From NCBI GenBank assembly GCA_022984795.1, contig JALIHJ010000020.1, forward strand, positions 1 to 64,000: a DNA stretch of 64,000 nucleotides, written 5' to 3'. The translations under genes and the position numbers were made by a program. This document shows positions 1-64,000 of the stretch, one piece after another (position 1 is the stretch's first letter; each line of letters opens with the position of its first letter). Source of the stretch: Fabrea salina. Lineage: Eukaryota > Ciliophora > Heterotrichea > Heterotrichida > Fabreidae. Below the pieces are notes generated by a model. It was not told the DNA's origin and did not search any database. It was given only the letters and a program-made list of their open reading frames with translations.

Positions 1-503
1 ACCCTAACACCCTAACACCCTAACACCCTAACACCCTAACACCCTAACACCCTAACACCCTAACACCCTAACACCCTAACACCCTAACACCCTAACACCC
101 TAACACCCTAACACCCTAACACCCTAACACCCTAACACCCTAACACCCTAACACCCTAACACCCTAACACCCTAACACCCTAACACCCTAACACCCTAAC
201 ACCCTAACACCCTAACACCCTAACACCCTAACACCCTAACACCCTAACACCCTAACACCCTAACACCCTAACACCCTAACACCCTAACACCCTAACACCC
301 TAACACCCTAACACCCTAACACCCTAACACCCTAACACCCTAACACCCTAACACCCTAACACCCTAACACCCTAACACCCTAACACCCTAACACCCTAAC
401 ACCCTAACACCCTAACACCCTAACACCCTAACACCCTAACACCCTAACACCCTAACACCCTAACACCCTAACACCCTAACACCCTAACACCCTAACACCC
501 TAA
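1..503. repeat. Telomere, C-rich strand, 8-bp repeat
   Basis: About 62 perfect tandem copies of CCCTAACA run from the first base and stop abruptly before unique AT-rich sequence. The C-rich strand read inward from the end means this is a true left chromosome end. The unit is the one known for heterotrich ciliates. No variant repeats are seen. Confidence 0.98.
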
Positions 504-918
504 ATAGATAAGTAATAGACTAAACAAAGACGCTAAAGAACATAGTAATACTATTCACAAACATTAAATAGTGTAAAAGGACTAGTTACATAGTTTAAGT
601 AGTTGACACATAAACAACACAGTAGTTACTAATAATACTATAAGAATTGAAGAGTAGTTAAGTAAGAACTAGAAACATGCATAATCACCGAGTACAACAG
701 TAAGTAGTTAATGCCAAAAACACTAACTAAATGGTTGTTTAGAACACAGTACTAGTTCAATAACATCATTAGTAATCACTAAACACCTAGTAACGAGTTA
801 ATGAAGTGTCATAAGCACCCAAGTAGAATTGGTTAGTACTTAAGTCGAGCAATAAAGACAATAGAGAATCAAGAACAGGAAGAACTACCAATAAACAAGT
901 TAATCAAGAATTCAATAA
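504..918. other. Subtelomeric spacer without a recognisable gene
   Basis: This AT-rich stretch has no coding potential that I can see and stops occur in all frames. The plus strand is rich in A relative to T, and a short motif AGTAGTTA or close variants recurs several times. It separates the telomere from the 3' end of the first gene. I see no promoter or RNA gene in it. Confidence 0.6.
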
Positions 919-2259
919 TTAAATTAAGTTAACTGACCATACATTATCAGTATGGCCTTTTAGTTCTTGAGTCTGTTCGCCTGTAGATAGGTCCCAAACT
1001 CTCACTGAATTGTCTCCATAGCCACCTCCAGACACTAAGTACTTATTGTCACTTGATAGCTTGACTGAAAGTACTCCTCCAGTGTGTCCTCTGAGTACTT
1101 GAGTAGTTTCTCCAGAAGCCAGACTCCACACTCTAATGGTTTTGTCTGCACTTCCTGAGACTATGAACTGGTCGTCACTTGAAATAGCCACTGAGCAGAC
1201 AACACTACCATGTCCTTTCAGCACTCTAATTAAGTCTCCAGAAGTAAGACTCCACACTCTAACAGTGCAGTCACTACTTCCGGAGACAATGTATTGGTCA
1301 CTCTTGGAAATGGCCACTGATCTGACATAATCACTATGGCCTTGAAGGACTCTAATCACTTCTCCAGTAGCTAGACTCCACACTCTGAGTGTATAGTCAC
1401 GACTACCAGAGACAATGAATTGGTCCTTGGTAGAAATGGCCACTGACCTAACACAATGACTATGGCCATTGAGTACCTGAGTGGTTAGTCCAGAAGCTAG
1501 ACTCCACACTCTAAGTGTTTTGTCTGCACTCCCAGACACAACCCACTCGCCATCACTAGAAATGGCCACAGAGTATACCCCATCACTATGCCCCTTGAGT
1601 ACTTGGGTTACTTGTGCAGTAGCTAGACTCCACACTCGAATGGTGGAATCATGACTACCAGACACTAGTATCCCTTTCTTAAGAGACACAGCAACTGAAT
1701 AGACACATACAGTATGGCCTGTAAGCACTCTAGTCTCTCCATCTTCCCAAATCCTTATGGTCTTATCATGACTACCCGATATAACCACAGGCTTTCTAGA
1801 GAGTACTTGGGGTAGTTGGTCTTTAGTCTCTAGTTGTTGGTGGAGAGTTGTTTCTTGGGACTCAGCAACTTGGTTTTCTAGGGCTTGGAGTTGGTTGTTG
1901 AAGCCCAGTTGGTTGATTAGTTGCTCGAAAGTGTCTTTGGATCTGACCTGGTTGACTCGTTGGATGGTTGAAGCAATGTTGGATTGGGAGCCAAGTAGGT
2001 CGTTCTTGAGTTGTTTGAGTAGAGCAAGTTGCTCAGAAGTCACTCTCTCAACTTCTGAGACAATGAGAGTGCTTAGTTGGATGACTTCTTTTTTCTGGCG
2101 GGAAATCATCCTCAGCACTTCATTCACTTGGTCACTTTCAGTCAGAGGGCTAGCAGTGTGGCCTTGAGTAACATGACTGGCAAGCATATGCTCACACAAC
2201 AACTCTCCACAGCTACACTTGGAAATAGCTTGGCACTTCGAAGGACAGTTGGCTTGCAT
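919..2259 (-). CDS. B-box-like / coiled-coil / WD40 repeat protein
   Basis: A 446-residue protein. The N-terminus carries a Cys/His cluster (about residues 5-34: C5, C9, C15, C17, C22, H24, H29, H34) that resembles a B-box-like zinc-binding module. A coiled-coil region follows to about residue 150. Then seven WD40 blades, each ending in RIW or RVW and spaced about 40 residues, would close a full propeller. Several blades are nearly identical in wording (RVWSLASG, RVWSLATG), suggesting recent internal repeat homogenisation. Such proteins are scaffolds; the partner cannot be read from sequence. It is the first gene inside the telomere and is transcribed towards it. A decayed paralogue lies just inward, so this is probably a subtelomeric family. 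Confidence 0.9.
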   Translation of the reverse strand: MQANCPSKCQAISKCSCGELLCEHMLASHVTQGHTASPLTESDQVNEVLRMISRQKKEVIQLSTLIVSEVERVTSEQLALLKQLKNDLLGSQSNIASTIQRVNQVRSKDTFEQLINQLGFNNQLQALENQVAESQETTLHQQLETKDQLPQVLSRKPVVISGSHDKTIRIWEDGETRVLTGHTVCVYSVAVSLKKGILVSGSHDSTIRVWSLATAQVTQVLKGHSDGVYSVAISSDGEWVVSGSADKTLRVWSLASGLTTQVLNGHSHCVRSVAISTKDQFIVSGSRDYTLRVWSLATGEVIRVLQGHSDYVRSVAISKSDQYIVSGSSDCTVRVWSLTSGDLIRVLKGHGSVVCSVAISSDDQFIVSGSADKTIRVWSLASGETTQVLRGHTGGVLSVKLSSDNKYLVSGGGYGDNSVRVWDLSTGEQTQELKGHTDNVWSVNLI

Positions 2260-2657
2260 TATAAATGGGAGGTGGAAAATGGTGGTAAATTTAGGGGGCA
2301 GTAGTTAAGTTTTAGGGAGTAAGAAATCTGAGTAGTCGAGATACGTTAGTGACTAGTTCTAACCAACAATAGCTTGAGTAAGAGCAGAGCACTAATCTAC
2401 CACGTAGTACTTGAAGCAGACAAACAAAACCAAACAAATAGGTAAGAACAATGTCAACACTATCTTCAACTAGAAAAGAAGAAACAAAACTCAATGAAGA
2501 GACTTATGAAAACAGAATTCACTCAGAAAGAACTTGCATGAAGTCGATAAATTACACCCCAACTAGTCTATAGACTCACATGAAGTAATGGTTACTACTA
2601 AACAATGCTGAAGATTTATGCATCATTCAAGGGGCTTATGTTTTACAATGAGAACCA

Positions 2658-2925
2658 TTAATTAATTCTTCGGATCAATTCCTGCACTAGTGCTTCGAGT
2701 CTTTGAACTGCTTCCTTTACTTCCTGGATCGCTTCACGGTTTTCTTGGATGGCTCTACGGTTTTCCTGGATCGCTCTACCGTTGCACTGTTAGCTTGGAT
2801 AGCAGCACGGTTGTTTTGGATCTCTCTAGCGTTTGCTTCTATCGCTCTGGAGTTCCCTTGCACAGCCCTTGATATACAAAGATCTCTGAAGGTATAGTGC
2901 CTTCTTTAGTGACCTCCCTAGTCAT
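2658..2925 (-). pseudogene. Decayed coiled-coil repeat gene
   Basis: Read on the minus strand, this stretch encodes a heptad repeat with units such as AIQENRR, AIQENRE and AIQEVKE, ending in LIRRIN and a TAA stop. The open frame is not continuous. The repeat passes from one frame to another near the middle, consistent with loss of one base, and the ATG at 2923-2925 is in a different frame from the repeat. The 21-bp periodicity and amphipathic pattern show it was once coding. The flanking bases 2260-2657 and 2926-3069 hold no gene I can support, only a 40-codon open frame at 2451-2573 of doubtful meaning. Confidence 0.55.
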
Positions 2926-4165
2926 ATTTTTTCTTTCTTCAGATGAAACTACTTGAAGACTTGGGAGACTGTGTGTTATCTTGCATTTATAAGCAAGGAT
3001 TAATCAACTAGGGAAGAATGCATAACGCGCCATTTGAGACAAGCTTAAAAATGGTATCTTTACTGAGTATCAACACTTGAAAAGGAGACTCAAAGACAAG
3101 CTACTTGAATCAACAACAACACCTATTTCACAGGTACTCCAAGATTTAATATATTTTGAAAGAATTAGGGGATCTATTAGCCTGATGGAGTGAACTGAAT
3201 TAGTATGACGTTCTAGAACTGCAACTTGCTCTCCAGTAGCTAGCTCCCAAACCCTGATGTTTCCATGCTCATCTCCAGACACTAAGAACTTTCTCCTCTT
3301 TGATATTCTTACTGACTTGATAGCTGCTGTGTGACTCATCTCAACTCCAACTTGACTCTTGGTTTCAGTGCTCCAAATCTTAATACACCGATCCTTGCCG
3401 CCAGAAACTATGAAGGCTCCAAACTTTTCAGGAATGTCCACTGAAAGCACAGGTCCAGCATGACCTCTAAACACATGAATTTGCTTTTCAGTTGCGTAGT
3501 TCCCAACCTAACAGTTTTATCTTCACTTGGAGAAACCAAGAACTTTTCATTTGAAGCAAGAGCCAAGGAACAAACAGTAGAGGTATGGCCTTGCAGAACT
3601 GCTTCTTTTCAAGCCAAAACCTGATTGTGCCATCCTTGCTGCCTGAGACAACAAAGTCTTCTTTGTTGGAAAGAAGCACTGCAGAAACACTGTCAGTGTG
3701 CCCTCTCAACACCATACACTGTTCTCCACTACCAGAATCCCACAACCTAACGGTTCTGTCCTGGCCTCCGGAAACCACCACTACGTCTGACTTAGGCATG
3801 GTTAAACACAAAACAGGACCGTCGTGACTCCCAAAAGTTCTAAGTAGATTCCCACTAACAACATCCCAAACCCTAATGCTGCCGTCGGAGTTTCCAGTAA
3901 TAGCAGAATGGTTCTTAAACATGCACATTGACTCAATTTTAGAAGAAGATTCTTGCATAATTACAGTTGGTCTAGCGTTCTCCCAAACTCTAACAGTGTT
4001 GTCTTTGGCACTTGAAACAATGACAGGCATGTCTTCTTGAACGTCTTCTTGGTTGAATGGAGAGTGGATTGTTTGGATTCCAGAAGGAACGCTGCTGGCA
4101 GAGGGTTCCTGAACAACGTCATACTCACTTTGAGTTCTTGAGTACTCGGTAGTATTTTGCTGAGT

Positions 4166-4182
4166 TAATTGTGCGCAGGATG
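4166..4182 (+). repeat. Target-site duplication, left copy, of SINE-like copy 1
   Basis: TAATTGTGCGCAGGATG is found here and, identically, on the other side of the insert. The exact edge at the right is blurred by the AT tail. Confidence 0.75.
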
Positions 4183-4329
4183 GGGAGACTTGAGGGATCT
4201 CTGAATCCTGCGCACGCTGTGCTGCCATATATGCTATGAGGGCAAGGAACACCGAGGGCTACGAAGGGTCTCTTCGGAGATAGGGCTAAGACAGCTGACC
4301 TTCCGATCGGTAACAAGATTTAATAATAA
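4183..4329 (+). mobile_element. SINE-like insert, copy 1 (5'-truncated)
   Basis: A GC-rich 147-bp insert within the WD40 pseudogene, bounded by a perfect 17-bp direct repeat. It shares a series of blocks in the same order with the insert at 16301-16506: GGGGAG, GAGGGA.CT, GCGCACGC, CAAGGAACAC, and GACAGCTGAC close to the 3' end. It ends in a TAA-repeat tail (TTTAATAATAATAA). Relative to copy 2 it lacks about 65 bp at the 5' side. 5' truncation, A/T tail and long target duplication are the marks of LINE-driven retroposition. No coding capacity is seen. An 11-bp inverted match to the target repeat occurs inside the insert and may be coincidental. Confidence 0.7.
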
Positions 4330-4346
4330 TAATTGTGCGCAGGATG
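4330..4346 (+). repeat. Target-site duplication, right copy, of SINE-like copy 1
   Basis: Identical 17-bp partner of the repeat at 4166-4182, directly after the TAA-rich tail of the insert. Confidence 0.75.
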
Positions 4347-5055
4347 AATCTCACTTGAAGCAGAAGAACTATTAAAAGAACTAGCAATGCAAGGAGGTTG
4401 TGGAATGCAGTTATTTCGACTTGCAGGACCACTTTCAAGACCACCTTGTTGGACAAGCTCATCTTCTGCAATAGAGTCCTTTCGACTTGGAGGACCACTT
4501 GAAGAACTAGAAGAATTAGGAATATCAGGAGGTAGAGGTTCTGGAAAGGAGTTATTTTGAAGACCCAGAGAGCCTTCTGAGCTGGAAAACTTTCCTCTCC
4601 GTCAATATCTTGAATGGACTGCTTGAATTCTGCCACCTGGCTCTTGAGGGAACTCTTGAGTGAATTTAGTTCTTGGTTGAATTTGTCACGGTCAGCTTAG
4701 GTCTGAAGTGCAACAAGAACTTAACAAGCCTTTCTTCTAAATCTCTGAGTCCAGTTAGTTGGTGCAAACTCAACTTTTCAACCCCACTGATCAAAGACTC
4801 ACGCAACTTCAAAACAGTTCCCTTCTGACGGGAAGTTTCAGCAAGAATTTGGTTTAAGTCAGTTACCTCCAAAGGGTGGATAGAGTGGCCTTGTTCAAGG
4901 TGAGTTTTTATTTTGTGAGAGCAAAGCAACTCCACAACGGCACTTGGACATAAAAGGGCAGACTGGAGAGCAATTAGTTTGCATTATTAGTGGATAGAAA
5001 ATGGACAGATTTAAAGAAGATAATGTAATTAGCGAGTATAAATAGACTACTTAAG

Positions 5056-5814
5056 ATGTCTAGCAAAAAAGCATTCTCGCGAGCTGGAAGGGCCAGTTTG
5101 AAGCAGTTCAGGATATTCTCAGAGAGAGATTCCTTAATGGGAAACAAAGCAGTGCCAGAAAAGAAAGCCAGGAAAGCAGAAACCCAAGAAGAAAAACTTG
5201 GAAGACAAGAAGTCAAGAAACTGGTTCTTGAAGAACTAGAGAACCTAGAAGCCGAAGAAACCGAGGTCCCTAGTTACCAACCCTCTGCAGCTTTCAAGTC
5301 CCCTGCAAGACCCAACTTCATCAGCGAAAACGACCTTCCTCCTCCAGCCTACTACAACATCAAACTAGACTTGGTTTGCAAGAAATCGCCTTGCTACAAA
5401 GTTTCACCTGCACGCAACAGGTCCCACAAACAGCCAGAAACAATGCTGTGTCCGTTTTACGAAACAGCTACTTCGCCAACTGCAAAGGCTTTGAAGTTCA
5501 GCAGACAAGCAAAAAGACCCTACATCTTCAAAAACTACCCTTCTCCCCACGAAAACCGGTTTTTGAATTGCAACTTGACTCCTTCCAACTGTTCCAAATA
5601 CAAGTGAGCTTTACTTAGGCACATGGAAGTTTATCCCTTCGAGAAGTACACTGTGAGAGAAGACAGGTTCAGCAGGGTTTCAGAGTGTGCAGGAGACTAC
5701 TCCCCCAACAAGGAAGCAGTTCTGCTCAGACTTTCAAGTGTACTTGAGTTCGAGAAAATGAGCAGAAGAAAAAAAGGTCGCCTAGGTTCGACTCTAAAAC
5801 AGTTGCAAGTATGA
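5056..5814 (+). CDS. Basic protein of unknown function, one 15-nt intron
   Basis: Two adjacent open frames join into one 247-residue protein when the 15-nt intron at 5604-5618 is removed; the join gives SKYK-HMEVYP and keeps the frame. The N-terminal third is charged and probably helical (about residues 30-70, rich in K, E and R). The C-terminal part is rich in Pro, Tyr and Lys, with segments such as PPPAYYNIKLDL and KRPYIFKNYPSP, loosely like microtubule- or cilium-associated Pro-rich proteins. I do not recognise the family. The stop is TGA, followed eight codons later by TAG. It is the first gene inward of the subtelomeric pseudogenes. Confidence 0.75.
5604..5618 (+). other. 15-nt spliceosomal intron
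   Basis: GTGAGCTTTACTTAG. It has GT and AG ends, an in-frame stop if retained, and T9-A10 in common with the other 15-nt introns of this window. Removing it restores a continuous frame into the downstream exon. Confidence 0.75.
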
Positions 5815-6125
5815 GGAAAGCAGACTCTGTAGATATATTTGAAAGGACTTCTAAAAACAGCATTATGGAGTCTTAGAGTCCTTCAGCAATGAAGGAAGAC
5901 TTAATGCTAAGAACTTACATGAAGCTAGTAGATAAATAACTTACTGTAAATATGTAATTTTTCCCAAATACCCTTGAACTCCTCATTATAAAGATCAGTC
6001 TAGTGCTTGTGTATTTCTTGCCTTAGCATCTTCTTAAAGGTTTTCGAAGCACCAAACATCAGTTTTTCTGGATGCTTGAGTTAAGTGCAGCTCTATAAGT
6101 TTCAGAGTAGTTTAAGTTAAAGAAA
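5815..6125. other. Spacer between convergent genes, no clear gene
   Basis: About 310 bp, long for this genome, between two converging genes. On the minus strand an open stretch begins MFGASKTFKK at 6061 and continues after one in-frame TAG with a protein-like run (TDLYNEEFKGIWEKLH). It may be a decayed small gene or chance. No RNA gene is visible. Confidence 0.4.
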
Positions 6126-8012
6126 TTAAGACTTACCATTCTTGAATTTACTAAAAAGCATCTTTTCAAGGGTCATGAAAGGAACTTCGACTATCAAAGA
6201 AAGAGGAATGGCTGCAGTCCAAGACAGAGCATTTGCCATAACCCAGTCACAAAACAAGTTGGTTCCGTTGAAAACAATTGACCCTTCTTCAGCTGCAAAG
6301 AGACCTATCATTATTGCAAAATGCACCAAAAAGCAGGCAAAAGACAACTTAGCAAATGGCTCCCAGAAGGGTGCTGCTAAAATGCTGTAGACTATTTTGA
6401 GTCTGTTCAAAAGGAGAGGCATCATTACCATAACTAGACCTAGCGAATAACCCAGTCTGTAAGTTCCCAGAAACAAAGCATCTTGTGCTGGAGTCCAAAC
6501 TTCTTGGTTTAAGTGGGAGTAGGATCCGCGCTGAGCAAGTATGAAGAACAAAATAAAGGCCATGCCTAACACGAAACTTGCAACTGCCCCTAGCTTGGTG
6601 TTTCTGATTTTGTTTATCAGAAAGTAAGCTACTTGGTCTGGGTGGGAGTCTGGCTGCAAAGACTTCATTTTGGTGTACCTCAAGTACACAAATCCACAGT
6701 ACAAACCCAGTACGTAAGGAATGTACCTGCAGTAGGGTTTGGTGTACATAATATAGTAAAAGTTAGTATCTTCAGACTGTTCGTTTCGGTTGTCAGCAAT
6801 GCTAGTGGTGAACCCGTACTCTGAAGCAAGAGTAGTACTGATAACTACTCCAGCAACTACTAAAGTTGCTTTGAAAAGCCAGCCTATCCACTTAGCAAAG
6901 TTGTAGTATACCGTAATGATGATTGGACTGAACCAGAAGAACTGCATGTCATTGGCTAGGTACCAACCTATTCCAAAGCACCTGTTTCCCCTTCCGCTAG
7001 GTATGAAGTTGTTGAGGAATAAGAAGTTACTCCACCAGTACTCGTCGCAGTGCTGGGTCATAATTTCGGTTTGGAACCAAAGTGGACCTGAGCCAATTCT
7101 CCTTACAAAGAAGTTGTAAATCAGCATCATGAACATATAAAGAGGCAAGATCCTTAGTAATCTGTGCAGGTAAACAAAGGTCCACCCTGCAATTCCTAGT
7201 TTTCCACGACGCTTTTCCACTTCCGAAAGGGTCAAGTACCCCATGAGTAGTCCTCCTAGCCAGAAAAAAGTGTCAACTGCAAAAATAGCGGAATAGCAAA
7301 GAACAAACCATAATCTCTGCATCAGTTCTGGAGCTTCTTCGATGTTGATGACTGCAAAATTAGCTTTAAAGGTAGAGGAGTGACCTAGTATCACCCAAGT
7401 CATTGACAAAACCCTAACTGCATTCAAACAACTCAGTGTTTTTGATTCATTAGTTCCTGGTTGCCTTCTAGCAAACAGCTTCCTGAAGTTGTTTGTGAAT
7501 GCAAAGGCATGAACTACTTCAAAGTAAAAAGGCTTGCTGTCGAGTTCTTGGTACTTAGTGTCTAAAACCGAACCCCAAACTGCCAAAGCTATCAAGCCAA
7601 GACTCAGAAATATAGTAAACTTGCCTCCTGCACCTAGTTCAGGGTCTTCAGGAGAGTTAACTTTAAAAGTGACAGGGGCTCCATCAGGCACTAGTGAGTT
7701 TAGTGAAGCTTCTATTTCTTGGCCAGAGCACTGCTGGGGCACGCATAGTCCCATGAAGGTTGAAATTCTTTGGATCTTGTTGTGGAGCACATAATAATTA
7801 CTACCTGACCTTAGACAAGACCTGTACTGTCCTAGGTCGTTGGGTCCTTTTCCGGAGTATAGAAGTGGTGCTGCTTCTTGGGAATTGCCTTTGATGACTT
7901 GGATTGTAGAATTGAAGAACTGTAAAAGGCCAGTGTCGCACTCTGATTCAGCACTTGAGATCTGCATTCCTAGTGCCAGCACAATGAATAAACTCAGTAA
8001 GACCTTTTCCAT
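6126..8012 (-). CDS. NRF-6-type membrane acyltransferase (acyltransferase 3 family)
   Basis: 628 residues. A signal peptide (MEKVLLSLFIVLALGM...) leads into a lumenal NRF-type domain with paired cysteines (to about residue 125). It is followed by a multi-pass acyltransferase-3 domain with about ten membrane spans. Family hallmarks include the first catalytic-type motif region (LNAVRVLSMTWVILGHSST, with the conserved His) and the WYLANDMQFF segment. Members move acyl groups onto lipids, sterols or sugars at a membrane; substrates of the NRF-6 branch are unclear. It is paired with a second member downstream on the other strand (8654-10531), with a small secreted protein gene between them. Its start codon is 14 bp from that gene's start. 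Confidence 0.9.
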   Translation of the reverse strand: MEKVLLSLFIVLALGMQISSAESECDTGLLQFFNSTIQVIKGNSQEAAPLLYSGKGPNDLGQYRSCLRSGSNYYVLHNKIQRISTFMGLCVPQQCSGQEIEASLNSLVPDGAPVTFKVNSPEDPELGAGGKFTIFLSLGLIALAVWGSVLDTKYQELDSKPFYFEVVHAFAFTNNFRKLFARRQPGTNESKTLSCLNAVRVLSMTWVILGHSSTFKANFAVINIEEAPELMQRLWFVLCYSAIFAVDTFFWLGGLLMGYLTLSEVEKRRGKLGIAGWTFVYLHRLLRILPLYMFMMLIYNFFVRRIGSGPLWFQTEIMTQHCDEYWWSNFLFLNNFIPSGRGNRCFGIGWYLANDMQFFWFSPIIITVYYNFAKWIGWLFKATLVVAGVVISTTLASEYGFTTSIADNRNEQSEDTNFYYIMYTKPYCRYIPYVLGLYCGFVYLRYTKMKSLQPDSHPDQVAYFLINKIRNTKLGAVASFVLGMAFILFFILAQRGSYSHLNQEVWTPAQDALFLGTYRLGYSLGLVMVMMPLLLNRLKIVYSILAAPFWEPFAKLSFACFLVHFAIMIGLFAAEEGSIVFNGTNLFCDWVMANALSWTAAIPLSLIVEVPFMTLEKMLFSKFKNGKS

Positions 8013-8026
8013 TTATCTCAGTTATA

Positions 8027-8623
8027 ATGAAGTTTTTTATAACATTACTTCTGGCTTTCGGTAACTTGGGGAGTGCAAAGAGCTTAAAAGGGTGTTTTTT
8101 GAAGTCTTACGGGTTGTGGCAAGCAGGGTTCACAAGTGAATCGGTTCCTGAAGGTTTGGACTGGGTGGATGAGTGCTTTTTTGTGTTTGAAGACTACTTA
8201 GACGAATCGAGTTACAAAGCAGTGCGTGCGGTAATTGGCTCGTTAAGTAAGTTGTACGGAATTTATGATTACAAAGCAACTGCAAAAAGGATTCAGCTTC
8301 TTATGATGCTTGCAGTTGATATATACACTAGTTACTCCAAAGATGGAAAACTCCACTATGGGTTTGCAGATATCACTGATGAGGAAAACATAGTTAAGTA
8401 CCTTGACCAAATGTTTATAAATGACAAAAAAACTACCAAAAGAATTTGGGATGTTTTGAAAAAGATTGCTGCGGAAGGGTTTGAGTACTTTTCAGATTTT
8501 TATGAAAGTTTGAAATCAAGCGACTACTGGGGAAAAGCAAAGAAGTTTTTCACCGAGAACAGCTATTTTCAGGGAGGTTACGACTTCTTTGAGGATTTGG
8601 AAAAACGCAATAGTGACCTCTAA
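8027..8623 (+). CDS. Small secreted protein, unknown family
   Basis: 198 residues with a clear signal peptide (MKFFITLLLAFGNLGSA) and a mostly helical, acidic and aromatic-rich mature part with three or four cysteines near its N-terminus. No transmembrane segment follows the leader, so it is secreted or lumenal. I do not recognise the family. It lies between two related membrane acyltransferases, shares a 14-bp divergent start region with the first and stands 30 bp upstream of the second, so co-expression is possible. Confidence 0.8.
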   Translation: MKFFITLLLAFGNLGSAKSLKGCFLKSYGLWQAGFTSESVPEGLDWVDECFFVFEDYLDESSYKAVRAVIGSLSKLYGIYDYKATAKRIQLLMMLAVDIYTSYSKDGKLHYGFADITDEENIVKYLDQMFINDKKTTKRIWDVLKKIAAEGFEYFSDFYESLKSSDYWGKAKKFFTENSYFQGGYDFFEDLEKRNSDL

Positions 8624-8653
8624 TGGCTTAAAGTTAACATTAATCTGATAAAA

Positions 8654-10531
8654 ATGCTGGGGGTTATGCTGTTGACGGCAAGCATGGCAGCTGAAGCACT
8701 GACGTGCATGGAGGCTCTAAATAACTTGGCAAGTTTAGAGTACCCTGACGCTAAGTTGATGCTTTACTACTCAGGAAGGGACTTCGACCAACTAGGCCAG
8801 TATGACGAATGCAATCGACTCTCTTCCTCAAAATACGTTTTGATCCAAACAACTTTTAGAGAAACCAACGCAGTTTTGGGGTTCTGTGGCCCCAAGGAAT
8901 GCAGCAGTCACGACTACAAAGAGGCTTCTCAGTACTTGATCTCCGAATTCGGACTGAGTGAAGTAATGGAAGGCAAGGAACTGAACTTCATTTTTTCGAA
9001 GGAGTACAACGATGAGCCCATGAGTGCAGGGGGAGTTTTTATGGTTATACTTTGGGTGTTAATTCTTTTGTTAGTGGGTTTGGGCACCTTTTTCGACCAG
9101 ATGGTGAAGAAAAACTCAGAAATAAAACTAGGTCCTGTTTCTTCGTTCCTGACAGTGTTTTCACTCATAGAAAACGGAAAGAAACTGTTCGGTTTGCCTG
9201 AGTCCTACGACAACCTCCAGCTTTTCAACGGAGTGAGGGTAGTGGGGATTTTCTGGATCGTTTATGGCCACTGCTACACCTACCAGTTTTTGGGAGCAAT
9301 ATCCAATCCCTTCACAGCTCTGGACTGGCTTAGTGACTTGAAGCATAAGTTTCCGGAAATGGGGCAGTACTTAGTGGACGTGTTCTTTTTGATGGCTGGA
9401 TTTTTATTGGCTTACTTGACAATAGCACAGCTGAAAGCCAAAAGAGGAAGAATGAACTGGTTTGTGTTTATCATTCACAGGTTTATTCGGATGATACCTA
9501 TTTACTGGTTTGCTCTGTTCAACTTTTTGCTTTTGCTGAGGTACATAGGTTCAGGTCCTCAGTGGCCTCTTTACGGAGATGCAAATGGCGTAGGCTGCCA
9601 AACCTACTGGTGGTCAAACATGATTTTCTTGAACAACTTTTTTCCAGCCCACGAGTTCAGTTGCATGGGGTGGACTTGGTACATAGCTAACGATGTTCAG
9701 TTTTACTGCATGGCACCCATTGTGCTCATACTTTACTATAGAAACAAGCTTTGGGGCTACTTGGCTTGCTTCACTTTGTTTGCTGTAAACTTCATTTCAA
9801 TAGGAACAATAAGTTCAGTGAACGACTTCACTCCAACTATTTTAGACGGACTCTCGAACAAAGACCAGTTTCTGTACTTATACATTAAACCCTACACCAG
9901 AATGGCACCTTACATCATGGGATTAATGATTGGGTTCATGTACAGGTCCTATTGCGACATGAACCCTTCGCCAAACAAAGAGTACGAGCAACTTGAAGAA
10001 GGCGCTCCTAAAACAAATAACTACGTGCACCCCATTACTCGTCTTGAGCTTCTGTGCACTAAGTGGGTTTTCAACAGATGGCTGAGGTACTTGGCTTACA
10101 TCGCAGGGTTGACTTTGATGTTTACTATTGGTTTGCTTCCTTACCAACTTGATAAGCACGGCCAAGACTACTGGACACAATCACAGAAATCAGCCTTTTT
10201 GACCTTTGAGCACTTTGCCTTTAGTCTTGGGTTTTCGCTGATTCTGATTCCTATGTTGCTGGGCTACTGCAGAGGACTTCTTTATGTGCTGACAATAAGG
10301 TACCTAGCACCTATTGCAAAAATTACTTTTTCAATTTACGTGGTCCACCCCATAGTGATATACTGGTACGTGTTCAGCAAAGACCAGGCACTTTACTTGC
10401 AAGAACTGGACATTTTCATGCACTTCTTGGCAACTAGCCTTATTTCTGTGTTCCTTGGAGGCTTGCTGTCTTTGATGGTTGAAAGCCCAATACTTACCTT
10501 GGAAAAGAAGTACCTCAGGAAAGGCCACTAA
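8654..10531 (+). CDS. NRF-6-type membrane acyltransferase (acyltransferase 3 family)
   Basis: 625 residues, paralogue of the gene at 6126-8012 with the same plan: a leader, a lumenal Cys-bearing NRF domain (CGPKECSS motif near residue 80), then a multi-pass acyltransferase-3 domain. The conserved His lies in NGVRVVGIFWIVYGHCYTY, and the WYIANDVQFY segment is shared. The short hydrophobic N-terminus starting MLGVMLLTASMAAEA is a plausible signal peptide and fixes the start. Divergence between the two copies is high, so the duplication is old. Confidence 0.9.
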   Translation: MLGVMLLTASMAAEALTCMEALNNLASLEYPDAKLMLYYSGRDFDQLGQYDECNRLSSSKYVLIQTTFRETNAVLGFCGPKECSSHDYKEASQYLISEFGLSEVMEGKELNFIFSKEYNDEPMSAGGVFMVILWVLILLLVGLGTFFDQMVKKNSEIKLGPVSSFLTVFSLIENGKKLFGLPESYDNLQLFNGVRVVGIFWIVYGHCYTYQFLGAISNPFTALDWLSDLKHKFPEMGQYLVDVFFLMAGFLLAYLTIAQLKAKRGRMNWFVFIIHRFIRMIPIYWFALFNFLLLLRYIGSGPQWPLYGDANGVGCQTYWWSNMIFLNNFFPAHEFSCMGWTWYIANDVQFYCMAPIVLILYYRNKLWGYLACFTLFAVNFISIGTISSVNDFTPTILDGLSNKDQFLYLYIKPYTRMAPYIMGLMIGFMYRSYCDMNPSPNKEYEQLEEGAPKTNNYVHPITRLELLCTKWVFNRWLRYLAYIAGLTLMFTIGLLPYQLDKHGQDYWTQSQKSAFLTFEHFAFSLGFSLILIPMLLGYCRGLLYVLTIRYLAPIAKITFSIYVVHPIVIYWYVFSKDQALYLQELDIFMHFLATSLISVFLGGLLSLMVESPILTLEKKYLRKGH

Positions 10532-10560
10532 TAAGTAATTTAGAACATTCAGTAATTATA

Positions 10561-10956
10561 TTAATCTAAGCCAACGAAGTCACTCATGGAAAGTTCTTGC
10601 TTGAGTTTTTGGAGTGCTTGACTGTGGTTTTTGTACACTAGGTGGACGTAGCAGAAGTCCCTAGCGAGCACTGTTGAGATGCCCAGAGTAAGGATCTTGA
10701 AAGCTGCAGAAGAAGGACCTTTGCTTGTCAAAAAGCGTCCTGACTTGATAAGCAAGCCAGTAAGCACAGCCAATGACAAAAAGGCACCGGCATTCACAGT
10801 TAGTTTTTGGGACTTAATGTTTGAGGCAAGTAGTTTTTGGTTGCGCCTCATTTTCCAGTACCTTTTGTCGAGTTCAGAAAGAAAAGCCAACTTCTTGCTG
10901 AAGTCAGGAGCTACTTTGGAGTAAACTAGAGTTTTGAAACTTAGATTGTTTTCCAT
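10561..10956 (-). CDS. Small predicted membrane protein, unknown
   Basis: 131 residues. Two hydrophobic stretches (about residues 53-70, LTVNAGAFLSLAVLTGLLI, and 84-100) are separated by a basic loop, and both ends are charged. The length, basic N-terminal half and paired hydrophobic helices are compatible with a peroxisomal or mitochondrial membrane protein, but no family motif is clear. Its start codon is only 3 bp from that of the divergent TBC gene. Confidence 0.7.
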   Translation of the reverse strand: MENNLSFKTLVYSKVAPDFSKKLAFLSELDKRYWKMRRNQKLLASNIKSQKLTVNAGAFLSLAVLTGLLIKSGRFLTSKGPSSAAFKILTLGISTVLARDFCYVHLVYKNHSQALQKLKQELSMSDFVGLD

Positions 10957-10959
10957 TTA

Positions 10960-11949
10960 ATGGAATTTTCACCACGCAAAAAACCATCAGAGTTCGTAGA
11001 CAAGTTAGGGTTTGTGTCAAGCAGTCCTGCTCGTTATGAGTCCAATGCTTTGAAGGAAAACGCCAGGATTGAAAAGTGGCAATGTATTTTAGAAAACTGG
11101 GAGTACCACAAAACCAAAAAACTCAAAAAACTAAGAAAAAGGTGCAGGAAAGGAATTCCGGGGTTGCTGCGGGGAAGGGCCTGGTACAAAATGGCTGAGT
11201 GCGAGCAAGTGAAGGCACAGTACAGAGACCACCTGTACTTTAGATTAAGCAACATGGAAGAAAACCCTACTCACATGAAAGACATTCAAAAGGACATTGA
11301 CAGAACCTTTCCACACCATATACTCTTCAGAGAACCTGGAGGCCAAGAAAAGCTTTTGCAGGTGCTCCGGGCATATGCAATCTTTGACCCTGAGCTGGGC
11401 TACTGCCAAGGCATGGCTTACATAGCCGCTTTGCTTTTGATTTACTTAAACGAAGAGTCTGCTTTTTGGGTGTTAGTGTCTTTACTCAACAGGTTCAACC
11501 TCAGGTCAATGTTTACATCTGGGATGAGAGGAGTTTACTCCAACCTTTACAAAGCCAACGTGTTCTTTAAAAGCTTCTTTCCTGACTTGTGGAAGCACTT
11601 CAGGCAGGAGGAATTCCACACACCTATGTTTGCAACTCAGTGGTTCATGACTTTGTTTAGTTGTTCTTTTCCCAGCAGTACAGTACTTAGAATTTGGGAC
11701 TGCTTTATTTTGGACGGACCTAAAGTCTTGTTCAGAGTCTTTTTGGCTTTTTTAAAGATAAACAAACCAGAGTTTCTGCACTTGTCCTTTGAAGAACTCC
11801 ACCAAACATTGAAGGTCAAGGAGTCCCAAATTAACGAGGACGAATTAATGAGGACTGCTTTTAACTTGCGCATAACTAAGAGACAACTTGTGGACCTAGA
11901 ACAGGAGTTCTCAGAGAACCCCAACCCCAAAGTACTCAACTGGAGCTAA
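10960..11949 (+). CDS. TBC-domain Rab GTPase-activating protein
   Basis: 329 residues, nearly all TBC domain. The arginine-finger motif is seen as DIQKDIDRTFPHH (IxxDxxR) near residue 110, and the glutamine-finger motif as GYCQGM near residue 145. RGIPGLLRGRAWY-type sequence marks the domain start. Both catalytic fingers are present, so it should stimulate GTP hydrolysis by a Rab and act in vesicle traffic; the Rab is unknown. A short basic N-terminal segment precedes the domain. Confidence 0.93.
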   Translation: MEFSPRKKPSEFVDKLGFVSSSPARYESNALKENARIEKWQCILENWEYHKTKKLKKLRKRCRKGIPGLLRGRAWYKMAECEQVKAQYRDHLYFRLSNMEENPTHMKDIQKDIDRTFPHHILFREPGGQEKLLQVLRAYAIFDPELGYCQGMAYIAALLLIYLNEESAFWVLVSLLNRFNLRSMFTSGMRGVYSNLYKANVFFKSFFPDLWKHFRQEEFHTPMFATQWFMTLFSCSFPSSTVLRIWDCFILDGPKVLFRVFLAFLKINKPEFLHLSFEELHQTLKVKESQINEDELMRTAFNLRITKRQLVDLEQEFSENPNPKVLNWS

Positions 11950-11976
11950 ACTAGCCCTATTAACTAGATAATAAAT

Positions 11977-12615
11977 ATGGGCCGCAGACCTGCAAGGTGC
12001 TACCGCTATATCAAGGACAAACCTTACCCCAAATCTAGATTCTGCCGTGGTGTACCCGACCCTAGACTGAGGATCTACGACAACGGTTTGAAAAAAGCCA
12101 GCTCTGACTTGTTCCCCTGCACCATCCACTTGATTTCTGGCGAAAAAGAACATGTGTCTTCCGAAGCACTAGAGGCTGCCCGCATTACTTGCAACAAATA
12201 CTTAATCAAAAGAACCACCAAAGAAGGGTTCCACATGAGGATTCGCATTCATCCTTGGCACGTGCTGAGAATCAACAAGATGCTTAGTTGTGCAGGAGCA
12301 GACAGACTCCAAACAGGAATGAGGCACGCTTTCGGAAAACCCGTGGGCAAGGTGGCAAGGATGTTCCCAGGAGACATTATCATGAGTGTCAGAACTAAAG
12401 AACAGAACGTGAAACACGCATACACTGCCTTGAAAAGAGCAAGTTTCAAGATTGCAGGCAGACACTACATCAAAGAAAGCAAGAAGTGGGGATTCACAAA
12501 ACTCGACAAGGAAGAGTACGAACGTCTCAGAGACGAAGGCAGGTTGATTCCAGATGGCGTGAATGTCAAAACTATTTCTCTCCACGGACCCTTGTCTAGA
12601 CTAGGAATATACTAA
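11977..12615 (+). CDS. RPL10: 60S ribosomal protein L10 (uL16)
   Basis: 212 residues, the usual length, starting [21 protein letters not shown] as in all eukaryotic uL16 proteins. The P-site loop region ([19 protein letters not shown]) is intact. It sits near the peptidyl-transferase centre of the large subunit. No intron. It is 27 bp after the TBC gene and 5 bp before the B9D2 gene on the same strand. Confidence 0.98.
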
Positions 12616-12620
12616 TTTAA

Positions 12621-13184
12621 ATGGACTCTTTGTTCAGAACCCCGCAACTCCACTTAATAGGAGAAATCAAAGGTGCTTCTGGATTCAAGTCAAGCAAAGT
12701 TTACTCAAGGGTAGCTTTTATTTAGTGGAAAGTGCACGTCGGGAACAACTGGCAATTATTAGACGGAAACGATGCAGGGGAAACCTTTTACGACAGTTCT
12801 GCGCACCTTCAAGACTTAAGTGTTTTCGAGCACCCTATAAATGCGCACTATTCCTGCAAAAGCGTCACAGGGTGGCCCAGAATATATGTGGAAGTTTGGG
12901 GAGTGGATGAGTACGGAAGACACAGCATCTACGGGTACGGAGTAGTGAGTGTTCCGTGCTCTCCAGGAAACTACAACCTAGAGATTCCCATGTGGAGGCC
13001 AGAAGGCACCACTTTCCAGAAATTCGCGAGTTTCTTTTTAGGTGCTAACCCTGAACTCAGTTACACTAATGTAGTTTTATCTGCTAATGACAGATTTGGA
13101 ATGCAGTGTGTGAGCACTGGTTCTGTCCAAGTTCGGCTAGGTGTGGTCACTAAAGACTTTAACTTGCACGGAGTTTGTAGTTAA
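12621..13184 (+). CDS. B9D2: B9 domain-containing protein 2, ciliary transition zone
   Basis: After removal of the 15-nt intron at 12711-12725, exon 1 (MDSLFRTPQLHLIGEIKGASGF...) joins exon 2 to give YSRWKVHVGNNWQLL, matching the B9D2 pattern (CKWGVHTGGAWKLL in animals). The 182-residue product is one complete B9 domain of normal size, with hallmark WPRIYVEVWGVDEYGR and GYGVVSVP. B9D2 works with B9D1 and MKS1 in the transition-zone gate at the ciliary base. Plain ORF reading starts it wrongly in the second exon. Confidence 0.92.
12711..12725 (+). other. 15-nt spliceosomal intron in B9D2
   Basis: GTAGCTTTTATTTAG, with an in-frame TAG if retained. Its removal reconstructs a conserved stretch of the B9 domain, which is strong independent evidence. 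T9-A10 is shared with the other introns. Confidence 0.92.
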
Positions 13185-13196
13185 TTAATATGAATT

Positions 13197-14450
13197 TTAC
13201 TTAAGTTCATTTATTCTTTTTTTACTTCTTTCAAACCTCCTTTTAATCTCGTTTTTACAGAAAACTTGCATGTGAGTAGAGTAGAGCTGCGACTCTATCC
13301 AAGTGTGCCACTTGTGGAAAGGGACTTGGTCTTTCAGGGCTTTTTTGTACAGTTCTTCAAATGGCAAGTTTTTTTCTTTTTTCAAAAGTGGCGAGTTCAT
13401 CTTAACAGCTTCGCCTGCAAAGTAAAAGTACTGCTTGTCAGCAAACTGGTTGAAGTTGGTTTCGTTCCTTCTGAAGTAGCAGTGTTCAATCGGGCCTTCG
13501 ATCTCCAGTCTTTTTTTGTTCTTGTTCAAGAAAATTTTATCTTCGTCTAAAAAGGAATCTTCGTCCAAACTCGCCAGCTCGGTTTTCAGTGAAAATGACT
13601 GATGTCTGGGTGTTTTGGACTTTGTTTTTAAGTTTCTTTGTTCTGCAATCATAAGTTCTTCTTGTAAGTGCTCAGCTCTGGTGCTGGCTAGGGCGTACAT
13701 TTTCGAGGTATCATCAAGGCTTTTCTGCATGCTTTCTAATTCTGAATTCAACTCTTCAACTTGGTTTTTGAGCGAGTTGTTTTGTTCAACTAACTTGCTT
13801 TGTTCTGCTTCTAGTTTTTTTACTTGGTTTTTGAGTGAGTTGTTGGTTCCTTCAGAGTGTCTGAGTGACTCTTCTAGTTTCTCTAGTTGGGTTTCTAGGT
13901 CTTTGTTTTCTTTGGAGAGTTGTTTAAGTGCAGAGGAGTGCTGGTCTTTGAGTTGCTGGAGTTGGGAGTTGTGTTGTTGGGCCAAGTCAGCTTTTTCTTC
14001 AGAAAGAGCTTTGAGTTTGCTCAGTTCTTTCTGCAGTTGGTGGTTTTCTACTTGGAGTTGATTAGCATGATCTTCAGAATGTACCATTTCAGTGTGTAGT
14101 TTCAGGTAGTTTTTTTCTGCTTCTTCAAGTCTTTCTTCAAGGATTTGGACTTCATTTTGCAGAGAAATTCTACGATCACTTTCTCTCACTCGAGTCTCTT
14201 CCTCTTCGTTTCTAAGGTCTTCGTTTTTTTGGAGAAGCATCCTTGCAATTCCTACAGCTGCTTGGAGTTCCCTTTCTTTTTCAGTCAGCAATGAAACTAT
14301 TTCTTTGTACTTTGCTCCAATATCCTCTTCATCAGATTCCAAACTGTTGTCCAGAAGTGACACTTCTAGTTGGTTAGAAATAGAGTCAAGCATTTCTTTG
14401 AGTTCTTCTTGGTCTGCGTCTGAGAAGTCTTCACTTCCTAGTGTTTCCAT
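13197..14450 (-). CDS. Coiled-coil protein with CC1-box-like motif, tandem paralogue A
   Basis: 417 residues. An acidic N-terminus is followed by LQAAVGIARMLLQKNEDL (about residues 62-79), which resembles the CC1 box of dynein adaptors (BICD, BICDR, Spindly, TRAK), and then a long coiled coil to about residue 270. The C-terminal 140 residues form a different, basic domain with aromatic residues (FHKWHTWIESQLYSTH) that I do not recognise. The coiled coil shares a 303-bp identical tract with the neighbouring paralogue B. By family analogy it may link dynein or kinesin to cargo; this is inference from the motif only. Confidence 0.85.
   Translation of the reverse strand: METLGSEDFSDADQEELKEMLDSISNQLEVSLLDNSLESDEEDIGAKYKEIVSLLTEKERELQAAVGIARMLLQKNEDLRNEEEETRVRESDRRISLQNEVQILEERLEEAEKNYLKLHTEMVHSEDHANQLQVENHQLQKELSKLKALSEEKADLAQQHNSQLQQLKDQHSSALKQLSKENKDLETQLEKLEESLRHSEGTNNSLKNQVKKLEAEQSKLVEQNNSLKNQVEELNSELESMQKSLDDTSKMYALASTRAEHLQEELMIAEQRNLKTKSKTPRHQSFSLKTELASLDEDSFLDEDKIFLNKNKKRLEIEGPIEHCYFRRNETNFNQFADKQYFYFAGEAVKMNSPLLKKEKNLPFEELYKKALKDQVPFHKWHTWIESQLYSTHMQVFCKNEIKRRFERSKKRINELK
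13746..14048. repeat. 303-bp identical tract, copy in paralogue A
   Basis: By eye every base matches 15556-15858. It encodes the middle of the coiled coil (from NHQLQKELSKLK to NQVEEL). Flanks diverge at once on both sides, as after gene conversion. Confidence 0.9.
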
Positions 14451-14481
14451 TTTATTTTATTTAACAAAACCATTCTTAGAG

Positions 14482-16266
14482 TTAATTAATGATTCTAATG
14501 TCAATAGCCTTTGACTTCTTGGAGCTGTTTTCTTGGTAGTGCTTTATTTTGAAACTGAACCTAAAAGACTTGTCTTTCAAAACAGCTCTTTTAAACCTTT
14601 TGTAGTCAATTCCTGACAAAATAATATCGTCTTCGCACAAAAATATGTCTTTTTTGTCTTTATCACAACAAATAAACCCAAACCGTTTCTTAACGATGTA
14701 GAACTTCAAACTCCCAGTGAACCTTTTCTGAGTAGCAGTTTCAACGTGGAACTCCCCTCTTCTTTGTCGTTTCATCAGCCTCTTGCTTAACCTTCCACTT
14801 TGTTCTAGGGTGTTTTTTGGTTCTTCGTTTGCTTTTTGGGACTTTAAAGTTGAGCAGTACTCAGGCAAACCTCCTAAGGTGAACCTTCTGGGTTTCGAAG
14901 CTAACGGAGGAGGAGTTAGTTCTTTGTTTGAGTCAATTAAGTTTTCGTGCGAAGTTTTTAAGTCTGCATTTTGGGGAGTTAGGGACTTAGAAGTTTTTTT
15001 CCCGAGACTTAAAGCTAGGTGGAAATTTTCAATGGGAATTTTTTTGTTGAAAAATAAGTTTTTTTGCCTCAAGTTCTTTTCTGAAGAAACTTTAAACACT
15101 TTTAGGCCCTCAATTGTCTTTTCAAGTGAAGGACTTTTTAGTTCTGAACAAACTTTCTTCAGCTCTGTTTCACTCAGTTCAGTAAAGTCTGAGCCTTCAA
15201 GGGGTTTTTCACTTAAAACCAAGTACTGCGGACTTTGTGAAGGCTTGAAAAAGATTTCAGTTGGTCCTTTGACTTCTAAAGGCAAACTTTGTTCAGTATT
15301 GAACCTTGAAGTACTTAAGAATACTTGGTCTTCATCAATGAGTTGGTCTGTGCCCAAACTTGCAAGTTCTAAGTCAAGGGAAAATGTTTGGTGCTTGGGA
15401 CTTTCAAGCTGGTCTTTTAAGTTGCACTGTTCAAGAATGTTGATTTCTTCTTCCAACCTTTCAATTTTCGAAAGACTATGCCAGTACTTTTTTGACTTTT
15501 CCTCCACTTCTTTCCTCATCTCGTTCACTCTAGACTTAGTTTCAAAGTTCTCGTTATTCAACTCTTCAACTTGGTTTTTGAGCGAGTTGTTTTGTTCAAC
15601 TAACTTGCTTTGTTCTGCTTCTAGTTTTTTTACTTGGTTTTTGAGTGAGTTGTTGGTTCCTTCAGAGTGTCTGAGTGACTCTTCTAGTTTCTCTAGTTGG
15701 GTTTCTAGGTCTTTGTTTTCTTTGGAGAGTTGTTTAAGTGCAGAGGAGTGCTGGTCTTTGAGTTGCTGGAGTTGGGAGTTGTGTTGTTGGGCCAAGTCAG
15801 CTTTTTCTTCAGAAAGAGCTTTGAGTTTGCTCAGTTCTTTCTGCAGTTGGTGGTTTTCAGTTTGAGTTAAAGTTAGTTGTTCCTTAGCTTGTTTAAAATT
15901 TTGATGTTCACTTAGGAACTTTTGTTCAGTTTCTTTCAGCTTATTGTCTAAGCTTTGTATTTCTTGTTGCAAGTTGGCTCTGCGCAGCCCCTCTTTTTCT
16001 AAAGTTTCTTTTTCTAGCAAGTCTAGTTCTTCGTTTTTTTGAAGTAGCATTTTAGCTATATGTATAGCAGCGTGCAATTCTTTTTCCCTTTCTTCTAAAC
16101 GATACTTCAAGTCTTCAACACTCGAATTTAAGTCTGGATCCTCAGAAGTACCTTTGATAAGTTTGTTGGAGTCAGAGGTTTCTAGTTCTTCGGATAAAAA
16201 ATTAAGCATCTCACGTAGTTGGTGGTGGTCTGTTTCTGAAAAGTCTTCACTACTTAGAGTTTCCAT
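14482..16266 (-). CDS. Coiled-coil (CC1-box-like) protein fused to a cold-shock-like domain, paralogue B
   Basis: 594 residues. The N-terminus (METLSSEDFSETD) and the CC1-box-like motif (LHAAIHIAKMLLQKNEEL) match paralogue A, and the coiled coil runs to about residue 285. A low-complexity, Ser- and Lys-rich linker follows. The last 75 residues read GSLKFYIVKKRFGFI.., then KDIFLCEDDI and a final strand pair ending AIDIRI. The order and spacing fit a cold-shock domain, with an RNP1-like KRFGFI and RNP2-like DIFLCE. Such domains bind single-stranded RNA or DNA. A motor-adaptor-like coil joined to a nucleic-acid-binding fold suggests an mRNA or RNP transport adaptor, an inference. The stop is TAA. 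Confidence 0.85.
   Translation of the reverse strand: METLSSEDFSETDHHQLREMLNFLSEELETSDSNKLIKGTSEDPDLNSSVEDLKYRLEEREKELHAAIHIAKMLLQKNEELDLLEKETLEKEGLRRANLQQEIQSLDNKLKETEQKFLSEHQNFKQAKEQLTLTQTENHQLQKELSKLKALSEEKADLAQQHNSQLQQLKDQHSSALKQLSKENKDLETQLEKLEESLRHSEGTNNSLKNQVKKLEAEQSKLVEQNNSLKNQVEELNNENFETKSRVNEMRKEVEEKSKKYWHSLSKIERLEEEINILEQCNLKDQLESPKHQTFSLDLELASLGTDQLIDEDQVFLSTSRFNTEQSLPLEVKGPTEIFFKPSQSPQYLVLSEKPLEGSDFTELSETELKKVCSELKSPSLEKTIEGLKVFKVSSEKNLRQKNLFFNKKIPIENFHLALSLGKKTSKSLTPQNADLKTSHENLIDSNKELTPPPLASKPRRFTLGGLPEYCSTLKSQKANEEPKNTLEQSGRLSKRLMKRQRRGEFHVETATQKRFTGSLKFYIVKKRFGFICCDKDKKDIFLCEDDIILSGIDYKRFKRAVLKDKSFRFSFKIKHYQENSSKKSKAIDIRIIN
15556..15858. repeat. 303-bp identical tract, copy in paralogue B
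   Basis: Partner of 13746-14048, at a constant offset of 1,810 bp with no gaps. Confidence 0.9.
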
Positions 16267-16285
16267 AATTATTTATTCTCTCATT

Positions 16286-16300
16286 AAAACTCAGTGTTTT
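16286..16300 (+). repeat. Target-site duplication, left copy, of SINE-like copy 2
   Basis: AAAACTCAGTGTTTT, repeated identically at 16507-16521. In minus-strand reading this copy retains the old gene end: GAG TTT TAA. Confidence 0.8.
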
Positions 16301-16506
16301 GGAAAGCTGGTAGCGGTCGACTACCTGGTAGCAGAGGTGGTACTACCCTTGCCTGCACAAGGGGAGTCACGAGGGACCTGCGAGCCCGCGCACGCCATGC
16401 TATCAGATTAGCCGGAGGACAAGGAACACGTGGCCGCGGGCCCTACGGGGTATGGCTAGGACAGCTGACTGTGGTTTTCGAAAAACTCTTATTAATTTAT
16501 TAATTA
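16301..16506 (+). mobile_element. SINE-like insert, copy 2 (longer copy)
   Basis: About 206 bp of strikingly GC-rich sequence in an AT-rich spacer, flanked by a 15-bp perfect direct repeat. Its 3' half aligns in order with copy 1 (blocks CAAGGAACAC and GACAGCTGAC). It ends in an AT tail (TTATTAATTTATTAATT). The extra 5' part contains TAGCAGAGGTGG, close to a tRNA-type A box, and a stem CCCTTG/CAAGGG. No good B box is visible, so RNA polymerase III origin is unproven. It is not a known family to me. The insertion fell in the stop codon of the minus-strand gene 16403-17251 and supplies its last 30-odd codons. Confidence 0.75.
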
Positions 16507-17251
16507 AAAACTCAGTGTTTTTTAAGTCAAGCACTGCATTGAGTAGTTTGTTCTTCATTGCTCTAGCTAAGTTGTGTTTTTCACAGAACTCGTCCACTAC
16601 AGTTTCTGGTTCATCGTCAAGGTAAAGTAGTAAAAGCCTTTTTTGGTTTTTGCCAATGTTAACTTCAATTGCTAAGGGTTCAGGTTCACTGGAGTTGTTT
16701 TGGGACTCCTGGTCTGCTTCTGAAAGAGCCTGTTTTATTCCAGAAACACTGAAGAACCTATTGAGTTGGCTGCTTTGGGAAACAAACTCTTGCGTAGTTA
16801 TTGTGTTTTGAGGAAAGTTTCTTTCGACAAAGGAACTTACAACAGCACTTTGTTTGGAGTAAAGGCTGGAAGAGTCCCCTTGAATTGGTAAAATGCTGGA
16901 AGTTGCCACTAAGTCTTCCAAGATGTTTGCTAGTTCTTGTTTGGACAAGTACGTTTTTTTGGAGTAAACTTGAAGAACCAAGGAGGCTTTTTCTGAAGGT
17001 TCTCCTTTGCCCAAAAGAATCCCAACTAAGCAAAGGTTTTTGTAGAAGTCTCCTTGTTTTAGCTGTGAAAAAAAAGTTTCTTTTTGTATTCCTGCAAGTC
17101 CTAGTTTTTCCAGTATGGTTTCGAGACTTAAAGGTCCCTGAAGTATCTCACTTAAAATTACTTTTGAGGGAACTTGGCTTTCCAGTTCAGAGGTTTCTTG
17201 GAGGATCAAAGACCCAGTTTCTCTGTTAGGCTTTGCCTCACAACAACCCAT
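16403..17251 (-). CDS. Probable N-myristoylated protein with inserted C-terminus
   Basis: 282 residues as now read. The start MGCCEAK is a strong N-myristoylation and palmitoylation signal, placing it at membranes. The middle is helical and Ser-rich. A compact module follows (about residues 195-245: PLAIEVNIGKNQKRLLLLYLDD..., then EFCEKHNL), a ubiquitin-like strand/helix pattern common in ciliate proteins. The ancestral end was KNTEF then TAA, still visible in the distal target duplication. The insertion removed the stop, so translation now runs 30-odd codons into the SINE-like insert and ends at TGA. Function is unknown. Confidence 0.8.
   Translation of the reverse strand: MGCCEAKPNRETGSLILQETSELESQVPSKVILSEILQGPLSLETILEKLGLAGIQKETFFSQLKQGDFYKNLCLVGILLGKGEPSEKASLVLQVYSKKTYLSKQELANILEDLVATSSILPIQGDSSSLYSKQSAVVSSFVERNFPQNTITTQEFVSQSSQLNRFFSVSGIKQALSEADQESQNNSSEPEPLAIEVNIGKNQKRLLLLYLDDEPETVVDEFCEKHNLARAMKNKLLNAVLDLKNTEFLINKLIRVFRKPQSAVLAIPRRARGHVFLVLRLI
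16507..16521 (+). repeat. Target-site duplication, right copy, of SINE-like copy 2
   Basis: Identical to 16286-16300. It codes for the former last residues (KNTEF) of the minus-strand gene. Confidence 0.8.
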
Positions 17252-17269
17252 TTATAGGAAGCATATTAC

Positions 17270-17842
17270 TTAATCCTTCAGTTCTTCAGCTCGTTGTCTG
17301 ATTTCGTCAGTGACAATTGAGCCGTCTAAGTTTTCGATTTGAGGACACCTTTTGATGACTAGAGGTCTGACGTCTTCTCTAGAGTAGCCTTCGTAAATAG
17401 GGTTCGAAGTGAACAAAACATTCTTGAGTTCAGGGAGTTGGTTCAGTCGACTGATTTCTTCCCAACTTTTAATTTTATTGTTCGAAATGAAAAGTGTAGT
17501 CAGTTGGGCACACGACTGGAGTCCGTCGAGCTTTTCAATGTAGTTGTAGGAGATCCAGAGCTCGGTTAAAGTGCCCCCTACATCGTCGAGTCCTGAAATC
17601 TTTTTAATGTTGTTTCTGCCCAAAGAAAGAATTTGCAGGTTGCGGAGGTTACCTAAGTTCATGATCTTTTCGATGTTGTTGCTGGACAAAGACAACTTAG
17701 TGCAGTTCACTAACTGGTTCAAGCCCTGGTCCATCTTGTTAATTGGCGGGTTGAATGCTATGAGCTTGACTTCAGTTGCCTCAGCTGCAGTTTGCCCGGT
17801 TTTTTGTTCCCACTCCTGAATAGCTTTGGTACAGGTCGTCAT
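17270..17842 (-). CDS. DNAL1: Axonemal dynein light chain 1 (leucine-rich repeat)
   Basis: 190 residues, the family length. TKAIQEWEQKTGQ at the start, KLSLSSNNIEKI, ILSLGRNNIKKI and ELWISYNYIEKL match outer-arm dynein LC1 closely. Six LRR units are present, with the C-terminal helix (DEIRQRAEELKD). LC1 binds the microtubule-binding domain of an outer-arm heavy chain and tunes ciliary beating. The gene lies 19 bp downstream of the myristoylated-protein gene on the same strand. Confidence 0.96.
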   Translation of the reverse strand: MTTCTKAIQEWEQKTGQTAAEATEVKLIAFNPPINKMDQGLNQLVNCTKLSLSSNNIEKIMNLGNLRNLQILSLGRNNIKKISGLDDVGGTLTELWISYNYIEKLDGLQSCAQLTTLFISNNKIKSWEEISRLNQLPELKNVLFTSNPIYEGYSREDVRPLVIKRCPQIENLDGSIVTDEIRQRAEELKD

Positions 17843-17846
17843 TTTT

Positions 17847-18018
17847 ATGTTTATTACAGTTATCTTCCCAACAGTTACTCACTCCAGACCAAGTTCTTGA
17901 GTTAGGCAATTGTTTCTTCAAGGAGGGAAAGCAACTCTGGCAGCGTTTCAAGCCCAGTAGTCGGTTGAAGAGTCTGGGACTTGAAAGTATTGCCAAACAG
18001 GAATTATATGGTACGTGA
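17847..18018 (+). CDS. Possible 51-residue spliced protein between DNAL1 and NAC-beta
   Basis: A 47-codon open frame (LLTPDQVLELGNCFFKEG... to KQELYGT, TGA) has no ATG of its own. An ATG at 17847 joins it in frame if the 16-nt GT-AG segment 17859-17874 (GTTATCTTCCCAACAG) is spliced out, giving MFIT-LLTPDQ. Composition is protein-like (one Trp, balanced charges) and the placement fits: 4 bp from the divergent DNAL1 start and 9 bp before NAC-beta. The splice site lacks the T-A pair seen in the 15-nt introns. Family unknown; chance ORF possible. Confidence 0.42.
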
Positions 18019-18027
18019 TTCAATAAA

Positions 18028-18486
18028 ATGGAAGATCAAGAAGTACTAGAGGCTCGCGCAAAGTTAGCTCAGAAGTTCGGAGGCAGCACCCGCACTGGCG
18101 GAAAAGGAACAATGAAGCGCACCAAAAAGGTTGTTCACAAAACTAATACTGTAGACGACAAAAAGCTTAGGTCATCCATGAAAAAACTCGGAACTCAGCC
18201 ACTCCCGGCAATTGAAGAAGCTAACATGTTTATGGAGGATAACACAGTGATGCACTTCACCAACCCAGAAGTGCAAGCCAACATCCGTGACAACTTCATG
18301 GTAATCAGTGGGAACGGAGAAGTGAAAAGCATCAAGGACCTGATGCCAGGCATTCTACCCCAACTCGGCCCTAAAGACATGCAGTTCCTCAAGGACTTCC
18401 TGCAAACCGCACAAACCGCCCAAGACGAAGAGGTTCCCGAGCTTGTTGGAGAACAGAACTTTGAGGATATTGCTGAACAAGACTAA
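18028..18486 (+). CDS. BTF3: Nascent polypeptide-associated complex subunit beta
   Basis: 152 residues. The N-terminal ribosome-binding basic patch (RTGGKGTMKRTKK) and the NAC domain (about residues 40-105, VDDKKLRSSMKKLGTQPLPAIEEANMF in outline) are clear. NAC-beta pairs with NAC-alpha at the ribosomal exit tunnel. The size is normal. Confidence 0.96.
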   Translation: MEDQEVLEARAKLAQKFGGSTRTGGKGTMKRTKKVVHKTNTVDDKKLRSSMKKLGTQPLPAIEEANMFMEDNTVMHFTNPEVQANIRDNFMVISGNGEVKSIKDLMPGILPQLGPKDMQFLKDFLQTAQTAQDEEVPELVGEQNFEDIAEQD

Positions 18487-18529
18487 ATTAACTTCAGCTT
18501 TACAGATTAACTTACTTTGTATTAAGAAC

Positions 18530-20509
18530 ATGGAACCTAAACCAGTTTTGCTTGCGGGAATTGACCAAGAGGGCAAGTGCGAGTTGAATCCCCAGGGCTT
18601 GGAAATCCTCAGAAGTATACCTGAGGGAGTTTGTGTAGTTACTGTTGCAGGACTCTACAGGACAGGCAAGTCTTACTTGCTGAACAGACTTATGTCTAAA
18701 CAGCACGGCTTCGAAATCGGTCCAAGTGTGAACCCCTGCACTAAAGGAATTTGGATTTGGGGAGAACCCATTATGTCCAGAGAGGGCAAAAAGGTACTCC
18801 TCATAGACACAGAGGGACTGGGGTCTTTCCACCGGGACCAAACTGTTGACATGACTATTTTTACTTTAGCAGTGCTTTTGAGTTCAACTTTCGTTTACAA
18901 CTCCATGGGAGCTATTGATGAGCAAACTCTAGAAGAGCTTTCTTTGGTATGCAAACTTTCCCAGCACGTCCATGCTTCTTCAAATTCGCGCTCAGACTTT
19001 GCTAAGTACTTTCCAAGTTTTGTATGGGCAATCAGGGACTTTTCTTTGAAGCTAGCAGACGACTACGGAGAACCTATAAGTCCCAACCAGTACTTAGAGA
19101 CCTCCCTAGAAAGTGTCCAGGGAGACTCCCAAGAAGCAGTTGCAAAGAACGAAATCAGAAAGACCCTGAAGGAGTTCTTCAGAGAAAGAGAGTGCTTCAC
19201 GTTCATAAGGCCTGTGAACCAAGAAAAAAAACTCAGAAACATCCAGGAGGTCCCTTACGAAGAACTGAGGGAAGAATTCCGCACCCAAGTTGAAACCTTT
19301 GTTCAGAAAGTTCTGGGCAAAACCAAAGTCAAAAGCATTGACGGGATAGAACTTAATGGAAAAGCCCTAGCGCAACTCTTGATTGGTTATGTCGAAGCCA
19401 TCAACAACGACGCAGTTCCAACCATCTCTACCTTGTGGGAGCGCACTTTAGACTCCCAACTAAAAGATTCCAGCAAACTAGCTAGTCATGCTTACAAAGA
19501 ACAAATAGAGTTAATTAGGTCCAGTATTCCTCTTTCTGAAGAAGAATTGAGGCACAAAGAAACCCAAGCCAGAAAAGACTCTGTTGCTATAATTGAAAAC
19601 ACGCCTGTTATTCATTCTTTGAGGTCGGAAATGCTTAAGTTTCGAGAAAAGTTTTTGAAACAGTGCAACAAAGACCTGAAAAAGTTACTACTTGAAAACT
19701 CCAACCTAAGTAAAACCCAGGTTTCCCAAAGGTGCAAGCAAGAATTTGAGAACTTAGAAGCTAAAGTGCTTAAGTCAGAAGAGTTCAGGTGGGTTCCAGA
19801 AGAATTTGCAAGAATCTACGAAAAGGTAAAGTCAGTTGAGGGGCCTTGTGCTGGTGAAGTGCTGGCTTCTTACTACTCCAAAGAGGGTTCTAAACTCATC
19901 CACCAAGTACTTACACAAACTGAAAGAGTCCACAAAACCCAAGTTAAAGAACTGCGGTCGATGCTTGACCAAGAAAGAAGGTCCAACCAGTCGAAACTTG
20001 AGTCCTTGAGAGCTCCACAAGAGCCTAGTTCCAACACAGAACTGAAAGAGTGCCTTGAACAAGTAGTTGGTGAATTCAGAAGTGTTCGAAGTGCCAAAGT
20101 GAACCTTGAAAAGCAGTACGAGTATGAAATGAAAATAACCAACCTCGAACGCAACGCACAAAAACAAATTTCAGAAGCTAAACGGATCAGTGACCAAGCG
20201 ATTTCGCAACTAAAAAGGAGCTACGAAAAAGAACTAGAAAACTTGAGGGAAGACAAAGCTGCTTTGGAACTGAGACTCAAAGACATGAGCAAAGAAATCC
20301 TCCAAAGAGACATGCAAAACAAACTACTCAACGAAAAACTAAAGGGAAAAAGGAACGAAAGGAAAATCCAGATGGAGCACTCCGAAATGCTTTGTAGTGT
20401 AAGTGACTTAATAGTTAAGTTCTTGAGGAAACTCGAAACAGGCAAAGGGGACCTCACGGAAGAAATCGACGACCTTCAAGAAAAAGCAGGCAGGTTCAAC
20501 AAGCCTTAA
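18530..20509 (+). CDS. Guanylate-binding protein (GBP/atlastin-type large GTPase)
   Basis: 659 residues from the ATG at MEPKPVLLAG; an in-frame ATG 87 bp upstream overlaps the NAC-beta gene and is unlikely. The P-loop GLYRTGKSYLLNRL, the switch II region DTEGLGSFHRDQT and the guanine-specificity RD motif in VWAIRDFSL are all present. A helical domain and a long C-terminal coiled coil (about residues 500-640) follow. There is no CaaX box or transmembrane hairpin, so the class is GBP rather than atlastin. Likely a membrane-remodelling or defence GTPase; its role in ciliates is unclear. Confidence 0.93.
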   Translation: MEPKPVLLAGIDQEGKCELNPQGLEILRSIPEGVCVVTVAGLYRTGKSYLLNRLMSKQHGFEIGPSVNPCTKGIWIWGEPIMSREGKKVLLIDTEGLGSFHRDQTVDMTIFTLAVLLSSTFVYNSMGAIDEQTLEELSLVCKLSQHVHASSNSRSDFAKYFPSFVWAIRDFSLKLADDYGEPISPNQYLETSLESVQGDSQEAVAKNEIRKTLKEFFRERECFTFIRPVNQEKKLRNIQEVPYEELREEFRTQVETFVQKVLGKTKVKSIDGIELNGKALAQLLIGYVEAINNDAVPTISTLWERTLDSQLKDSSKLASHAYKEQIELIRSSIPLSEEELRHKETQARKDSVAIIENTPVIHSLRSEMLKFREKFLKQCNKDLKKLLLENSNLSKTQVSQRCKQEFENLEAKVLKSEEFRWVPEEFARIYEKVKSVEGPCAGEVLASYYSKEGSKLIHQVLTQTERVHKTQVKELRSMLDQERRSNQSKLESLRAPQEPSSNTELKECLEQVVGEFRSVRSAKVNLEKQYEYEMKITNLERNAQKQISEAKRISDQAISQLKRSYEKELENLREDKAALELRLKDMSKEILQRDMQNKLLNEKLKGKRNERKIQMEHSEMLCSVSDLIVKFLRKLETGKGDLTEEIDDLQEKAGRFNKP

Positions 20510-20514
20510 TGTGT

Positions 20515-21615
20515 TTATTCAATTTTAGGGTTAACATCTAGTGCAGCTTCTGAGTGCTCTGTTGTCAAAGAGTCTTCTAGGCGTAGTTCTTTGAAAAGAA
20601 AAGTTATTCTGTTTTCCTTGGAAGAGTTGCAGCTTTGGATGTCAGATACACACCTAGGGTGTATGTTGTTACCCCTGATGTCAAGCACTTCCAGGAGTTC
20701 CTTTCTGTGCACTAACTCCACTATCGTTTCTCCAGCTTCTATGTCTTCGAACTCGTTGTAGGCTATGTTCAGTTCTCTCAGAAAAGCATTCGAGCAAGTC
20801 AAAGCCCCCACGATACTTCTCACTCCAAAGTCCCCCAGCAAACAGTCACTCAGGTCTAAAATAGTTATATAACTAAGTTTTTGAATAGAATGCCTTACAG
20901 AGTTTATGCAGTTTTTGTCATTTAAAAAGTTGTCGCTGAAATCAATGACCTGGAGCTTAGAGTTGGTTTCTAAGCACTTAGCAAGCATAGAAAACCCTTG
21001 GTGGGCAATGCTGTTGTCTGCTACACAAAGCTTCCTGAGACTCTTCATGTGGGTAAACACCAAAGCAAGTTCAACTGTTCCAATGTCCTGTATGTCATTG
21101 TCCCTTATAGAAAAAACCTGTAGTTTCAAGTCAGGAGCTTCCCTCATTACGTCTGCAAGTCGATTAGCTCCTTGAGGACCTAAAAGGTTGTGGTCTAGTT
21201 CTAGGTCCTTTAAGCAAGCTGCATTTTGCAAGAAGAAAGCCAAGATGTCCACTGCTGCTTCTGTCAAGGTGTTGTTGCTCAAGTTGAGTCTTTGGAGGTT
21301 GGGAAGGTTCAGACAGGCCCTCATGAGTGGGTCGAGACTTTGAATTAGTTCACCTTCGGATGCTCCTTCGTATATCTTTTCGCAACTCAGACTGTGGAGT
21401 GCTTTGCAGTTAGAAATGACTTCGGAAACTCTGTCAATAGCAAGTTCTGAGTAAGTGTTGTAGGACAGAACTGCTTCAGCTAACTGTTCTTGCTTTTCTG
21501 TTATTTGGTCACAAACACTTTGTATGTCTTGTAAGGTTTCATAATGTCTGCCGTCAGGAGGCACTTCGAAAACCTTATTTTCATCATTCTCTATTTTAGA
21601 AAATAATAACCCCAT
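20515..21615 (-). CDS. Leucine-rich repeat protein, RNase-inhibitor type, probable N-myristoylation
   Basis: 366 residues. The start MGLLFSKIEN is a good myristoylation signal. LRRs of the RI/RanGAP type follow from about residue 80 (LQRLNLSNNTLTEAAV, LKDLELDHNLLGPQG, LRKLCVADNSIAHQG, LQVIDFSDNFLND), spaced about 28 residues. The N-terminal 70 residues are helical. A protein-binding scaffold; partner unknown. Its stop lies 6 bp from the end of the convergent GBP gene. Confidence 0.85.
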   Translation of the reverse strand: MGLLFSKIENDENKVFEVPPDGRHYETLQDIQSVCDQITEKQEQLAEAVLSYNTYSELAIDRVSEVISNCKALHSLSCEKIYEGASEGELIQSLDPLMRACLNLPNLQRLNLSNNTLTEAAVDILAFFLQNAACLKDLELDHNLLGPQGANRLADVMREAPDLKLQVFSIRDNDIQDIGTVELALVFTHMKSLRKLCVADNSIAHQGFSMLAKCLETNSKLQVIDFSDNFLNDKNCINSVRHSIQKLSYITILDLSDCLLGDFGVRSIVGALTCSNAFLRELNIAYNEFEDIEAGETIVELVHRKELLEVLDIRGNNIHPRCVSDIQSCNSSKENRITFLFKELRLEDSLTTEHSEAALDVNPKIE

Positions 21616-21660
21616 TTAGACTTCTTATTTATCTTGCACAAAGTTTCATGGCGAATTAAA

Positions 21661-23070
21661 TTACTTAATTTTAGGCGTGAGTTCTTGGACGAATTCTGAG
21701 TAGTCAACTCGCTTGTCCATGTTTTTATCGTACCTTTCAACTAGCTTTTCAATGTCTCTCGGAGACAAGTTTATCCCGTAGTCTCTGAAAATCCTTAAAA
21801 ACTCCTCTGAGCTAATGTACCCGTCTGAACTCAGGTTGATACTTTGGAAAAGGTCATACAAGTTAGTTCCGTGCAGCAAAGAGTGCCTTATGTCTTCAGC
21901 CCTTCTTTCAGCTCTGAGCAGCAGCGAAAACACCAAGGCTATCTTTTTAACGGTCAAAGCTGAGAAAGCTTCAAGGGGGTACAAAGGAGGAACTCTCAAA
22001 GGACTCCTTGACAAAATGGCATTTTTGTACTGCTTGGGCACCCACATTTTTTCTAGGTCCGAAAATCTGACTCTTGAGTCCTGCACTGAACTGTACTGTC
22101 TCACTAAAAGGTAAACGTCATCAGGCAAAAAACTCACCTGCAGTTCTGAAAGCAGCTCTTCAATGTCGTTGGCTGTGACAAAGCCTTTGTTGTCTACATC
22201 TAGAGCTCTGAAGAGGTCTACCGTTGTAAAGTCTGGTTGTTCTCCAAGGTCTTCTCTGGCTTCCTCAACTTCTTTTTCTATCAAAATTTGGGTGTTGAAA
22301 GCCTGGATGGCCTTTTGAAGAACTTCGTCTTTCAAAGTAAACAACTTAGCCCTTACAGATGAACTTCTACTCACTGGGTTTTCTTTAAAGCTTTTCTGAG
22401 GAGACTTGACCACCCACCTTTGTTCTCCTGTTGAGATTCCCTCTGAAAACTCTGCGTAGCTAAGTCTGGTGTCTCCGTCAGTGTCAATTCTCCTAATGAT
22501 GGCGTCTATGTCTTGGTCACTCAAGTCGTAACCAAACTTCCTCAAAAACTCAGTCAAAGCAATAGGGGTCACAAAATTCAACCTGTACTGGTCAACAGCT
22601 CTGAAGGCGTCTAAAAAGTTAAAGTCGTAGCGCATGTTGAGTTCCTTCTTCAAAATAGCTAACTGATCCTGGCAAGATGCTTCTAAGAAAATGTGTTCTG
22701 CAAGTAGTAGACGCAAAGCGCTGGGAAAAACATTGTTTCGGAGAAGGGCTTCTTCTCGCAAGGCAATGTCCTCTGAAGGTAGTACCAACTGCATAAAGTC
22801 ATCCCTGGTAAGAGCTCCTTCTTCTTGGGAGTCGTACTGCGAAACCAGCATTTGGAGACTGTCTAGTTTGGCAGAGACTCCTTCGTCTCTTAAAAACACT
22901 TGCAAGCCCTTTGCAGTTCCGAAACCTGCTACTTCAAAGGCTTCTCTGGGGTTGAAGTAGAGGTTTGAACTCAGAATTTGTCTGCTCCTTTCTACTTGCC
23001 TTTCGACAGTGGCTGTTTCAAAAAGCACTTCTGCTATTCTCCTTTCTGTTTCTCTGCTTAACATTAACAA
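21661..23070 (-). CDS. EF-hand calcium-binding protein
   Basis: 469 residues, helical throughout, with several EF-hand units. Two have canonical loops: DTDGDTRLSYAEF (about residue 195) and DKNMDKRVDYSEF near the C-terminus. Others (DVDNKGFVTANDIEELL, NLSSDGYISSEEF) are near-canonical or degenerate. The spread of six or so hands through a long helical protein resembles ciliate cytoskeletal calcium-binding proteins. No enzyme domain is seen. Confidence 0.88.
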   Translation of the reverse strand: MLMLSRETERRIAEVLFETATVERQVERSRQILSSNLYFNPREAFEVAGFGTAKGLQVFLRDEGVSAKLDSLQMLVSQYDSQEEGALTRDDFMQLVLPSEDIALREEALLRNNVFPSALRLLLAEHIFLEASCQDQLAILKKELNMRYDFNFLDAFRAVDQYRLNFVTPIALTEFLRKFGYDLSDQDIDAIIRRIDTDGDTRLSYAEFSEGISTGEQRWVVKSPQKSFKENPVSRSSSVRAKLFTLKDEVLQKAIQAFNTQILIEKEVEEAREDLGEQPDFTTVDLFRALDVDNKGFVTANDIEELLSELQVSFLPDDVYLLVRQYSSVQDSRVRFSDLEKMWVPKQYKNAILSRSPLRVPPLYPLEAFSALTVKKIALVFSLLLRAERRAEDIRHSLLHGTNLYDLFQSINLSSDGYISSEEFLRIFRDYGINLSPRDIEKLVERYDKNMDKRVDYSEFVQELTPKIK

Positions 23071-23108
23071 ACACTTAAATTATTACGTTAAAGCAATATG
23101 GTAATTGC

Positions 23109-23699
23109 ATGGGGGACTGGGTCTACGTAAACTTCAACCAAGAAACCTTTAGGTTCCCAATATGCACTACTCTAAGCAGCTTAGAAACCCTAGTTAACCA
23201 AAAACTAGGCCTTCAAAACTCCAAACTTTACCCGAGGAAGTTGGAACCTGGAACCAACTTTAACTTGCTGTTTCCTTTAAAAGGAGGCTCTGGAGGCGTT
23301 GAACTTTCTTTTAAAGACATTGAAAGTCGGTTTCAAAGTAAAAAGAACTTTTACCTTTTCTTCACCCAAATTAACCAGCGCTACTTGCCAGACATCAAAA
23401 CACTTCCTCCTGAGTACTTGACTCAACTACTCACTGGACAAAAAAGAGCCCTGAGACTTCTAGACGTTAGGAGTTACTACTTTCCAGAGTCTTTTTACAG
23501 GCACTACTTACTACAGCCCACCCAACTAGAAACTGCTTGTTGCGACTTCGAGGACTTTTTGCCGAGTCCTTGCACAGACCAGCAGTACATGGTTAACTTG
23601 TTGGCTACTTTGGACTACCTAGCAATTAAGAAAATTGACTGCATAGTCACTGAAGACTTAAGGCAAGAACAAAACTTACTTTACTTAGACTGGAGTTAA
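23109..23699 (+). CDS. Unknown protein with ubiquitin-like N-terminus
   Basis: 196 residues. The first 60 residues alternate strands and a helix and end in LLFPLKGGSGG, reminiscent of a ubiquitin-like fold with a Gly-Gly, but the chain continues for another 130 residues so processing is uncertain. The rest is aromatic- and Leu-rich (DVRSYYFPESFYRHYLL) with several cysteines. I do not recognise a family. It starts 38 bp from the divergent EF-hand gene and converges with the RING gene. Confidence 0.7.
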   Translation: MGDWVYVNFNQETFRFPICTTLSSLETLVNQKLGLQNSKLYPRKLEPGTNFNLLFPLKGGSGGVELSFKDIESRFQSKKNFYLFFTQINQRYLPDIKTLPPEYLTQLLTGQKRALRLLDVRSYYFPESFYRHYLLQPTQLETACCDFEDFLPSPCTDQQYMVNLLATLDYLAIKKIDCIVTEDLRQEQNLLYLDWS

Positions 23700-23714
23700 C
23701 TTGATATGCTTAAA

Positions 23715-24632
23715 TTACATATTTTGATTACCGAACTTGTCTAGCAGGGATGGGGCTCTTTTGAACCTTTTAGGTTGGTTGTTGTTGGATATGTCGCTGA
23801 TTAAGCTGAACTCAGCAGAGCGTTTGAAGCCAATCTTGGGTTCTTCTTCTCTTAGCATTTGGAGTTGTTTTTTGAGCACTGAGAGTTGTTTTCTGTTTTG
23901 GGAAATAGTTGTGTCTCTTTCTTGTAGCAAAGAGTTAAGCTCTTTGATGGTTTTTTCCTTTTCCTTGATATTTCCTGCTTGAGCCAGCAAAGCTGAGTAA
24001 AACTGCGAAGCTTGTTCTTCGGAGCCGACTGCTTCCCTTAAATAGTTAGCCCAGGTCAAGGTGGTTTCTTTCTTCTCCAGTTCTTTTATTATTTTGGAGT
24101 AGCCTTCTAGTTTGCTTGCAGTGTTTTCTGCTTCCTTCAGCTTTTTGTGCGTTTTAGTAAACAGTTCTTTGTATTTGGCGACATCCTGCTCAAGGTGCTT
24201 TTTAGTAGTCATCTCTTTTTGCAAGTTTGAATTTAGTTCTTCAACTGCACTCAAAGTTTGGGCTACTTTGGTTTCTAAGTTCTTGATAGTAGAAACTTTG
24301 GATTTTAGTTCTGTCTGAAGTTTTTCGGAGTTTCTGTTTGCTTCTTTGGCTCGCAAGTCAGCTTGGAGAGCTCTGTTTTGAAGCAACTCTAAGTCTTGGG
24401 CTTCTTGGGGAGTTAAGTCGGCAAAAGGGTTAGCGGGTGTTAAGCTAAAACTTAAATTTACTAGTCTGGAGGGCAGTAGTTTTTCTCTGCATAAAGGACA
24501 CGATTTCACTGAGTTGTACAAGCTTGACATTATGCACTCTGTGTGGAATACGTGTCCGCACTTTGCAGCTGTGAGGTTACTAGTTAGCTCGTGTAAACAT
24601 ACTACACACGTAGGAGCTTCGTAAGATGACAT
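23715..24632 (-). CDS. RING-finger coiled-coil E3 ligase, TRAIP-like
   Basis: 305 residues from MSSYEAPTCVVC. The RING (C-x2-C near residue 9, CGHVFHTEC, CPLCREKL) occupies the first 50 residues and a long coiled coil runs to about residue 265. A basic tail follows. This plan (N-terminal RING, long coil, short C-terminal tail) is that of TRAIP/NOPO, which acts at replication forks, though other RING-coil ligases share it. The frame stays open for about 80 codons upstream of this ATG, but that stretch shows no domain and the MSSYEAPTC start directly before the RING is preferred. Confidence 0.85.
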   Translation of the reverse strand: MSSYEAPTCVVCLHELTSNLTAAKCGHVFHTECIMSSLYNSVKSCPLCREKLLPSRLVNLSFSLTPANPFADLTPQEAQDLELLQNRALQADLRAKEANRNSEKLQTELKSKVSTIKNLETKVAQTLSAVEELNSNLQKEMTTKKHLEQDVAKYKELFTKTHKKLKEAENTASKLEGYSKIIKELEKKETTLTWANYLREAVGSEEQASQFYSALLAQAGNIKEKEKTIKELNSLLQERDTTISQNRKQLSVLKKQLQMLREEEPKIGFKRSAEFSLISDISNNNQPKRFKRAPSLLDKFGNQNM

Positions 24633-25057
24633 CCCGCCTTTTATATATTTAATTAGATAATACTTTGGAAGTGTATCCTGAGTTTTTGTGTATTCTTCAT
24701 CTTTTGTGCAGCCAGTGTTCTTAGTTAATTGCCGCAATAAATATATGGTAGTAAGATCAATTCCTACGCCATTATTATGAGGGGCTGTGGGAGAGTGTTG
24801 GTATACTAGGTGCAAATCCAGCGTTCTGGGCTTTTCAAAGAACAGATGCCTGCTTTAAAGACTACAAAGTCATAGTGTTATGATTAGGTAGAGTTACTGC
24901 ATATAGTTTAAACTTAGTTGAAAATCTTTGTAAGCCTTTTCCGGAGTGACTTCAAGAACTCATGGCTGATTCGATCCTTTATAATGATTATCATAAAATC
25001 CACGATAAAACCTCACCCTAAAATGGAATTTAACTCCAAAAAATCAATGCCTAATAA
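24633..25057. other. Spacer between divergent genes with an unexplained open stretch
   Basis: 425 bp, one of the longest spacers here. On the minus strand a frame in phase with the RING gene is open from about 24858 and reads, in part, FEKPRTLDLHLVYQHSPTAP; it has a more balanced composition than typical spacer. It may be an alternative N-terminus, a decayed gene or chance. The plus-strand half (24860-25057) is AT-rich and shows nothing I can name. Confidence 0.4.
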
Positions 25058-25981
25058 ATGTCCTCAGAAAACTTCGCTGAAGCTATATATATTTACAAAG
25101 AACAAAATTCAGACAGAATTCGAGAAAATGCACGCAAGATTGCCAGCGAAAAAGGAGACGAACTCAACTTCAAGGACTTCGGGATAATAGATATTATTCA
25201 CCCTTCGGGACACAAAGGCCTAGACCTGTTCCTTGAAAAGTATGAAGTTAAGCCTGAGCACCGAGTGTTTGATATAGGGTGTGGTGTAGGAGGAGTTTCC
25301 AGGTACCTTGCAGGGACTTTCGGCTGCAATGTACACGGTTTGGATTACTTGGATCATTACGTAGACGCTGCCAAAGAAATGACTGACTTAGCTAAGCTAG
25401 GTCATAAGTGCGAGTTCCACCAAGGAGACATCACCAATTATGGCATTCCAGACAACCACTTCGACTTAGCTTTGAGTATAGCTGTTTTCCTTTACATTCC
25501 TGGAACTGACGGGTTTAAGACCGTGTTTGATTCCTTGAAGCCAGGAGGCTTGTTTTACATCGAAGACTATATGCTCACTAAGCCTAAAGAGCATGTTTCC
25601 CAAGAAGACTTACAAAATGTGGACTACGTAAAGATGGAGGGGATCAGGGACAAGGGTCTGCTCTGCAAAGACCTAGAGTCTGTGGGCTTCGAGGTTGCAA
25701 GGTTCGAAGAGTACGGCAGAGAGTGGTCAGAGTACGCTTGGGATAGGTCTGAACGCTTGATCAAGCACTCGCTGGACCCTGCCCTTCCTGACCCTGACCC
25801 TGAAGAACTGCATACTTACGGAAGGTTGTTCCCCAAGATTCTGCGCCAACTAGACCATCTCAGCCCTCAAGAAATCAGAAGAAGGTGGCCAATCACCTCT
25901 GCAGAGCAAAACCCAGAAGAGCTGATCTACCAAAAGGAGCAATTCATGACAGTCATGAGAGTAGTGGCTAGAAAACCTTAA
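25058..25981 (+). CDS. SAM-dependent methyltransferase, phosphoethanolamine/sterol MT-like
   Basis: 307 residues, class I fold. Motif I is RVFDIGCGVGGVSRYLA (about residue 70), then the acidic loop GLDYLDHYV, and motif post-I/II around GDITNYGIP..DLALSIAVFLYI. The pattern of a small-molecule N-methyltransferase (phosphoethanolamine, sarcosine/dimethylglycine or sterol C-24 types) fits best. The substrate cannot be decided; a link to choline or betaine production is only a possibility. Confidence 0.8.
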   Translation: MSSENFAEAIYIYKEQNSDRIRENARKIASEKGDELNFKDFGIIDIIHPSGHKGLDLFLEKYEVKPEHRVFDIGCGVGGVSRYLAGTFGCNVHGLDYLDHYVDAAKEMTDLAKLGHKCEFHQGDITNYGIPDNHFDLALSIAVFLYIPGTDGFKTVFDSLKPGGLFYIEDYMLTKPKEHVSQEDLQNVDYVKMEGIRDKGLLCKDLESVGFEVARFEEYGREWSEYAWDRSERLIKHSLDPALPDPDPEELHTYGRLFPKILRQLDHLSPQEIRRRWPITSAEQNPEELIYQKEQFMTVMRVVARKP

Positions 25982-26069
25982 GCTCAATTAAAATTACTTA
26001 TTGCTTCTTCCAGTATATTATTAAATTGTACAGTATGATATTAATTAATTCAATATTGAAACTGAATAA

Positions 26070-29000
26070 ATGTCAGAAGTTCACCACAGAGTTGAATCTA
26101 GGGTTTTTTATTCGCAGTGCGATGACTTGAACTCGTTGCAAAAATTCCAGGGCAACTACATCAGCACTACTAAATACAATTCACTCACTTTCCTTCCAAT
26201 AAGTTTATTTGAGCAGTTCAAGCGAGTTGCCAACATCTACTTCCTCATCACAGCTGTTCTTCAGTCTATTCCAGAGATTTCTCCCCTACACCCCTTTTCA
26301 GCAATAGCTCCACTGCTGTTTGTGCTGGGAGTGAGTATGGCCAGAGAAGGCGTAGAAGACTACCTCCGCTACAGGTCTGACAAAGAAACCAATGCCACTC
26401 CCACCATGGCCTACAGGGAAGGCCACTTCAAGGAGGTCAAGTCTCAAGACGCTAGGGTAGGAGACTTGCTTTTGATTCGCAAGAACGAAAGTTTCCCCTG
26501 CGACATCATAATGCTTTCTAACTCCAACGAGAACGGAGTAGCATTCATCGAAACTTCTACTTTGGACGGAGAAAAGAACCTCAAACCTAGGCAGGCCTTT
26601 GGACCTACCTTAGGGTTGATGAATGAATCAAGCCCTATAAGGTTTTGTTCAAAAATTGAATGCGAACTCCCTAACTCAAAGATCTATGAGTTCAATGGAA
26701 CTCTTGAATACAAAGACAAAAAATACTCTGTAAACAAAAACAACATACTGCTGTGTGGAGCTTTTTTGCGGAACATAGACTGGGCAATAGGAGTAGTTGT
26801 CTACACTGGAAATGAAACCAAGTTAAGGCAGAACTTGATGTCCAGGAAGTTCAAACAAAGCAACATTGAGAGGAAAGTCAACTACTACATAGGCTACATC
26901 TTATTTATCCAGTTCATAATGTGCCTTTTGGGAGGAGTGGGGTCAGGAGTATGGACTTCAAATGAATGGGGAAGTCATCAGTATATGGGCTCAAAAGACT
27001 ATGAAGCTGGACTGCAGGGGTTTTTGACTTGCTTTACTTATTTCATACTTTTGAACACAATGCTTCCTATCTCGCTGATTGTAACAATTGAACTGGTTAA
27101 AGTAATCCAGGGATTCTTTATGATTAAAGACTTACAAATGTATAGTCACCTCAGAGACAGACCTTGCAAGGTGTCTTCTTTCAGTTTAAATGAAGAATTG
27201 GGAATGATCCAGCATATCTTCACTGACAAAACCGGAACTCTCACTCAAAACAAAATGCAGTTTAATTCCTGTACTATTGGTACTACATCTTACGAACTAG
27301 ATACTCACGAGATTCTATACCAGTTTTCAGGAATTGAGAATCCTCGAAATAGCTTTAGCAGAAAGATTGTAAGTTCAGATTCTACCAGTTCAACTGATCA
27401 AAATGGTAAAAACAAACAATCCGATTCCCTTCGCGACCTATTCTTCAAGTGCCTTTCATTATGTCACGAGTGCTTGGTGGAGAAGGAAGAGTCTGGGGCT
27501 AAGTACATTGGGCAGAGTCCCGACGAGATTGCTTTGGTTGACTATGCTAAGTCGGTTGGTTACCAGTTCCTCGACGTTAAGTCCGACATCCTCCAGCTTG
27601 CAGTGCCTTCGGGCTCTGTTTGCAAGTACCAGAAACTGTGCTTGTTTGAGTTCGACTCTGACCGCAAACGCAACTCAGTGGTGCTCAAGGACCTGCAGAC
27701 TAACCAGTACTTGATGTTCATCAAGGGTGCTGACAACGTGGTTTCGGAAGTGCTGAGTGACCACAACCCTGACTCGATAGTCTCGAGTGTCAACCAGAGT
27801 CTTTCGGACTACGCCAAAAGGGGACTGAGGACTCTGTTGGTAGGCTACAAGGTGTTCAGTGAAGAGGAGATTGCTAGGTTCAAAGCAGACTACCAGGAAG
27901 CTGGCTCAGCAATCCAGGACAGAGACTCCAGGGTCAAGGAAGTGGCTGACAAGTACGAAAGGGACATCTACTTACTGGGCTGCACAGCAGTGGAGGACTC
28001 ACTCCAGGACCAAGTGCCCACTGTCATCAACGACCTACTGTGTGCTGGACTGAAGGTGTGGATGCTCACTGGCGACAAACTCGAAACTGCCGAAAACATC
28101 AGCAGGACCTGCTCACTAGTCAAGGACACCTTCTTCGTGGAGACCTGTCCTGCCCTCAGTCTGCAGGAGTGCCACCAGCGCTTCAGGGAGATCGACAAGA
28201 ACTTCCAAACCGCCAAAACCCGGGACCTAGCTCTGATCGTTTCGGGAGAGTCTCTGGAGTACGTGCTGTACGACTCCAAGAACCCCGAAAAAGTAGTTAA
28301 GTACCCCGACATCTCCCAAAGCCAAGACTCCCGCCAACTAGCCCAAAACATCCGAGAAACCTTCTTGAAGTGGGCTTCGCAGTGCAAAGCCGTGACCTGC
28401 TGCAGAGTAACTCCAGGCCAGAAAAGAGAAGTAGTCAAACTCATGAAAGACCACTCAGGCTGCACCTCACTCTCCATCGGAGACGGAGCCAACGACGTGT
28501 CCATGATTCTGGAAGCTCACGTAGGAGTGGGACTCTACGGCGAAGAAGGAATGCAGGCTGTGCAAGCCGGCGACTACGCTGTGGGGGAGTTCAAGTTCCT
28601 CTGGAACCTGTTGCTTGTCCACGGCAGGTTCAACTACATACGCCAAAGCGAAATGATCATGTACTTCTTCTACAAAAACTTAGTCTTCACCATGCCCCAG
28701 TTCTTCTTCATGTTCTACTCCGCCTTCAGTGGTCAGACTGTTTATGATGATTGGTACATCACTTTTTATAACATGGTGTTTACAGCCCTACCTTTGATGA
28801 TTAGAGCTATATTTGAAAAAGATATTCCACTTCCAAGAGACATAAATCCTTCTATGAAAAGGCAAGAAAACATGGGTGAATTCATGGAAAGGTTTCCCCA
28901 AACCTACGAAGTAGGAAGAGAAAACCAAATATTTACCAAGATCAATTTTGCATGCTGGATGTTTGTAGGTGTTTTTCACTCAGTTTTGGTGTTTTTTATT

Positions 29001-29423
29001 CCTTTATACTCAGCAGACGAAGGAGTTTTGAACGGAGACGGGGAAACCCATAACTTGTGGACATTTTCAATAACATCTTTTTCTTGTGTGATCCTAGTAG
29101 TGAATCTAAAACTAGTATTTCACACAAAACTATGGAACTACTTTTACTTGATTTCTATAGTTTTTCTGAGTGTGATTTTATACTTTGCTTTTTTGCCAAT
29201 CTACGACGGAATGACTTCTACTGAAGCCCACGGCGCATTCCCAGTGTTGGTGTCTTCTAGTTACTTCTACTTCAATATGCTGCTGAGTGTGGTGTTTTTG
29301 CTTTTGTTCGACGGAGGTTATCGCCTTTGCATGATGAATCTTAAACCTACTCAAAGCGAAGTTTTGACTAGAATGCTCCAAGAAAAAGCTGATAACAACT
29401 ATAAACCTAGGGTAAAGGAGTAA
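26070..29423 (+). CDS. P4-type phospholipid flippase ATPase, tandem copy 1
   Basis: 1,117 residues. The catalytic DKTGTLTQNKM, KGAD, TGDKLETA and GDGANDVSMI motifs are all present, with about ten membrane spans. The N-terminal FKRVANIYFL region is typical of P4-ATPases. The actuator loop reads LDGEKNLK where most P4 enzymes have DGET. These enzymes move aminophospholipids to the cytosolic leaflet, usually with a CDC50 partner (none in this window). It shares long, almost identical tracts with copy 2, while the variable loop after the DKTGT region and both C-terminal membrane halves differ. Confidence 0.95.
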   Translation: MSEVHHRVESRVFYSQCDDLNSLQKFQGNYISTTKYNSLTFLPISLFEQFKRVANIYFLITAVLQSIPEISPLHPFSAIAPLLFVLGVSMAREGVEDYLRYRSDKETNATPTMAYREGHFKEVKSQDARVGDLLLIRKNESFPCDIIMLSNSNENGVAFIETSTLDGEKNLKPRQAFGPTLGLMNESSPIRFCSKIECELPNSKIYEFNGTLEYKDKKYSVNKNNILLCGAFLRNIDWAIGVVVYTGNETKLRQNLMSRKFKQSNIERKVNYYIGYILFIQFIMCLLGGVGSGVWTSNEWGSHQYMGSKDYEAGLQGFLTCFTYFILLNTMLPISLIVTIELVKVIQGFFMIKDLQMYSHLRDRPCKVSSFSLNEELGMIQHIFTDKTGTLTQNKMQFNSCTIGTTSYELDTHEILYQFSGIENPRNSFSRKIVSSDSTSSTDQNGKNKQSDSLRDLFFKCLSLCHECLVEKEESGAKYIGQSPDEIALVDYAKSVGYQFLDVKSDILQLAVPSGSVCKYQKLCLFEFDSDRKRNSVVLKDLQTNQYLMFIKGADNVVSEVLSDHNPDSIVSSVNQSLSDYAKRGLRTLLVGYKVFSEEEIARFKADYQEAGSAIQDRDSRVKEVADKYERDIYLLGCTAVEDSLQDQVPTVINDLLCAGLKVWMLTGDKLETAENISRTCSLVKDTFFVETCPALSLQECHQRFREIDKNFQTAKTRDLALIVSGESLEYVLYDSKNPEKVVKYPDISQSQDSRQLAQNIRETFLKWASQCKAVTCCRVTPGQKREVVKLMKDHSGCTSLSIGDGANDVSMILEAHVGVGLYGEEGMQAVQAGDYAVGEFKFLWNLLLVHGRFNYIRQSEMIMYFFYKNLVFTMPQFFFMFYSAFSGQTVYDDWYITFYNMVFTALPLMIRAIFEKDIPLPRDINPSMKRQENMGEFMERFPQTYEVGRENQIFTKINFACWMFVGVFHSVLVFFIPLYSADEGVLNGDGETHNLWTFSITSFSCVILVVNLKLVFHTKLWNYFYLISIVFLSVILYFAFLPIYDGMTSTEAHGAFPVLVSSSYFYFNMLLSVVFLLLFDGGYRLCMMNLKPTQSEVLTRMLQEKADNNYKPRVKE
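27433..28756. repeat. Conversion tract in P4-ATPase copy 1
   Basis: About 1,324 bp matching 30859-32182 with only a few substitutions noted by eye, at a constant offset of 3,426 bp. It encodes the nucleotide-binding and hinge regions and is more GC-rich than the flanking divergent parts. Shorter near-identical tracts occur upstream, around 26300-26610, 26740-26915 and 27150-27270. Confidence 0.88.
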
Positions 29424-29465
29424 TCATTTCGTCAGTTTCTGTTTGTTTGAATCAGTAACTAATAA

Positions 29466-32400
29466 ATGTCAACTGTAAATTCCGCAGAAGAAAAGCGTAT
29501 CTTCTATTCCCAATGCCAAGAGTTGAACTCTCTGCAGAACTTTCAAACCAACTACGTAAGTACTACTAAATATAACCTACTCACTTTTCTTCCTGTGAGT
29601 TTGTTTGAACAGTTCAAGCGAGTTGCCAACATCTACTTCCTTATGATCGCAGTGCTCCAGTCTATTCCTGAAATATCGCCTTTGATGCCTTACACAGCAA
29701 TAGCTCCACTGCTGTTTGTGCTGGGAGTGAGTATGGCCAGAGAAGGCGTAGAAGACTACCTCCGCTACAGGTCTGACAAAGAAACCAATGCCACTCCCAC
29801 CATGGCCTACAGAGAAGGCCACTTCAAGGAGGTCAAGTCTCAAGACGCTAGGGTAGGAGACTTGCTTTTGATTCGCAAGAACGAAAGTTTCCCCTGCGAC
29901 ATCATAATGCTTTCTAACTCCAACGAGAACGGAGTGGCATTCATCGAAACTTCTACTTTGGACGGAGAAAAGAACCTCAAACCTAGGCAGGCCTTTGGAC
30001 CTACACTTGATGAACTGAAGAATCACAACAAGATTAGACTGTTTTGCGAAATAAAATCCGAAATCCCTAATCCTCGGATCTACCAATTTAACGGTTCAAT
30101 AGATTACAGAGGAACAAGCTTCCCACTAGACAAAAACAACATACTGCTGTGTGGAGCTTTTTTGCGGAACACAGACTGGGCAATAGGAGTAGTTGTCTAC
30201 ACTGGAAATGAAACCAAGTTAAGGCAGAACTTGATGTCCAGGAAGTTCAAACAAAGCAACATTGAGAGGAAAGTCAACTACTACATAGGCTACATCTTAT
30301 TTATCCAGTTCATAATGTGTCTACTTGGCGCAGTGGGTGCTACTTTTTGGACAAATTTAAACTGGGAAAGCCATAGATACTTGGGGGACCAAGAAAACAG
30401 CAGTGGCTTGCAAGGGTTTTTGACTTACTTCACTTACTTGTTGTTGCTGAACACAATGCTTCCTATCTCACTGATCATATCTTTGGAAATGATCAAACTA
30501 ATTCAAGGCCTATTTATGCAGAAGGACCTAGACTTATACAGCCAAGTCAGAGACAGACCTTGCAAGGTGTCTTCTTTCAGTCTAAATGAAGAATTGGGAA
30601 TGATCCAGCATATCTTCACTGACAAAACCGGAACTCTCACTCAAAACAAAATGCAGTTTAATTCGTGCACTGTTGGAAAGTTTGAATTAAATAGAAATGA
30701 CTCTGATCCTTTCGAAAATAAGTTAAAGAACTTAGATGTTTCTTTCCAGGAATCGGAAAGTCTGAATTCTTTGTTTGCTGAACAGATACAAAAGTCTTAT
30801 GGAAATAATGACACCCAGGTGTCTGACCAGATCAATAGTAATATATACCTTGAAATCTGCGACCTATTCTTCAAGTGCCTGTCATTATGTCACGAGTGCT
30901 TGGTGGAGAAGGAAGAGTCTGGGGCTAAGTACATCGGGCAGAGTCCCGACGAGATTGCTTTGGTTGACTATGCTAAGTCGGTTGGTTACCAGTTCCTCGA
31001 CGTTAAGTCCGACATCCTCCAGCTTGCAGTGCCTTCGGGCTCTGTTTGCAAGTACCAGAAACTGTGCTTGTTTGAGTTCGACTCTGACCGCAAACGCAAC
31101 TCAGTGGTGCTCAAGGACCTGCAGACTAACCAGTACTTGATGTTCATCAAGGGTGCTGACAACGTGGTTTCGGAAGTGCTGAGTGACCACAACCCTGACT
31201 CGATAGTCTCGAGTGTCAACCAGAGTCTTTCGGACTACGCCAAAAGGGGACTGAGGACTCTGTTGGTAGGCTACAAGGTGTTCAGTGAAGAGGAGATTGC
31301 TAGGTTCAAAGCAGACTACCAGGAAGCTGCCTCAGCAATCCAGGACAGAGACTCCAGGGTCAAGGAAGTGGCTGACAAGTACGAAAGGGACATCTACTTA
31401 CTGGGCTGCACAGCAGTGGAGGACTCACTCCAGGACCAAGTGCCCACTGTCATCAACGACCTACTGTGTGCTGGACTGAAGGTGTGGATGCTCACTGGCG
31501 ACAAACTCGAAACTGCCGAAAACATCAGCAGGACCTGCTCACTAGTCAAGGACACCTTCTTCGTGGAGACCTGTCCTGCCCTCAGTCTGCAGGAGTGCCA
31601 CCAGCGCTTCAGGGAGATCGACAAGAACTTCCAAACCGCCAAAACCCGGGACCTAGCTCTGATCGTTTCGGGAGAGTCTCTGGAGTACGTGCTGTACGAC
31701 TCCAAGAACCCCGAAAAAGTAGTTAAGTACCCCGACATCTCCCAAAGCCAAGACTCCCGCCAACTAGCCCAAAACATCCGAGAAACCTTCTTGAAGTGGG
31801 CTTCGCAGTGCAAAGCCGTGACCTGCTGCAGAGTAACTCCAGGCCAGAAAAGAGAAGTAGTCAAACTCATGAAAGACCACTCAGGCTGCACCTCACTCTC
31901 CATCGGAGACGGAGCCAACGACGTGTCCATGATTCTGGAAGCTCACGTAGGAGTGGGACTCTACGGCGAAGAAGGAATGCAGGCTGTGCAAGCCGGCGAC
32001 TACGCTGTGGGGGAGTTCAAGTTCCTCTGGAACCTGTTGCTTGTCCACGGCAGGTTCAACTACATACGCCAAAGCGAAATGATCATGTACTTCTTCTACA
32101 AAAACTTAGTCTTCACCATGCCCCAGTTCTTCTTCATGTTCTACTCCGCCTTCAGTGGTCAGACTGTTTATGATGATTGGTATATATCCTGCTACAATAT
32201 GATTTTTACAGCACTGCCACTAATGATCAGAGCTGTGTTTGAAAAGGACATCAACATACCTAAAATAAGAGAAAATTCTTTGCAAGAAATATCTAACCGT
32301 ACTTTTGACGAACTCAGCCCAAGCCAACTGGTGATTAAGCTTCTGCCAAAAGTGTATGAAGTAGGAAAAGAAAACCAGATATTTACCAAAGAGAATCTGG

Positions 32401-32897
32401 GATTTTGGTTGTTTTCAGGGTTCTTCCACGCAATGCTGGTGTTTTTCATCCCCTTCTTTGGAGCAGATTTAGGAATAATGAACTCAGATGGACATACTCA
32501 CGACTTATGGAGTTTTTCAATAACATCTTTTACAGCAGTGGTTTTTGTAGTAAACGTGAAGTTAGTTTTTTACACTCACTTGTGGAACGGTTTTCACCTA
32601 GCATCGATTCTGCTGTCTAGTCTTTTGGCATACTTTATTTTTATAGTGATTTATGACACCGTAACTACTACTGCTAGCTACTCCACCGTGGGGCACCTAC
32701 TAGACAGTTCTTACTTTTACGTGTGTGTGATTTTGATAGTGGGAATTGTGGTAGTGAATGACGGAACACTCAGACTAGCCAAGTTAGTGTTCTTTCCCAG
32801 CAAAAGCGACGTGTTGTCTCGTTTCTCAATAAACATTAAAAAAAAGGACAGAAACACTGGAAGCATCTATAAAAACGTACCACAGTTAAGCCACTGA
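29466..32897 (+). CDS. P4-type phospholipid flippase ATPase, tandem copy 2
   Basis: 1,143 residues, same architecture and motifs as copy 1, 42 bp downstream on the same strand. The insert after the phosphorylation site is about 26 residues longer and unrelated in sequence (begins KFELNRND). The last 240 residues (membrane spans 7-10) are clearly diverged. The DGEK variant of the actuator motif is shared. The stop is TGA, with a TAA one codon on. The pattern suggests specialised lipid or partner selection at the C-terminal membrane half with a common ATPase core, an inference. Confidence 0.95.
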   Translation: MSTVNSAEEKRIFYSQCQELNSLQNFQTNYVSTTKYNLLTFLPVSLFEQFKRVANIYFLMIAVLQSIPEISPLMPYTAIAPLLFVLGVSMAREGVEDYLRYRSDKETNATPTMAYREGHFKEVKSQDARVGDLLLIRKNESFPCDIIMLSNSNENGVAFIETSTLDGEKNLKPRQAFGPTLDELKNHNKIRLFCEIKSEIPNPRIYQFNGSIDYRGTSFPLDKNNILLCGAFLRNTDWAIGVVVYTGNETKLRQNLMSRKFKQSNIERKVNYYIGYILFIQFIMCLLGAVGATFWTNLNWESHRYLGDQENSSGLQGFLTYFTYLLLLNTMLPISLIISLEMIKLIQGLFMQKDLDLYSQVRDRPCKVSSFSLNEELGMIQHIFTDKTGTLTQNKMQFNSCTVGKFELNRNDSDPFENKLKNLDVSFQESESLNSLFAEQIQKSYGNNDTQVSDQINSNIYLEICDLFFKCLSLCHECLVEKEESGAKYIGQSPDEIALVDYAKSVGYQFLDVKSDILQLAVPSGSVCKYQKLCLFEFDSDRKRNSVVLKDLQTNQYLMFIKGADNVVSEVLSDHNPDSIVSSVNQSLSDYAKRGLRTLLVGYKVFSEEEIARFKADYQEAASAIQDRDSRVKEVADKYERDIYLLGCTAVEDSLQDQVPTVINDLLCAGLKVWMLTGDKLETAENISRTCSLVKDTFFVETCPALSLQECHQRFREIDKNFQTAKTRDLALIVSGESLEYVLYDSKNPEKVVKYPDISQSQDSRQLAQNIRETFLKWASQCKAVTCCRVTPGQKREVVKLMKDHSGCTSLSIGDGANDVSMILEAHVGVGLYGEEGMQAVQAGDYAVGEFKFLWNLLLVHGRFNYIRQSEMIMYFFYKNLVFTMPQFFFMFYSAFSGQTVYDDWYISCYNMIFTALPLMIRAVFEKDINIPKIRENSLQEISNRTFDELSPSQLVIKLLPKVYEVGKENQIFTKENLGFWLFSGFFHAMLVFFIPFFGADLGIMNSDGHTHDLWSFSITSFTAVVFVVNVKLVFYTHLWNGFHLASILLSSLLAYFIFIVIYDTVTTTASYSTVGHLLDSSYFYVCVILIVGIVVVNDGTLRLAKLVFFPSKSDVLSRFSINIKKKDRNTGSIYKNVPQLSH
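30859..32182. repeat. Conversion tract in P4-ATPase copy 2
   Basis: Partner of 27433-28756. One non-synonymous difference is visible (Gly to Ala in the EAGSAIQ/EAASAIQ segment); the other differences seen are silent. Confidence 0.88.
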
Positions 32898-32915
32898 GGT
32901 TAATAAGTAATTACA

Positions 32916-33377
32916 ATGGGAGCTAGTTGTTCTAAGTCGAAAAAGAAACCTTCAAAACAAATGTTTACTACTAACGAAAGACAGAGTTTGGATAAGCTGA
33001 GCCTCACAATGCTGAGGGCGGCTTATTCTTCAGACATTCAAAAAGTTTGCACTCTTTTAGAAGAAGGTTTTCCAGTGAACAGAGCTTTAGGTCCTTCAGG
33101 TTTCACACTTGCACACTTGGCAGCCCAAACAGCGGACTTGGACTTGCTAAAGGTTTGTTTGAAGTACTCAGCAGACTTAGATGTCCAGGAGCTTGGAGAA
33201 GGCTTAACGCCTTTGATGGTGGCTGCAGTCACAGGTGGTTTAAAAGTGGTAGAAACTCTTTTGCGGAACGGAGCTACTTTGCACGTAAAGGACTTTTACG
33301 GGAGGACTTCTTACGACTTAGCTTTGAAGTACAGAAACCATAAAGTAAGTGAGTTGTTGGGCTCACTTGAGTGTTAA
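32916..33377 (+). CDS. Small ankyrin-repeat protein, probable N-myristoylation
   Basis: 153 residues. MGASCSKSKKK is a myristoylation plus palmitoylation/basic signal. Three to four ankyrin repeats follow (SGFTLAHLAAQTADLDLLK, GLTPLMVAAVTGGLKVVE, YGRTSYDLALKYRNHKV). A membrane-tethered adaptor is likely. It begins 18 bp after the second flippase gene on the same strand. Confidence 0.85.
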   Translation: MGASCSKSKKKPSKQMFTTNERQSLDKLSLTMLRAAYSSDIQKVCTLLEEGFPVNRALGPSGFTLAHLAAQTADLDLLKVCLKYSADLDVQELGEGLTPLMVAAVTGGLKVVETLLRNGATLHVKDFYGRTSYDLALKYRNHKVSELLGSLEC

Positions 33378-33406
33378 ACGTTAGACTTAATAGGCATATT
33401 CTGAAA

Positions 33407-34462
33407 ATGGAAACTATTTGCTTTGATGCAGACTTCACTTTGGTTAAGTATCATCTCAGGAACTTCATCAAACTCAACTACGAAAAGATTCTGTCCAACC
33501 TTGTGGAACTCAACTACTCAGAAGAGCTATTCGAGCACTTTGCTTTGGAAGAACCTGAGAAGTACTTTGTTTCTGGATTAATAGCTGACATGCAAACAGG
33601 GTACCTTCTGAAACTCTCTAAAGGTAACTTTATTTTAAAGGCTTTTTATGGGTTCGAAGAAGTTGCTCCAGAAGTTCTAGAACGAATTTATGGAAGCCCT
33701 CCTAAGTTCCAAGTTAAGGAAGTAGTTCCTTACTACCAAGAGAACCACTGCTGGTTGTTCCTGACTAACTTTTCTTTAGGAACAGGGCTCGTGTTTAGGG
33801 TGGGTGTGGAACGGATTCGCCAAGGCATACTTTCGAAGTCATTCAGCGAACTAGCAACTGACATCAAAAAGGCTATACAGATGAACTTTGACAACTCAAA
33901 TGAAGGGTTCTTTGCTAAAGTCGGGAAAAACCCAGAAGATTACATTGTTTCCCAGCCTGAACTAAGGCAACTCCTAGAAAGACTGAGTGAAACAGGCAAA
34001 AAACTAGTTTTAGTTACTAATTCTCCTGTGTCCTACACTGAGCTGATTATGGAGTTTACTTTAGGCTCAAACTGGATGGACCTTTTTGACACTGTTTTGG
34101 CCAGTGCACAAAAGCCCCAGTTCTTTAAGGAGTCTTCTGCAGAAGTCATGAAGGGCGAAAAGAACCACTTGGACTGGAGTCAAGTAGTGTTTGTAGGCGA
34201 CCATTACGTAGGAGACGTGTACGCTGCCAAAATGTCCTACGCCAAAGTAGGGTGTGTGTTTGAAGAAGCTCAACGAGAACTAGGAGTGCAAGGCGTTTTG
34301 TCTAAAGCTTTAAAGAGCCAAAGTGGGGGTGAGTACCACGGCCAGTGGGGAAGTGTAATAGGGGCAGAAGGCGAAGGGTTTTGGTGGGAGTGGGTGTGCA
34401 GGTACTCGGACTTTATCAGCACCGACGTGGAAGGAATCATTAACTACTTAATTGCTAATTGA
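33407..34462 (+). CDS. HAD-family 5'-nucleotidase domain protein (NT5DC type)
   Basis: 351 residues from METICFDADFTLVKY; an earlier in-frame ATG would overlap the ankyrin gene. The HAD nucleophile motif is DADFTLV (DxDxT/V), the second motif is LVTNSP (about residue 205), and FVGDHYVGDVYAAK carries the acidic metal ligands. The overall plan matches the NT5C2/NT5DC group of cytosolic purine 5'-nucleotidase-like proteins. Substrate unproven. Confidence 0.85.
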   Translation: METICFDADFTLVKYHLRNFIKLNYEKILSNLVELNYSEELFEHFALEEPEKYFVSGLIADMQTGYLLKLSKGNFILKAFYGFEEVAPEVLERIYGSPPKFQVKEVVPYYQENHCWLFLTNFSLGTGLVFRVGVERIRQGILSKSFSELATDIKKAIQMNFDNSNEGFFAKVGKNPEDYIVSQPELRQLLERLSETGKKLVLVTNSPVSYTELIMEFTLGSNWMDLFDTVLASAQKPQFFKESSAEVMKGEKNHLDWSQVVFVGDHYVGDVYAAKMSYAKVGCVFEEAQRELGVQGVLSKALKSQSGGEYHGQWGSVIGAEGEGFWWEWVCRYSDFISTDVEGIINYLIAN

Positions 34463-34476
34463 TACTCATTTAGAGT

Positions 34477-35544
34477 TTAGAAAATTAAAGCTGCTAAGAA
34501 AACTTGCAAATAAACTGCAGAATCCTCATGGACTTTTTGGGAGTAGCCATACAAGTGTGGCAAGTAGACCTCTCTCAAACAGTCAGGGGCATCTACGCTG
34601 TAGGCGTACTGGAAAGAATACCACAAGTAGTAGTAGAGCTCGTAAGTGTCTTCCTCGCTCCAGTACTCCTTCATGCAGTTTTCTCCAAACCTGGCTTCAG
34701 TGTTGCACTTCAAGATCCCTTCAGACTTGACCCATTCACGCACCTTTTCCGCAAACTTAGTTTGGACAGGGTCACCAGCAAACTGTTCACAGTAACTTTG
34801 GCCTTGGGCATTGAACCCACAACTGCATTTGCCTTGAACAACCACACCTGATTGTCCTGCAGGGGAACTGGTGCAGTCTGAGTTTCCTGAGCACTTTACT
34901 GGCAAAGAGTGGTTAGAAATTGGGGCTGGGTAGCACATACTTACTCCTACATCCACACAAAACCCTGACTCGCACAAGTAGTCCACGTAGCCTTTTCCAC
35001 AGTTTTGCTGCAGAACTTCATAGTTAGGCACTGAAAAGTACTTTTTACAAACATTAGTTTTTGTTTTGTTTTGATCAAAATTTTCACAGCCACAGTCGTT
35101 GGTGCAATCAGCATCTTTCAAACACCCAACACCGCCTTCTTTGATTTGTTGTTGGCACTTTTGGTTGAAGCAGTACAGACCGACATCGCAGTCCTGGTTC
35201 TTTTGGCATTCTTGGTTGAGCTGTTTGCCCACACACTTGCCATTCACACAAGAATTGGACTTGTAGCAGTCTATGTCATAGTTGCAAGACTCGCCTGGTA
35301 ACTTGTTGGATGGAACGTAGGGTTGTTTGTAAGTGCAGTTAGCTGAGTCGGAGTTCTTTGTGACATCGCAAATATACCCGTGTTCGCATGGATTAACATA
35401 ATATGTGTCCTGTAGTGAGCTGTAAACCATGCAGTTGCTGGGGTATTCAAACCCCTGTGTGGAGCAAATGTACTTAGAACAGTTCATTGACTTGCCTTGA
35501 GTGTAGCTAGTAAGGAATGCCAATAAGCCAACTAGCACTACCAT
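34477..35544 (-). CDS. Secreted cysteine-rich protein with C-terminal hydrophobic tail
   Basis: 355 residues. A signal peptide (MVVLVGLLAFLTSYTQG) precedes about 30 cysteines, including Dickkopf/EB-type modules (CNYDIDCYKSNSCVNGKC, CQKNQDCDVGLYCFNQKC). The chain ends in a short hydrophobic stretch (VYLQVFLAALIF), as in GPI-anchored precursors. Many ciliate surface proteins look like this. Probably displayed on the cell surface; no enzyme motif is visible. Confidence 0.82.
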   Translation of the reverse strand: MVVLVGLLAFLTSYTQGKSMNCSKYICSTQGFEYPSNCMVYSSLQDTYYVNPCEHGYICDVTKNSDSANCTYKQPYVPSNKLPGESCNYDIDCYKSNSCVNGKCVGKQLNQECQKNQDCDVGLYCFNQKCQQQIKEGGVGCLKDADCTNDCGCENFDQNKTKTNVCKKYFSVPNYEVLQQNCGKGYVDYLCESGFCVDVGVSMCYPAPISNHSLPVKCSGNSDCTSSPAGQSGVVVQGKCSCGFNAQGQSYCEQFAGDPVQTKFAEKVREWVKSEGILKCNTEARFGENCMKEYWSEEDTYELYYYLWYSFQYAYSVDAPDCLREVYLPHLYGYSQKVHEDSAVYLQVFLAALIF

Positions 35545-35588
35545 TTATATAAATTTTAGGGTTGAATAATCATTAACCCATTTAAGTA

Positions 35589-36146
35589 ATGAATAGAAGG
35601 TTTGGTGTGAAGCACCGGATAATATCGGCAATTGAAAAAGAAGACATCATTCTTCTAAACAGGCTCATGAACATGATGAACCACGGCATAGAGGACCCGG
35701 TGGACAAACTAGGAAGCAACATAATGCACATAGCTTGCTACTTAGGCAAAATGAACCTTCTAAACTGGATTTCGAATTCCTACGACATAAGTTACGAAAA
35801 ATACAATACTGACGGAATGGCTCCTATCCACATGGCGGTGAAAGGGTGCAGTTTGAACTCAGTCAAGTGGCTTTGGGAAAAAGGTGTGGACTGCCATAAG
35901 CCTACTTTTTACTACCGAAAAACACCCATCCATATCTGTGGAGAAATGATTGCTCGCAAAGAGTACCCTAATAAACTCAGAGAAATCACCAGGATCAAAA
36001 AGTTTTTGCTAGAAAAGTACTTCGAAGACAAGAGAGGCCACGAAATGAGAAAGTTCATTTGGGTTCACAAAAAACTAAAGCAAAGCAAAAAGTTCATTGG
36101 TGAGTTGCCTTTGGGAATTGCAAGGGAAGTTGCAGAGTACATTTAA
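35589..36146 (+). CDS. Ankyrin-repeat protein
   Basis: 185 residues with about three ankyrin repeats (GSNIMHIACYLGKMNLLNW, GMAPIHMAVKGCSLNSVKW, RKTPIHICGEMIARK) and a basic helical tail. No other domain. It starts 44 bp from the divergent secreted-protein gene and converges with the spliced gene downstream. Confidence 0.82.
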   Translation: MNRRFGVKHRIISAIEKEDIILLNRLMNMMNHGIEDPVDKLGSNIMHIACYLGKMNLLNWISNSYDISYEKYNTDGMAPIHMAVKGCSLNSVKWLWEKGVDCHKPTFYYRKTPIHICGEMIARKEYPNKLREITRIKKFLLEKYFEDKRGHEMRKFIWVHKKLKQSKKFIGELPLGIAREVAEYI

Positions 36147-36174
36147 TTAACTTTTTCACTGTACATTATTTACA

Positions 36175-36681
36175 TTAAGGGTATTTTCTAATGAGCATTT
36201 CTCTGAGTCTTTGGTTTTCGGCCTGAAGTAAGCTGTTGTTTCTGGAGATGTCAACAATATCCTGGATCATGTTTTTGACTTTTTCCTCCCTTTGCATGTC
36301 TTTTTTAATGAACTCAAGCATGATTTCTTTGTGCATGCTCAGCATCTCAGAAAACTAAGTAAGCATTACCTTTGAGCTCAGGGTTTCTTGGAAGCTGTTG
36401 AGTACATTCTCAGGAATACGTTCTTCGTGGGGTGATTTTTCTGTGTAGTGCACAGAGTAGTCTGAGCGTCTGTGTGTAGGTTCAGAGCCAAAGTCAACAC
36501 TGATTTCTTTGTCGCAGGTAGGTTCGGGTTTTCTGTCTAATGCGGGTTTTTGGCTCTTATAGGATTCTTCTGGGAATTTCTGGGGTTCTTCTTTTTGAGT
36601 TGGGTCAAGCATCACGTCGATCTTGTCAGAGTCTTCTAAGTTAGTGATGACGAACCGGCCTCTTTTAGATACTCCTGCCAT
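36175..36681 (-). CDS. Small coiled-coil protein, one 15-nt intron
   Basis: 163 residues after splicing. Exon 1 (MAGVSKRGRFVITNLED...) is polar and charged. Removing the intron at 36355-36369 joins SSK to FSEMLSMHKEIMLEFIKK, which continues as an amphipathic coiled coil (NSLLQAENQRLREMLIRKYP). Without splicing the protein stops at once in a TAG. Such short N-terminal polar plus C-terminal coiled-coil proteins are common in cilia and signalling scaffolds, but I do not recognise the family. Confidence 0.78.
36355..36369 (-). other. 15-nt spliceosomal intron
   Basis: GTAATGCTTACTTAG on the minus strand, phase 0 with an in-frame TAG. Splicing opens a 60-codon coiled-coil exon. T9-A10 conserved. 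Confidence 0.8.
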
Positions 36682-36686
36682 TTGTA

Positions 36687-37259
36687 TTAATTAGAAGTGA
36701 TGGCTAAGTTTAACTCGTTGTGTGAAGCGTACGAAAGGAAGGTTGCCCAGATCATCATAAAAAAGCACTGAAAAAGGACTCGGTGTCTTTCTGGCACGTA
36801 AAAGAAGTTGATGAACTGCAAAGGCAGCCACATTTGGTAGTTAACTATTAAAACCTGGAAATAGTCAGATTTTAACTTGTCAAAGAAAGGCTCAGTTTTG
36901 CCAGTGCCGAAGTGAGCCCAAGCCATGTAGCAGAAGATTTCTGGAGGAGTAAGCACAAACTGGTCCACAAGGATCTTTTTAAGGCTGCTTTTAAGGGTCA
37001 TGGAAGGCCCAAACACCACATCTAAGCCCTTGTACCAAAAGTGACTCAGTCCTCCTGATATAAGACTTCCGTACACAGTGATATTCAGTAACCTCTTGAC
37101 GTCTAGCTTAGGCTTCTTTTCAATTAGCATTTGGGAGAAAGCATCTCCTGATCCCACTATAGCGAATCCTGAAGCCATTCTAAGTAGTGCTTACTTGGTA
37201 CTTACAGGGTACTTCTCAAGTGCTTTCAAGTAAACATTCAAGCATTTAGAAAATACCAT
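36687..37259 (-). CDS. Mpv17/PMP22-family membrane protein, one 15-nt intron
   Basis: 185 residues when spliced. Exon 1 (MVFSKCLNVYLKALEKYPVSTK) supplies the family's N-terminal YLxxLxxxPxxT motif. The intron at 37180-37194 separates it from MASGFAIVGSGDAFSQ. The C-terminal hallmark W-x2-P-x-Q-x2-NF-x2-VP is seen as WLPLQFINFFYVP. Four membrane helices. Family members sit in mitochondrial inner or peroxisomal membranes. Reading from the exon-2 ATG alone would lose the conserved N-terminus. Its end is 5 bp from the next start on the same strand. Confidence 0.93.
37180..37194 (-). other. 15-nt spliceosomal intron in the Mpv17-like gene
   Basis: GTAAGCACTACTTAG on the minus strand. Splicing restores the family-conserved N-terminus. 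T9-A10 conserved. Confidence 0.9.
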
Positions 37260-37351
37260 TTATAAAAAGCTCTTAGTCTAGAACTTTTACAAGAATTCAA
37301 CATCTAGAAACCTCTTAGAAACTAGTGAAAAGTTATGACGTAACCTTATAA

Positions 37352-38773
37352 ATGGACTCTAAAAAAAGGCTTAACTTGGTGGAATCTCACGTTTCAGCTT
37401 CTTTGTCTGTAACTGACAACCGAACGGGCAAAACTTACGAAATCCCAATTGACAAAAACCACATTGAATCTAAACATTTTTCCCAGATCAAAGACAAGTT
37501 AGGCGATCCGCTTAAGTTTTACGACCCAGGCTACGTAAACACTATTAACTGCACTTCCAAGATTTCCTATATTGACGGAGACAAAGGCATTCTGGAGTAC
37601 AGAGGCTACCCCATCGAAGAACTAGCTGAGAAATCCACGTTTTTAGAAGTGGCCTTTTTGCTCATATACGGGGAACTCCCTACTCAGGACCAACTTGAAA
37701 AGTGGGAAACCAAAATAATGTCCCACACTTACTTGCACACCGACATCACTAGAATGATGCAGAGTTTCCACTACGACTCACATCCCATGGGCATAGTAGT
37801 CAGCACTCTTAGTGCCATGAGCACTTTCCAGCCCGAACAAAACCCAGCCCTTCTGCCTGGCATTGACCCCTACAGCGACTCCTTAGTTATGAACAAGCAA
37901 ATCCACCGTATTTTAGGAAGGATCACTACTGTAGCAGCTTATGCCTACAGACACCGCATAGGGCGTCCCTTCAACGAACCTGGAAGAGGCCTTACTTACG
38001 TAGAGAACTTTTTATACATGATGGACAAACTCAATGAAAGTAACTACCAACCCCACCCTAAACTTGCAAGGGCACTGGACGTGCTTTTCATACTCCACGC
38101 TGAACACGAGTTAAACTGCTCCACAGCTGCAATGAGACACTTGGAGTCAAGTGAAGTGGACGTGTACACTTGCACAGCAGGAGCAGCTGCAGCTTTGTAC
38201 GGGAGAAGACACGGAGGAGCCAACGAAGCTGTGCTCAGGATGCTGGAAGACATTGGCAACGTAGAGAACATTCCTAGTTTCTTGCAAAAAGTAAAGTCAG
38301 GCAAAAGACGCTTGATGGGTTTTGGACACAGAGTGTACAAGAACTACGACCCCAGGGCCAGAATAGTCAAAAAACTAGCTGAGGACGTTTTTTCGGTGTG
38401 CGGCAAAGAAAACCTGATTGAAATAGCAATGGAACTTGAAAGAATAGCCCTTACAGACCAGTACTTCATTGACAGAAAACTCTACCCCAACGTGGACTTT
38501 TACACTGGAGTGATTTACAAAGCCATGGGGTTCCCAACTGACATGTTTCCAGTGTTGTTTACGATCCCTCGAGTGGCAGGGTGGCTGGCCCACTGGAAAG
38601 AGTTCCATTCAGACCCCCAAAACAGAATAGTGCGTCCCAGACAAAACTACACTGGGAACAGGAAAAGAGCCTACGTTCCTATTGAGTTCAGAGAGCAGTC
38701 GGAGTTCGTTCTAGACTCAAGGTCTTCAAGTTACTCTAAAAGGAGGAATGTTACTCCCTACGAGTTTAGCTAA
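37352..38773 (+). CDS. Citrate synthase, non-mitochondrial (peroxisomal/bacterial-like) type
   Basis: 473 residues. The catalytic residues are visible: His in HAEHELNCSTAAMRH, His in MGFGHRVYKNYDPRA, and Asp in YPNVDFYTGVIY. It condenses oxaloacetate and acetyl-CoA. The sequence family is the type II-like, glyoxysomal/bacterial group (ISYIDGDKGILEYRGYPIEELAE) rather than the animal mitochondrial one. There is no amphipathic presequence. The N-terminal RLNLVESHV is close to a PTS2 peroxisomal signal (R-L-x5-H-L/A), differing at the last position. A glyoxylate-cycle role is therefore suggested but unproven. Confidence 0.95.
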   Translation: MDSKKRLNLVESHVSASLSVTDNRTGKTYEIPIDKNHIESKHFSQIKDKLGDPLKFYDPGYVNTINCTSKISYIDGDKGILEYRGYPIEELAEKSTFLEVAFLLIYGELPTQDQLEKWETKIMSHTYLHTDITRMMQSFHYDSHPMGIVVSTLSAMSTFQPEQNPALLPGIDPYSDSLVMNKQIHRILGRITTVAAYAYRHRIGRPFNEPGRGLTYVENFLYMMDKLNESNYQPHPKLARALDVLFILHAEHELNCSTAAMRHLESSEVDVYTCTAGAAAALYGRRHGGANEAVLRMLEDIGNVENIPSFLQKVKSGKRRLMGFGHRVYKNYDPRARIVKKLAEDVFSVCGKENLIEIAMELERIALTDQYFIDRKLYPNVDFYTGVIYKAMGFPTDMFPVLFTIPRVAGWLAHWKEFHSDPQNRIVRPRQNYTGNRKRAYVPIEFREQSEFVLDSRSSSYSKRRNVTPYEFS

Positions 38774-38776
38774 TAA

Positions 38777-39151
38777 TTAAGTTTCACTGGGATTTGCTGA
38801 AAAAAGGGATTCTACTTGGGAAACAAGTTCTTTGTCGTCTTCGAAAGAAGGTTTTTTCTTTTTGAACTCGGAAGCTTCTTTCATGGCTTTGGCTCTGATT
38901 TCTTTGCCGTGGTTTTTCCACTGAGTTTTGAAGTGCTGGAGTTCATTTTCTATTTGTTGTTTTTCGTAGCTTGACTCGCCTTCTTGGTACTCAAGCCAGT
39001 CGTCCACTGCTTAGAAGTTACTAGGAGTCCAGTTGCCTTTAGAGAACTTGTACAGGCCTAGACTAACAGCACCTATAGCTCCCAAAGTCAGTCCCAAAAC
39101 ATGCTTTCCCAAACTTTTATTCCTAGCAGACCCACTTTGGAACAACTTCAT
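38777..39151 (-). CDS. Small single-span membrane protein, one 15-nt intron
   Basis: 119 residues after splicing. Exon 1 (MKLFQSGSARNKSLGKH, then VLGLTLGAIGAVSLGLYKF) has a basic start and one membrane helix, like mitochondrial inner-membrane proteins. The intron at 39007-39021 joins NWTP to MDDWLEYQEGESSYEKQQ, a charged helical tail (HFKTQWKNHGKEIRAKAMKE). Read unspliced, exon 1 ends in TAA after 47 codons and the downstream frame has no ATG. It may be a small respiratory-complex subunit; that is inference from shape only. Confidence 0.75.
39007..39021 (-). other. 15-nt spliceosomal intron
   Basis: GTAACTTCTAAGCAG on the minus strand. It ends in CAG rather than TAG but keeps T9-A10. Retention creates an in-frame TAA. 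Confidence 0.78.
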
Positions 39152-39198
39152 TTATAACCCATAAGTTTCAAAATGCCAATTCCCTTTTCAAACATTAA

Positions 39199-40542
39199 AT
39201 GGCAAACAAGGAAAACGGAGCAAACGGTTTGGTTCTTTTCGACGCTTCAAAGAACGAGTTGGGCAGCCCAGAACAAGGGTTCACTAAACTAGTGACTGCT
39301 TTGCAGAAAAAGCACAGCATCAAAACCAACCATGAACCCCTGACCCTAGAAACCTTGGCGGAGTCCCAGCTTTTCGTACTTGGCGGGCCTCGTGAAATGT
39401 TTACGCAGGAAGAATTCGACGCCCTCAAGTCTTTTTTGGAAGGAGGAGGAAGCATACTCATCACTCTGGCTGAAGGCGGCGAAACCAAACTCAAAACCAA
39501 CATCAACTACTTTCTTGAAGAATTCGGAATCTCTGCCAACTCAGACACCGTGATAAGAACTGTTTACTACTCCAAGTACTTCAACCCCAAACACTGCTTT
39601 GTGTCTAACGGCATCATCAACAGAGAACTTTCCAACCTAGCCAAGGGCAGAAATCCCAACTCCAACGCTAACAAAAAAGCTCAGAACTTAGTTAAGAACC
39701 TCCTTAAAGACGAAATTGACCTACGCGACGACCACTCAGGTTTGAACTTCGTCTACCCAAACGGAGTATCTCTGAATGCTCAGAAACCAGCAATTCCTTT
39801 GCTTTCTTCAGGTCCTTACTCACTGCCACTCAACAGACCTTTGGCAGCACTCTATACACCTAAAGCCCGCAGAGGAAGACTCATAGTAGTGGGTTCGACT
39901 AGTTTGTTCAGCGACAACTTTTTAGAAAAAGAAGAAAACCAAAAACTCCAAGACATCATGTTCAGGTGGCTTTTGGGAGAAGAAGGAGTGAACTTAGACC
40001 AAGGTCTTGAAGAAGACAACGACCTCCAAGAGTACTCAATCGTTCCTGAAATCTCGCAACTCTCCCAAAACTTAAAGTCTTGTCTGCAAACTTCAGAAGG
40101 CATCCCTATGAACTTCCGCACTATGTTTGACAACTCGCTTTTCAAGTTCGACGTCGAAATGGTGCCAGAAGCAGTTGAGCTCTACCAAACTATGGGGGTC
40201 AAGCACGAAGCCCTCAACTTAATTCCTCCGCAATTTGAAGCTCCACTGCCTAACTTGCTTCCTGCAGTTTTCCCTCCAAACTTAAAGGAACCCATGCCAC
40301 CTGCACTTGACCTTTTTGACCTGGACGAAGAGTTTGCAAGCGAAAAGGTAAGACTTGCCCAGCTCATGAACAAGTATTCTGACGACGACATTTCTTACTA
40401 TGTCAGAGAAAGCGGAGAAATCCTAGGAGTCACCCAGCAAATAGGCCGTCTTAACTTTGGGTACGACTCAGACGCCGACGCCAAAGCTATTTTGCATAGG
40501 ATCTTGTGTGAAATTGTTGAATACAAAAAGCATTCCCAGTAA
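39199..40542 (+). CDS. IFT52: Intraflagellar transport protein 52
   Basis: 447 residues, family length. LFDASKNELGSPEQGFTKL, GGPREMFTQEEFDALKSFL, GEGGE-like LAEGGETKL, NINYFLEEFGI and the VGSTSLFSDNFLEKEEN segment match IFT52 along its length. The N-terminal GIFT domain and the C-terminal helical part that binds other IFT-B subunits are both present. It is a core IFT-B component needed for cilium assembly. No intron. Confidence 0.97.
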   Translation: MANKENGANGLVLFDASKNELGSPEQGFTKLVTALQKKHSIKTNHEPLTLETLAESQLFVLGGPREMFTQEEFDALKSFLEGGGSILITLAEGGETKLKTNINYFLEEFGISANSDTVIRTVYYSKYFNPKHCFVSNGIINRELSNLAKGRNPNSNANKKAQNLVKNLLKDEIDLRDDHSGLNFVYPNGVSLNAQKPAIPLLSSGPYSLPLNRPLAALYTPKARRGRLIVVGSTSLFSDNFLEKEENQKLQDIMFRWLLGEEGVNLDQGLEEDNDLQEYSIVPEISQLSQNLKSCLQTSEGIPMNFRTMFDNSLFKFDVEMVPEAVELYQTMGVKHEALNLIPPQFEAPLPNLLPAVFPPNLKEPMPPALDLFDLDEEFASEKVRLAQLMNKYSDDDISYYVRESGEILGVTQQIGRLNFGYDSDADAKAILHRILCEIVEYKKHSQ

Positions 40543-40570
40543 TTCTAAACTAAGCTTAGCAATAATTACA

Positions 40571-41407
40571 CTACTGGTTATCTAAAAGGTGCCTGATGGC
40601 TTTGTCAGTGTTTTCGAAAAAGACCAACTCGTCCTTAGAAGGTTTCTTTTTGAAGTAAAGGTTGCGAGTGCCTTCTAAGAACTCGTCAAAACTTTGATTC
40701 ATGCTTCTAACTTGGGTTTCTTCAGTGCTTTGTTTGCTGCTGACTTCTTCAGTTTCTATGCTTGAAACACAAGGGTTGGAAATCTCTTCTACTAAGCTTT
40801 GGTACTGGGAAGCTAGGTGGTTGTACTTGCTGAGGAGTTCTGAGTACTTGACTTTCCAGTCCTGAGGTTCTTTGTCCAGTCCAAGTTTGCTTTCAATCCT
40901 AGACACTGAGTCTCGGAGAGCAGTGAGTTCCCGCTCAGTTTCTAAGTTGATTTCTTTTTGTTTCTGGAGTTCTTGTGAGGTTTTGGAGTAGAGTTCGTAG
41001 AGGTTTTCGTAGTTCTCTTTGATGTCCTCGTTAAATGACTTGCAGCTCATAGTAGCACGCAGGGCTTGGTTTTCTCGAGCAAGTTTGGAGTTCTCCCTTT
41101 TGAGGTCTTCAAGGGGCTTTTTGAGGTTCAAAAACCGAGCAGCCCAAGGCTTGATTGAGGTTTTTTTAGCTTCCTCAAGTTGCTTTAGCAGGTTTTTCTT
41201 TTCGACTTTCCAGGTTTTTGGTTGTTTTGGTTGTTTAGTTGAGGTTTGGTTTTTAGGAGCGATGAGTTCGTGTTTGTTGTTAAAAATAGGAGAAGGCGAC
41301 CTTGTGGAACTCACTGTAGTTAGTCTTGGCGATGTGAAGTACTGAGGTTTGTAGGGTCGTTCATTAGGAGTTAGATACACTTCCAAAGGTTTGTTAGTCT
41401 GGGACAT
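40571..41407 (-). CDS. Coiled-coil protein, unknown
   Basis: 278 residues. The N-terminal 70 residues are polar and Pro-rich (TPNERPYKPQYFTSPRL, with SP/TP sites). A coiled coil covers about residues 80-215. A short conserved-looking C-terminal segment (FEEFLEGTRNLYF-like, ENTDKAIRHLLDNQ) ends the protein. It lies between IFT52 and a transporter, so a centrosomal or ciliary role is possible but not shown. Confidence 0.78.
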   Translation of the reverse strand: MSQTNKPLEVYLTPNERPYKPQYFTSPRLTTVSSTRSPSPIFNNKHELIAPKNQTSTKQPKQPKTWKVEKKNLLKQLEEAKKTSIKPWAARFLNLKKPLEDLKRENSKLARENQALRATMSCKSFNEDIKENYENLYELYSKTSQELQKQKEINLETERELTALRDSVSRIESKLGLDKEPQDWKVKYSELLSKYNHLASQYQSLVEEISNPCVSSIETEEVSSKQSTEETQVRSMNQSFDEFLEGTRNLYFKKKPSKDELVFFENTDKAIRHLLDNQ

Positions 41408-41480
41408 TTATAATTTAACGGCCTGAGTTGTAATATCGGTAAAAACCCAAGTAACAGAAATAAGGAAGTACTTAAATAAT

Positions 41481-42818
41481 ATGAAAACCAAGCTTTTTGT
41501 GTGGTGGATTCTGGTACTAGAAGCCTTGGCAGTTGCTCTTTTCGGACTTTTTGTGAGGTTTGAAGACTCGGCTAACGCAGAGACAATAGGTGACTCAGAA
41601 GCAACTCTTGCAGGAAGCAACCAAATGAATCTTTATCCAGTGTTCCAAGATGTCAATGTTATGATTTTCATCGGGTTCGGGTTTCTGATGGCTTTTTTGA
41701 AGTTCCATTCCTGGAGCAGCATTGGGTTTAACTTTTTGATAGCTGCTTTTTGCATCCAGTTTTACATCTTGTTTTTTGGGTTCTGGCACTGCTTGATCAA
41801 AAACGAGTGGGACACCCCTATTGAAGTCAACATCTTGAAAATGATCACTGCAGACTACTGTGCAGGTGCTGTTTTGATAACTTTTGGAGCAGTGCTTGGT
41901 AAAGTCAGTCCTGGTCAGTTGTTAGTGATAGGGCTAATAGAAACCTGCATTTACAGCTTGAACGAAGTAATTGTATTTGAGGAAATCAAAGCCGTTGACG
42001 TAGGAGGCAGCATTGTCATCCATGCTTTTGGGGCCTTTTTTGGGTTGTGTGTGGCTTGGGTTGCCTCTCCTTCTGCAACGCCTCAGAGTCCCAACAACGA
42101 GTCTAACTACAACTCAAACATTTTTGCTGCGGTAGGTACCCTTTTCTTGTGGATGTACTGGCCTTCCTTTAACTCAGCAATTGTAGTAACTCCTCAGGAA
42201 CAACAGATGGCTGTGTTCAATACTATGATTTCACTCACAGGAAGTGCTCTTACAAGTTTCGGGGTTTCAGCTGCTTACAATGACTCTAAGTTTAAGATGG
42301 AGGACATACTCAACGCTTCTTTGGCAGGAGGAGTAATAGTCGGGTCTAGTTGCAACTTCATTGTTTACCCTGCAGTCGCTTTGTTGTTTGGAGTTTTTGC
42401 TGGTCTTGTGTCTACTTTTGGTTTTGAAGTAGTTAATGAGTACTTAGCTAACAAGGTCAAACTTTATGACACTTGTGGAGTTTACTACTTACATGGACTA
42501 CCTGGAGTTTTGGGTGCGCTTTTGTCAATAGTGGTCATTGGAGCATGTGGAAGCACTGGCTACGACTTAGACGAAAACAAGTTTGGATTAGACGGGTCTT
42601 TTGGGGACCAGGCAGCCAATCAACTACTTGCTTTACTTATAACCCTGGGGTTTGCAGTCTTTTTCGGTATAGTTACTGGGTGCATTATTAAGAGATGGAA
42701 CACTCCATCCGAGCTCTTTGCCGACAAGGTTTACTGGACTGAACTTGAGACCGATCAAGACTACGAGTTAGCCAACCAAGTAAGTACTCCTAGAGAGGAT
42801 ACTCCTGGCCAGTGCTAA
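41481..42818 (+). CDS. Rh-type ammonium/ammonia channel, paralogue 1
   Basis: 445 residues, about 11-12 membrane spans. The Rh signature FQDVNVMIFIGFGFLMAFLK and the DTCGVYYLHGLPGVLGAL segment separate it from microbial Amt. The two pore histidines are seen in GGSIVIHAFGAFFG and YLHGLPG. It conducts ammonia/ammonium or possibly CO2 across the plasma membrane. The cytosolic tail is acidic. A second copy lies at 52158-53504. Confidence 0.95.
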   Translation: MKTKLFVWWILVLEALAVALFGLFVRFEDSANAETIGDSEATLAGSNQMNLYPVFQDVNVMIFIGFGFLMAFLKFHSWSSIGFNFLIAAFCIQFYILFFGFWHCLIKNEWDTPIEVNILKMITADYCAGAVLITFGAVLGKVSPGQLLVIGLIETCIYSLNEVIVFEEIKAVDVGGSIVIHAFGAFFGLCVAWVASPSATPQSPNNESNYNSNIFAAVGTLFLWMYWPSFNSAIVVTPQEQQMAVFNTMISLTGSALTSFGVSAAYNDSKFKMEDILNASLAGGVIVGSSCNFIVYPAVALLFGVFAGLVSTFGFEVVNEYLANKVKLYDTCGVYYLHGLPGVLGALLSIVVIGACGSTGYDLDENKFGLDGSFGDQAANQLLALLITLGFAVFFGIVTGCIIKRWNTPSELFADKVYWTELETDQDYELANQVSTPREDTPGQC

Positions 42819-42883
42819 GTAACTAATTCAGTTCAATACAATCTTATTATAAATACAGTTAGTACTAGAATTTTCTAATAAAG

Positions 42884-44680
42884 ATGGACTTTTTCACTGA
42901 AGAAAAAACGCACGAACCCCTAGCTGGTATGACGAGCGAAGCACTGAGCACAGGCCATAGCTCTGCGGAGCAAAGTGACCACCTCCCTGAGCTCCTTATA
43001 GAAGAACCCTTAGTTTCTTTACCCGAAAGCTCAGAACCACAAAACAGCACCTCTGACTCCATTCTGATATTGAATTCCAAACAAAATGTTCAAGAGTTCA
43101 TACATAAGTCACAAATAAGTAATTTAGGAACCGCAGAGGGACTAAACTGCGAAGGTCTAAGTCCCTTTTGCGAAAATGACCTTCGAGAAATCATCTCACA
43201 GTGTGAGTCACCAGAAAGCAGCTGCAAAGCTTTAGAAAGTAGTCTGCTCAATCGCCCACTCCACCAGGTAAAAACCATTCCTGAGGAGCTTAGGCAAGTA
43301 ACTCCTGCCAACCTTTTGAAACCAACCAAGGCAAAAAGGCAGCTCAGAGACCTAGTCTTGAAAGCAAAAGAAACTACTGAAGGTTCTCAAAAGTCTATTC
43401 TGGAGGAGTTGAATAAGCCCTTGTACAGTCCAAAAGACTTTGTGGACTCCCACACACTGATTCTTCTTGTTGTTGACACCATCATCCGAGGCGACCTCGA
43501 CGGGATTGATCGTTTTCCTGGAAGGAAGGTCTTAGTTATTCACCAGGATAAGTTCTGTTTGCTCACTAGCATCCAAAAGTATCGGTTTGACCACATTGAC
43601 GTCTTTACTGAGATGGACTACGAGCTAGTTAAGCTTCACACCCAAAAGTGGGTTTCAGATCCTGAAAGAACAGTTATTTCAGTCATTGGAGACGGCGGAG
43701 TGTCTATGGCTGCACAAATCAGAGAAGACCTAGGCATTCCTGGGAGTTGTCCCAAAGACGTTTTGAGGTTCCGCGATAAGCAAGTAGCCAAAGCGATTCT
43801 GCAAAGTCATGGAATCCGAGTTCCAAAGCACATGGTATTGGACAAGTCTGAGTTTCAGGTTGACCCTTTTCTTTACTTGGACGCAGTTGAAAAGTCCATT
43901 GGAACTTACCCTATGTTTATCAAGCCTAGCAATGGAACATCTACTCGCAATGTCTGCAAAGTCCACTCTCGAAAAGAACTTGAGTTGTGTTTGTGGGAAC
44001 TAAACCCTGCCATGAACTTCGAAATTAACGAGTTCGTTACTGGCACCTTGTTTGAAGTAGACACCTTGGTTAGGGACCAAGAAATAATTTACACCCATGT
44101 TGCTGAGAACCTGAATCCTTACCATATGTTTCAGTTGGGTTATAGTACAGGGGCTATTACGTTGCCTAGGTCAGATCTTAACTATCAAAGGTTCAGCTTC
44201 TACGCAGAGCAAGTTGCTAAAGCACTAGGGCCAATTCCTAACGGAGTTCTGGACATAGAAGCATTTTTAACCCCAAACGACGAGATTGTCTTTGTAGAAG
44301 CTCAAGTCAGAAGACCTGGAAACTTGTTCACCCAGTTGTACAAGATTCACTCCGGATTTGATTTTGAGTCAGCAAGCATCATGTTGCAGGCAGGAATGCC
44401 TTTCAAGTTACCTGAGGGAACCCCTGAAACTTTTTCAGCCTGGATAGAAATACCCCATACAAAAGGAAGAGTTGTTGGCAAAAACGCACCTCCTCCCCTT
44501 AGTTCTGTTGCTCAAATACAGTACCGGATTTGCGAAGGGCAAGTTTTGAAAGGAGCTACCAGCAACAGGGATGTGGCGGCTTCCATAGTTATGGAAAACA
44601 AAGATTACTACGAGCTGAGGAGTGACTTTTTCAAGTTAGGCTTTGAGTTCCAGCCTGTTGTAGTTGAAGAAACACCTTAG
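42884..44680 (+). CDS. ATP-grasp ligase with long N-terminal extension
   Basis: 598 residues. The first 180 are polar, low-complexity and unrecognised. From about residue 195 an ATP-grasp enzyme of the carnosine-synthase/amino-acid-ligase group follows: a pre-ATP-grasp domain, then LRFRDKQVAKAILQSHGIRVP, the nucleotide-binding FIKPSNGTST, FEINEFVTGTLFEVDTLV, and the metal-binding GVLDIEAFL...VFVEAQVRRPG. It should join a carboxylate to an amine using ATP; the substrates are unknown. The stop is TAG, showing TAG is used for termination. Confidence 0.85.
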   Translation: MDFFTEEKTHEPLAGMTSEALSTGHSSAEQSDHLPELLIEEPLVSLPESSEPQNSTSDSILILNSKQNVQEFIHKSQISNLGTAEGLNCEGLSPFCENDLREIISQCESPESSCKALESSLLNRPLHQVKTIPEELRQVTPANLLKPTKAKRQLRDLVLKAKETTEGSQKSILEELNKPLYSPKDFVDSHTLILLVVDTIIRGDLDGIDRFPGRKVLVIHQDKFCLLTSIQKYRFDHIDVFTEMDYELVKLHTQKWVSDPERTVISVIGDGGVSMAAQIREDLGIPGSCPKDVLRFRDKQVAKAILQSHGIRVPKHMVLDKSEFQVDPFLYLDAVEKSIGTYPMFIKPSNGTSTRNVCKVHSRKELELCLWELNPAMNFEINEFVTGTLFEVDTLVRDQEIIYTHVAENLNPYHMFQLGYSTGAITLPRSDLNYQRFSFYAEQVAKALGPIPNGVLDIEAFLTPNDEIVFVEAQVRRPGNLFTQLYKIHSGFDFESASIMLQAGMPFKLPEGTPETFSAWIEIPHTKGRVVGKNAPPPLSSVAQIQYRICEGQVLKGATSNRDVAASIVMENKDYYELRSDFFKLGFEFQPVVVEETP

Positions 44681-44758
44681 TAATTTAGAGTTTAATATGA
44701 ATTCAGTTTAATATGTGTGCCATACATCTAGCTTATTGAGCAGCTTATAATAATTATA

Positions 44759-46888
44759 ATGGAGGACTTCCAAAACTTAGAAAGAATCAAAGGTACTTCA
44801 GTTGGTACTATAAAGAGACTCACGAGTCTTGTGTTACTTGCTGGAGTAGTTTTGAGAGTAGTTGAATTCTTAGTTATTGGGAACATCGACTTGTTTTTTG
44901 GGGTATCGAGTCCTTTTTTCCCCTTTGCTTATTACTTGTTTTTAGAACTAACTCCATCCCAAAGTCCTACTTCAGAATCTGTACTTATGATTGTTTTTCT
45001 AGAGATTTTGGGACTGCATTCTTTGTATCTTGCATTTTATGTGGTTCCTGAACAAAAGTACTTGATTGCTTTTCTCTCCAACATTGCTGTAGTTAACTTT
45101 CAGACAAAAATTAATTCCAACTACTACGCTTCTATTGCGTTTACTTTCAAAAGTTTGGCTTTAGTTGTGCTGAATTTGATCGAGTATGAAACTTCTTACA
45201 AAAAATACTTCGATCCTTTAGTTACGATCATTTTATCGAACATTTCAATTTTATTTTGCAACAAGTTCATTAATGATGTGGAAAAAAATAAGCATGAATA
45301 TTTAGAACAAGTAGAAATTACCCGGCGGAAAATCTCCTCCATCATCCAAAGCTCTCCGTTTGGAATGGGTGTGTTGAGTGTTGACTTGGAGACTGAGGTG
45401 TCTAACCAGAGACTACTTGACTTTGCAGGTTGTGGCGAGTCTGAGTTATTGGAAGCTCTGGGAGAGTTTACTTACATTCCTTCACGCAGGTTTTGTTTTC
45501 CGGACTCTTCTGACTCTGGGTTGTTGTCTGACCTTAAGAGGTGTGCAGAGCTTGACTTGGACACCCAACTCAAACTTGGACTGGTCAAAACTGAGTCCCA
45601 TGTTTTGGAATTTGCGGTTAAGAAAATCCGTTGGGGCGACCACGAAGCTTTGTTGTTGACAGCCAATGACGCTCAGCATATCATTGACCTAGAGAAGGCA
45701 GACGCTCTCAACAAGTGCCGCAACTCACTGATTCGCAGTATTTCCCACGAAATGCGCACTCCCCTCTACGCCATCATGAGTGTCACTGAGCACCTCCTTG
45801 ACTCAGAGCACAGTTGCCAGGACCTGGAAATAGTGGAGGTGTCTAGTCAGTTACTGCTTTGTATAGTCAACGACCTGTTGGACTACTCCCAGTTCATCAG
45901 CAACTCTTTCCAGCCTACTCTGAGTGAGTTCCGCCTTGCAGACTTGCTTTCGGAGGCACTGCGACTCATAGCTCTCCAGGCTGCCAAAAAGGGTGTTAGA
46001 GTGCTTTCGCGAATAGACCCTTCACTGCCTCCAGTTTGCACTTCTGACTCCCTGCGCCTCAAACAAGTGCTGGTTAACCTGCTCAGCAACGCCCTTAAGT
46101 ACACTTCCAGGGGCTTCATTGAACTCACAGCTACTTTTTCAGTGACACACAAACTCAGAGTCTCAGTCAAAGACACAGGCATTGGCATTCCTCCTGAGAA
46201 ACTGCCCTTTCTGTTCCAGATTTTCGAGAGCCAAAGCACCAACTACTTCAGTGCTGAGGGCTGCGGACTGGGACTCCACGTTTCTAACTTGGTGGCCCAG
46301 GCACTTGGGGCTGGGGGCATTGAAGTGGTTTCGGAAATGGGCAAAGGTTCAGAGTTCAGTTTTGAAGTGCCTATTGGCATAGACTGTCCTGAAGAACACT
46401 TAGTGGTTGAAGAACTCTCGGGAGATCTAGCTGTGCCTGAAGAAACTTCCAGCCTCATTGAGTTCAGACACCTCGACCCCTCCAAACACCACCTTTGTTC
46501 CGAAATACTTCTAGTTGACGACAACGACTTCAACCGCATGATCCTGGGCACTTCTCTGGAGTCCCTTGGCTACAAGTTCACTGAAGTCTGCAACGGCAAA
46601 GAAGCCCTTGAAACCGTAAAGCAACTTTACTCAGCAGGCGAAGAAGTCAAACTCATACTCATGGACATCGACATGCCCGTTATGAACGGCTGGGAAGCCA
46701 CTGCTGCCATTCGAGCACTTTACTCGTCCGGCCACATCAGCAGTTTGCCTGTGATTGTGGGCTGCAGTGCCTTTTCGAGTCCCCAGGAAATCCAAAAGTC
46801 CTACCAGTCAGGCATGCAACTCCACCTGCCCAAACCCATTTCTAACCAGGTACTCTCTAGCACTGTCAGTTACTTCTTAGGTACTTAA
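44759..46888 (+). CDS. Hybrid sensor histidine kinase with receiver domain
   Basis: 709 residues. Five or six N-terminal membrane spans (about residues 20-175), a short PAS-like sensor region, a HisKA box (ISHEMRTPLYAIMS, phospho-acceptor His), and an ATPase domain with N box NLLSNALKYT, G1 DTGIGIP and G2 GCGLGL. The receiver has LLVDDND-type acidic pocket, phospho-acceptor Asp in LMDIDMPVMNG and the conserved Lys in LPKPI. All catalytic residues are intact. The 3' half is clearly richer in GC than the 5' half. A decayed copy of its 3' end lies at 51890-52007. Confidence 0.95.
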   Translation: MEDFQNLERIKGTSVGTIKRLTSLVLLAGVVLRVVEFLVIGNIDLFFGVSSPFFPFAYYLFLELTPSQSPTSESVLMIVFLEILGLHSLYLAFYVVPEQKYLIAFLSNIAVVNFQTKINSNYYASIAFTFKSLALVVLNLIEYETSYKKYFDPLVTIILSNISILFCNKFINDVEKNKHEYLEQVEITRRKISSIIQSSPFGMGVLSVDLETEVSNQRLLDFAGCGESELLEALGEFTYIPSRRFCFPDSSDSGLLSDLKRCAELDLDTQLKLGLVKTESHVLEFAVKKIRWGDHEALLLTANDAQHIIDLEKADALNKCRNSLIRSISHEMRTPLYAIMSVTEHLLDSEHSCQDLEIVEVSSQLLLCIVNDLLDYSQFISNSFQPTLSEFRLADLLSEALRLIALQAAKKGVRVLSRIDPSLPPVCTSDSLRLKQVLVNLLSNALKYTSRGFIELTATFSVTHKLRVSVKDTGIGIPPEKLPFLFQIFESQSTNYFSAEGCGLGLHVSNLVAQALGAGGIEVVSEMGKGSEFSFEVPIGIDCPEEHLVVEELSGDLAVPEETSSLIEFRHLDPSKHHLCSEILLVDDNDFNRMILGTSLESLGYKFTEVCNGKEALETVKQLYSAGEEVKLILMDIDMPVMNGWEATAAIRALYSSGHISSLPVIVGCSAFSSPQEIQKSYQSGMQLHLPKPISNQVLSSTVSYFLGT

Positions 46889-46904
46889 GTTAATTCCTAC
46901 ATAA

Positions 46905-47168
46905 ATGAAAGTTTTGAGTGAAGTCTACCAACTAAACACTGGGTTCAGAATACCTAAAGTAGGGTTTGGAACATACCAGATAAAAGGAGAAGCGTGCTTC
47001 CGTGCTGTAAAGACTGCCCTCGAAGCAGGCTACAAACACCTAGACACTGCTTCTCTTTACGGAAACGAATCAGAAGTAGGAAAGGCACTGCAGGAGACAG
47101 ACAGGAACTCAATATTCCTCACCACTAAAGTAGGACCTAGCCAGCACGGCTACGAAACTGGTACCTAA
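46905..47168 (+). pseudogene. Aldo-keto reductase, 5' fragment
   Basis: 87 codons read as a normal AKR start: a first strand, GFGTYQIKGEACFRAVKTALEAG, the catalytic Asp and Tyr in HLDTASLYGNESEVG, and TTKVGPSQHGYE with the first part of the barrel. Then the sequence departs after HGYETG and stops. A working AKR has about 280-320 residues, so roughly 200 C-terminal residues are missing. The break coincides with the headless start of the receptor gene downstream. It may be expressed but cannot form the barrel. Confidence 0.8.
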
Positions 47169-50100
47169 AAATGCTTCTGATAAACCTATTCTAAGTCAAA
47201 CTTTCCTGATTGAATTATGGGTTCGACCTAGTGATACAGAAAAGAATCAAGCTATTTTCTTTAAAGGTTTAGAATCTCCAAGTTCAGGTGAAACTACAGG
47301 TGGCGAAACAGGAGGTGAAGCAGAAGGTGAAACAGGAGGTGAAGCAGAAGGTGGAACTGGAGAGACAGGAGGTGAAGCAGAAGGTGGAACTGATGAAAAA
47401 AATTCAAAAGAAATAAAGCCAAACCTTGTTTTCTTGGATTCTTTTTCACTGAGAATAAAAGAAGGAAAGCTTTCCTTCGATGGATATAAATCCTTAGATA
47501 CGGAAGGATTAGAAATAGGCATTGAAGCAAAGAAATGGAGTAGAATAGGGATTCTTTGCGAGTACAAAGAAGAAAGCAAGCAAACTGTTTTAACCTTGTT
47601 GAATGGCGAAGAAAGAAAAAGCCTTTCACTCAATAACACCATACTCATTGACCATTCCTATTCAGTGGATTCCCGCACAGTGATTGGAGCTGAGTTTATT
47701 GAAAGCAGCTACCAAAATTTCTATGGTGGCTTTGTTGGTGAGATTAAAATTCAGAACGGAGTAACTGAACAATCTTTAAATGATTTATCCGAAGATTCTA
47801 ATTTCTGTGGTGTAGACTGCGACTTTGGCGAAACTCTTGAGAACGGGCAGTGTGTTGCTTGTGGCAGTGATTGTCTAGACTGTGTCAGGAGTTCTGACTG
47901 TAGACTTAACGAAGACCCTTTGTGTGTCCAATCCTCTAGTTTCTTCTCTTGTGAAAGCTGTGTAAGTCTTGCCCAACTCAACTCTCAAGGCAAGTGCGAG
48001 TGTGTTCCTAACGGCAGTACAGACTCAACTGGTCTTAGCTGTGAATGCAACTCAGGCTACAAAGCTTCCTCTGGAGAATGTGTAAGCTGCCTGAACTACT
48101 TTGAGCCTTCTCAGGTTTCAGCTTACTTTTCTGAGAGGTACACCAAGATTTATGTCATTCTTGACCAAGAAGCAGTCACTAACTCCGGTTCCTGTGACAC
48201 TTTCTTTGAGCAAGAAACTCTAGACAAACTCGGGAAAGGGCCTCTTTGCTCCTGGCAAAACAGCACTGCTTTGGTAACTACTTTAGGCTCCAACTTCACT
48301 CTCCGGCAAGAGTCCATTAAACTCAAGGCAGAAAACATCCTTCGAAAAGAAGGCGAGTGTTCTTTCAATTACTTAAAGCTAGAACCTAGAGCTGAGTACA
48401 AGTACCCAATTCCCACTCCTTCTGCCAAACTCTCAGCTCCTTACTCCTACAGCATTCCTTGTGCCACTAAGCCTTTAGCGATCTCTGCAGACGCAACTGG
48501 CAAAGCTGGGGGTTCTCTTACTTACCAGTGGAGTCAGGTGAGTGGTCCCACTACCCTTGACTTATCTTCTGAGACTGGAAACTCCCTAAGCATTCCCAAA
48601 ACTCAACTTTCACAGGGAGAGTACAAGTTCAGTGTGGCTGTTTCAAACATCTTCGACCGTTCAGACTCTGCAGAAATTGCAGTCAAAGTAAACGAAACCC
48701 AAACTTTGTCAGTGGAAATTGACGCTGGTAGTCAGATTTCACTCAAGAGTGGGGACTCCATTAAGATCAAAACGGTTGTAGGTGACTTTTGTGGCGGAAG
48801 CACTTCTGTGCAGTACAGCTGGGAGTACGTAGGAACCAGCAACGGAGAAGAAGCCCCAGGCAACCCAGGTGCAGTGGTGAGCAATTCTCGGCAGTCCCAC
48901 GTTCTGAGCATCAAAGAAGGCGACCTGCAAGCAGGCTACACGTACGTCTTCAAAGCTACTGCCCAAGAAGGACAGAGTTACGGAGAAGCCTTTTTGGACG
49001 TAGTGGTAGAAACCTCCCCTCTGGTGGCTGTACTCAACAAAGTTGACGGGCAAATCTCCAGCGGCAAGGACCTGCAGCTAGACGCAAGTGACTCTTCAGA
49101 CCCAGACAACTCTGAAGGGTCTTTGGAGTTCGAGTGGACTTGCACTGAGTCTGGCAAGAACTTCTGTGAAGATGCTTCTGGAGGGCAGTTGTTAGAAACC
49201 CAAGCAACTGGCTCGATACTGCAAATTGAGTCTGAGAAACTAAGAGCTCGTGCCTTTTACTCCTTCTGTGTGAAGGTTTCTAAAGACACCCGAGAAACTG
49301 AGAAATGCGTGGAGTTGGAAGTGGTTGACATGGGCGACGGAGGAATGGACTTGCCCAAACCTCTTTTCAAAATGAATCACCAGTGGGGACTCATTATCTG
49401 GCTAGCCGTGGCAGGTTCGCTAGAAAACACCATTCAGTGGAACCAAGTGCTAGGACCCTCTTTGACTCCTACAACTCCTTTGCAGAGTCCCTTCATCTAC
49501 TTCCCTGCTTACTCAATGACTCCAGGTTCTTACTACGGCTGGCAAGTAAGCCTTTTTAATCCAGCAGGGGCTTCACTTGCAATGACTATTCCCTGGAACA
49601 CCAACGTAGGACCGTCTTGTTTAGGAGGTTTGGAAATGAACCCTACTACAGGCTCTGCTCTCTTCACCAACTTTGAGTTGAGCATTGTGGACTGCTTTGA
49701 CGGTGACGAAGAAGACTACCCCCTCTACTACTCCTTTGGACTCATTTGGAATAGTTTCTACATTCCCTTAGCTCCTCCTAGACTCTCCAACAAAGTGACT
49801 ACTAAGTTACTGCCTGGCACCAACACTCTCTTTGCCATGGTGTGTGACAAGTTGTGGAGTTGCGAGTACTACACGCAGTCCTTTACAATAGGTTCAGTTT
49901 CAAGCAGAAGGTTGGAGGAAAAGTCTGTGTCTGAGTCTTTCTTAGAAGACGTCAAGGACCCCGAACTGATTCCTGGGACTGTGCTTATGTACTGCGAGAG
50001 TCTGGACTTGGAAGAAGAAGCCATTCAAACCATGTTGTCTAAACTCAAAGAGTTCAAAGCAGACCTAGAAGACATTGACAAGTCAACTTACAGCAACGTA

Positions 50101-51564
50101 GTAGGAGCTATCTCAGCCATGATGAACGAAGGCAACATCACTGAGTCACATGCCTTAGAACTAGTGGACCTGGCAATGCCTATGCTGGACTTTGAACTGG
50201 AGATCCTTGAAGAAGACGTTAAGTTGCTTATGCAAAACACCAAAGGCTTAATCAGCAAGTTCAGTCTGAGCAATGAAGTGCTCCAGAAAAGCCAGAGTCT
50301 AATCAGCAAAGCATTCAACAAGTACTTCAAAAACTCAGCTCCTGGAGACAAACCTAAGGACGTTTCTGCAGAGAGTGTTTCTACCTACAGGATGACTGAA
50401 GTGCCCAAAAACCTCAAAAACACCACCATCGAAGCCCTGGACTTAGTTATGCCTGAGTCACTGCCTTTCGGCGACACTGACGTTGTGGACCTAGAACTCA
50501 CTACCCACAAGCAAGAAGGCAATTACTCAGACATAGTTGACCTGAGTTTCTTCAAAGGAGGCAGTTACTCTGGGTTTGACTTGCAACTCAAAGACAGGTC
50601 ACTCTACTCCCTCAAAGACCTAAGTGAACCTATAGGCATAAAAGTCCTTCTGCGCAACGAAAGTGAAGTTGAAAACTGGACTTGCAAGTACCTGAAAGAC
50701 GGAAACTGGGTAGAAGAAGGGTGCGAGATTGCAGAACTCAGAAACGACTCAGCAGTTATAGAAGTAACCCACACTTCAATCTTCAGACTAGAGTCTGCAC
50801 CTGCCAAAGCAGTAGTCACTCCTGACAGCGACCCAGTCGTCCAAGAGTCTCAAGACTGCTCCCACAACTACGCTCCTCTGTACCTGATGACTGCAGTTTC
50901 TGGTGCTGGAGTACTGCTAGTTATACTCTCACTGACTGTGGGCAGAAAACTTGAGCATGTTTCAGTAGAGAAGGTTCAACAATATCCAAACAATGAAAAA
51001 GGTCCAAATGTGTCTCAAGAAGCATTCGAAACTGAGAAGTATACTACCAGAAAAGAAAACGAAAGCCCTCCAACTCCCAAAAAGCACCAGTTCCTTGTGA
51101 ACCACTTGATTCTAGGCATTCTGAGAGTGCCTAATCAACTAAGGATCATCAGACTAGTGTGCATCATTTCAGAACTACTTATTTTAGGCTGCTTGATGGG
51201 GGCATTTACAGCTGCCTTCCAAGAAACTGACTCAGAAGACAGGCAAGAAGAAGACTTCGGAGGAGCCGAAATCGGAATCATGTTTTTGGCAATGGCACTT
51301 ACTTCAATTGTGCTTGGGGCAGTTGAGGCCACCATGAAAGTCTGCAACTCAATGAAAGCAAGACTTGGAGTGCTCATTGGAATGCTTGTACTTGCTTCTC
51401 TTTCTTTCGGAATGAGTGGGTACATGTGCTCTGAGTTCTGCGAAGTTTGGAGTCTGCTTTGGACTTACTCCTACTTACTAGGGATTGTTCTCGAGATACT
51501 ACTTTCTCAGTCTTTGAGGGCCCTAGTTACTACTCTTTCTACCAAAAGTCTTAAAGTAACTTAA
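47134..51564 (+). pseudogene. Large PKD/REJ-type receptor-like gene lacking its 5' end
   Basis: An open frame of nearly 1,480 codons. In order: a LamG-like domain (ILSQTFLIELWVRP onward), a Gly/Glu-rich 9-residue repeat inside it, Cys-rich furin/EGF-like repeats, PKD/REJ domains (LTYQWSQVSGPTTL; LQLDASDSSDPDN), a degenerate GPS-like region (IEVTHTSIFRL), and five membrane spans. No PLAT or ion-channel domain is present. The first in-frame ATG is at about 49330, some 2.2 kb in, and no signal peptide is found, so the 5' end is absent. It begins where the AKR fragment breaks. The body carries no internal stop, so the loss is recent or the junction is an assembly error. Confidence 0.75.
47287..47394 (+). 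repeat. Short coding tandem repeat (GETGGEAEG units)
   Basis: A 12- to 27-bp tandem repeat rich in GGA and GAA codons encodes runs of Gly-Glu-Thr-Gly-Gly-Glu-Ala-Glu-Gly. It lies within the LamG-like region and has no equivalent elsewhere in the window. Confidence 0.8.
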
Positions 51565-51644
51565 GTTAAAGTCATTCAGAGACACAAAGGTTCTGGTAGT
51601 AGTTCAGTGGTCTTTAGGAACAGAACTCTACATTAACTATAAAT

Positions 51645-51889
51645 ATGTTTTCCAAAAAAGATGAACTCACTCTCAAGAGCTCCCGAAGAAGATCCCCTTG
51701 CGGCTCACTTTTAGTAACTCCTAAACTGCAAAGTGCCCTTTCGCCAGTCGATTACAGAACCTCCAGGAACTCTTTCAAATTTCCACTAAAGAACACAATT
51801 GCACTCCCTTCAAACTTCCAGGATCAAGTAAGCCACAGACTGGAACTCTACATTTCCAACTTAGTGACACAGTCTGTAAGAAGAATAAT
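51645..51889 (+). CDS. Short basic ORF, unknown, probably truncated
   Basis: About 80 codons (MFSKKDELTLKSSRRRSPC..., then SNFQDQVSHRLELYISNLV) with basic, Ser-rich composition. The open frame runs into the decayed kinase tail and stops soon after, so the 3' end of the original gene seems to be missing. I recognise no family. Bases 51565-51644 hold nothing else. Confidence 0.4.
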
Positions 51890-52007
51890 CCACTGCTGTC
51901 ATTCGGGCATTCTACTCATCAGAACACATCAGTAGTCTGTCTTTGATTTTGCAACACTAAAAGTCTACCAGTCAGCATGCAGCTCCACTCGTCATTAACT
52001 AGGTAAT
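51890..52007 (+). pseudogene. Decayed copy of the histidine-kinase receiver 3' end
   Basis: CCACTGCTGTCATTCGGGCA and the following bases align with 46698-46850 in the receiver of the kinase gene, with many substitutions and an internal gap of about 27 bp. The aligned part covers the receiver helices and the CTACCAGTCA.GCATGCA segment before the LPKPI motif. No reading frame is kept. It is an old partial duplication. Bases 52008-52157 are AT-rich spacer. Confidence 0.8.
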
Positions 52008-52157
52008 TTATTAAAACTCAAATTATTTAAACTAAAATCATGAAATACTCCATAATTTTCACAAACGGTTTCTAGAAAACCGCAAGTTCCAGTGATTGAA
52101 ACTCAAGTAAATAAAGCTTAAATATTAAATTGACCATTAATCCCGGTTTATAATCAA

Positions 52158-53504
52158 ATGAGGTCGAAGTTATTCGTCTGGTCAGTGCTAGGAATGGAAG
52201 CCTTGATGATACTACTGTTTGGGATTTTTGTGAGGGTAGAAGACTCTGCAAGCATCGAAACAGTAGGCAGTTCTTCTGGTCTTGATTCAGCAACAGCCCA
52301 GCTGCAACTGTACCCCTTTTTCCAGGACATAAATGTTATGATTTTCGTCGGGTTTGCCTTTAACATGGCTTTCCTGAAATACCACACTTGGAACAGCATT
52401 TCACTCAACTTCTTAGTAGGTGCTATTGGAGTGCAGCTCTATATAGTATTCAACGGTTTCTGGCAAGCTGTCATTCAAAACGACTGGAGCAACCCTATAG
52501 AGTTGAGTCTGAGAAAACTAATTGCGGGTGAGTACTGCGTAGCAACTATCCTGATTTCTTTTGGAGCAGTTTTGGGAAAAGTTAATGCAATGCAGATGTT
52601 GGTTATGACTCTTATCGAGTCTTTTGTGTACGCCTTCACAGAAGTCATTGTTGTGCAGCAAATAAAGGTAGTTGACTACGGAGGTAGCTTTGTAGTGCAT
52701 GCTTTTGGGGCTTACTTTGGAGTGATGGTTTCCTACATTGCCTCTCCAGAAAACACCAAAGGCAACTTAAACAACGACACTAGTTACAAGTCAATGGTGT
52801 TTGCATCAATAGGAACTATGTTCCTTTGGATGTTTTGGCCTTCAGCCAACTCAGCCTTTGCAAAGAACCCCCAAGAACAGCACTTGTCCATAATCAATAC
52901 CTTTTTAGCACTTAGTGCAAGTACCCTGACAACCTTTTCTATTTCGTGTTTGTTCAACGACGGAAAGTTCAAGATGCAAGACGTTATGAATGCTTGTTTA
53001 GCTGGAGGCGTTTTAATAGGTTCAAGTTGTAACTTTATAGTGTACCCTGCTATTTCAATACTCATTGGAGCTGTGGCAGGCATGATGACTACTTTTGGGC
53101 TTGAAAGGTCTAATGAGTACATGACTGTGAAGTACAACTTGTACGATACCTGTGGAGTCCAGTACTTGCATGGAATCCCAGGAATCTTAGGTGCTTTAAT
53201 TTCTGCTGCTATCATAGTCACTCGCGATTACACCATTTATGAACTCAACGAAAGAAAGTTTGGAATAGACTACTCCTTTGGTGAACAAGCAGGGTACCAA
53301 GTGTTGGGAATGCTTATTTGCGTTTTGGTTCCTGCAATTTTCGGAACTTTGACTGGGTATATTATTAGGAAGCCTGTGTTCTTCGATGAAGAGGATGATA
53401 TCTTTGTAGACGGACCTTACTGGGTAGGTGCTAAGATTTCAGAACACAGTAGAAGTTACGATTTAACCAAGGGAGGAGGCTCTTCACTCAGAAGCCAGAT
53501 ATAA
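52158..53504 (+). CDS. Rh-type ammonium/ammonia channel, paralogue 2
   Basis: 448 residues with the same Rh signature (FQDINVMIFVGFAFNMAFLK) and both pore histidines (GGSFVVHAFGAYFG, YLHGIPG) as paralogue 1. Protein identity is moderate throughout and no near-identical DNA tracts are seen, unlike the flippase pair, so this is an older duplication. The cytosolic tail differs. Confidence 0.95.
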   Translation: MRSKLFVWSVLGMEALMILLFGIFVRVEDSASIETVGSSSGLDSATAQLQLYPFFQDINVMIFVGFAFNMAFLKYHTWNSISLNFLVGAIGVQLYIVFNGFWQAVIQNDWSNPIELSLRKLIAGEYCVATILISFGAVLGKVNAMQMLVMTLIESFVYAFTEVIVVQQIKVVDYGGSFVVHAFGAYFGVMVSYIASPENTKGNLNNDTSYKSMVFASIGTMFLWMFWPSANSAFAKNPQEQHLSIINTFLALSASTLTTFSISCLFNDGKFKMQDVMNACLAGGVLIGSSCNFIVYPAISILIGAVAGMMTTFGLERSNEYMTVKYNLYDTCGVQYLHGIPGILGALISAAIIVTRDYTIYELNERKFGIDYSFGEQAGYQVLGMLICVLVPAIFGTLTGYIIRKPVFFDEEDDIFVDGPYWVGAKISEHSRSYDLTKGGGSSLRSQI

Positions 53505-53508
53505 GTTA

Positions 53509-54111
53509 TTAGTGCTTTCTACTTTGGTGCTCTAACTGGTTTAGTTGGGTTTGAATTGAGTCAAGCCTAGCCTGGAAGTCCAAGGAGGGGTTCTCTTCTT
53601 TGAGGTCTTCGGAGTCCAAACTGTCGTCTGCCAAAACTTGTTGGTGCTTTTCAACCTGGTCACTAGTTTTTAAGTGCACTGGCTCTTGTTGTCTCAAACT
53701 AGAGTCAAATATACAACCTACACCTAAACTCCCCCAAAGCAGTCCGTGCTTGTCTTCTAGGAAAGCTAGTTCTTTGCTGACTCCAAAATAGGTTGCTGTG
53801 TCTTTTCTAAGTTGGTCAAAAGTGTAAGAGTCTAAGTCTGAAACTCTCAAATAACAAAGATACCCTTCAAACTCCACTTCAACAGTGGCAGAGTGTAAGT
53901 TTTTGAGTTCTTTAATTTTGCGCATTAAGTACTTTCTGTCGTGGACTCTTGTGAGTTTAAAGTCAAGTCTAAGGTCTTCTTCCGTAAGTTCTAAAAGGTC
54001 TTTTCCTTCTATTCCGTGGAACTCAAACATTTCTACTGCACTTCCGCAGTTTATTGAAAACAGCCAGTGCGAAACTTCACCTGAACTCCAGTTGACGGGA
54101 CTCCTCTGCAT
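53509..54111 (-). CDS. SAM-domain protein
   Basis: 200 residues. A sterile-alpha-motif domain occupies about residues 6-70 (WSSGEVSHWLFSINCG, GIEGKDLLELTEEDLR, HDRKYLMRKIKEL). The middle has a small beta-rich segment and the C-terminus a short coil. Likely an oligomerising or RNA/protein-binding adaptor. Its stop is 4 bp from the end of the convergent Rh gene. Confidence 0.82.
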   Translation of the reverse strand: MQRSPVNWSSGEVSHWLFSINCGSAVEMFEFHGIEGKDLLELTEEDLRLDFKLTRVHDRKYLMRKIKELKNLHSATVEVEFEGYLCYLRVSDLDSYTFDQLRKDTATYFGVSKELAFLEDKHGLLWGSLGVGCIFDSSLRQQEPVHLKTSDQVEKHQQVLADDSLDSEDLKEENPSLDFQARLDSIQTQLNQLEHQSRKH

Positions 54112-54191
54112 TTTGCTACTCAGTATAATAAAATAACTACTCTTCCATATTAATTAGTTACAGGTACTTACTAAATAGTTTAATAATCAAA

Positions 54192-55469
54192 ATGGGCTGT
54201 GTAAATTCTCGTGGTAAGAAAGAAGCCGTACTATCAGGCAAATTAAGCCTGTCCCCAGAAAACAGGGAGTACCCCAGACAAGCCCATATTTCTATAAGGC
54301 ACCTTGATGAGTCTATGAGAGTAAGGATGGAGCCGTTATCTTTCAGTCTCACAGACCCCATGGTTTCTAACTCTAAAAAACTGGTGAAAGACAGGGAGTA
54401 CTGGGCCTCTGCCTGCGTGCTTCCAGGAATGGACCCCAGAAGCGAGATCGACAAGAAGTGCCAAGACTACTGCTTGTTTTCTAGTGACGAAGACTCGATT
54501 CTGATTGTATTGTTCGACGGCCACGGAGCTGAGGGTGAAAAAGTAGTTGAGTTCTGTTCTAAAGTAGCTGAAGACTTTTACAGGTCCTCCAAGTCCTCCG
54601 ACCCTACCCAGTTTTTAGTGGACCTCACTGAGAGGTGTCACAGTGCTTTGCAAAAAGAATCTACTATTGACGTAACTAGTTCTGGGTGCACTGCAGTGCT
54701 TGTTTACTTCTACAACGGATACTTGTACTGTGCAAGTGTAGGGGACTCCAGAGCTATTTTAGGAACTCTAGAACCCCCAAAACACTCACCTGCTCCTGAA
54801 GCACAAATGGGTGAAGAACGCAAAATGCTAGAAGTAGTCAAGGAAAGAAGGAAAAGCTTTTTAACTACTCAGATATTTCCCGTGCAACTCACGCGCGACC
54901 AAAAACCTGAGGACCCTGATGAACTTTCCAGGATAGTCAAAGCAGGCGGCAGAGTGCAGAAGATCACTGATAAAAAAGGCAACAAGGTCGGGCCCTACCG
55001 AGTTTGGGAGTTGAATGCCAACACTCCCGGACTTGCTATGAGTAGGTCGATCGGAGACATTACAGGGCACAAACTAGGTGTGATCTCCACACCTGTTACC
55101 ACTAAACACCAGATGAACGATGCAGGAGACTTATTTATTGTGGCCGCTTCAGACGGAATTTGGGACGTTATGGAGAATGAAGACGTAGTTACTTTCGTGG
55201 AGTGCTACAGAGAAAAGTGCTTGAGGGACCTGGAGTCCCCTACTAGATCCGAAACAGTGTCTTGCAAGAACTCTACCATTGCACAACTTCTTTGTGAAGA
55301 AGCACGTGTGCGGTGGTACACCATTGTGGAGAACGAAGACGTGATGATTGACGACATTTCTTGTGTAGTGCTTGAGTTACAAGGAGCAGTGGAAGGTGTG
55401 GCCCACGTGGCAAAGTCCCTTCCTGACAGAGAAAACAAAGAACTGCCAGCAAAAAATGGAAAAAGTTAG
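54192..55469 (+). CDS. PP2C-type Ser/Thr phosphatase, probable N-myristoylation
   Basis: 425 residues. MGCVNSRGKK is a myristoylation/palmitoylation signal. Metal-binding motifs are VLFDGHG, SVGDSRAIL, ASDGIWDVMEN and the final IDDISCVVL, so catalysis should be intact. A 45-residue insertion sits between the GDSR region and the SRSIGD segment. Membrane-tethered PP2Cs are common in ciliates; the substrate is unknown. Confidence 0.93.
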   Translation: MGCVNSRGKKEAVLSGKLSLSPENREYPRQAHISIRHLDESMRVRMEPLSFSLTDPMVSNSKKLVKDREYWASACVLPGMDPRSEIDKKCQDYCLFSSDEDSILIVLFDGHGAEGEKVVEFCSKVAEDFYRSSKSSDPTQFLVDLTERCHSALQKESTIDVTSSGCTAVLVYFYNGYLYCASVGDSRAILGTLEPPKHSPAPEAQMGEERKMLEVVKERRKSFLTTQIFPVQLTRDQKPEDPDELSRIVKAGGRVQKITDKKGNKVGPYRVWELNANTPGLAMSRSIGDITGHKLGVISTPVTTKHQMNDAGDLFIVAASDGIWDVMENEDVVTFVECYREKCLRDLESPTRSETVSCKNSTIAQLLCEEARVRWYTIVENEDVMIDDISCVVLELQGAVEGVAHVAKSLPDRENKELPAKNGKS

Positions 55470-55487
55470 TTTTGCTACTAAATAAAC

Positions 55488-56705
55488 TTAATTATCCTGT
55501 AACAGGTAGTCTATAGCTAAGTTAACAGAACCGGTCATTTCTAGTGCACGCGCTACTTGGTTGGCGGGAACGTGCGGAAGCACTTCGCGGACGCGGTTGA
55601 TGTTGTTGATATTGGCTGGAGTCCTAAGCATAGGCAGCAGTGACTGAACAAGGTTGGGTGCTCTTCTCTCTCTTAAAAAAGGCTGTTTGCAAAGTGGACA
55701 CTTAGAGTCACTTGTATTCAAAATAAGGTTCCTCAAGCAGTGTATGTGGTGGACGTGAGAACAGGACAGTTTGCAGCACTGGGAAGACGGAAGCAACTCC
55801 CAACAAATACAGCACTTTTCCTCCTGGTAGTCACCCATCTCCTCAGCACTTAGAGGAGGGTACTGTCTTTTGAAGTCTGTCATACAGGTTTTATAGGACG
55901 CATAGCGTTTATAGTGCTTGAGAAGAGCAATGATGCAGGTTTGAATTTTAAGGAAAATCAAAATTTGGACAGGGTAGACAATGCTCCAGGAGTGGAAACA
56001 AATAGTGATGTGGATCCACTTTGCTATTTGGAACAAAGACTCTAGCGAGTCAAAAGCTATTTGGGCTAGAGGAGAACTTCCTCTTTCAAGCAAAACCTGA
56101 ACTCCCGGAGTGCCTAGTTGACAGACTGCAATGAAGCCTTCGTAGTTAAGCAGCAGCAGTGCATTCACTCCTGCTTCTTCAAACAACCACCAAGTGAGCA
56201 GCATACAACTCACTGCCGAGCTCAGAATTAAACTTGTCAAAGACTTCAAACCTAAAGCAGAGTGTTGGGATAACCTAGTCTTAATCTGCAAAGTCCCTAT
56301 TTTAAGCAACTCATAAAACAACTGAACAGAGGCCCATATGAAGACCTCACCAGGGTTCTTGCTGATGTCGGTTGTAATGAGCAAGAAAAGGTTCAGTAGC
56401 AGGTTTTCGTTAAGTAAGTTGTGGAAAATATTTCGGACCTGACTGAAAGAAAGTGGACCTAGGAAGAAAGAATACACTGACTTGGCTGCAGCACTCATAT
56501 AGAGTGTAAGCGAAACCAAAGTAAGCAAGTTCAGATAAAACCTAAAAGGCAACTCTGAGTATGCAGCAAGAGCTGTCAGAAACCCCCTCATCAATATTGT
56601 AGGCAGTACCCAGACTCCCCAAATTGCAGCTAAACCGAGTAAAGTTACTCTGTTCCACTGTATTAACTTGTCAATTGCTTGTTGAGTGTATCTGCCCGCC
56701 CACAT
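55488..56705 (-). CDS. gp78/AMFR-like membrane RING E3 ligase with CUE domain
   Basis: 405 residues. About six membrane spans fill the first 275 residues. A RING follows (CCICWELL, CSHVHHIHC, CPLCKQPF). A CUE domain ends the protein (INRVREVLPHVPANQVARALEMTGSVNLAIDYLL). This order is that of gp78/AMFR, an endoplasmic-reticulum ubiquitin ligase for protein degradation. The C-terminal p97-binding helix of animal gp78 is absent. Confidence 0.9.
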   Translation of the reverse strand: MWAGRYTQQAIDKLIQWNRVTLLGLAAIWGVWVLPTILMRGFLTALAAYSELPFRFYLNLLTLVSLTLYMSAAAKSVYSFFLGPLSFSQVRNIFHNLLNENLLLNLFLLITTDISKNPGEVFIWASVQLFYELLKIGTLQIKTRLSQHSALGLKSLTSLILSSAVSCMLLTWWLFEEAGVNALLLLNYEGFIAVCQLGTPGVQVLLERGSSPLAQIAFDSLESLFQIAKWIHITICFHSWSIVYPVQILIFLKIQTCIIALLKHYKRYASYKTCMTDFKRQYPPLSAEEMGDYQEEKCCICWELLPSSQCCKLSCSHVHHIHCLRNLILNTSDSKCPLCKQPFLRERRAPNLVQSLLPMLRTPANINNINRVREVLPHVPANQVARALEMTGSVNLAIDYLLQDN

Positions 56706-56773
56706 TTTATCTTTATAATTCTTTCTAAAAAAGTTATTTAAAAATTATTGCACTTCTAAATCAGTGACTTATA

Positions 56774-56845
56774 GCCTCCTTAGCATAGTGGTAGTGCGTT
56801 CGTTTCGTAAGCGAAAGATCATGGGTTCGAATCCCATAGGGGGCT
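56774..56845 (+). tRNA. tRNA-Thr (anticodon CGU)
   Basis: 72 bases fold as a full cloverleaf: acceptor GCCTCCT/AGGGGGC with one G-U pair, D arm GCAT/GTGC, anticodon stem TTCGT/GCGAA with loop TTCGTAA (anticodon CGT), a 5-base variable loop and T arm ATGGG-TTCGAAT-CCCAT. No intron. Internal promoters are seen as TAGCATAGTGG and GGTTCGAATCC. CCA is not encoded, as expected. Confidence 0.96.
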
Positions 56846-56846
56846 C

Positions 56847-56851
56847 TTTTT
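56847..56851 (+). terminator. RNA polymerase III terminator of tRNA-Thr
   Basis: A run of five T one base after the tRNA 3' end. Confidence 0.75.
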
Positions 56852-57017
56852 GGAAGAAATATCTATTAACTAATTCAACTGCTTTTTCCAACTAACTAGC
56901 TTGCTTGACTTTTCTGGCCTAGTAAAAAAGGCACTTAAAAGAACTGAACCCCAAAAGACGCCTAGCGTCTATACAGTTTCTTAGCTTAGAGTGCGTCAGG
57001 CACTGAATAATTAAAAT

Positions 57018-58280
57018 ATGTCTAGCCAAACCCTCACCGGGAAAGTCAGCAGCGGAGAAGACTACTCAGAGTCTAAAACAGGAGGTCCCTCTGCTGCAAA
57101 AAGAAGAGTCTGCAAAGTGATGGGGTCTAACTTTTTCCTGGATGCGCGCTACGAAGTCCTTGAAACTCTAGGAAGTGGAGCCTACGGAGTAGTAGTATCC
57201 GCACGCGACAAACTAAACGGAAGTCACATAGCTATCAAGAAAATCGAAAAGGCTTTTGAACACTCAACCTTCACCAAGCGCACCCTACGAGAACTCAAGA
57301 TCATGAGACTCTTGGACCATGAAAACATTCTTAAGATTGAGTCTATTCAACTCCCCAGATCCAGAATGGAGTTTGACGAGATTTACGTTGTGACGGAGTT
57401 GATGGAGACCGACCTAAGTTCCATCATTAAGTCTCCGCAACCTTTGTCTGATGAGCATTGCCAGTTTTTCCTTTACCAAATTCTAAGAGGAATTAAGTAC
57501 ATGCACAGTGCCCAAATTCTCCACAGGGACCTAAAGCCTAGAAACCTCCTTGTAAACTCCAACTGTGACCTGAAGATCTGCGACTTTGGGCTAGCTAGAC
57601 CCTGCATAAGTGAACTAAAAGTAAGAGCTACACAAATGACTGACTACGTTGCCACAAGGTGGTACAGAGCTCCTGAGTTGCTTTTGACCTTTAAAAAGTA
57701 CACCACAGCTATGGACATGTGGTCTGTTGGGTGTATCTTCGGAGAAATTCTTCTGAGGAAACCCATTTTGCCAGGGAGCGACACAAACAACCAACTTGAG
57801 TTGATTTTCAACTTAATAGGAACTCCTAGCCAAGAAGACATACAGGCAATTCCCAACCCGCGCTCTAGAGAAAAGGCTCTAAAAGTTCCTAAGCGCAGAG
57901 GGAAGTGCTTCGAAACAATGTTCCACAACGCCAACCCTGAAGCTTTGGACTTGTTGCGCAGAATGCTTACTTTCAACCCTGACAAAAGAATTTCAGTAGA
58001 GGAGGCTTTGAGGCATCCTTACTTGGCTGCACTGCACTACCCAGACGACGAGCCAATCACGAAGCCAGTGTCTCTTTTCGACTTTGAGTACGAAAGGCAG
58101 TTGCTTACTATGAGGGACTTAAAGGACTTGATGTACGACGAGGTTTTGTTGTACCATTTTCCAGAAAAATTTGAAGAGTACGAAATCGCTAAGTCTGAGT
58201 TCGAAAGACAACTACACCTGCCTTTGAACAGAATGGGCCGAGCCAGACCCGTGACCAGTGATGACGAAGAACTCAACTGA
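57018..58280 (+). CDS. Mitogen-activated protein kinase (TDY activation loop)
   Basis: 420 residues. Gly loop GSGAYGVV, catalytic Lys in IAIKKIEKAF, HRDLKPRN, DFG in ICDFGLARP, and activation motif T-D-Y in QMTDYVATRWYRAPEL. The CMGC insert and C-lobe are typical. TDY rather than TEY is usual for many ciliate and plant MAPKs. A short N-terminal and a charged C-terminal extension are present. The stop is TGA, with TAG three codons on. Confidence 0.96.
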   Translation: MSSQTLTGKVSSGEDYSESKTGGPSAAKRRVCKVMGSNFFLDARYEVLETLGSGAYGVVVSARDKLNGSHIAIKKIEKAFEHSTFTKRTLRELKIMRLLDHENILKIESIQLPRSRMEFDEIYVVTELMETDLSSIIKSPQPLSDEHCQFFLYQILRGIKYMHSAQILHRDLKPRNLLVNSNCDLKICDFGLARPCISELKVRATQMTDYVATRWYRAPELLLTFKKYTTAMDMWSVGCIFGEILLRKPILPGSDTNNQLELIFNLIGTPSQEDIQAIPNPRSREKALKVPKRRGKCFETMFHNANPEALDLLRRMLTFNPDKRISVEEALRHPYLAALHYPDDEPITKPVSLFDFEYERQLLTMRDLKDLMYDEVLLYHFPEKFEEYEIAKSEFERQLHLPLNRMGRARPVTSDDEELN

Positions 58281-58342
58281 TGTCAATAGTATAATCTTTA
58301 AGATTATGATTTATAATTGCAGTCTGCTTAACAGTTACTTAA

Positions 58343-58705
58343 ATGGAAGAAAGCAAAGCCTCAAACTTTTTAGAAAAGAACGGACTTGTAGAAGCTTACG
58401 AGTACCTTTTGACGAGTTTGATAGAACACGGACTGCCTACAGGGGACCTTTATGAGTTTGCAGCGCTTATGGTGCTTAAGTTCGAAAAGAAGTGGAAGCA
58501 AAAGCAAAGAATGCAGGGCAACAAAGCTAAGCGCACAGACACCTCTGCAGAACCCAAAAAGGAGGAGTCTAAGGCTGAGGACAACCCCCCCAAGCCTGAA
58601 CAAACTAAACCTGAACAAACTAAAAAGGCCAATCCCACCCCCCAACCCAAACCTTCCAAAGCCTCCCCGCAAAAACCCACTAAAGAAACCTCTAGGAAAA
58701 AGTAA
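58343..58705 (+). CDS. Small protein with RIIa/Dpy30-like helices and Lys/Pro-rich tail
   Basis: 120 residues. The first 50 form two helices (FLEKNGLVEAYEYLLTSLIE and GDLYEFAALMVLKFEKKWK) like a dimerisation-docking domain of the RIIa/Dpy30 kind found in radial-spoke and ciliary proteins. The rest is Lys-, Pro- and Thr-rich and likely disordered. The domain call is tentative. Bases 58706-58854 hold no gene I can support. Confidence 0.65.
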   Translation: MEESKASNFLEKNGLVEAYEYLLTSLIEHGLPTGDLYEFAALMVLKFEKKWKQKQRMQGNKAKRTDTSAEPKKEESKAEDNPPKPEQTKPEQTKKANPTPQPKPSKASPQKPTKETSRKK

Positions 58706-58845
58706 CCTCCAAACTCTGGTTAATTAAGTCGGATTTAAAACTCGTTCCTAAAAGCATGTGTAAAAATGAAAACCTCTTAAGCAACCGTTACAACAAATAA
58801 ATGCCGTCCATGTTAAGCTCAGCCACATCATATTCTCTGCCATAA

Positions 58846-59379
<534 letters not shown>

Positions 59380-59462
59380 TGCTAACATAGTTCTTTAATT
59401 CTGGGTATAAAAAACTGTAAAATGTTCCATTTATGCCATAGTATGAGCATATTTGCATTTTA

Positions 59463-60839
59463 ATGAAGTCAATAGGCATTATAGGTGGCGGTATTTCAGG
59501 ACTGTCAGCAGCTTACTACTTAACGCGGCTGGCTCCTTCAGTTTCTGTCCACGTGTTCGAGAAGCACAGTCCTGGAGGCTGGATTCAAACAATGACCAAG
59601 GACGGATTCACTTTTGAAACAGGGCCTCGTTCTATTCGGCTTAACTTGCGCTCGCGCGAAGTAATGGAAATTGCCAGTCAAGTAGGCTGCTTAGACAAGA
59701 TAGTTTTTAGCTCTAAAAGAGTTGCAGACTCCCAGATCTACGCAGACGGAGAACTGTTTAGACTTCTTCCAGAAGGCCAGTTCAGGATGCTCAAAGGAAT
59801 ACTTACAGTGCCTATTTACAGGAAACTGTTTTTACTGAACTTTTGTTTGCCAAAGCCTAGAGCCCAGCCAGTTGAAGACGAAAGCATTCCAGAGTTCATG
59901 AGTAAGTATCTAAGGTTCTGGAGCGAAGAAGACAAGAAGTGGTTCATAGAAACCTTTTTGGACGCTTTCCAGCAGGGAATTTACTTAGGAGACATCAACA
60001 AGTTGTCTGCACGTTCTTGTTTGCCCTTTTCTCACATGTTTATGAAGAAGTACTACCCCAGTAAGTACCACCCCTACAAAGACATTATGAAAAACCCTGA
60101 CGTAATTAGGACTTACAAAAAAGGGATTTCTATGAAGTCCAATGCGTTTAACTTCCAAGGAGGACTTTCAACCCTTATAAATGCTTTGCTTGAAAACCTA
60201 AAAACCTACCCTAACTTCACTTACCACGAAACAGGAGTTACTTCTGTGAAGGAACACAACTCAAGAGGAGTCATTTCTACTTCTAAGGAAAACTTTGAAG
60301 TGGACCAGGTAATTTCAACCCTGCCTTCGAACATCTTCTCTGGGCTTTTAGAGGGCTATGAAAACATTTCGGACCTTTGCAACAAAGTCACTCACAAATC
60401 CATCTTCACTTTAAATGTTGGCTTTAAAGAAAACCACCGACTTGACGGACTGGGCTACTTAGTGCCTAACAAAGAAAACTCTAAGTTAGCAGGAGTCTTG
60501 TTCGACTCCACCCAGTTCACGAACTTAAAGCCTTGTGTCTCAGTCATGGGCAAAGTAAGCTCTAAAGAAACCACTCACGAGTTAACTAAAGAACTCATGC
60601 AGGACTTCAGAAAACAAACCCAGTGCGACACTGAAATAGCCACTATTCTTGGAAGTTACTGGGAAAATGCTTTGCCCCAGTACAACGTAGGCCACTACAA
60701 AATAGTAGAAGAAGTAGAGCAACAGTCTCCTAACTGGCTCAAAGTCTCAGGTCAGAGTTTGTACCCAAGTGGAATTCCTAACTGCGTGCTTACTTCCAAA
60801 AACCTAGTCAACAGCTTGGTTCACAAACCCATTGCTTAA
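59463..60839 (+). CDS. PPOX: Protoporphyrinogen oxidase (oxygen-dependent)
   Basis: 458 residues. FAD dinucleotide fold at the start (IGIIGGGISGLSAAYYL), then GGWIQTMTKDGFTFETGPRSIR, the FQGGLSTLINALLENL segment and the C-terminal FAD-contact region (NVGHYKIVEEVEQQ). This is the HemY type that makes protoporphyrin IX, the last step before ferrochelatase. There is no presequence; targeting of this enzyme is often internal. It is followed 14 bp later by the O-methyltransferase pair. Confidence 0.92.
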   Translation: MKSIGIIGGGISGLSAAYYLTRLAPSVSVHVFEKHSPGGWIQTMTKDGFTFETGPRSIRLNLRSREVMEIASQVGCLDKIVFSSKRVADSQIYADGELFRLLPEGQFRMLKGILTVPIYRKLFLLNFCLPKPRAQPVEDESIPEFMSKYLRFWSEEDKKWFIETFLDAFQQGIYLGDINKLSARSCLPFSHMFMKKYYPSKYHPYKDIMKNPDVIRTYKKGISMKSNAFNFQGGLSTLINALLENLKTYPNFTYHETGVTSVKEHNSRGVISTSKENFEVDQVISTLPSNIFSGLLEGYENISDLCNKVTHKSIFTLNVGFKENHRLDGLGYLVPNKENSKLAGVLFDSTQFTNLKPCVSVMGKVSSKETTHELTKELMQDFRKQTQCDTEIATILGSYWENALPQYNVGHYKIVEEVEQQSPNWLKVSGQSLYPSGIPNCVLTSKNLVNSLVHKPIA

Positions 60840-60853
60840 TTCTTATAATTTAA

Positions 60854-61840
60854 ATGAGTTTGAGTTTAGAAGAAATGATTGACTTGCCTCACATCGGGAT
60901 GCTTCTGTACACTGCTTTAGAACTCAACCTGCCCCAGCAACTCCAGTACCACTCTAAAACAGTTGCTGAACTCTGTAGGTTTTCCCGGGTAAAGCCTGAC
61001 AAACTAAGTAGGCTTCTATTTACTTTAGAAACAGCAGGTATATTTGCTTACGACTCTTCAAACGAAGAGTGGTCCAACAACTCAGCTTCTTCTGTGCTTC
61101 TAGACCCTGAACAAAGAGCCTTGTACATGTGGGACCTGCATCCTTTTAACTACTGCATCCTGTCTGAAATGCTCAGCTCCTTAAGGTCCCAAACCACAGC
61201 TTCAGAACTAGCACTGCAAGAGACTTTCCAGCACTTTGTGAAGTCTGACAAAAGAATCTTTGAACTTTACATGCAAAGCTTAAAAGCCTTTACTAAGGCT
61301 GTAGCTCCTCTGATTAAATCTAAAATTGACTTGACAGGAACCAAAAGCTTACTTGAAATAGGCAGGGAAGACGCTACTTTGCTTTGTGAGATCTTAAACA
61401 CCCGCCCTGGCATACACGGAGACGTCTTTGAAGAAGCTAGTGCAGTTGAGTACGCAGGAAACACCATACTGGAACACCACTTAGAAGGCAGGATAGGAGT
61501 GATCCCTGGAGACGTTGAAAACGGAGTGCCTGAAGGCTTTGACACAGTGATTATGAAGTCCTTTCTGCACAACTGGGACGACGAGTACGTAAGAATGATT
61601 CTGAGGAACTGCAAAAAGGCTATGGCCAAGAACTCCCAACTGTACATTATAGAGATGGTTCTTGATAAAAACAGCGACGAAAACCTTATAGAAAGACTGA
61701 GTAACCTGCAACTAATGCTTTATATGAACGGCAAAGAAAGGAGCTTACAGGAACTCAGGGACTTGCTCAGTGAAGCAGGGTTCAACTTTGTAAGTTCGAC
61801 TTCTGTAGCTGGACTAAAAGTTATCAAGGCTACAGCTTAA
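60854..61840 (+). CDS. O-methyltransferase-family protein, tandem copy 1, altered SAM site
   Basis: 328 residues of the COMT/ASMT-type family: an N-terminal dimerisation winged helix (DLPHIGMLLYTALELNLP...) and a Rossmann part. SAM motif I reads LLEIGREDATLL instead of the usual VGGGxG, so binding may be weak or lost. The catalytic-His segment is kept (MKSFLHNWDDEYV), as is the C-terminal IIEMVLDKN. Thus either a degenerate partner of the second copy or an enzyme with altered substrate. Substrate unknown. Confidence 0.85.
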   Translation: MSLSLEEMIDLPHIGMLLYTALELNLPQQLQYHSKTVAELCRFSRVKPDKLSRLLFTLETAGIFAYDSSNEEWSNNSASSVLLDPEQRALYMWDLHPFNYCILSEMLSSLRSQTTASELALQETFQHFVKSDKRIFELYMQSLKAFTKAVAPLIKSKIDLTGTKSLLEIGREDATLLCEILNTRPGIHGDVFEEASAVEYAGNTILEHHLEGRIGVIPGDVENGVPEGFDTVIMKSFLHNWDDEYVRMILRNCKKAMAKNSQLYIIEMVLDKNSDENLIERLSNLQLMLYMNGKERSLQELRDLLSEAGFNFVSSTSVAGLKVIKATA

Positions 61841-61848
61841 TAGTATAA

Positions 61849-62796
61849 ATGGACCAACTACACCTAAGTAAACTCCCAGAAGTAGCAATGCTCCTCTTTT
61901 GTGCACTTAAGCACGACCTTCCTAACAAGCTAAGAGAACCCACAGAAGTCCCAGATGAGAAACTTGAAAGGGTGCTTTTGGCACTGGAGTCTGTAGGAAT
62001 ATTTAAGCAGGAGTCTTCAAAATGGCAGAACACTGAGTTTTCAGAAATCTTTTACTCCCAAGAACAGAAGTCACGCACTATGTTCCACTGCAGCAGTGTT
62101 CAGTTTAGTTTGCTTGCTCAGGTCCAAAACTGGCTAACTTGTCACCAGGCCACACCCCAACTGGCTTTTGGAGAAAGCTTTTACGAAGTGCTTTCTGACA
62201 ACCCAGAAGACCTAAAAGACTTCCAAGAAACTATGAAGCTGTTTCTGAGTGAAGCATTGCCAGGCATCGAAAGGAACCTTCAAATAGAAGGAATAAACAG
62301 CTTGTTGGATGTAGGAGGTGGGCACGGGTTCTTAATCATAGACCTTGCGAAAGAACACTCTAGTCTGACAGGAGCTGTTTACGACCTTCCAGAAGTCTGC
62401 AGACTTGCCCAAGAAAACATAGAAGCTAATCACCTCTCAGATAGAGTAAAAGTGATAACTGGGGACTTAACCCAAAGCGTTCCTAAAGGCTTCGAAGCAA
62501 TAGTGATGAAGTCTGTGCTGCACAACTGCCAAGAAACCACTTGCATTAAAATCCTCCAAAACTGCAGAGAAGCTCTGCAGCCTGGATCTAAGTTGTTTGT
62601 AATTGAGTTTTTGCTCAAAAAAGAAAATCCTTGGCAAGTAAGAGAACGCACTGTAAATATACTAATGATGCTTTACTTCAACTCGAAAGAAAGAAGTGTA
62701 AGTGAGTACCAAACACTTTTTGAACAAGCTAGTTTTAAGTTGCACAGGGCAATCCCTCTTGAGTCCTTCAACATCTTAGAAGCCATAGCAATTTAA
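61849..62796 (+). CDS. O-methyltransferase, COMT/ASMT type, tandem copy 2
   Basis: 315 residues, same family as copy 1, 8 bp downstream. Motif I is intact (LLDVGGGHGFLIIDLA) and SAM ribose and base contacts follow (VYDLPEV, VITGDLTQSVP). The catalytic His lies in MKSVLHNCQETT; the usual Asp/Trp after it (HDW/HNW) is Cys here. It should methylate a phenol or indole hydroxyl, though the active-site edge is unusual. Heterodimer formation with copy 1 is conceivable. Confidence 0.88.
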   Translation: MDQLHLSKLPEVAMLLFCALKHDLPNKLREPTEVPDEKLERVLLALESVGIFKQESSKWQNTEFSEIFYSQEQKSRTMFHCSSVQFSLLAQVQNWLTCHQATPQLAFGESFYEVLSDNPEDLKDFQETMKLFLSEALPGIERNLQIEGINSLLDVGGGHGFLIIDLAKEHSSLTGAVYDLPEVCRLAQENIEANHLSDRVKVITGDLTQSVPKGFEAIVMKSVLHNCQETTCIKILQNCREALQPGSKLFVIEFLLKKENPWQVRERTVNILMMLYFNSKERSVSEYQTLFEQASFKLHRAIPLESFNILEAIAI

Positions 62797-62814
62797 TCCA
62801 TAATAAAGCGGGAA

Positions 62815-64000
62815 ATGGAGAGTAACTCTAATAGAAGATTCCAGGAACGCCAAAACACCTTCCAACAAATAGACCCTTACGAACACAAACGCCGGAGAGA
62901 AAACTTCGCCGTAGAACTCAGGAAACAAAAACGCGACAACCGAACAGCCAAAAGACGCGCAAAGATCTCTGTAGCAGGGTACATGTTGTACTTCAAAGCA
63001 AAAGAAAACCTAACTATGCCTGAAGTCCCTGTAGCACTTGTCAAGTACAAACCCGAACTAGCTTCTGACTCTCTGAACCCTGTAGACAAACTCCAGATAA
63101 TCAAAGACTTGCTTCTGAACGAAGGAGACACCAACCTCAAAGTAGAAGGACTCAACGCTATTTTGGAACTCCTCAACGACGAACAAAGTCCCCTAGGCAC
63201 TTTAGTCCAGTTGGGCTTCACAGAGGTGTTTCAAGTTTTCATTGACTTTAACATCTACCCTACTAACATCATATACCCAGCCACTGCTTGTCTAGCAAAC
63301 ATCTGCACTGCACCTCACGAATTAATGACTCACTTCTTCAGCACTTCTATCGTGGGCAAGTTCTTAAGTGCCTTGAACTTAAGGACTTTAACTATTTGTA
63401 ACTTAGCACTGAGGGGACTAGCTAACATTGCTGGGGACTCCTACGAACTCAGGAAAGTCTTGCTTTCAAAAGGAGTGATTCACGAAGTGTCTAGTTTTCT
63501 AGACGGACTTAAAAACAACATCCACACTGTTGTAGAACCCGTCAGTCACTTACTGAACAACTTGTGTGAAAACGCAGAAGAGATCGAAATAAACGACCTA
63601 GACAGAATGGTGCAGTGGATAGGAGTCCTGACGCAGTCTACCAACTCCGACGTTAAAAAAGACTGCTTAAATGCCATCATGAAAATAACTTCGGTTGACG
63701 AGCAACGCATTCAGCTCATCCTGGACAACCAGTTGGGTTCCTACGCAGTGCAAGGACTCCACAGTACAGAGAAAAGGGCTCTTCTACACAGTCTTTCGAT
63801 CTTGTCTAACATCCTTGAAATCACAGAGGAGTATACCCACAAACTACTTGGTCTAGGAATGCTTGACAAGCTCATGCCTTGCTTAAGTCACAGCAACTCT
63901 AGAATACGCGCAAAGGCTTACTTGTTGTTGTCTAACTTAGTAGCAGGAACCAAAGAACACATAAACTTCTTTCTGAACCACTCAGTGTCTAGCTTGTCAG
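62815..64000 (+). CDS. Importin subunit alpha (partial, runs off the window)
   Basis: 395 codons are visible, with no stop before the window edge. The N-terminus has an importin-beta-binding segment (KRRRENFAVELRKQKRDNR, about residues 24-42). Armadillo repeats follow, with ANICT, LRGLANIAGDS and LNNLCENAE-type helices. Importin alpha carries NLS proteins to the nucleus. The IBB is basic and near canonical, but several ARM Trp/Asn ladder positions look replaced, so a divergent member is likely. The other strand frames here are shadows. Confidence 0.87.
   Translation, partial: MESNSNRRFQERQNTFQQIDPYEHKRRRENFAVELRKQKRDNRTAKRRAKISVAGYMLYFKAKENLTMPEVPVALVKYKPELASDSLNPVDKLQIIKDLLLNEGDTNLKVEGLNAILELLNDEQSPLGTLVQLGFTEVFQVFIDFNIYPTNIIYPATACLANICTAPHELMTHFFSTSIVGKFLSALNLRTLTICNLALRGLANIAGDSYELRKVLLSKGVIHEVSSFLDGLKNNIHTVVEPVSHLLNNLCENAEEIEINDLDRMVQWIGVLTQSTNSDVKKDCLNAIMKITSVDEQRIQLILDNQLGSYAVQGLHSTEKRALLHSLSILSNILEITEEYTHKLLGLGMLDKLMPCLSHSNSRIRAKAYLLLSNLVAGTKEHINFFLNHSVSSLS

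Follow-up and report, generated by a model that had tools for sequence, protein, structure and literature searches.

The fusion gene and its genomic setting

The window, a 64-kb stretch of DNA, contains 48 long and uninterrupted open reading frames (ORFs) of at least 150 aa, antisense frames included. Several of them match eukaryotic Pfam families. The GC content is 42.9%. All three standard stop codons are in use, and the stops of 26 selected window ORFs are TAA in 22 cases, TGA in two and TAG in two. One gene on the reverse strand, termed FUS here, forms a single frame of 594 codons that is open throughout (Table 1). Its product unites two protein families in one chain, each of which also occurs apart from the other in the same 18.3-Mb genome (103 contigs). 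The whole of FUS finds eight places in this genome, its own locus among them. Along the chain AIHIAKMLLQKNEEL occupies residues 67-81, within a heptad coil, and KRFGFI and DIFLCE follow near the C-terminus. A preliminary description had reported a CC1-box-like motif, a long coil and these two cold-shock-like motifs in the ORF, and all of them are present as described.

Table 1. Features of FUS and of its tandem neighbour PAR (positions are those of the window).
Feature	Position	Strand	Remarks
FUS, whole fusion gene	14482..16266	(-)	594 aa, ATG to stop, ORF intact
FUS residues 1-337, part common with the adaptor-like coiled-coil family	15256..16266	(-)	60% identity to PAR, 35% to the C6 paralogue, 32% to the C10 paralogue
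Long coiled coil, FUS residues 58-290 (ends approximate)	15397..16095	(-)	Heptad periodicity
CC1-box-like segment EKELHAAIHIAKMLLQKNEEL, FUS residues 61-81	16024..16086	(-)	L64, A67, A71, L74 and N78 in heptad core (a/d) spacing
303-bp FUS tract identical to PAR 13746-14048	15556..15858	(-)	Two other longer aligned pieces 72% identical
FSLDLELASL, FUS residues 295-304	15355..15384	(-)	Conserved SLxxE[LIF] just past the coil, at the site of the Spindly motif in known adaptors
FUS residues 395-594, part common with the stand-alone cold-shock family, TPPP linker included	14485..15084	(-)	Alignment with four stand-alone proteins
Predicted cold-shock (OB) domain, FUS residues 514-594	14485..14727	(-)	Pfam below cut-off, PDB profile, model, fold comparison
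RNP1-like KRFGFI, FUS residues 527-532	14671..14688	(-)	
RNP2-position DIFLCE, FUS residues 540-545	14632..14649	(-)	Cold-shock His is Cys
PAR, tandem neighbour	13197..14450	(-)	417 aa; N-terminal half as in FUS; usual family C-terminal domain; without cold-shock domain
Family C-terminal domain in PAR (AVKMNSP..LYKKAL..VPFHKWHxWIESQL)	13200..13436	(-)	8-member alignment; absent from FUS

Just upstream of FUS, at window positions 16300-16505, lies a GC-rich element, roughly 205 bp long, that is repeated in the genome. It matches at 100% on contig C29, at 99% on C81 and at 73-75% at five more places, and the window copy differs at its start. The element belongs to no Rfam family, and its single-sequence fold is not clearly better than those of shuffled sequences. 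A double change is seen at 4 of 50 predicted pairs, in an alignment of four sequences of which three are nearly identical. It is a candidate for a multicopy RNA gene or a short repeat. An ORF of 282 aa at 16403-17251 has no convincing family, and its true end may differ because the 3' end runs into the GC-rich repeat.

The coiled-coil family and its CC1-box-like core

In a whole-genome search, the N-terminal part of FUS matches its tandem neighbour PAR and genes on contigs C6 and C10. With the C6 paralogue as the query, full-length relatives on C92 and C7 are added. Two outer relatives (a second C6 gene and one on C37) match at the C-terminus only, and a relative on C40 matches at 27% over residues 59-385. 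A C-terminal domain of about 60-80 residues (EYFxLTxQAxKLNSPyxdxI...LYxKAxxxxVPFHKWHxWI) is common to PAR, L005, L008, L039 and L040 and to the outer members L041-L043 (eight sequences aligned). In other words, the five other close paralogues all end in a domain that FUS is without. The three pieces of it that were scanned have no Pfam family, and it is possibly the cargo domain of this adaptor-like family.

In each of the four paralogues tested, the heptad score over the 225 residues from the box onward is higher than that of all 300 composition shuffles. At 0.1485 nm per residue the coil would measure 32-34 nm in four paralogues, which is near but not equal to the 35-39 nm given for the CC1 coil of several adaptors (PMC9481740, excerpt). 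Just past the coil, SLxxE[LIF] is found in six of six paralogues, 206-230 residues after the core Ala. Against the full Spindly motif, L-theta-x-E-theta, the theta at position 2 is present in one paralogue of the six, and that one is not FUS.

The CC1 box of known adaptors is defined by AAxxG in the first coil (PMC9481740, excerpt). This canonical form is absent from all six close paralogues, which have A[IV]xIA in its place (A67-I68-H69-I70-A71 in FUS). The Gly has been changed to Ala, and the second Ala to Ile or Val, in every one of them. Around the box E61, L64, A66, A67, I70, A71, L74, L75 and N78 are invariant in all six. Small residues occupy two neighbouring core positions (Ala67 and Ala71) throughout, with Ala replacing Gly, in a register that was taken from the spacing and from an alignment with BICDR1 and not from a structure. 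In Spindly, Ala23 and Gly27 sit at core positions; so do Ala43 and Gly47 in BICD2, where they form a cavity for side chains of the light intermediate chain (PMC9481740, excerpt). Through the BICDR1 alignment these Ala and Gly residues correspond to Ala67 and Ala71 of FUS, so the small core is kept, with Ala for Gly. In a pull-down of the light intermediate chain, the negative control was Spindly with both Ala residues changed to Val (PMC9481740, excerpt).

A tolerant CC1 pattern, [DE]L..A[AVI].[ILV][GA]..LL..N, which was composed after the sequences had been seen, was run over 2.71 million six-frame residues, mostly from phage contigs, and finds the six paralogues and nothing else. The preliminary description had made its reading depend on conservation of the motif in orthologues. 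With paralogues standing in for these, conservation extends to all six close members but to none of the three outer ones (L041-L043).

Is this likeness more than that of any coiled coil to any other? A profile of the six N-termini, run against 177,635 PDB sequences, places TRAK2 at rank 1 (E 9.7e-5) and four BICDR1 sequences at ranks 2-5 (E 1.4e-4 to 3.1e-4). The next match is a GCN4-tropomyosin chimera at E 0.071, and there are 20 matches at E up to 10. A profile of four N-termini has BICDR1 at ranks 1-3 (E 0.0057, 0.0057 and 0.01), in register on the CC1 box, among 15 PDB matches at E up to 10. In contrast, a control profile from the rest of the same coil in four paralogues yields 203 matches with generic coils in the lead. 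Among the best 60 of these 203, BICDR1 is found at ranks 39-40, and the generic coils are interspersed with NDEL1 at rank 15 and JIP3 at rank 48, both of them linked to dynein. A profile comparison with BICD, HAP1/TRAK and Spindly had been suggested in the preliminary description; the N-terminal profile puts TRAK2 and BICDR1 first, and the control finds mainly generic coils. Kinship with CC1-type adaptors beyond a generic coil is well supported for the family profile; FUS alone would not prove it.

Single sequences give a more mixed picture. Pfam HAP1_N (PF04849) is the top match of the L040 N-terminus (E 3.9e-7, 30.0 bits), but its cut-off of 33.9 bits is reached by none of the N-termini scanned, of which L040 is the best and FUS scores 14.8 bits. 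The E-values are 0.016 for FUS, 0.010 for PAR and 0.0098 for L008, and L005 has no match. For L039 the type III secretion coil family YscO (E 1.9e-4) comes ahead of HAP1_N (E 3.8e-4). When HAP1_N is run against the whole genome there are eight weak matches, none above the cut-off and one of them at the L040 gene. This search is uninformative by itself because four control prokaryotes match too. L018, a candidate from the same search, is without the CC1 pattern and was set aside.

A cold-shock module

The C-terminal part of FUS matches four stand-alone proteins on C53, C31, C32 and C62 (E 1.6e-30 to 1.1e-23), with matches starting at residues 421-493. The start of the common part at residue 395 was judged by eye from the alignment. 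Used as queries, the C62 protein (E up to 0.01) and Pfam CSD (E up to 0.1) return the same five cold-shock loci, and only FUS is fused. A sixth and weak cold-shock place lies on C20 (E 0.04). In viral contigs the cold-shock part has 104 pattern matches, none of them a confirmed relative.

Pfam CSD (PF00313) matches the last 102 residues of FUS at E 1.1e-4 (22.4 bits) and the whole protein at 18.4 bits. Both scores are short of the cut-off of 27 bits, which of the five members only L007 (contig C62) passes, at 29.9 bits; L003, L004 and L006 score 18.1-20.6 bits. Against the PDB, a profile built from all five members has a cold-shock protein as its best match (E 1.6e-5). An AlphaFold2 model of the module (pLDDT 86) also matches cold-shock folds. 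A single-sequence AlphaFold2 model of residues 493-594 (pLDDT 39.7) was discarded. The preliminary description had expected an OB barrel here, and a five-strand barrel that matches cold-shock folds is indeed predicted, although the test is partly circular. In the model, strand 3 is followed by an additional helical insert, about 20 residues long.

KRFGFI of RNP1 is kept in FUS, and residues 513-594 carry a net charge of +12. At the RNP2 position, where 30 cold-shock sequences from phage contigs have His almost without exception, all five family members have Cys, and the residue after it is Glu (four) or Gln (one). The Trp of KWF is Phe in the same five. The two substitutions suggest that the RNA face is altered.

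Origin of the fusion

An economical history for FUS is a tail swap. A coiled-coil adaptor gene would have been duplicated in tandem, giving PAR and FUS, and one copy would then have lost the family C-terminal domain and gained most of a cold-shock gene in its place. Between the two neighbours 303 bp are identical, while the two other longer pieces that align are 72% identical. This points to later or recent gene conversion or copying between them.

Both parts of FUS look constrained. Over residues 1-135, dN is 0.53 and dS is 1.59 between FUS and PAR. The cold-shock part has a dN of 0.39-0.47 against all four of its relatives, with synonymous sites saturated. These pairwise values mix both lineages and are no proof for FUS alone.

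A second tandem pair in the window, phospholipid-translocating P4-ATPase genes at 26070-32897, encodes proteins that are 78% identical. Two stretches of this pair, 852 and 394 bp long, are identical in DNA and lie between diverged ones, a patchwork of gene conversion like that of FUS and PAR.

Candidate dynein and dynactin partners in the same genome

A dynein light intermediate chain (DLIC; E 4.4e-60) is encoded at L009 1495-2712, and its sequence ends in TLHQFYQRLLEKGSKDKKDNS. FYQRLL (FYxxLL), at the extreme C-terminus, resembles adaptor-binding helix 1 of animals. In that helix two phenylalanines and two leucines, with FFxxLL spacing, are needed for adaptor binding (PMC6336354, excerpt), and FYQRLL has the same spacing. 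The pattern [FYW][FYW]xxLL in the last 40 residues is found in one of 71 distinct genome ORFs of at least 250 aa that were examined, and that one is the L009 DLIC. A second DLIC gene, L010, is without the FYxxLL tail, and a comparison of the DLIC tail with the PDB gave no match. As for dynactin, a p62 match and two dynamitin places are above the Pfam cut-off. The p150 model has no match in any genome searched, a kind of search that cannot show absence. The adaptor reading of the preliminary description gains from this, as part of the machinery that it requires (a DLIC with FYxxLL, p62 and dynamitin) is present.

What might FUS do?

At the level of sequence, it is clear that FUS has a two-family make-up with a CC1-box-like core, a long coil, a conserved post-coil motif and a predicted cold-shock fold, in a genome that also encodes a DLIC with an FYxxLL tail. 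What these parts do together is a matter of interpretation. We infer, tentatively and with somewhat less than even confidence, that FUS is a tail-swapped CC1-type dynein adaptor that would link RNA directly to dynein. That it is a natural single-chain RNA adaptor, in which a CC1-type activating adaptor has acquired an RNA-binding domain of its own by exchanging its tail for a cold-shock module, is possible and is put forward a shade more cautiously. FUS would form a parallel dimer, the small-residue core of which would accept the light-intermediate-chain helix while the coil would lie along dynactin. RNA or an RNP would be held at the far end by the pair of basic cold-shock domains, and this cargo would travel toward the minus ends of microtubules with no further protein to bridge adaptor and RNA. 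The preliminary description had proposed much the same, and the anatomy that it relied on (a CC1-box-like motif, a coil and a cold-shock domain in one chain) stands. However, the strict AAxxG does not, and the RNP2 His has been changed to Cys, and for these two reasons a function as an mRNA/RNP adaptor is weakened.

What if the coil did come from a CC1-type adaptor but is now only a dimerising stalk? In this scenario, which is rather unlikely, FUS would be a dimeric RNA chaperone or translation regulator that works without dynein. The changed CC1 consensus and the loss of the family's own tail would fit, as would the weakness of FUS on HAP1_N, where it is the lowest of the three matching N-termini (FUS, PAR and L008) and below L039 and L040 too. 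Nevertheless, FUS retains the conserved core residues and, past the coil, SLxxEL, and dN is well below dS in the comparison with PAR, although that value is pairwise and mixes both genes. Perhaps, conversely, the dynein end is real and the difference is in the cargo. The cold-shock barrel could be a hook that binds a protein partner and not RNA, for which a helical insert in the model and the altered RNP2 His and KWF Trp of all five members might be taken as signs. This is less probable still, given that the RNP1 aromatics and the basic charge are retained, and single-stranded nucleic acid is the ligand of most cold-shock domains studied so far.

Two further explanations are less likely again. 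One is that FUS is not made as a single chain and that its two parts are separate genes, united only in the gene model owing to an unseen tiny intron, an internal promoter or a fault in the assembly. The ORF has 11 GT..AG stretches of 15-16 nt, which leave room for tiny introns, and near-identical tandem copies, here with an identical tract of 303 bp inside, can be misassembled. However, the frame is open from end to end, the ORF contains no GTA..TAG stretch of 15-16 nt, the identical tract lies within the coil and not at the junction of the two parts, and the genome search places no further cold-shock gene next door. An artefact of this sort is improbable. Across the window, a count of tiny-intron motifs found the 15- and 16-nt classes not to be enriched. 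The other is that this is a structural family of the cytoskeleton or basal body, with a CC1-box likeness due to chance and no motor-adaptor kinship. That single N-termini match assorted coiled-coil Pfam models (E 1.9e-4 to about 2e-3), and that three outer members are without the CC1 pattern, is what such a family might produce. What it would hardly produce is a profile for which the first five PDB sequences are all CC1-type adaptors while the control finds mainly generic coils, and chance likeness is very improbable.

Comparison with known systems

If the tail-swapped adaptor reading is correct, having both ends in a single chain would make reconstitution simpler, with one adaptor and RNA added to dynein-dynactin. 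It would also mean that adaptor tails are replaceable by RNA-binding modules, with exchangeable cargo modules in this lineage, and it would place CC1-type adaptors in a ciliate. For FUS, this genome supplies built-in controls in its five close paralogues of conventional make-up.

Several known adaptors share features with FUS. The dynein-kinesin adaptors TRAK and HAP1 resemble it in a CC1-box region that is in register by profile, a long coil next to it and a conserved post-coil motif. They differ in that FUS has the second Ala and the Gly of AAxxG changed, is below the HAP1_N cut-off, has no TRAK tail that could be seen and carries a cold-shock domain instead. The likeness to Spindly (SPDL1) consists of a core Ala followed by a small residue and of the spacing between the CC1 box and the post-coil motif, about 230 residues; in Spindly the two lie at about 23 and about 256 (PMC9481740, excerpt). 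However, the strict Spindly motif is absent from FUS. With BICDR1 and BICD2 the CC1 box lines up in register, the core Asn that follows LL included, and the coil is similar in length. For the BicD family, the genome has no match above the cut-off and a single weak one (E 0.011). RNA reaches BicD by way of a partner such as Egalitarian, and the best-known mRNA transport by dynein uses a chain of proteins of this kind, in which Egalitarian, for example, stands between the RNA and BicD.

From the side of the RNA, FUS departs from cold-shock proteins and from the domains of Y-box proteins, UNR and Lin28 in the Cys for the RNP2 His, the extra helical insert and the coiled-coil partner domain. Yeast already offers a coiled coil that couples mRNA to a motor, the role proposed for FUS. 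This adaptor, She3, works with a myosin and with She2 and is not known to have a cold-shock domain. Pfam SHE3 matches L039 at E 0.017 only, which is not evidence of kinship. Among the titles and starts of abstracts returned by searches of the open-licence PMC literature, none describes a fusion of a cold-shock domain with a dynein adaptor. What sets FUS apart is this combination, in which an adaptor scaffold of the CC1 type is joined to a tail of the RNA-binding type.
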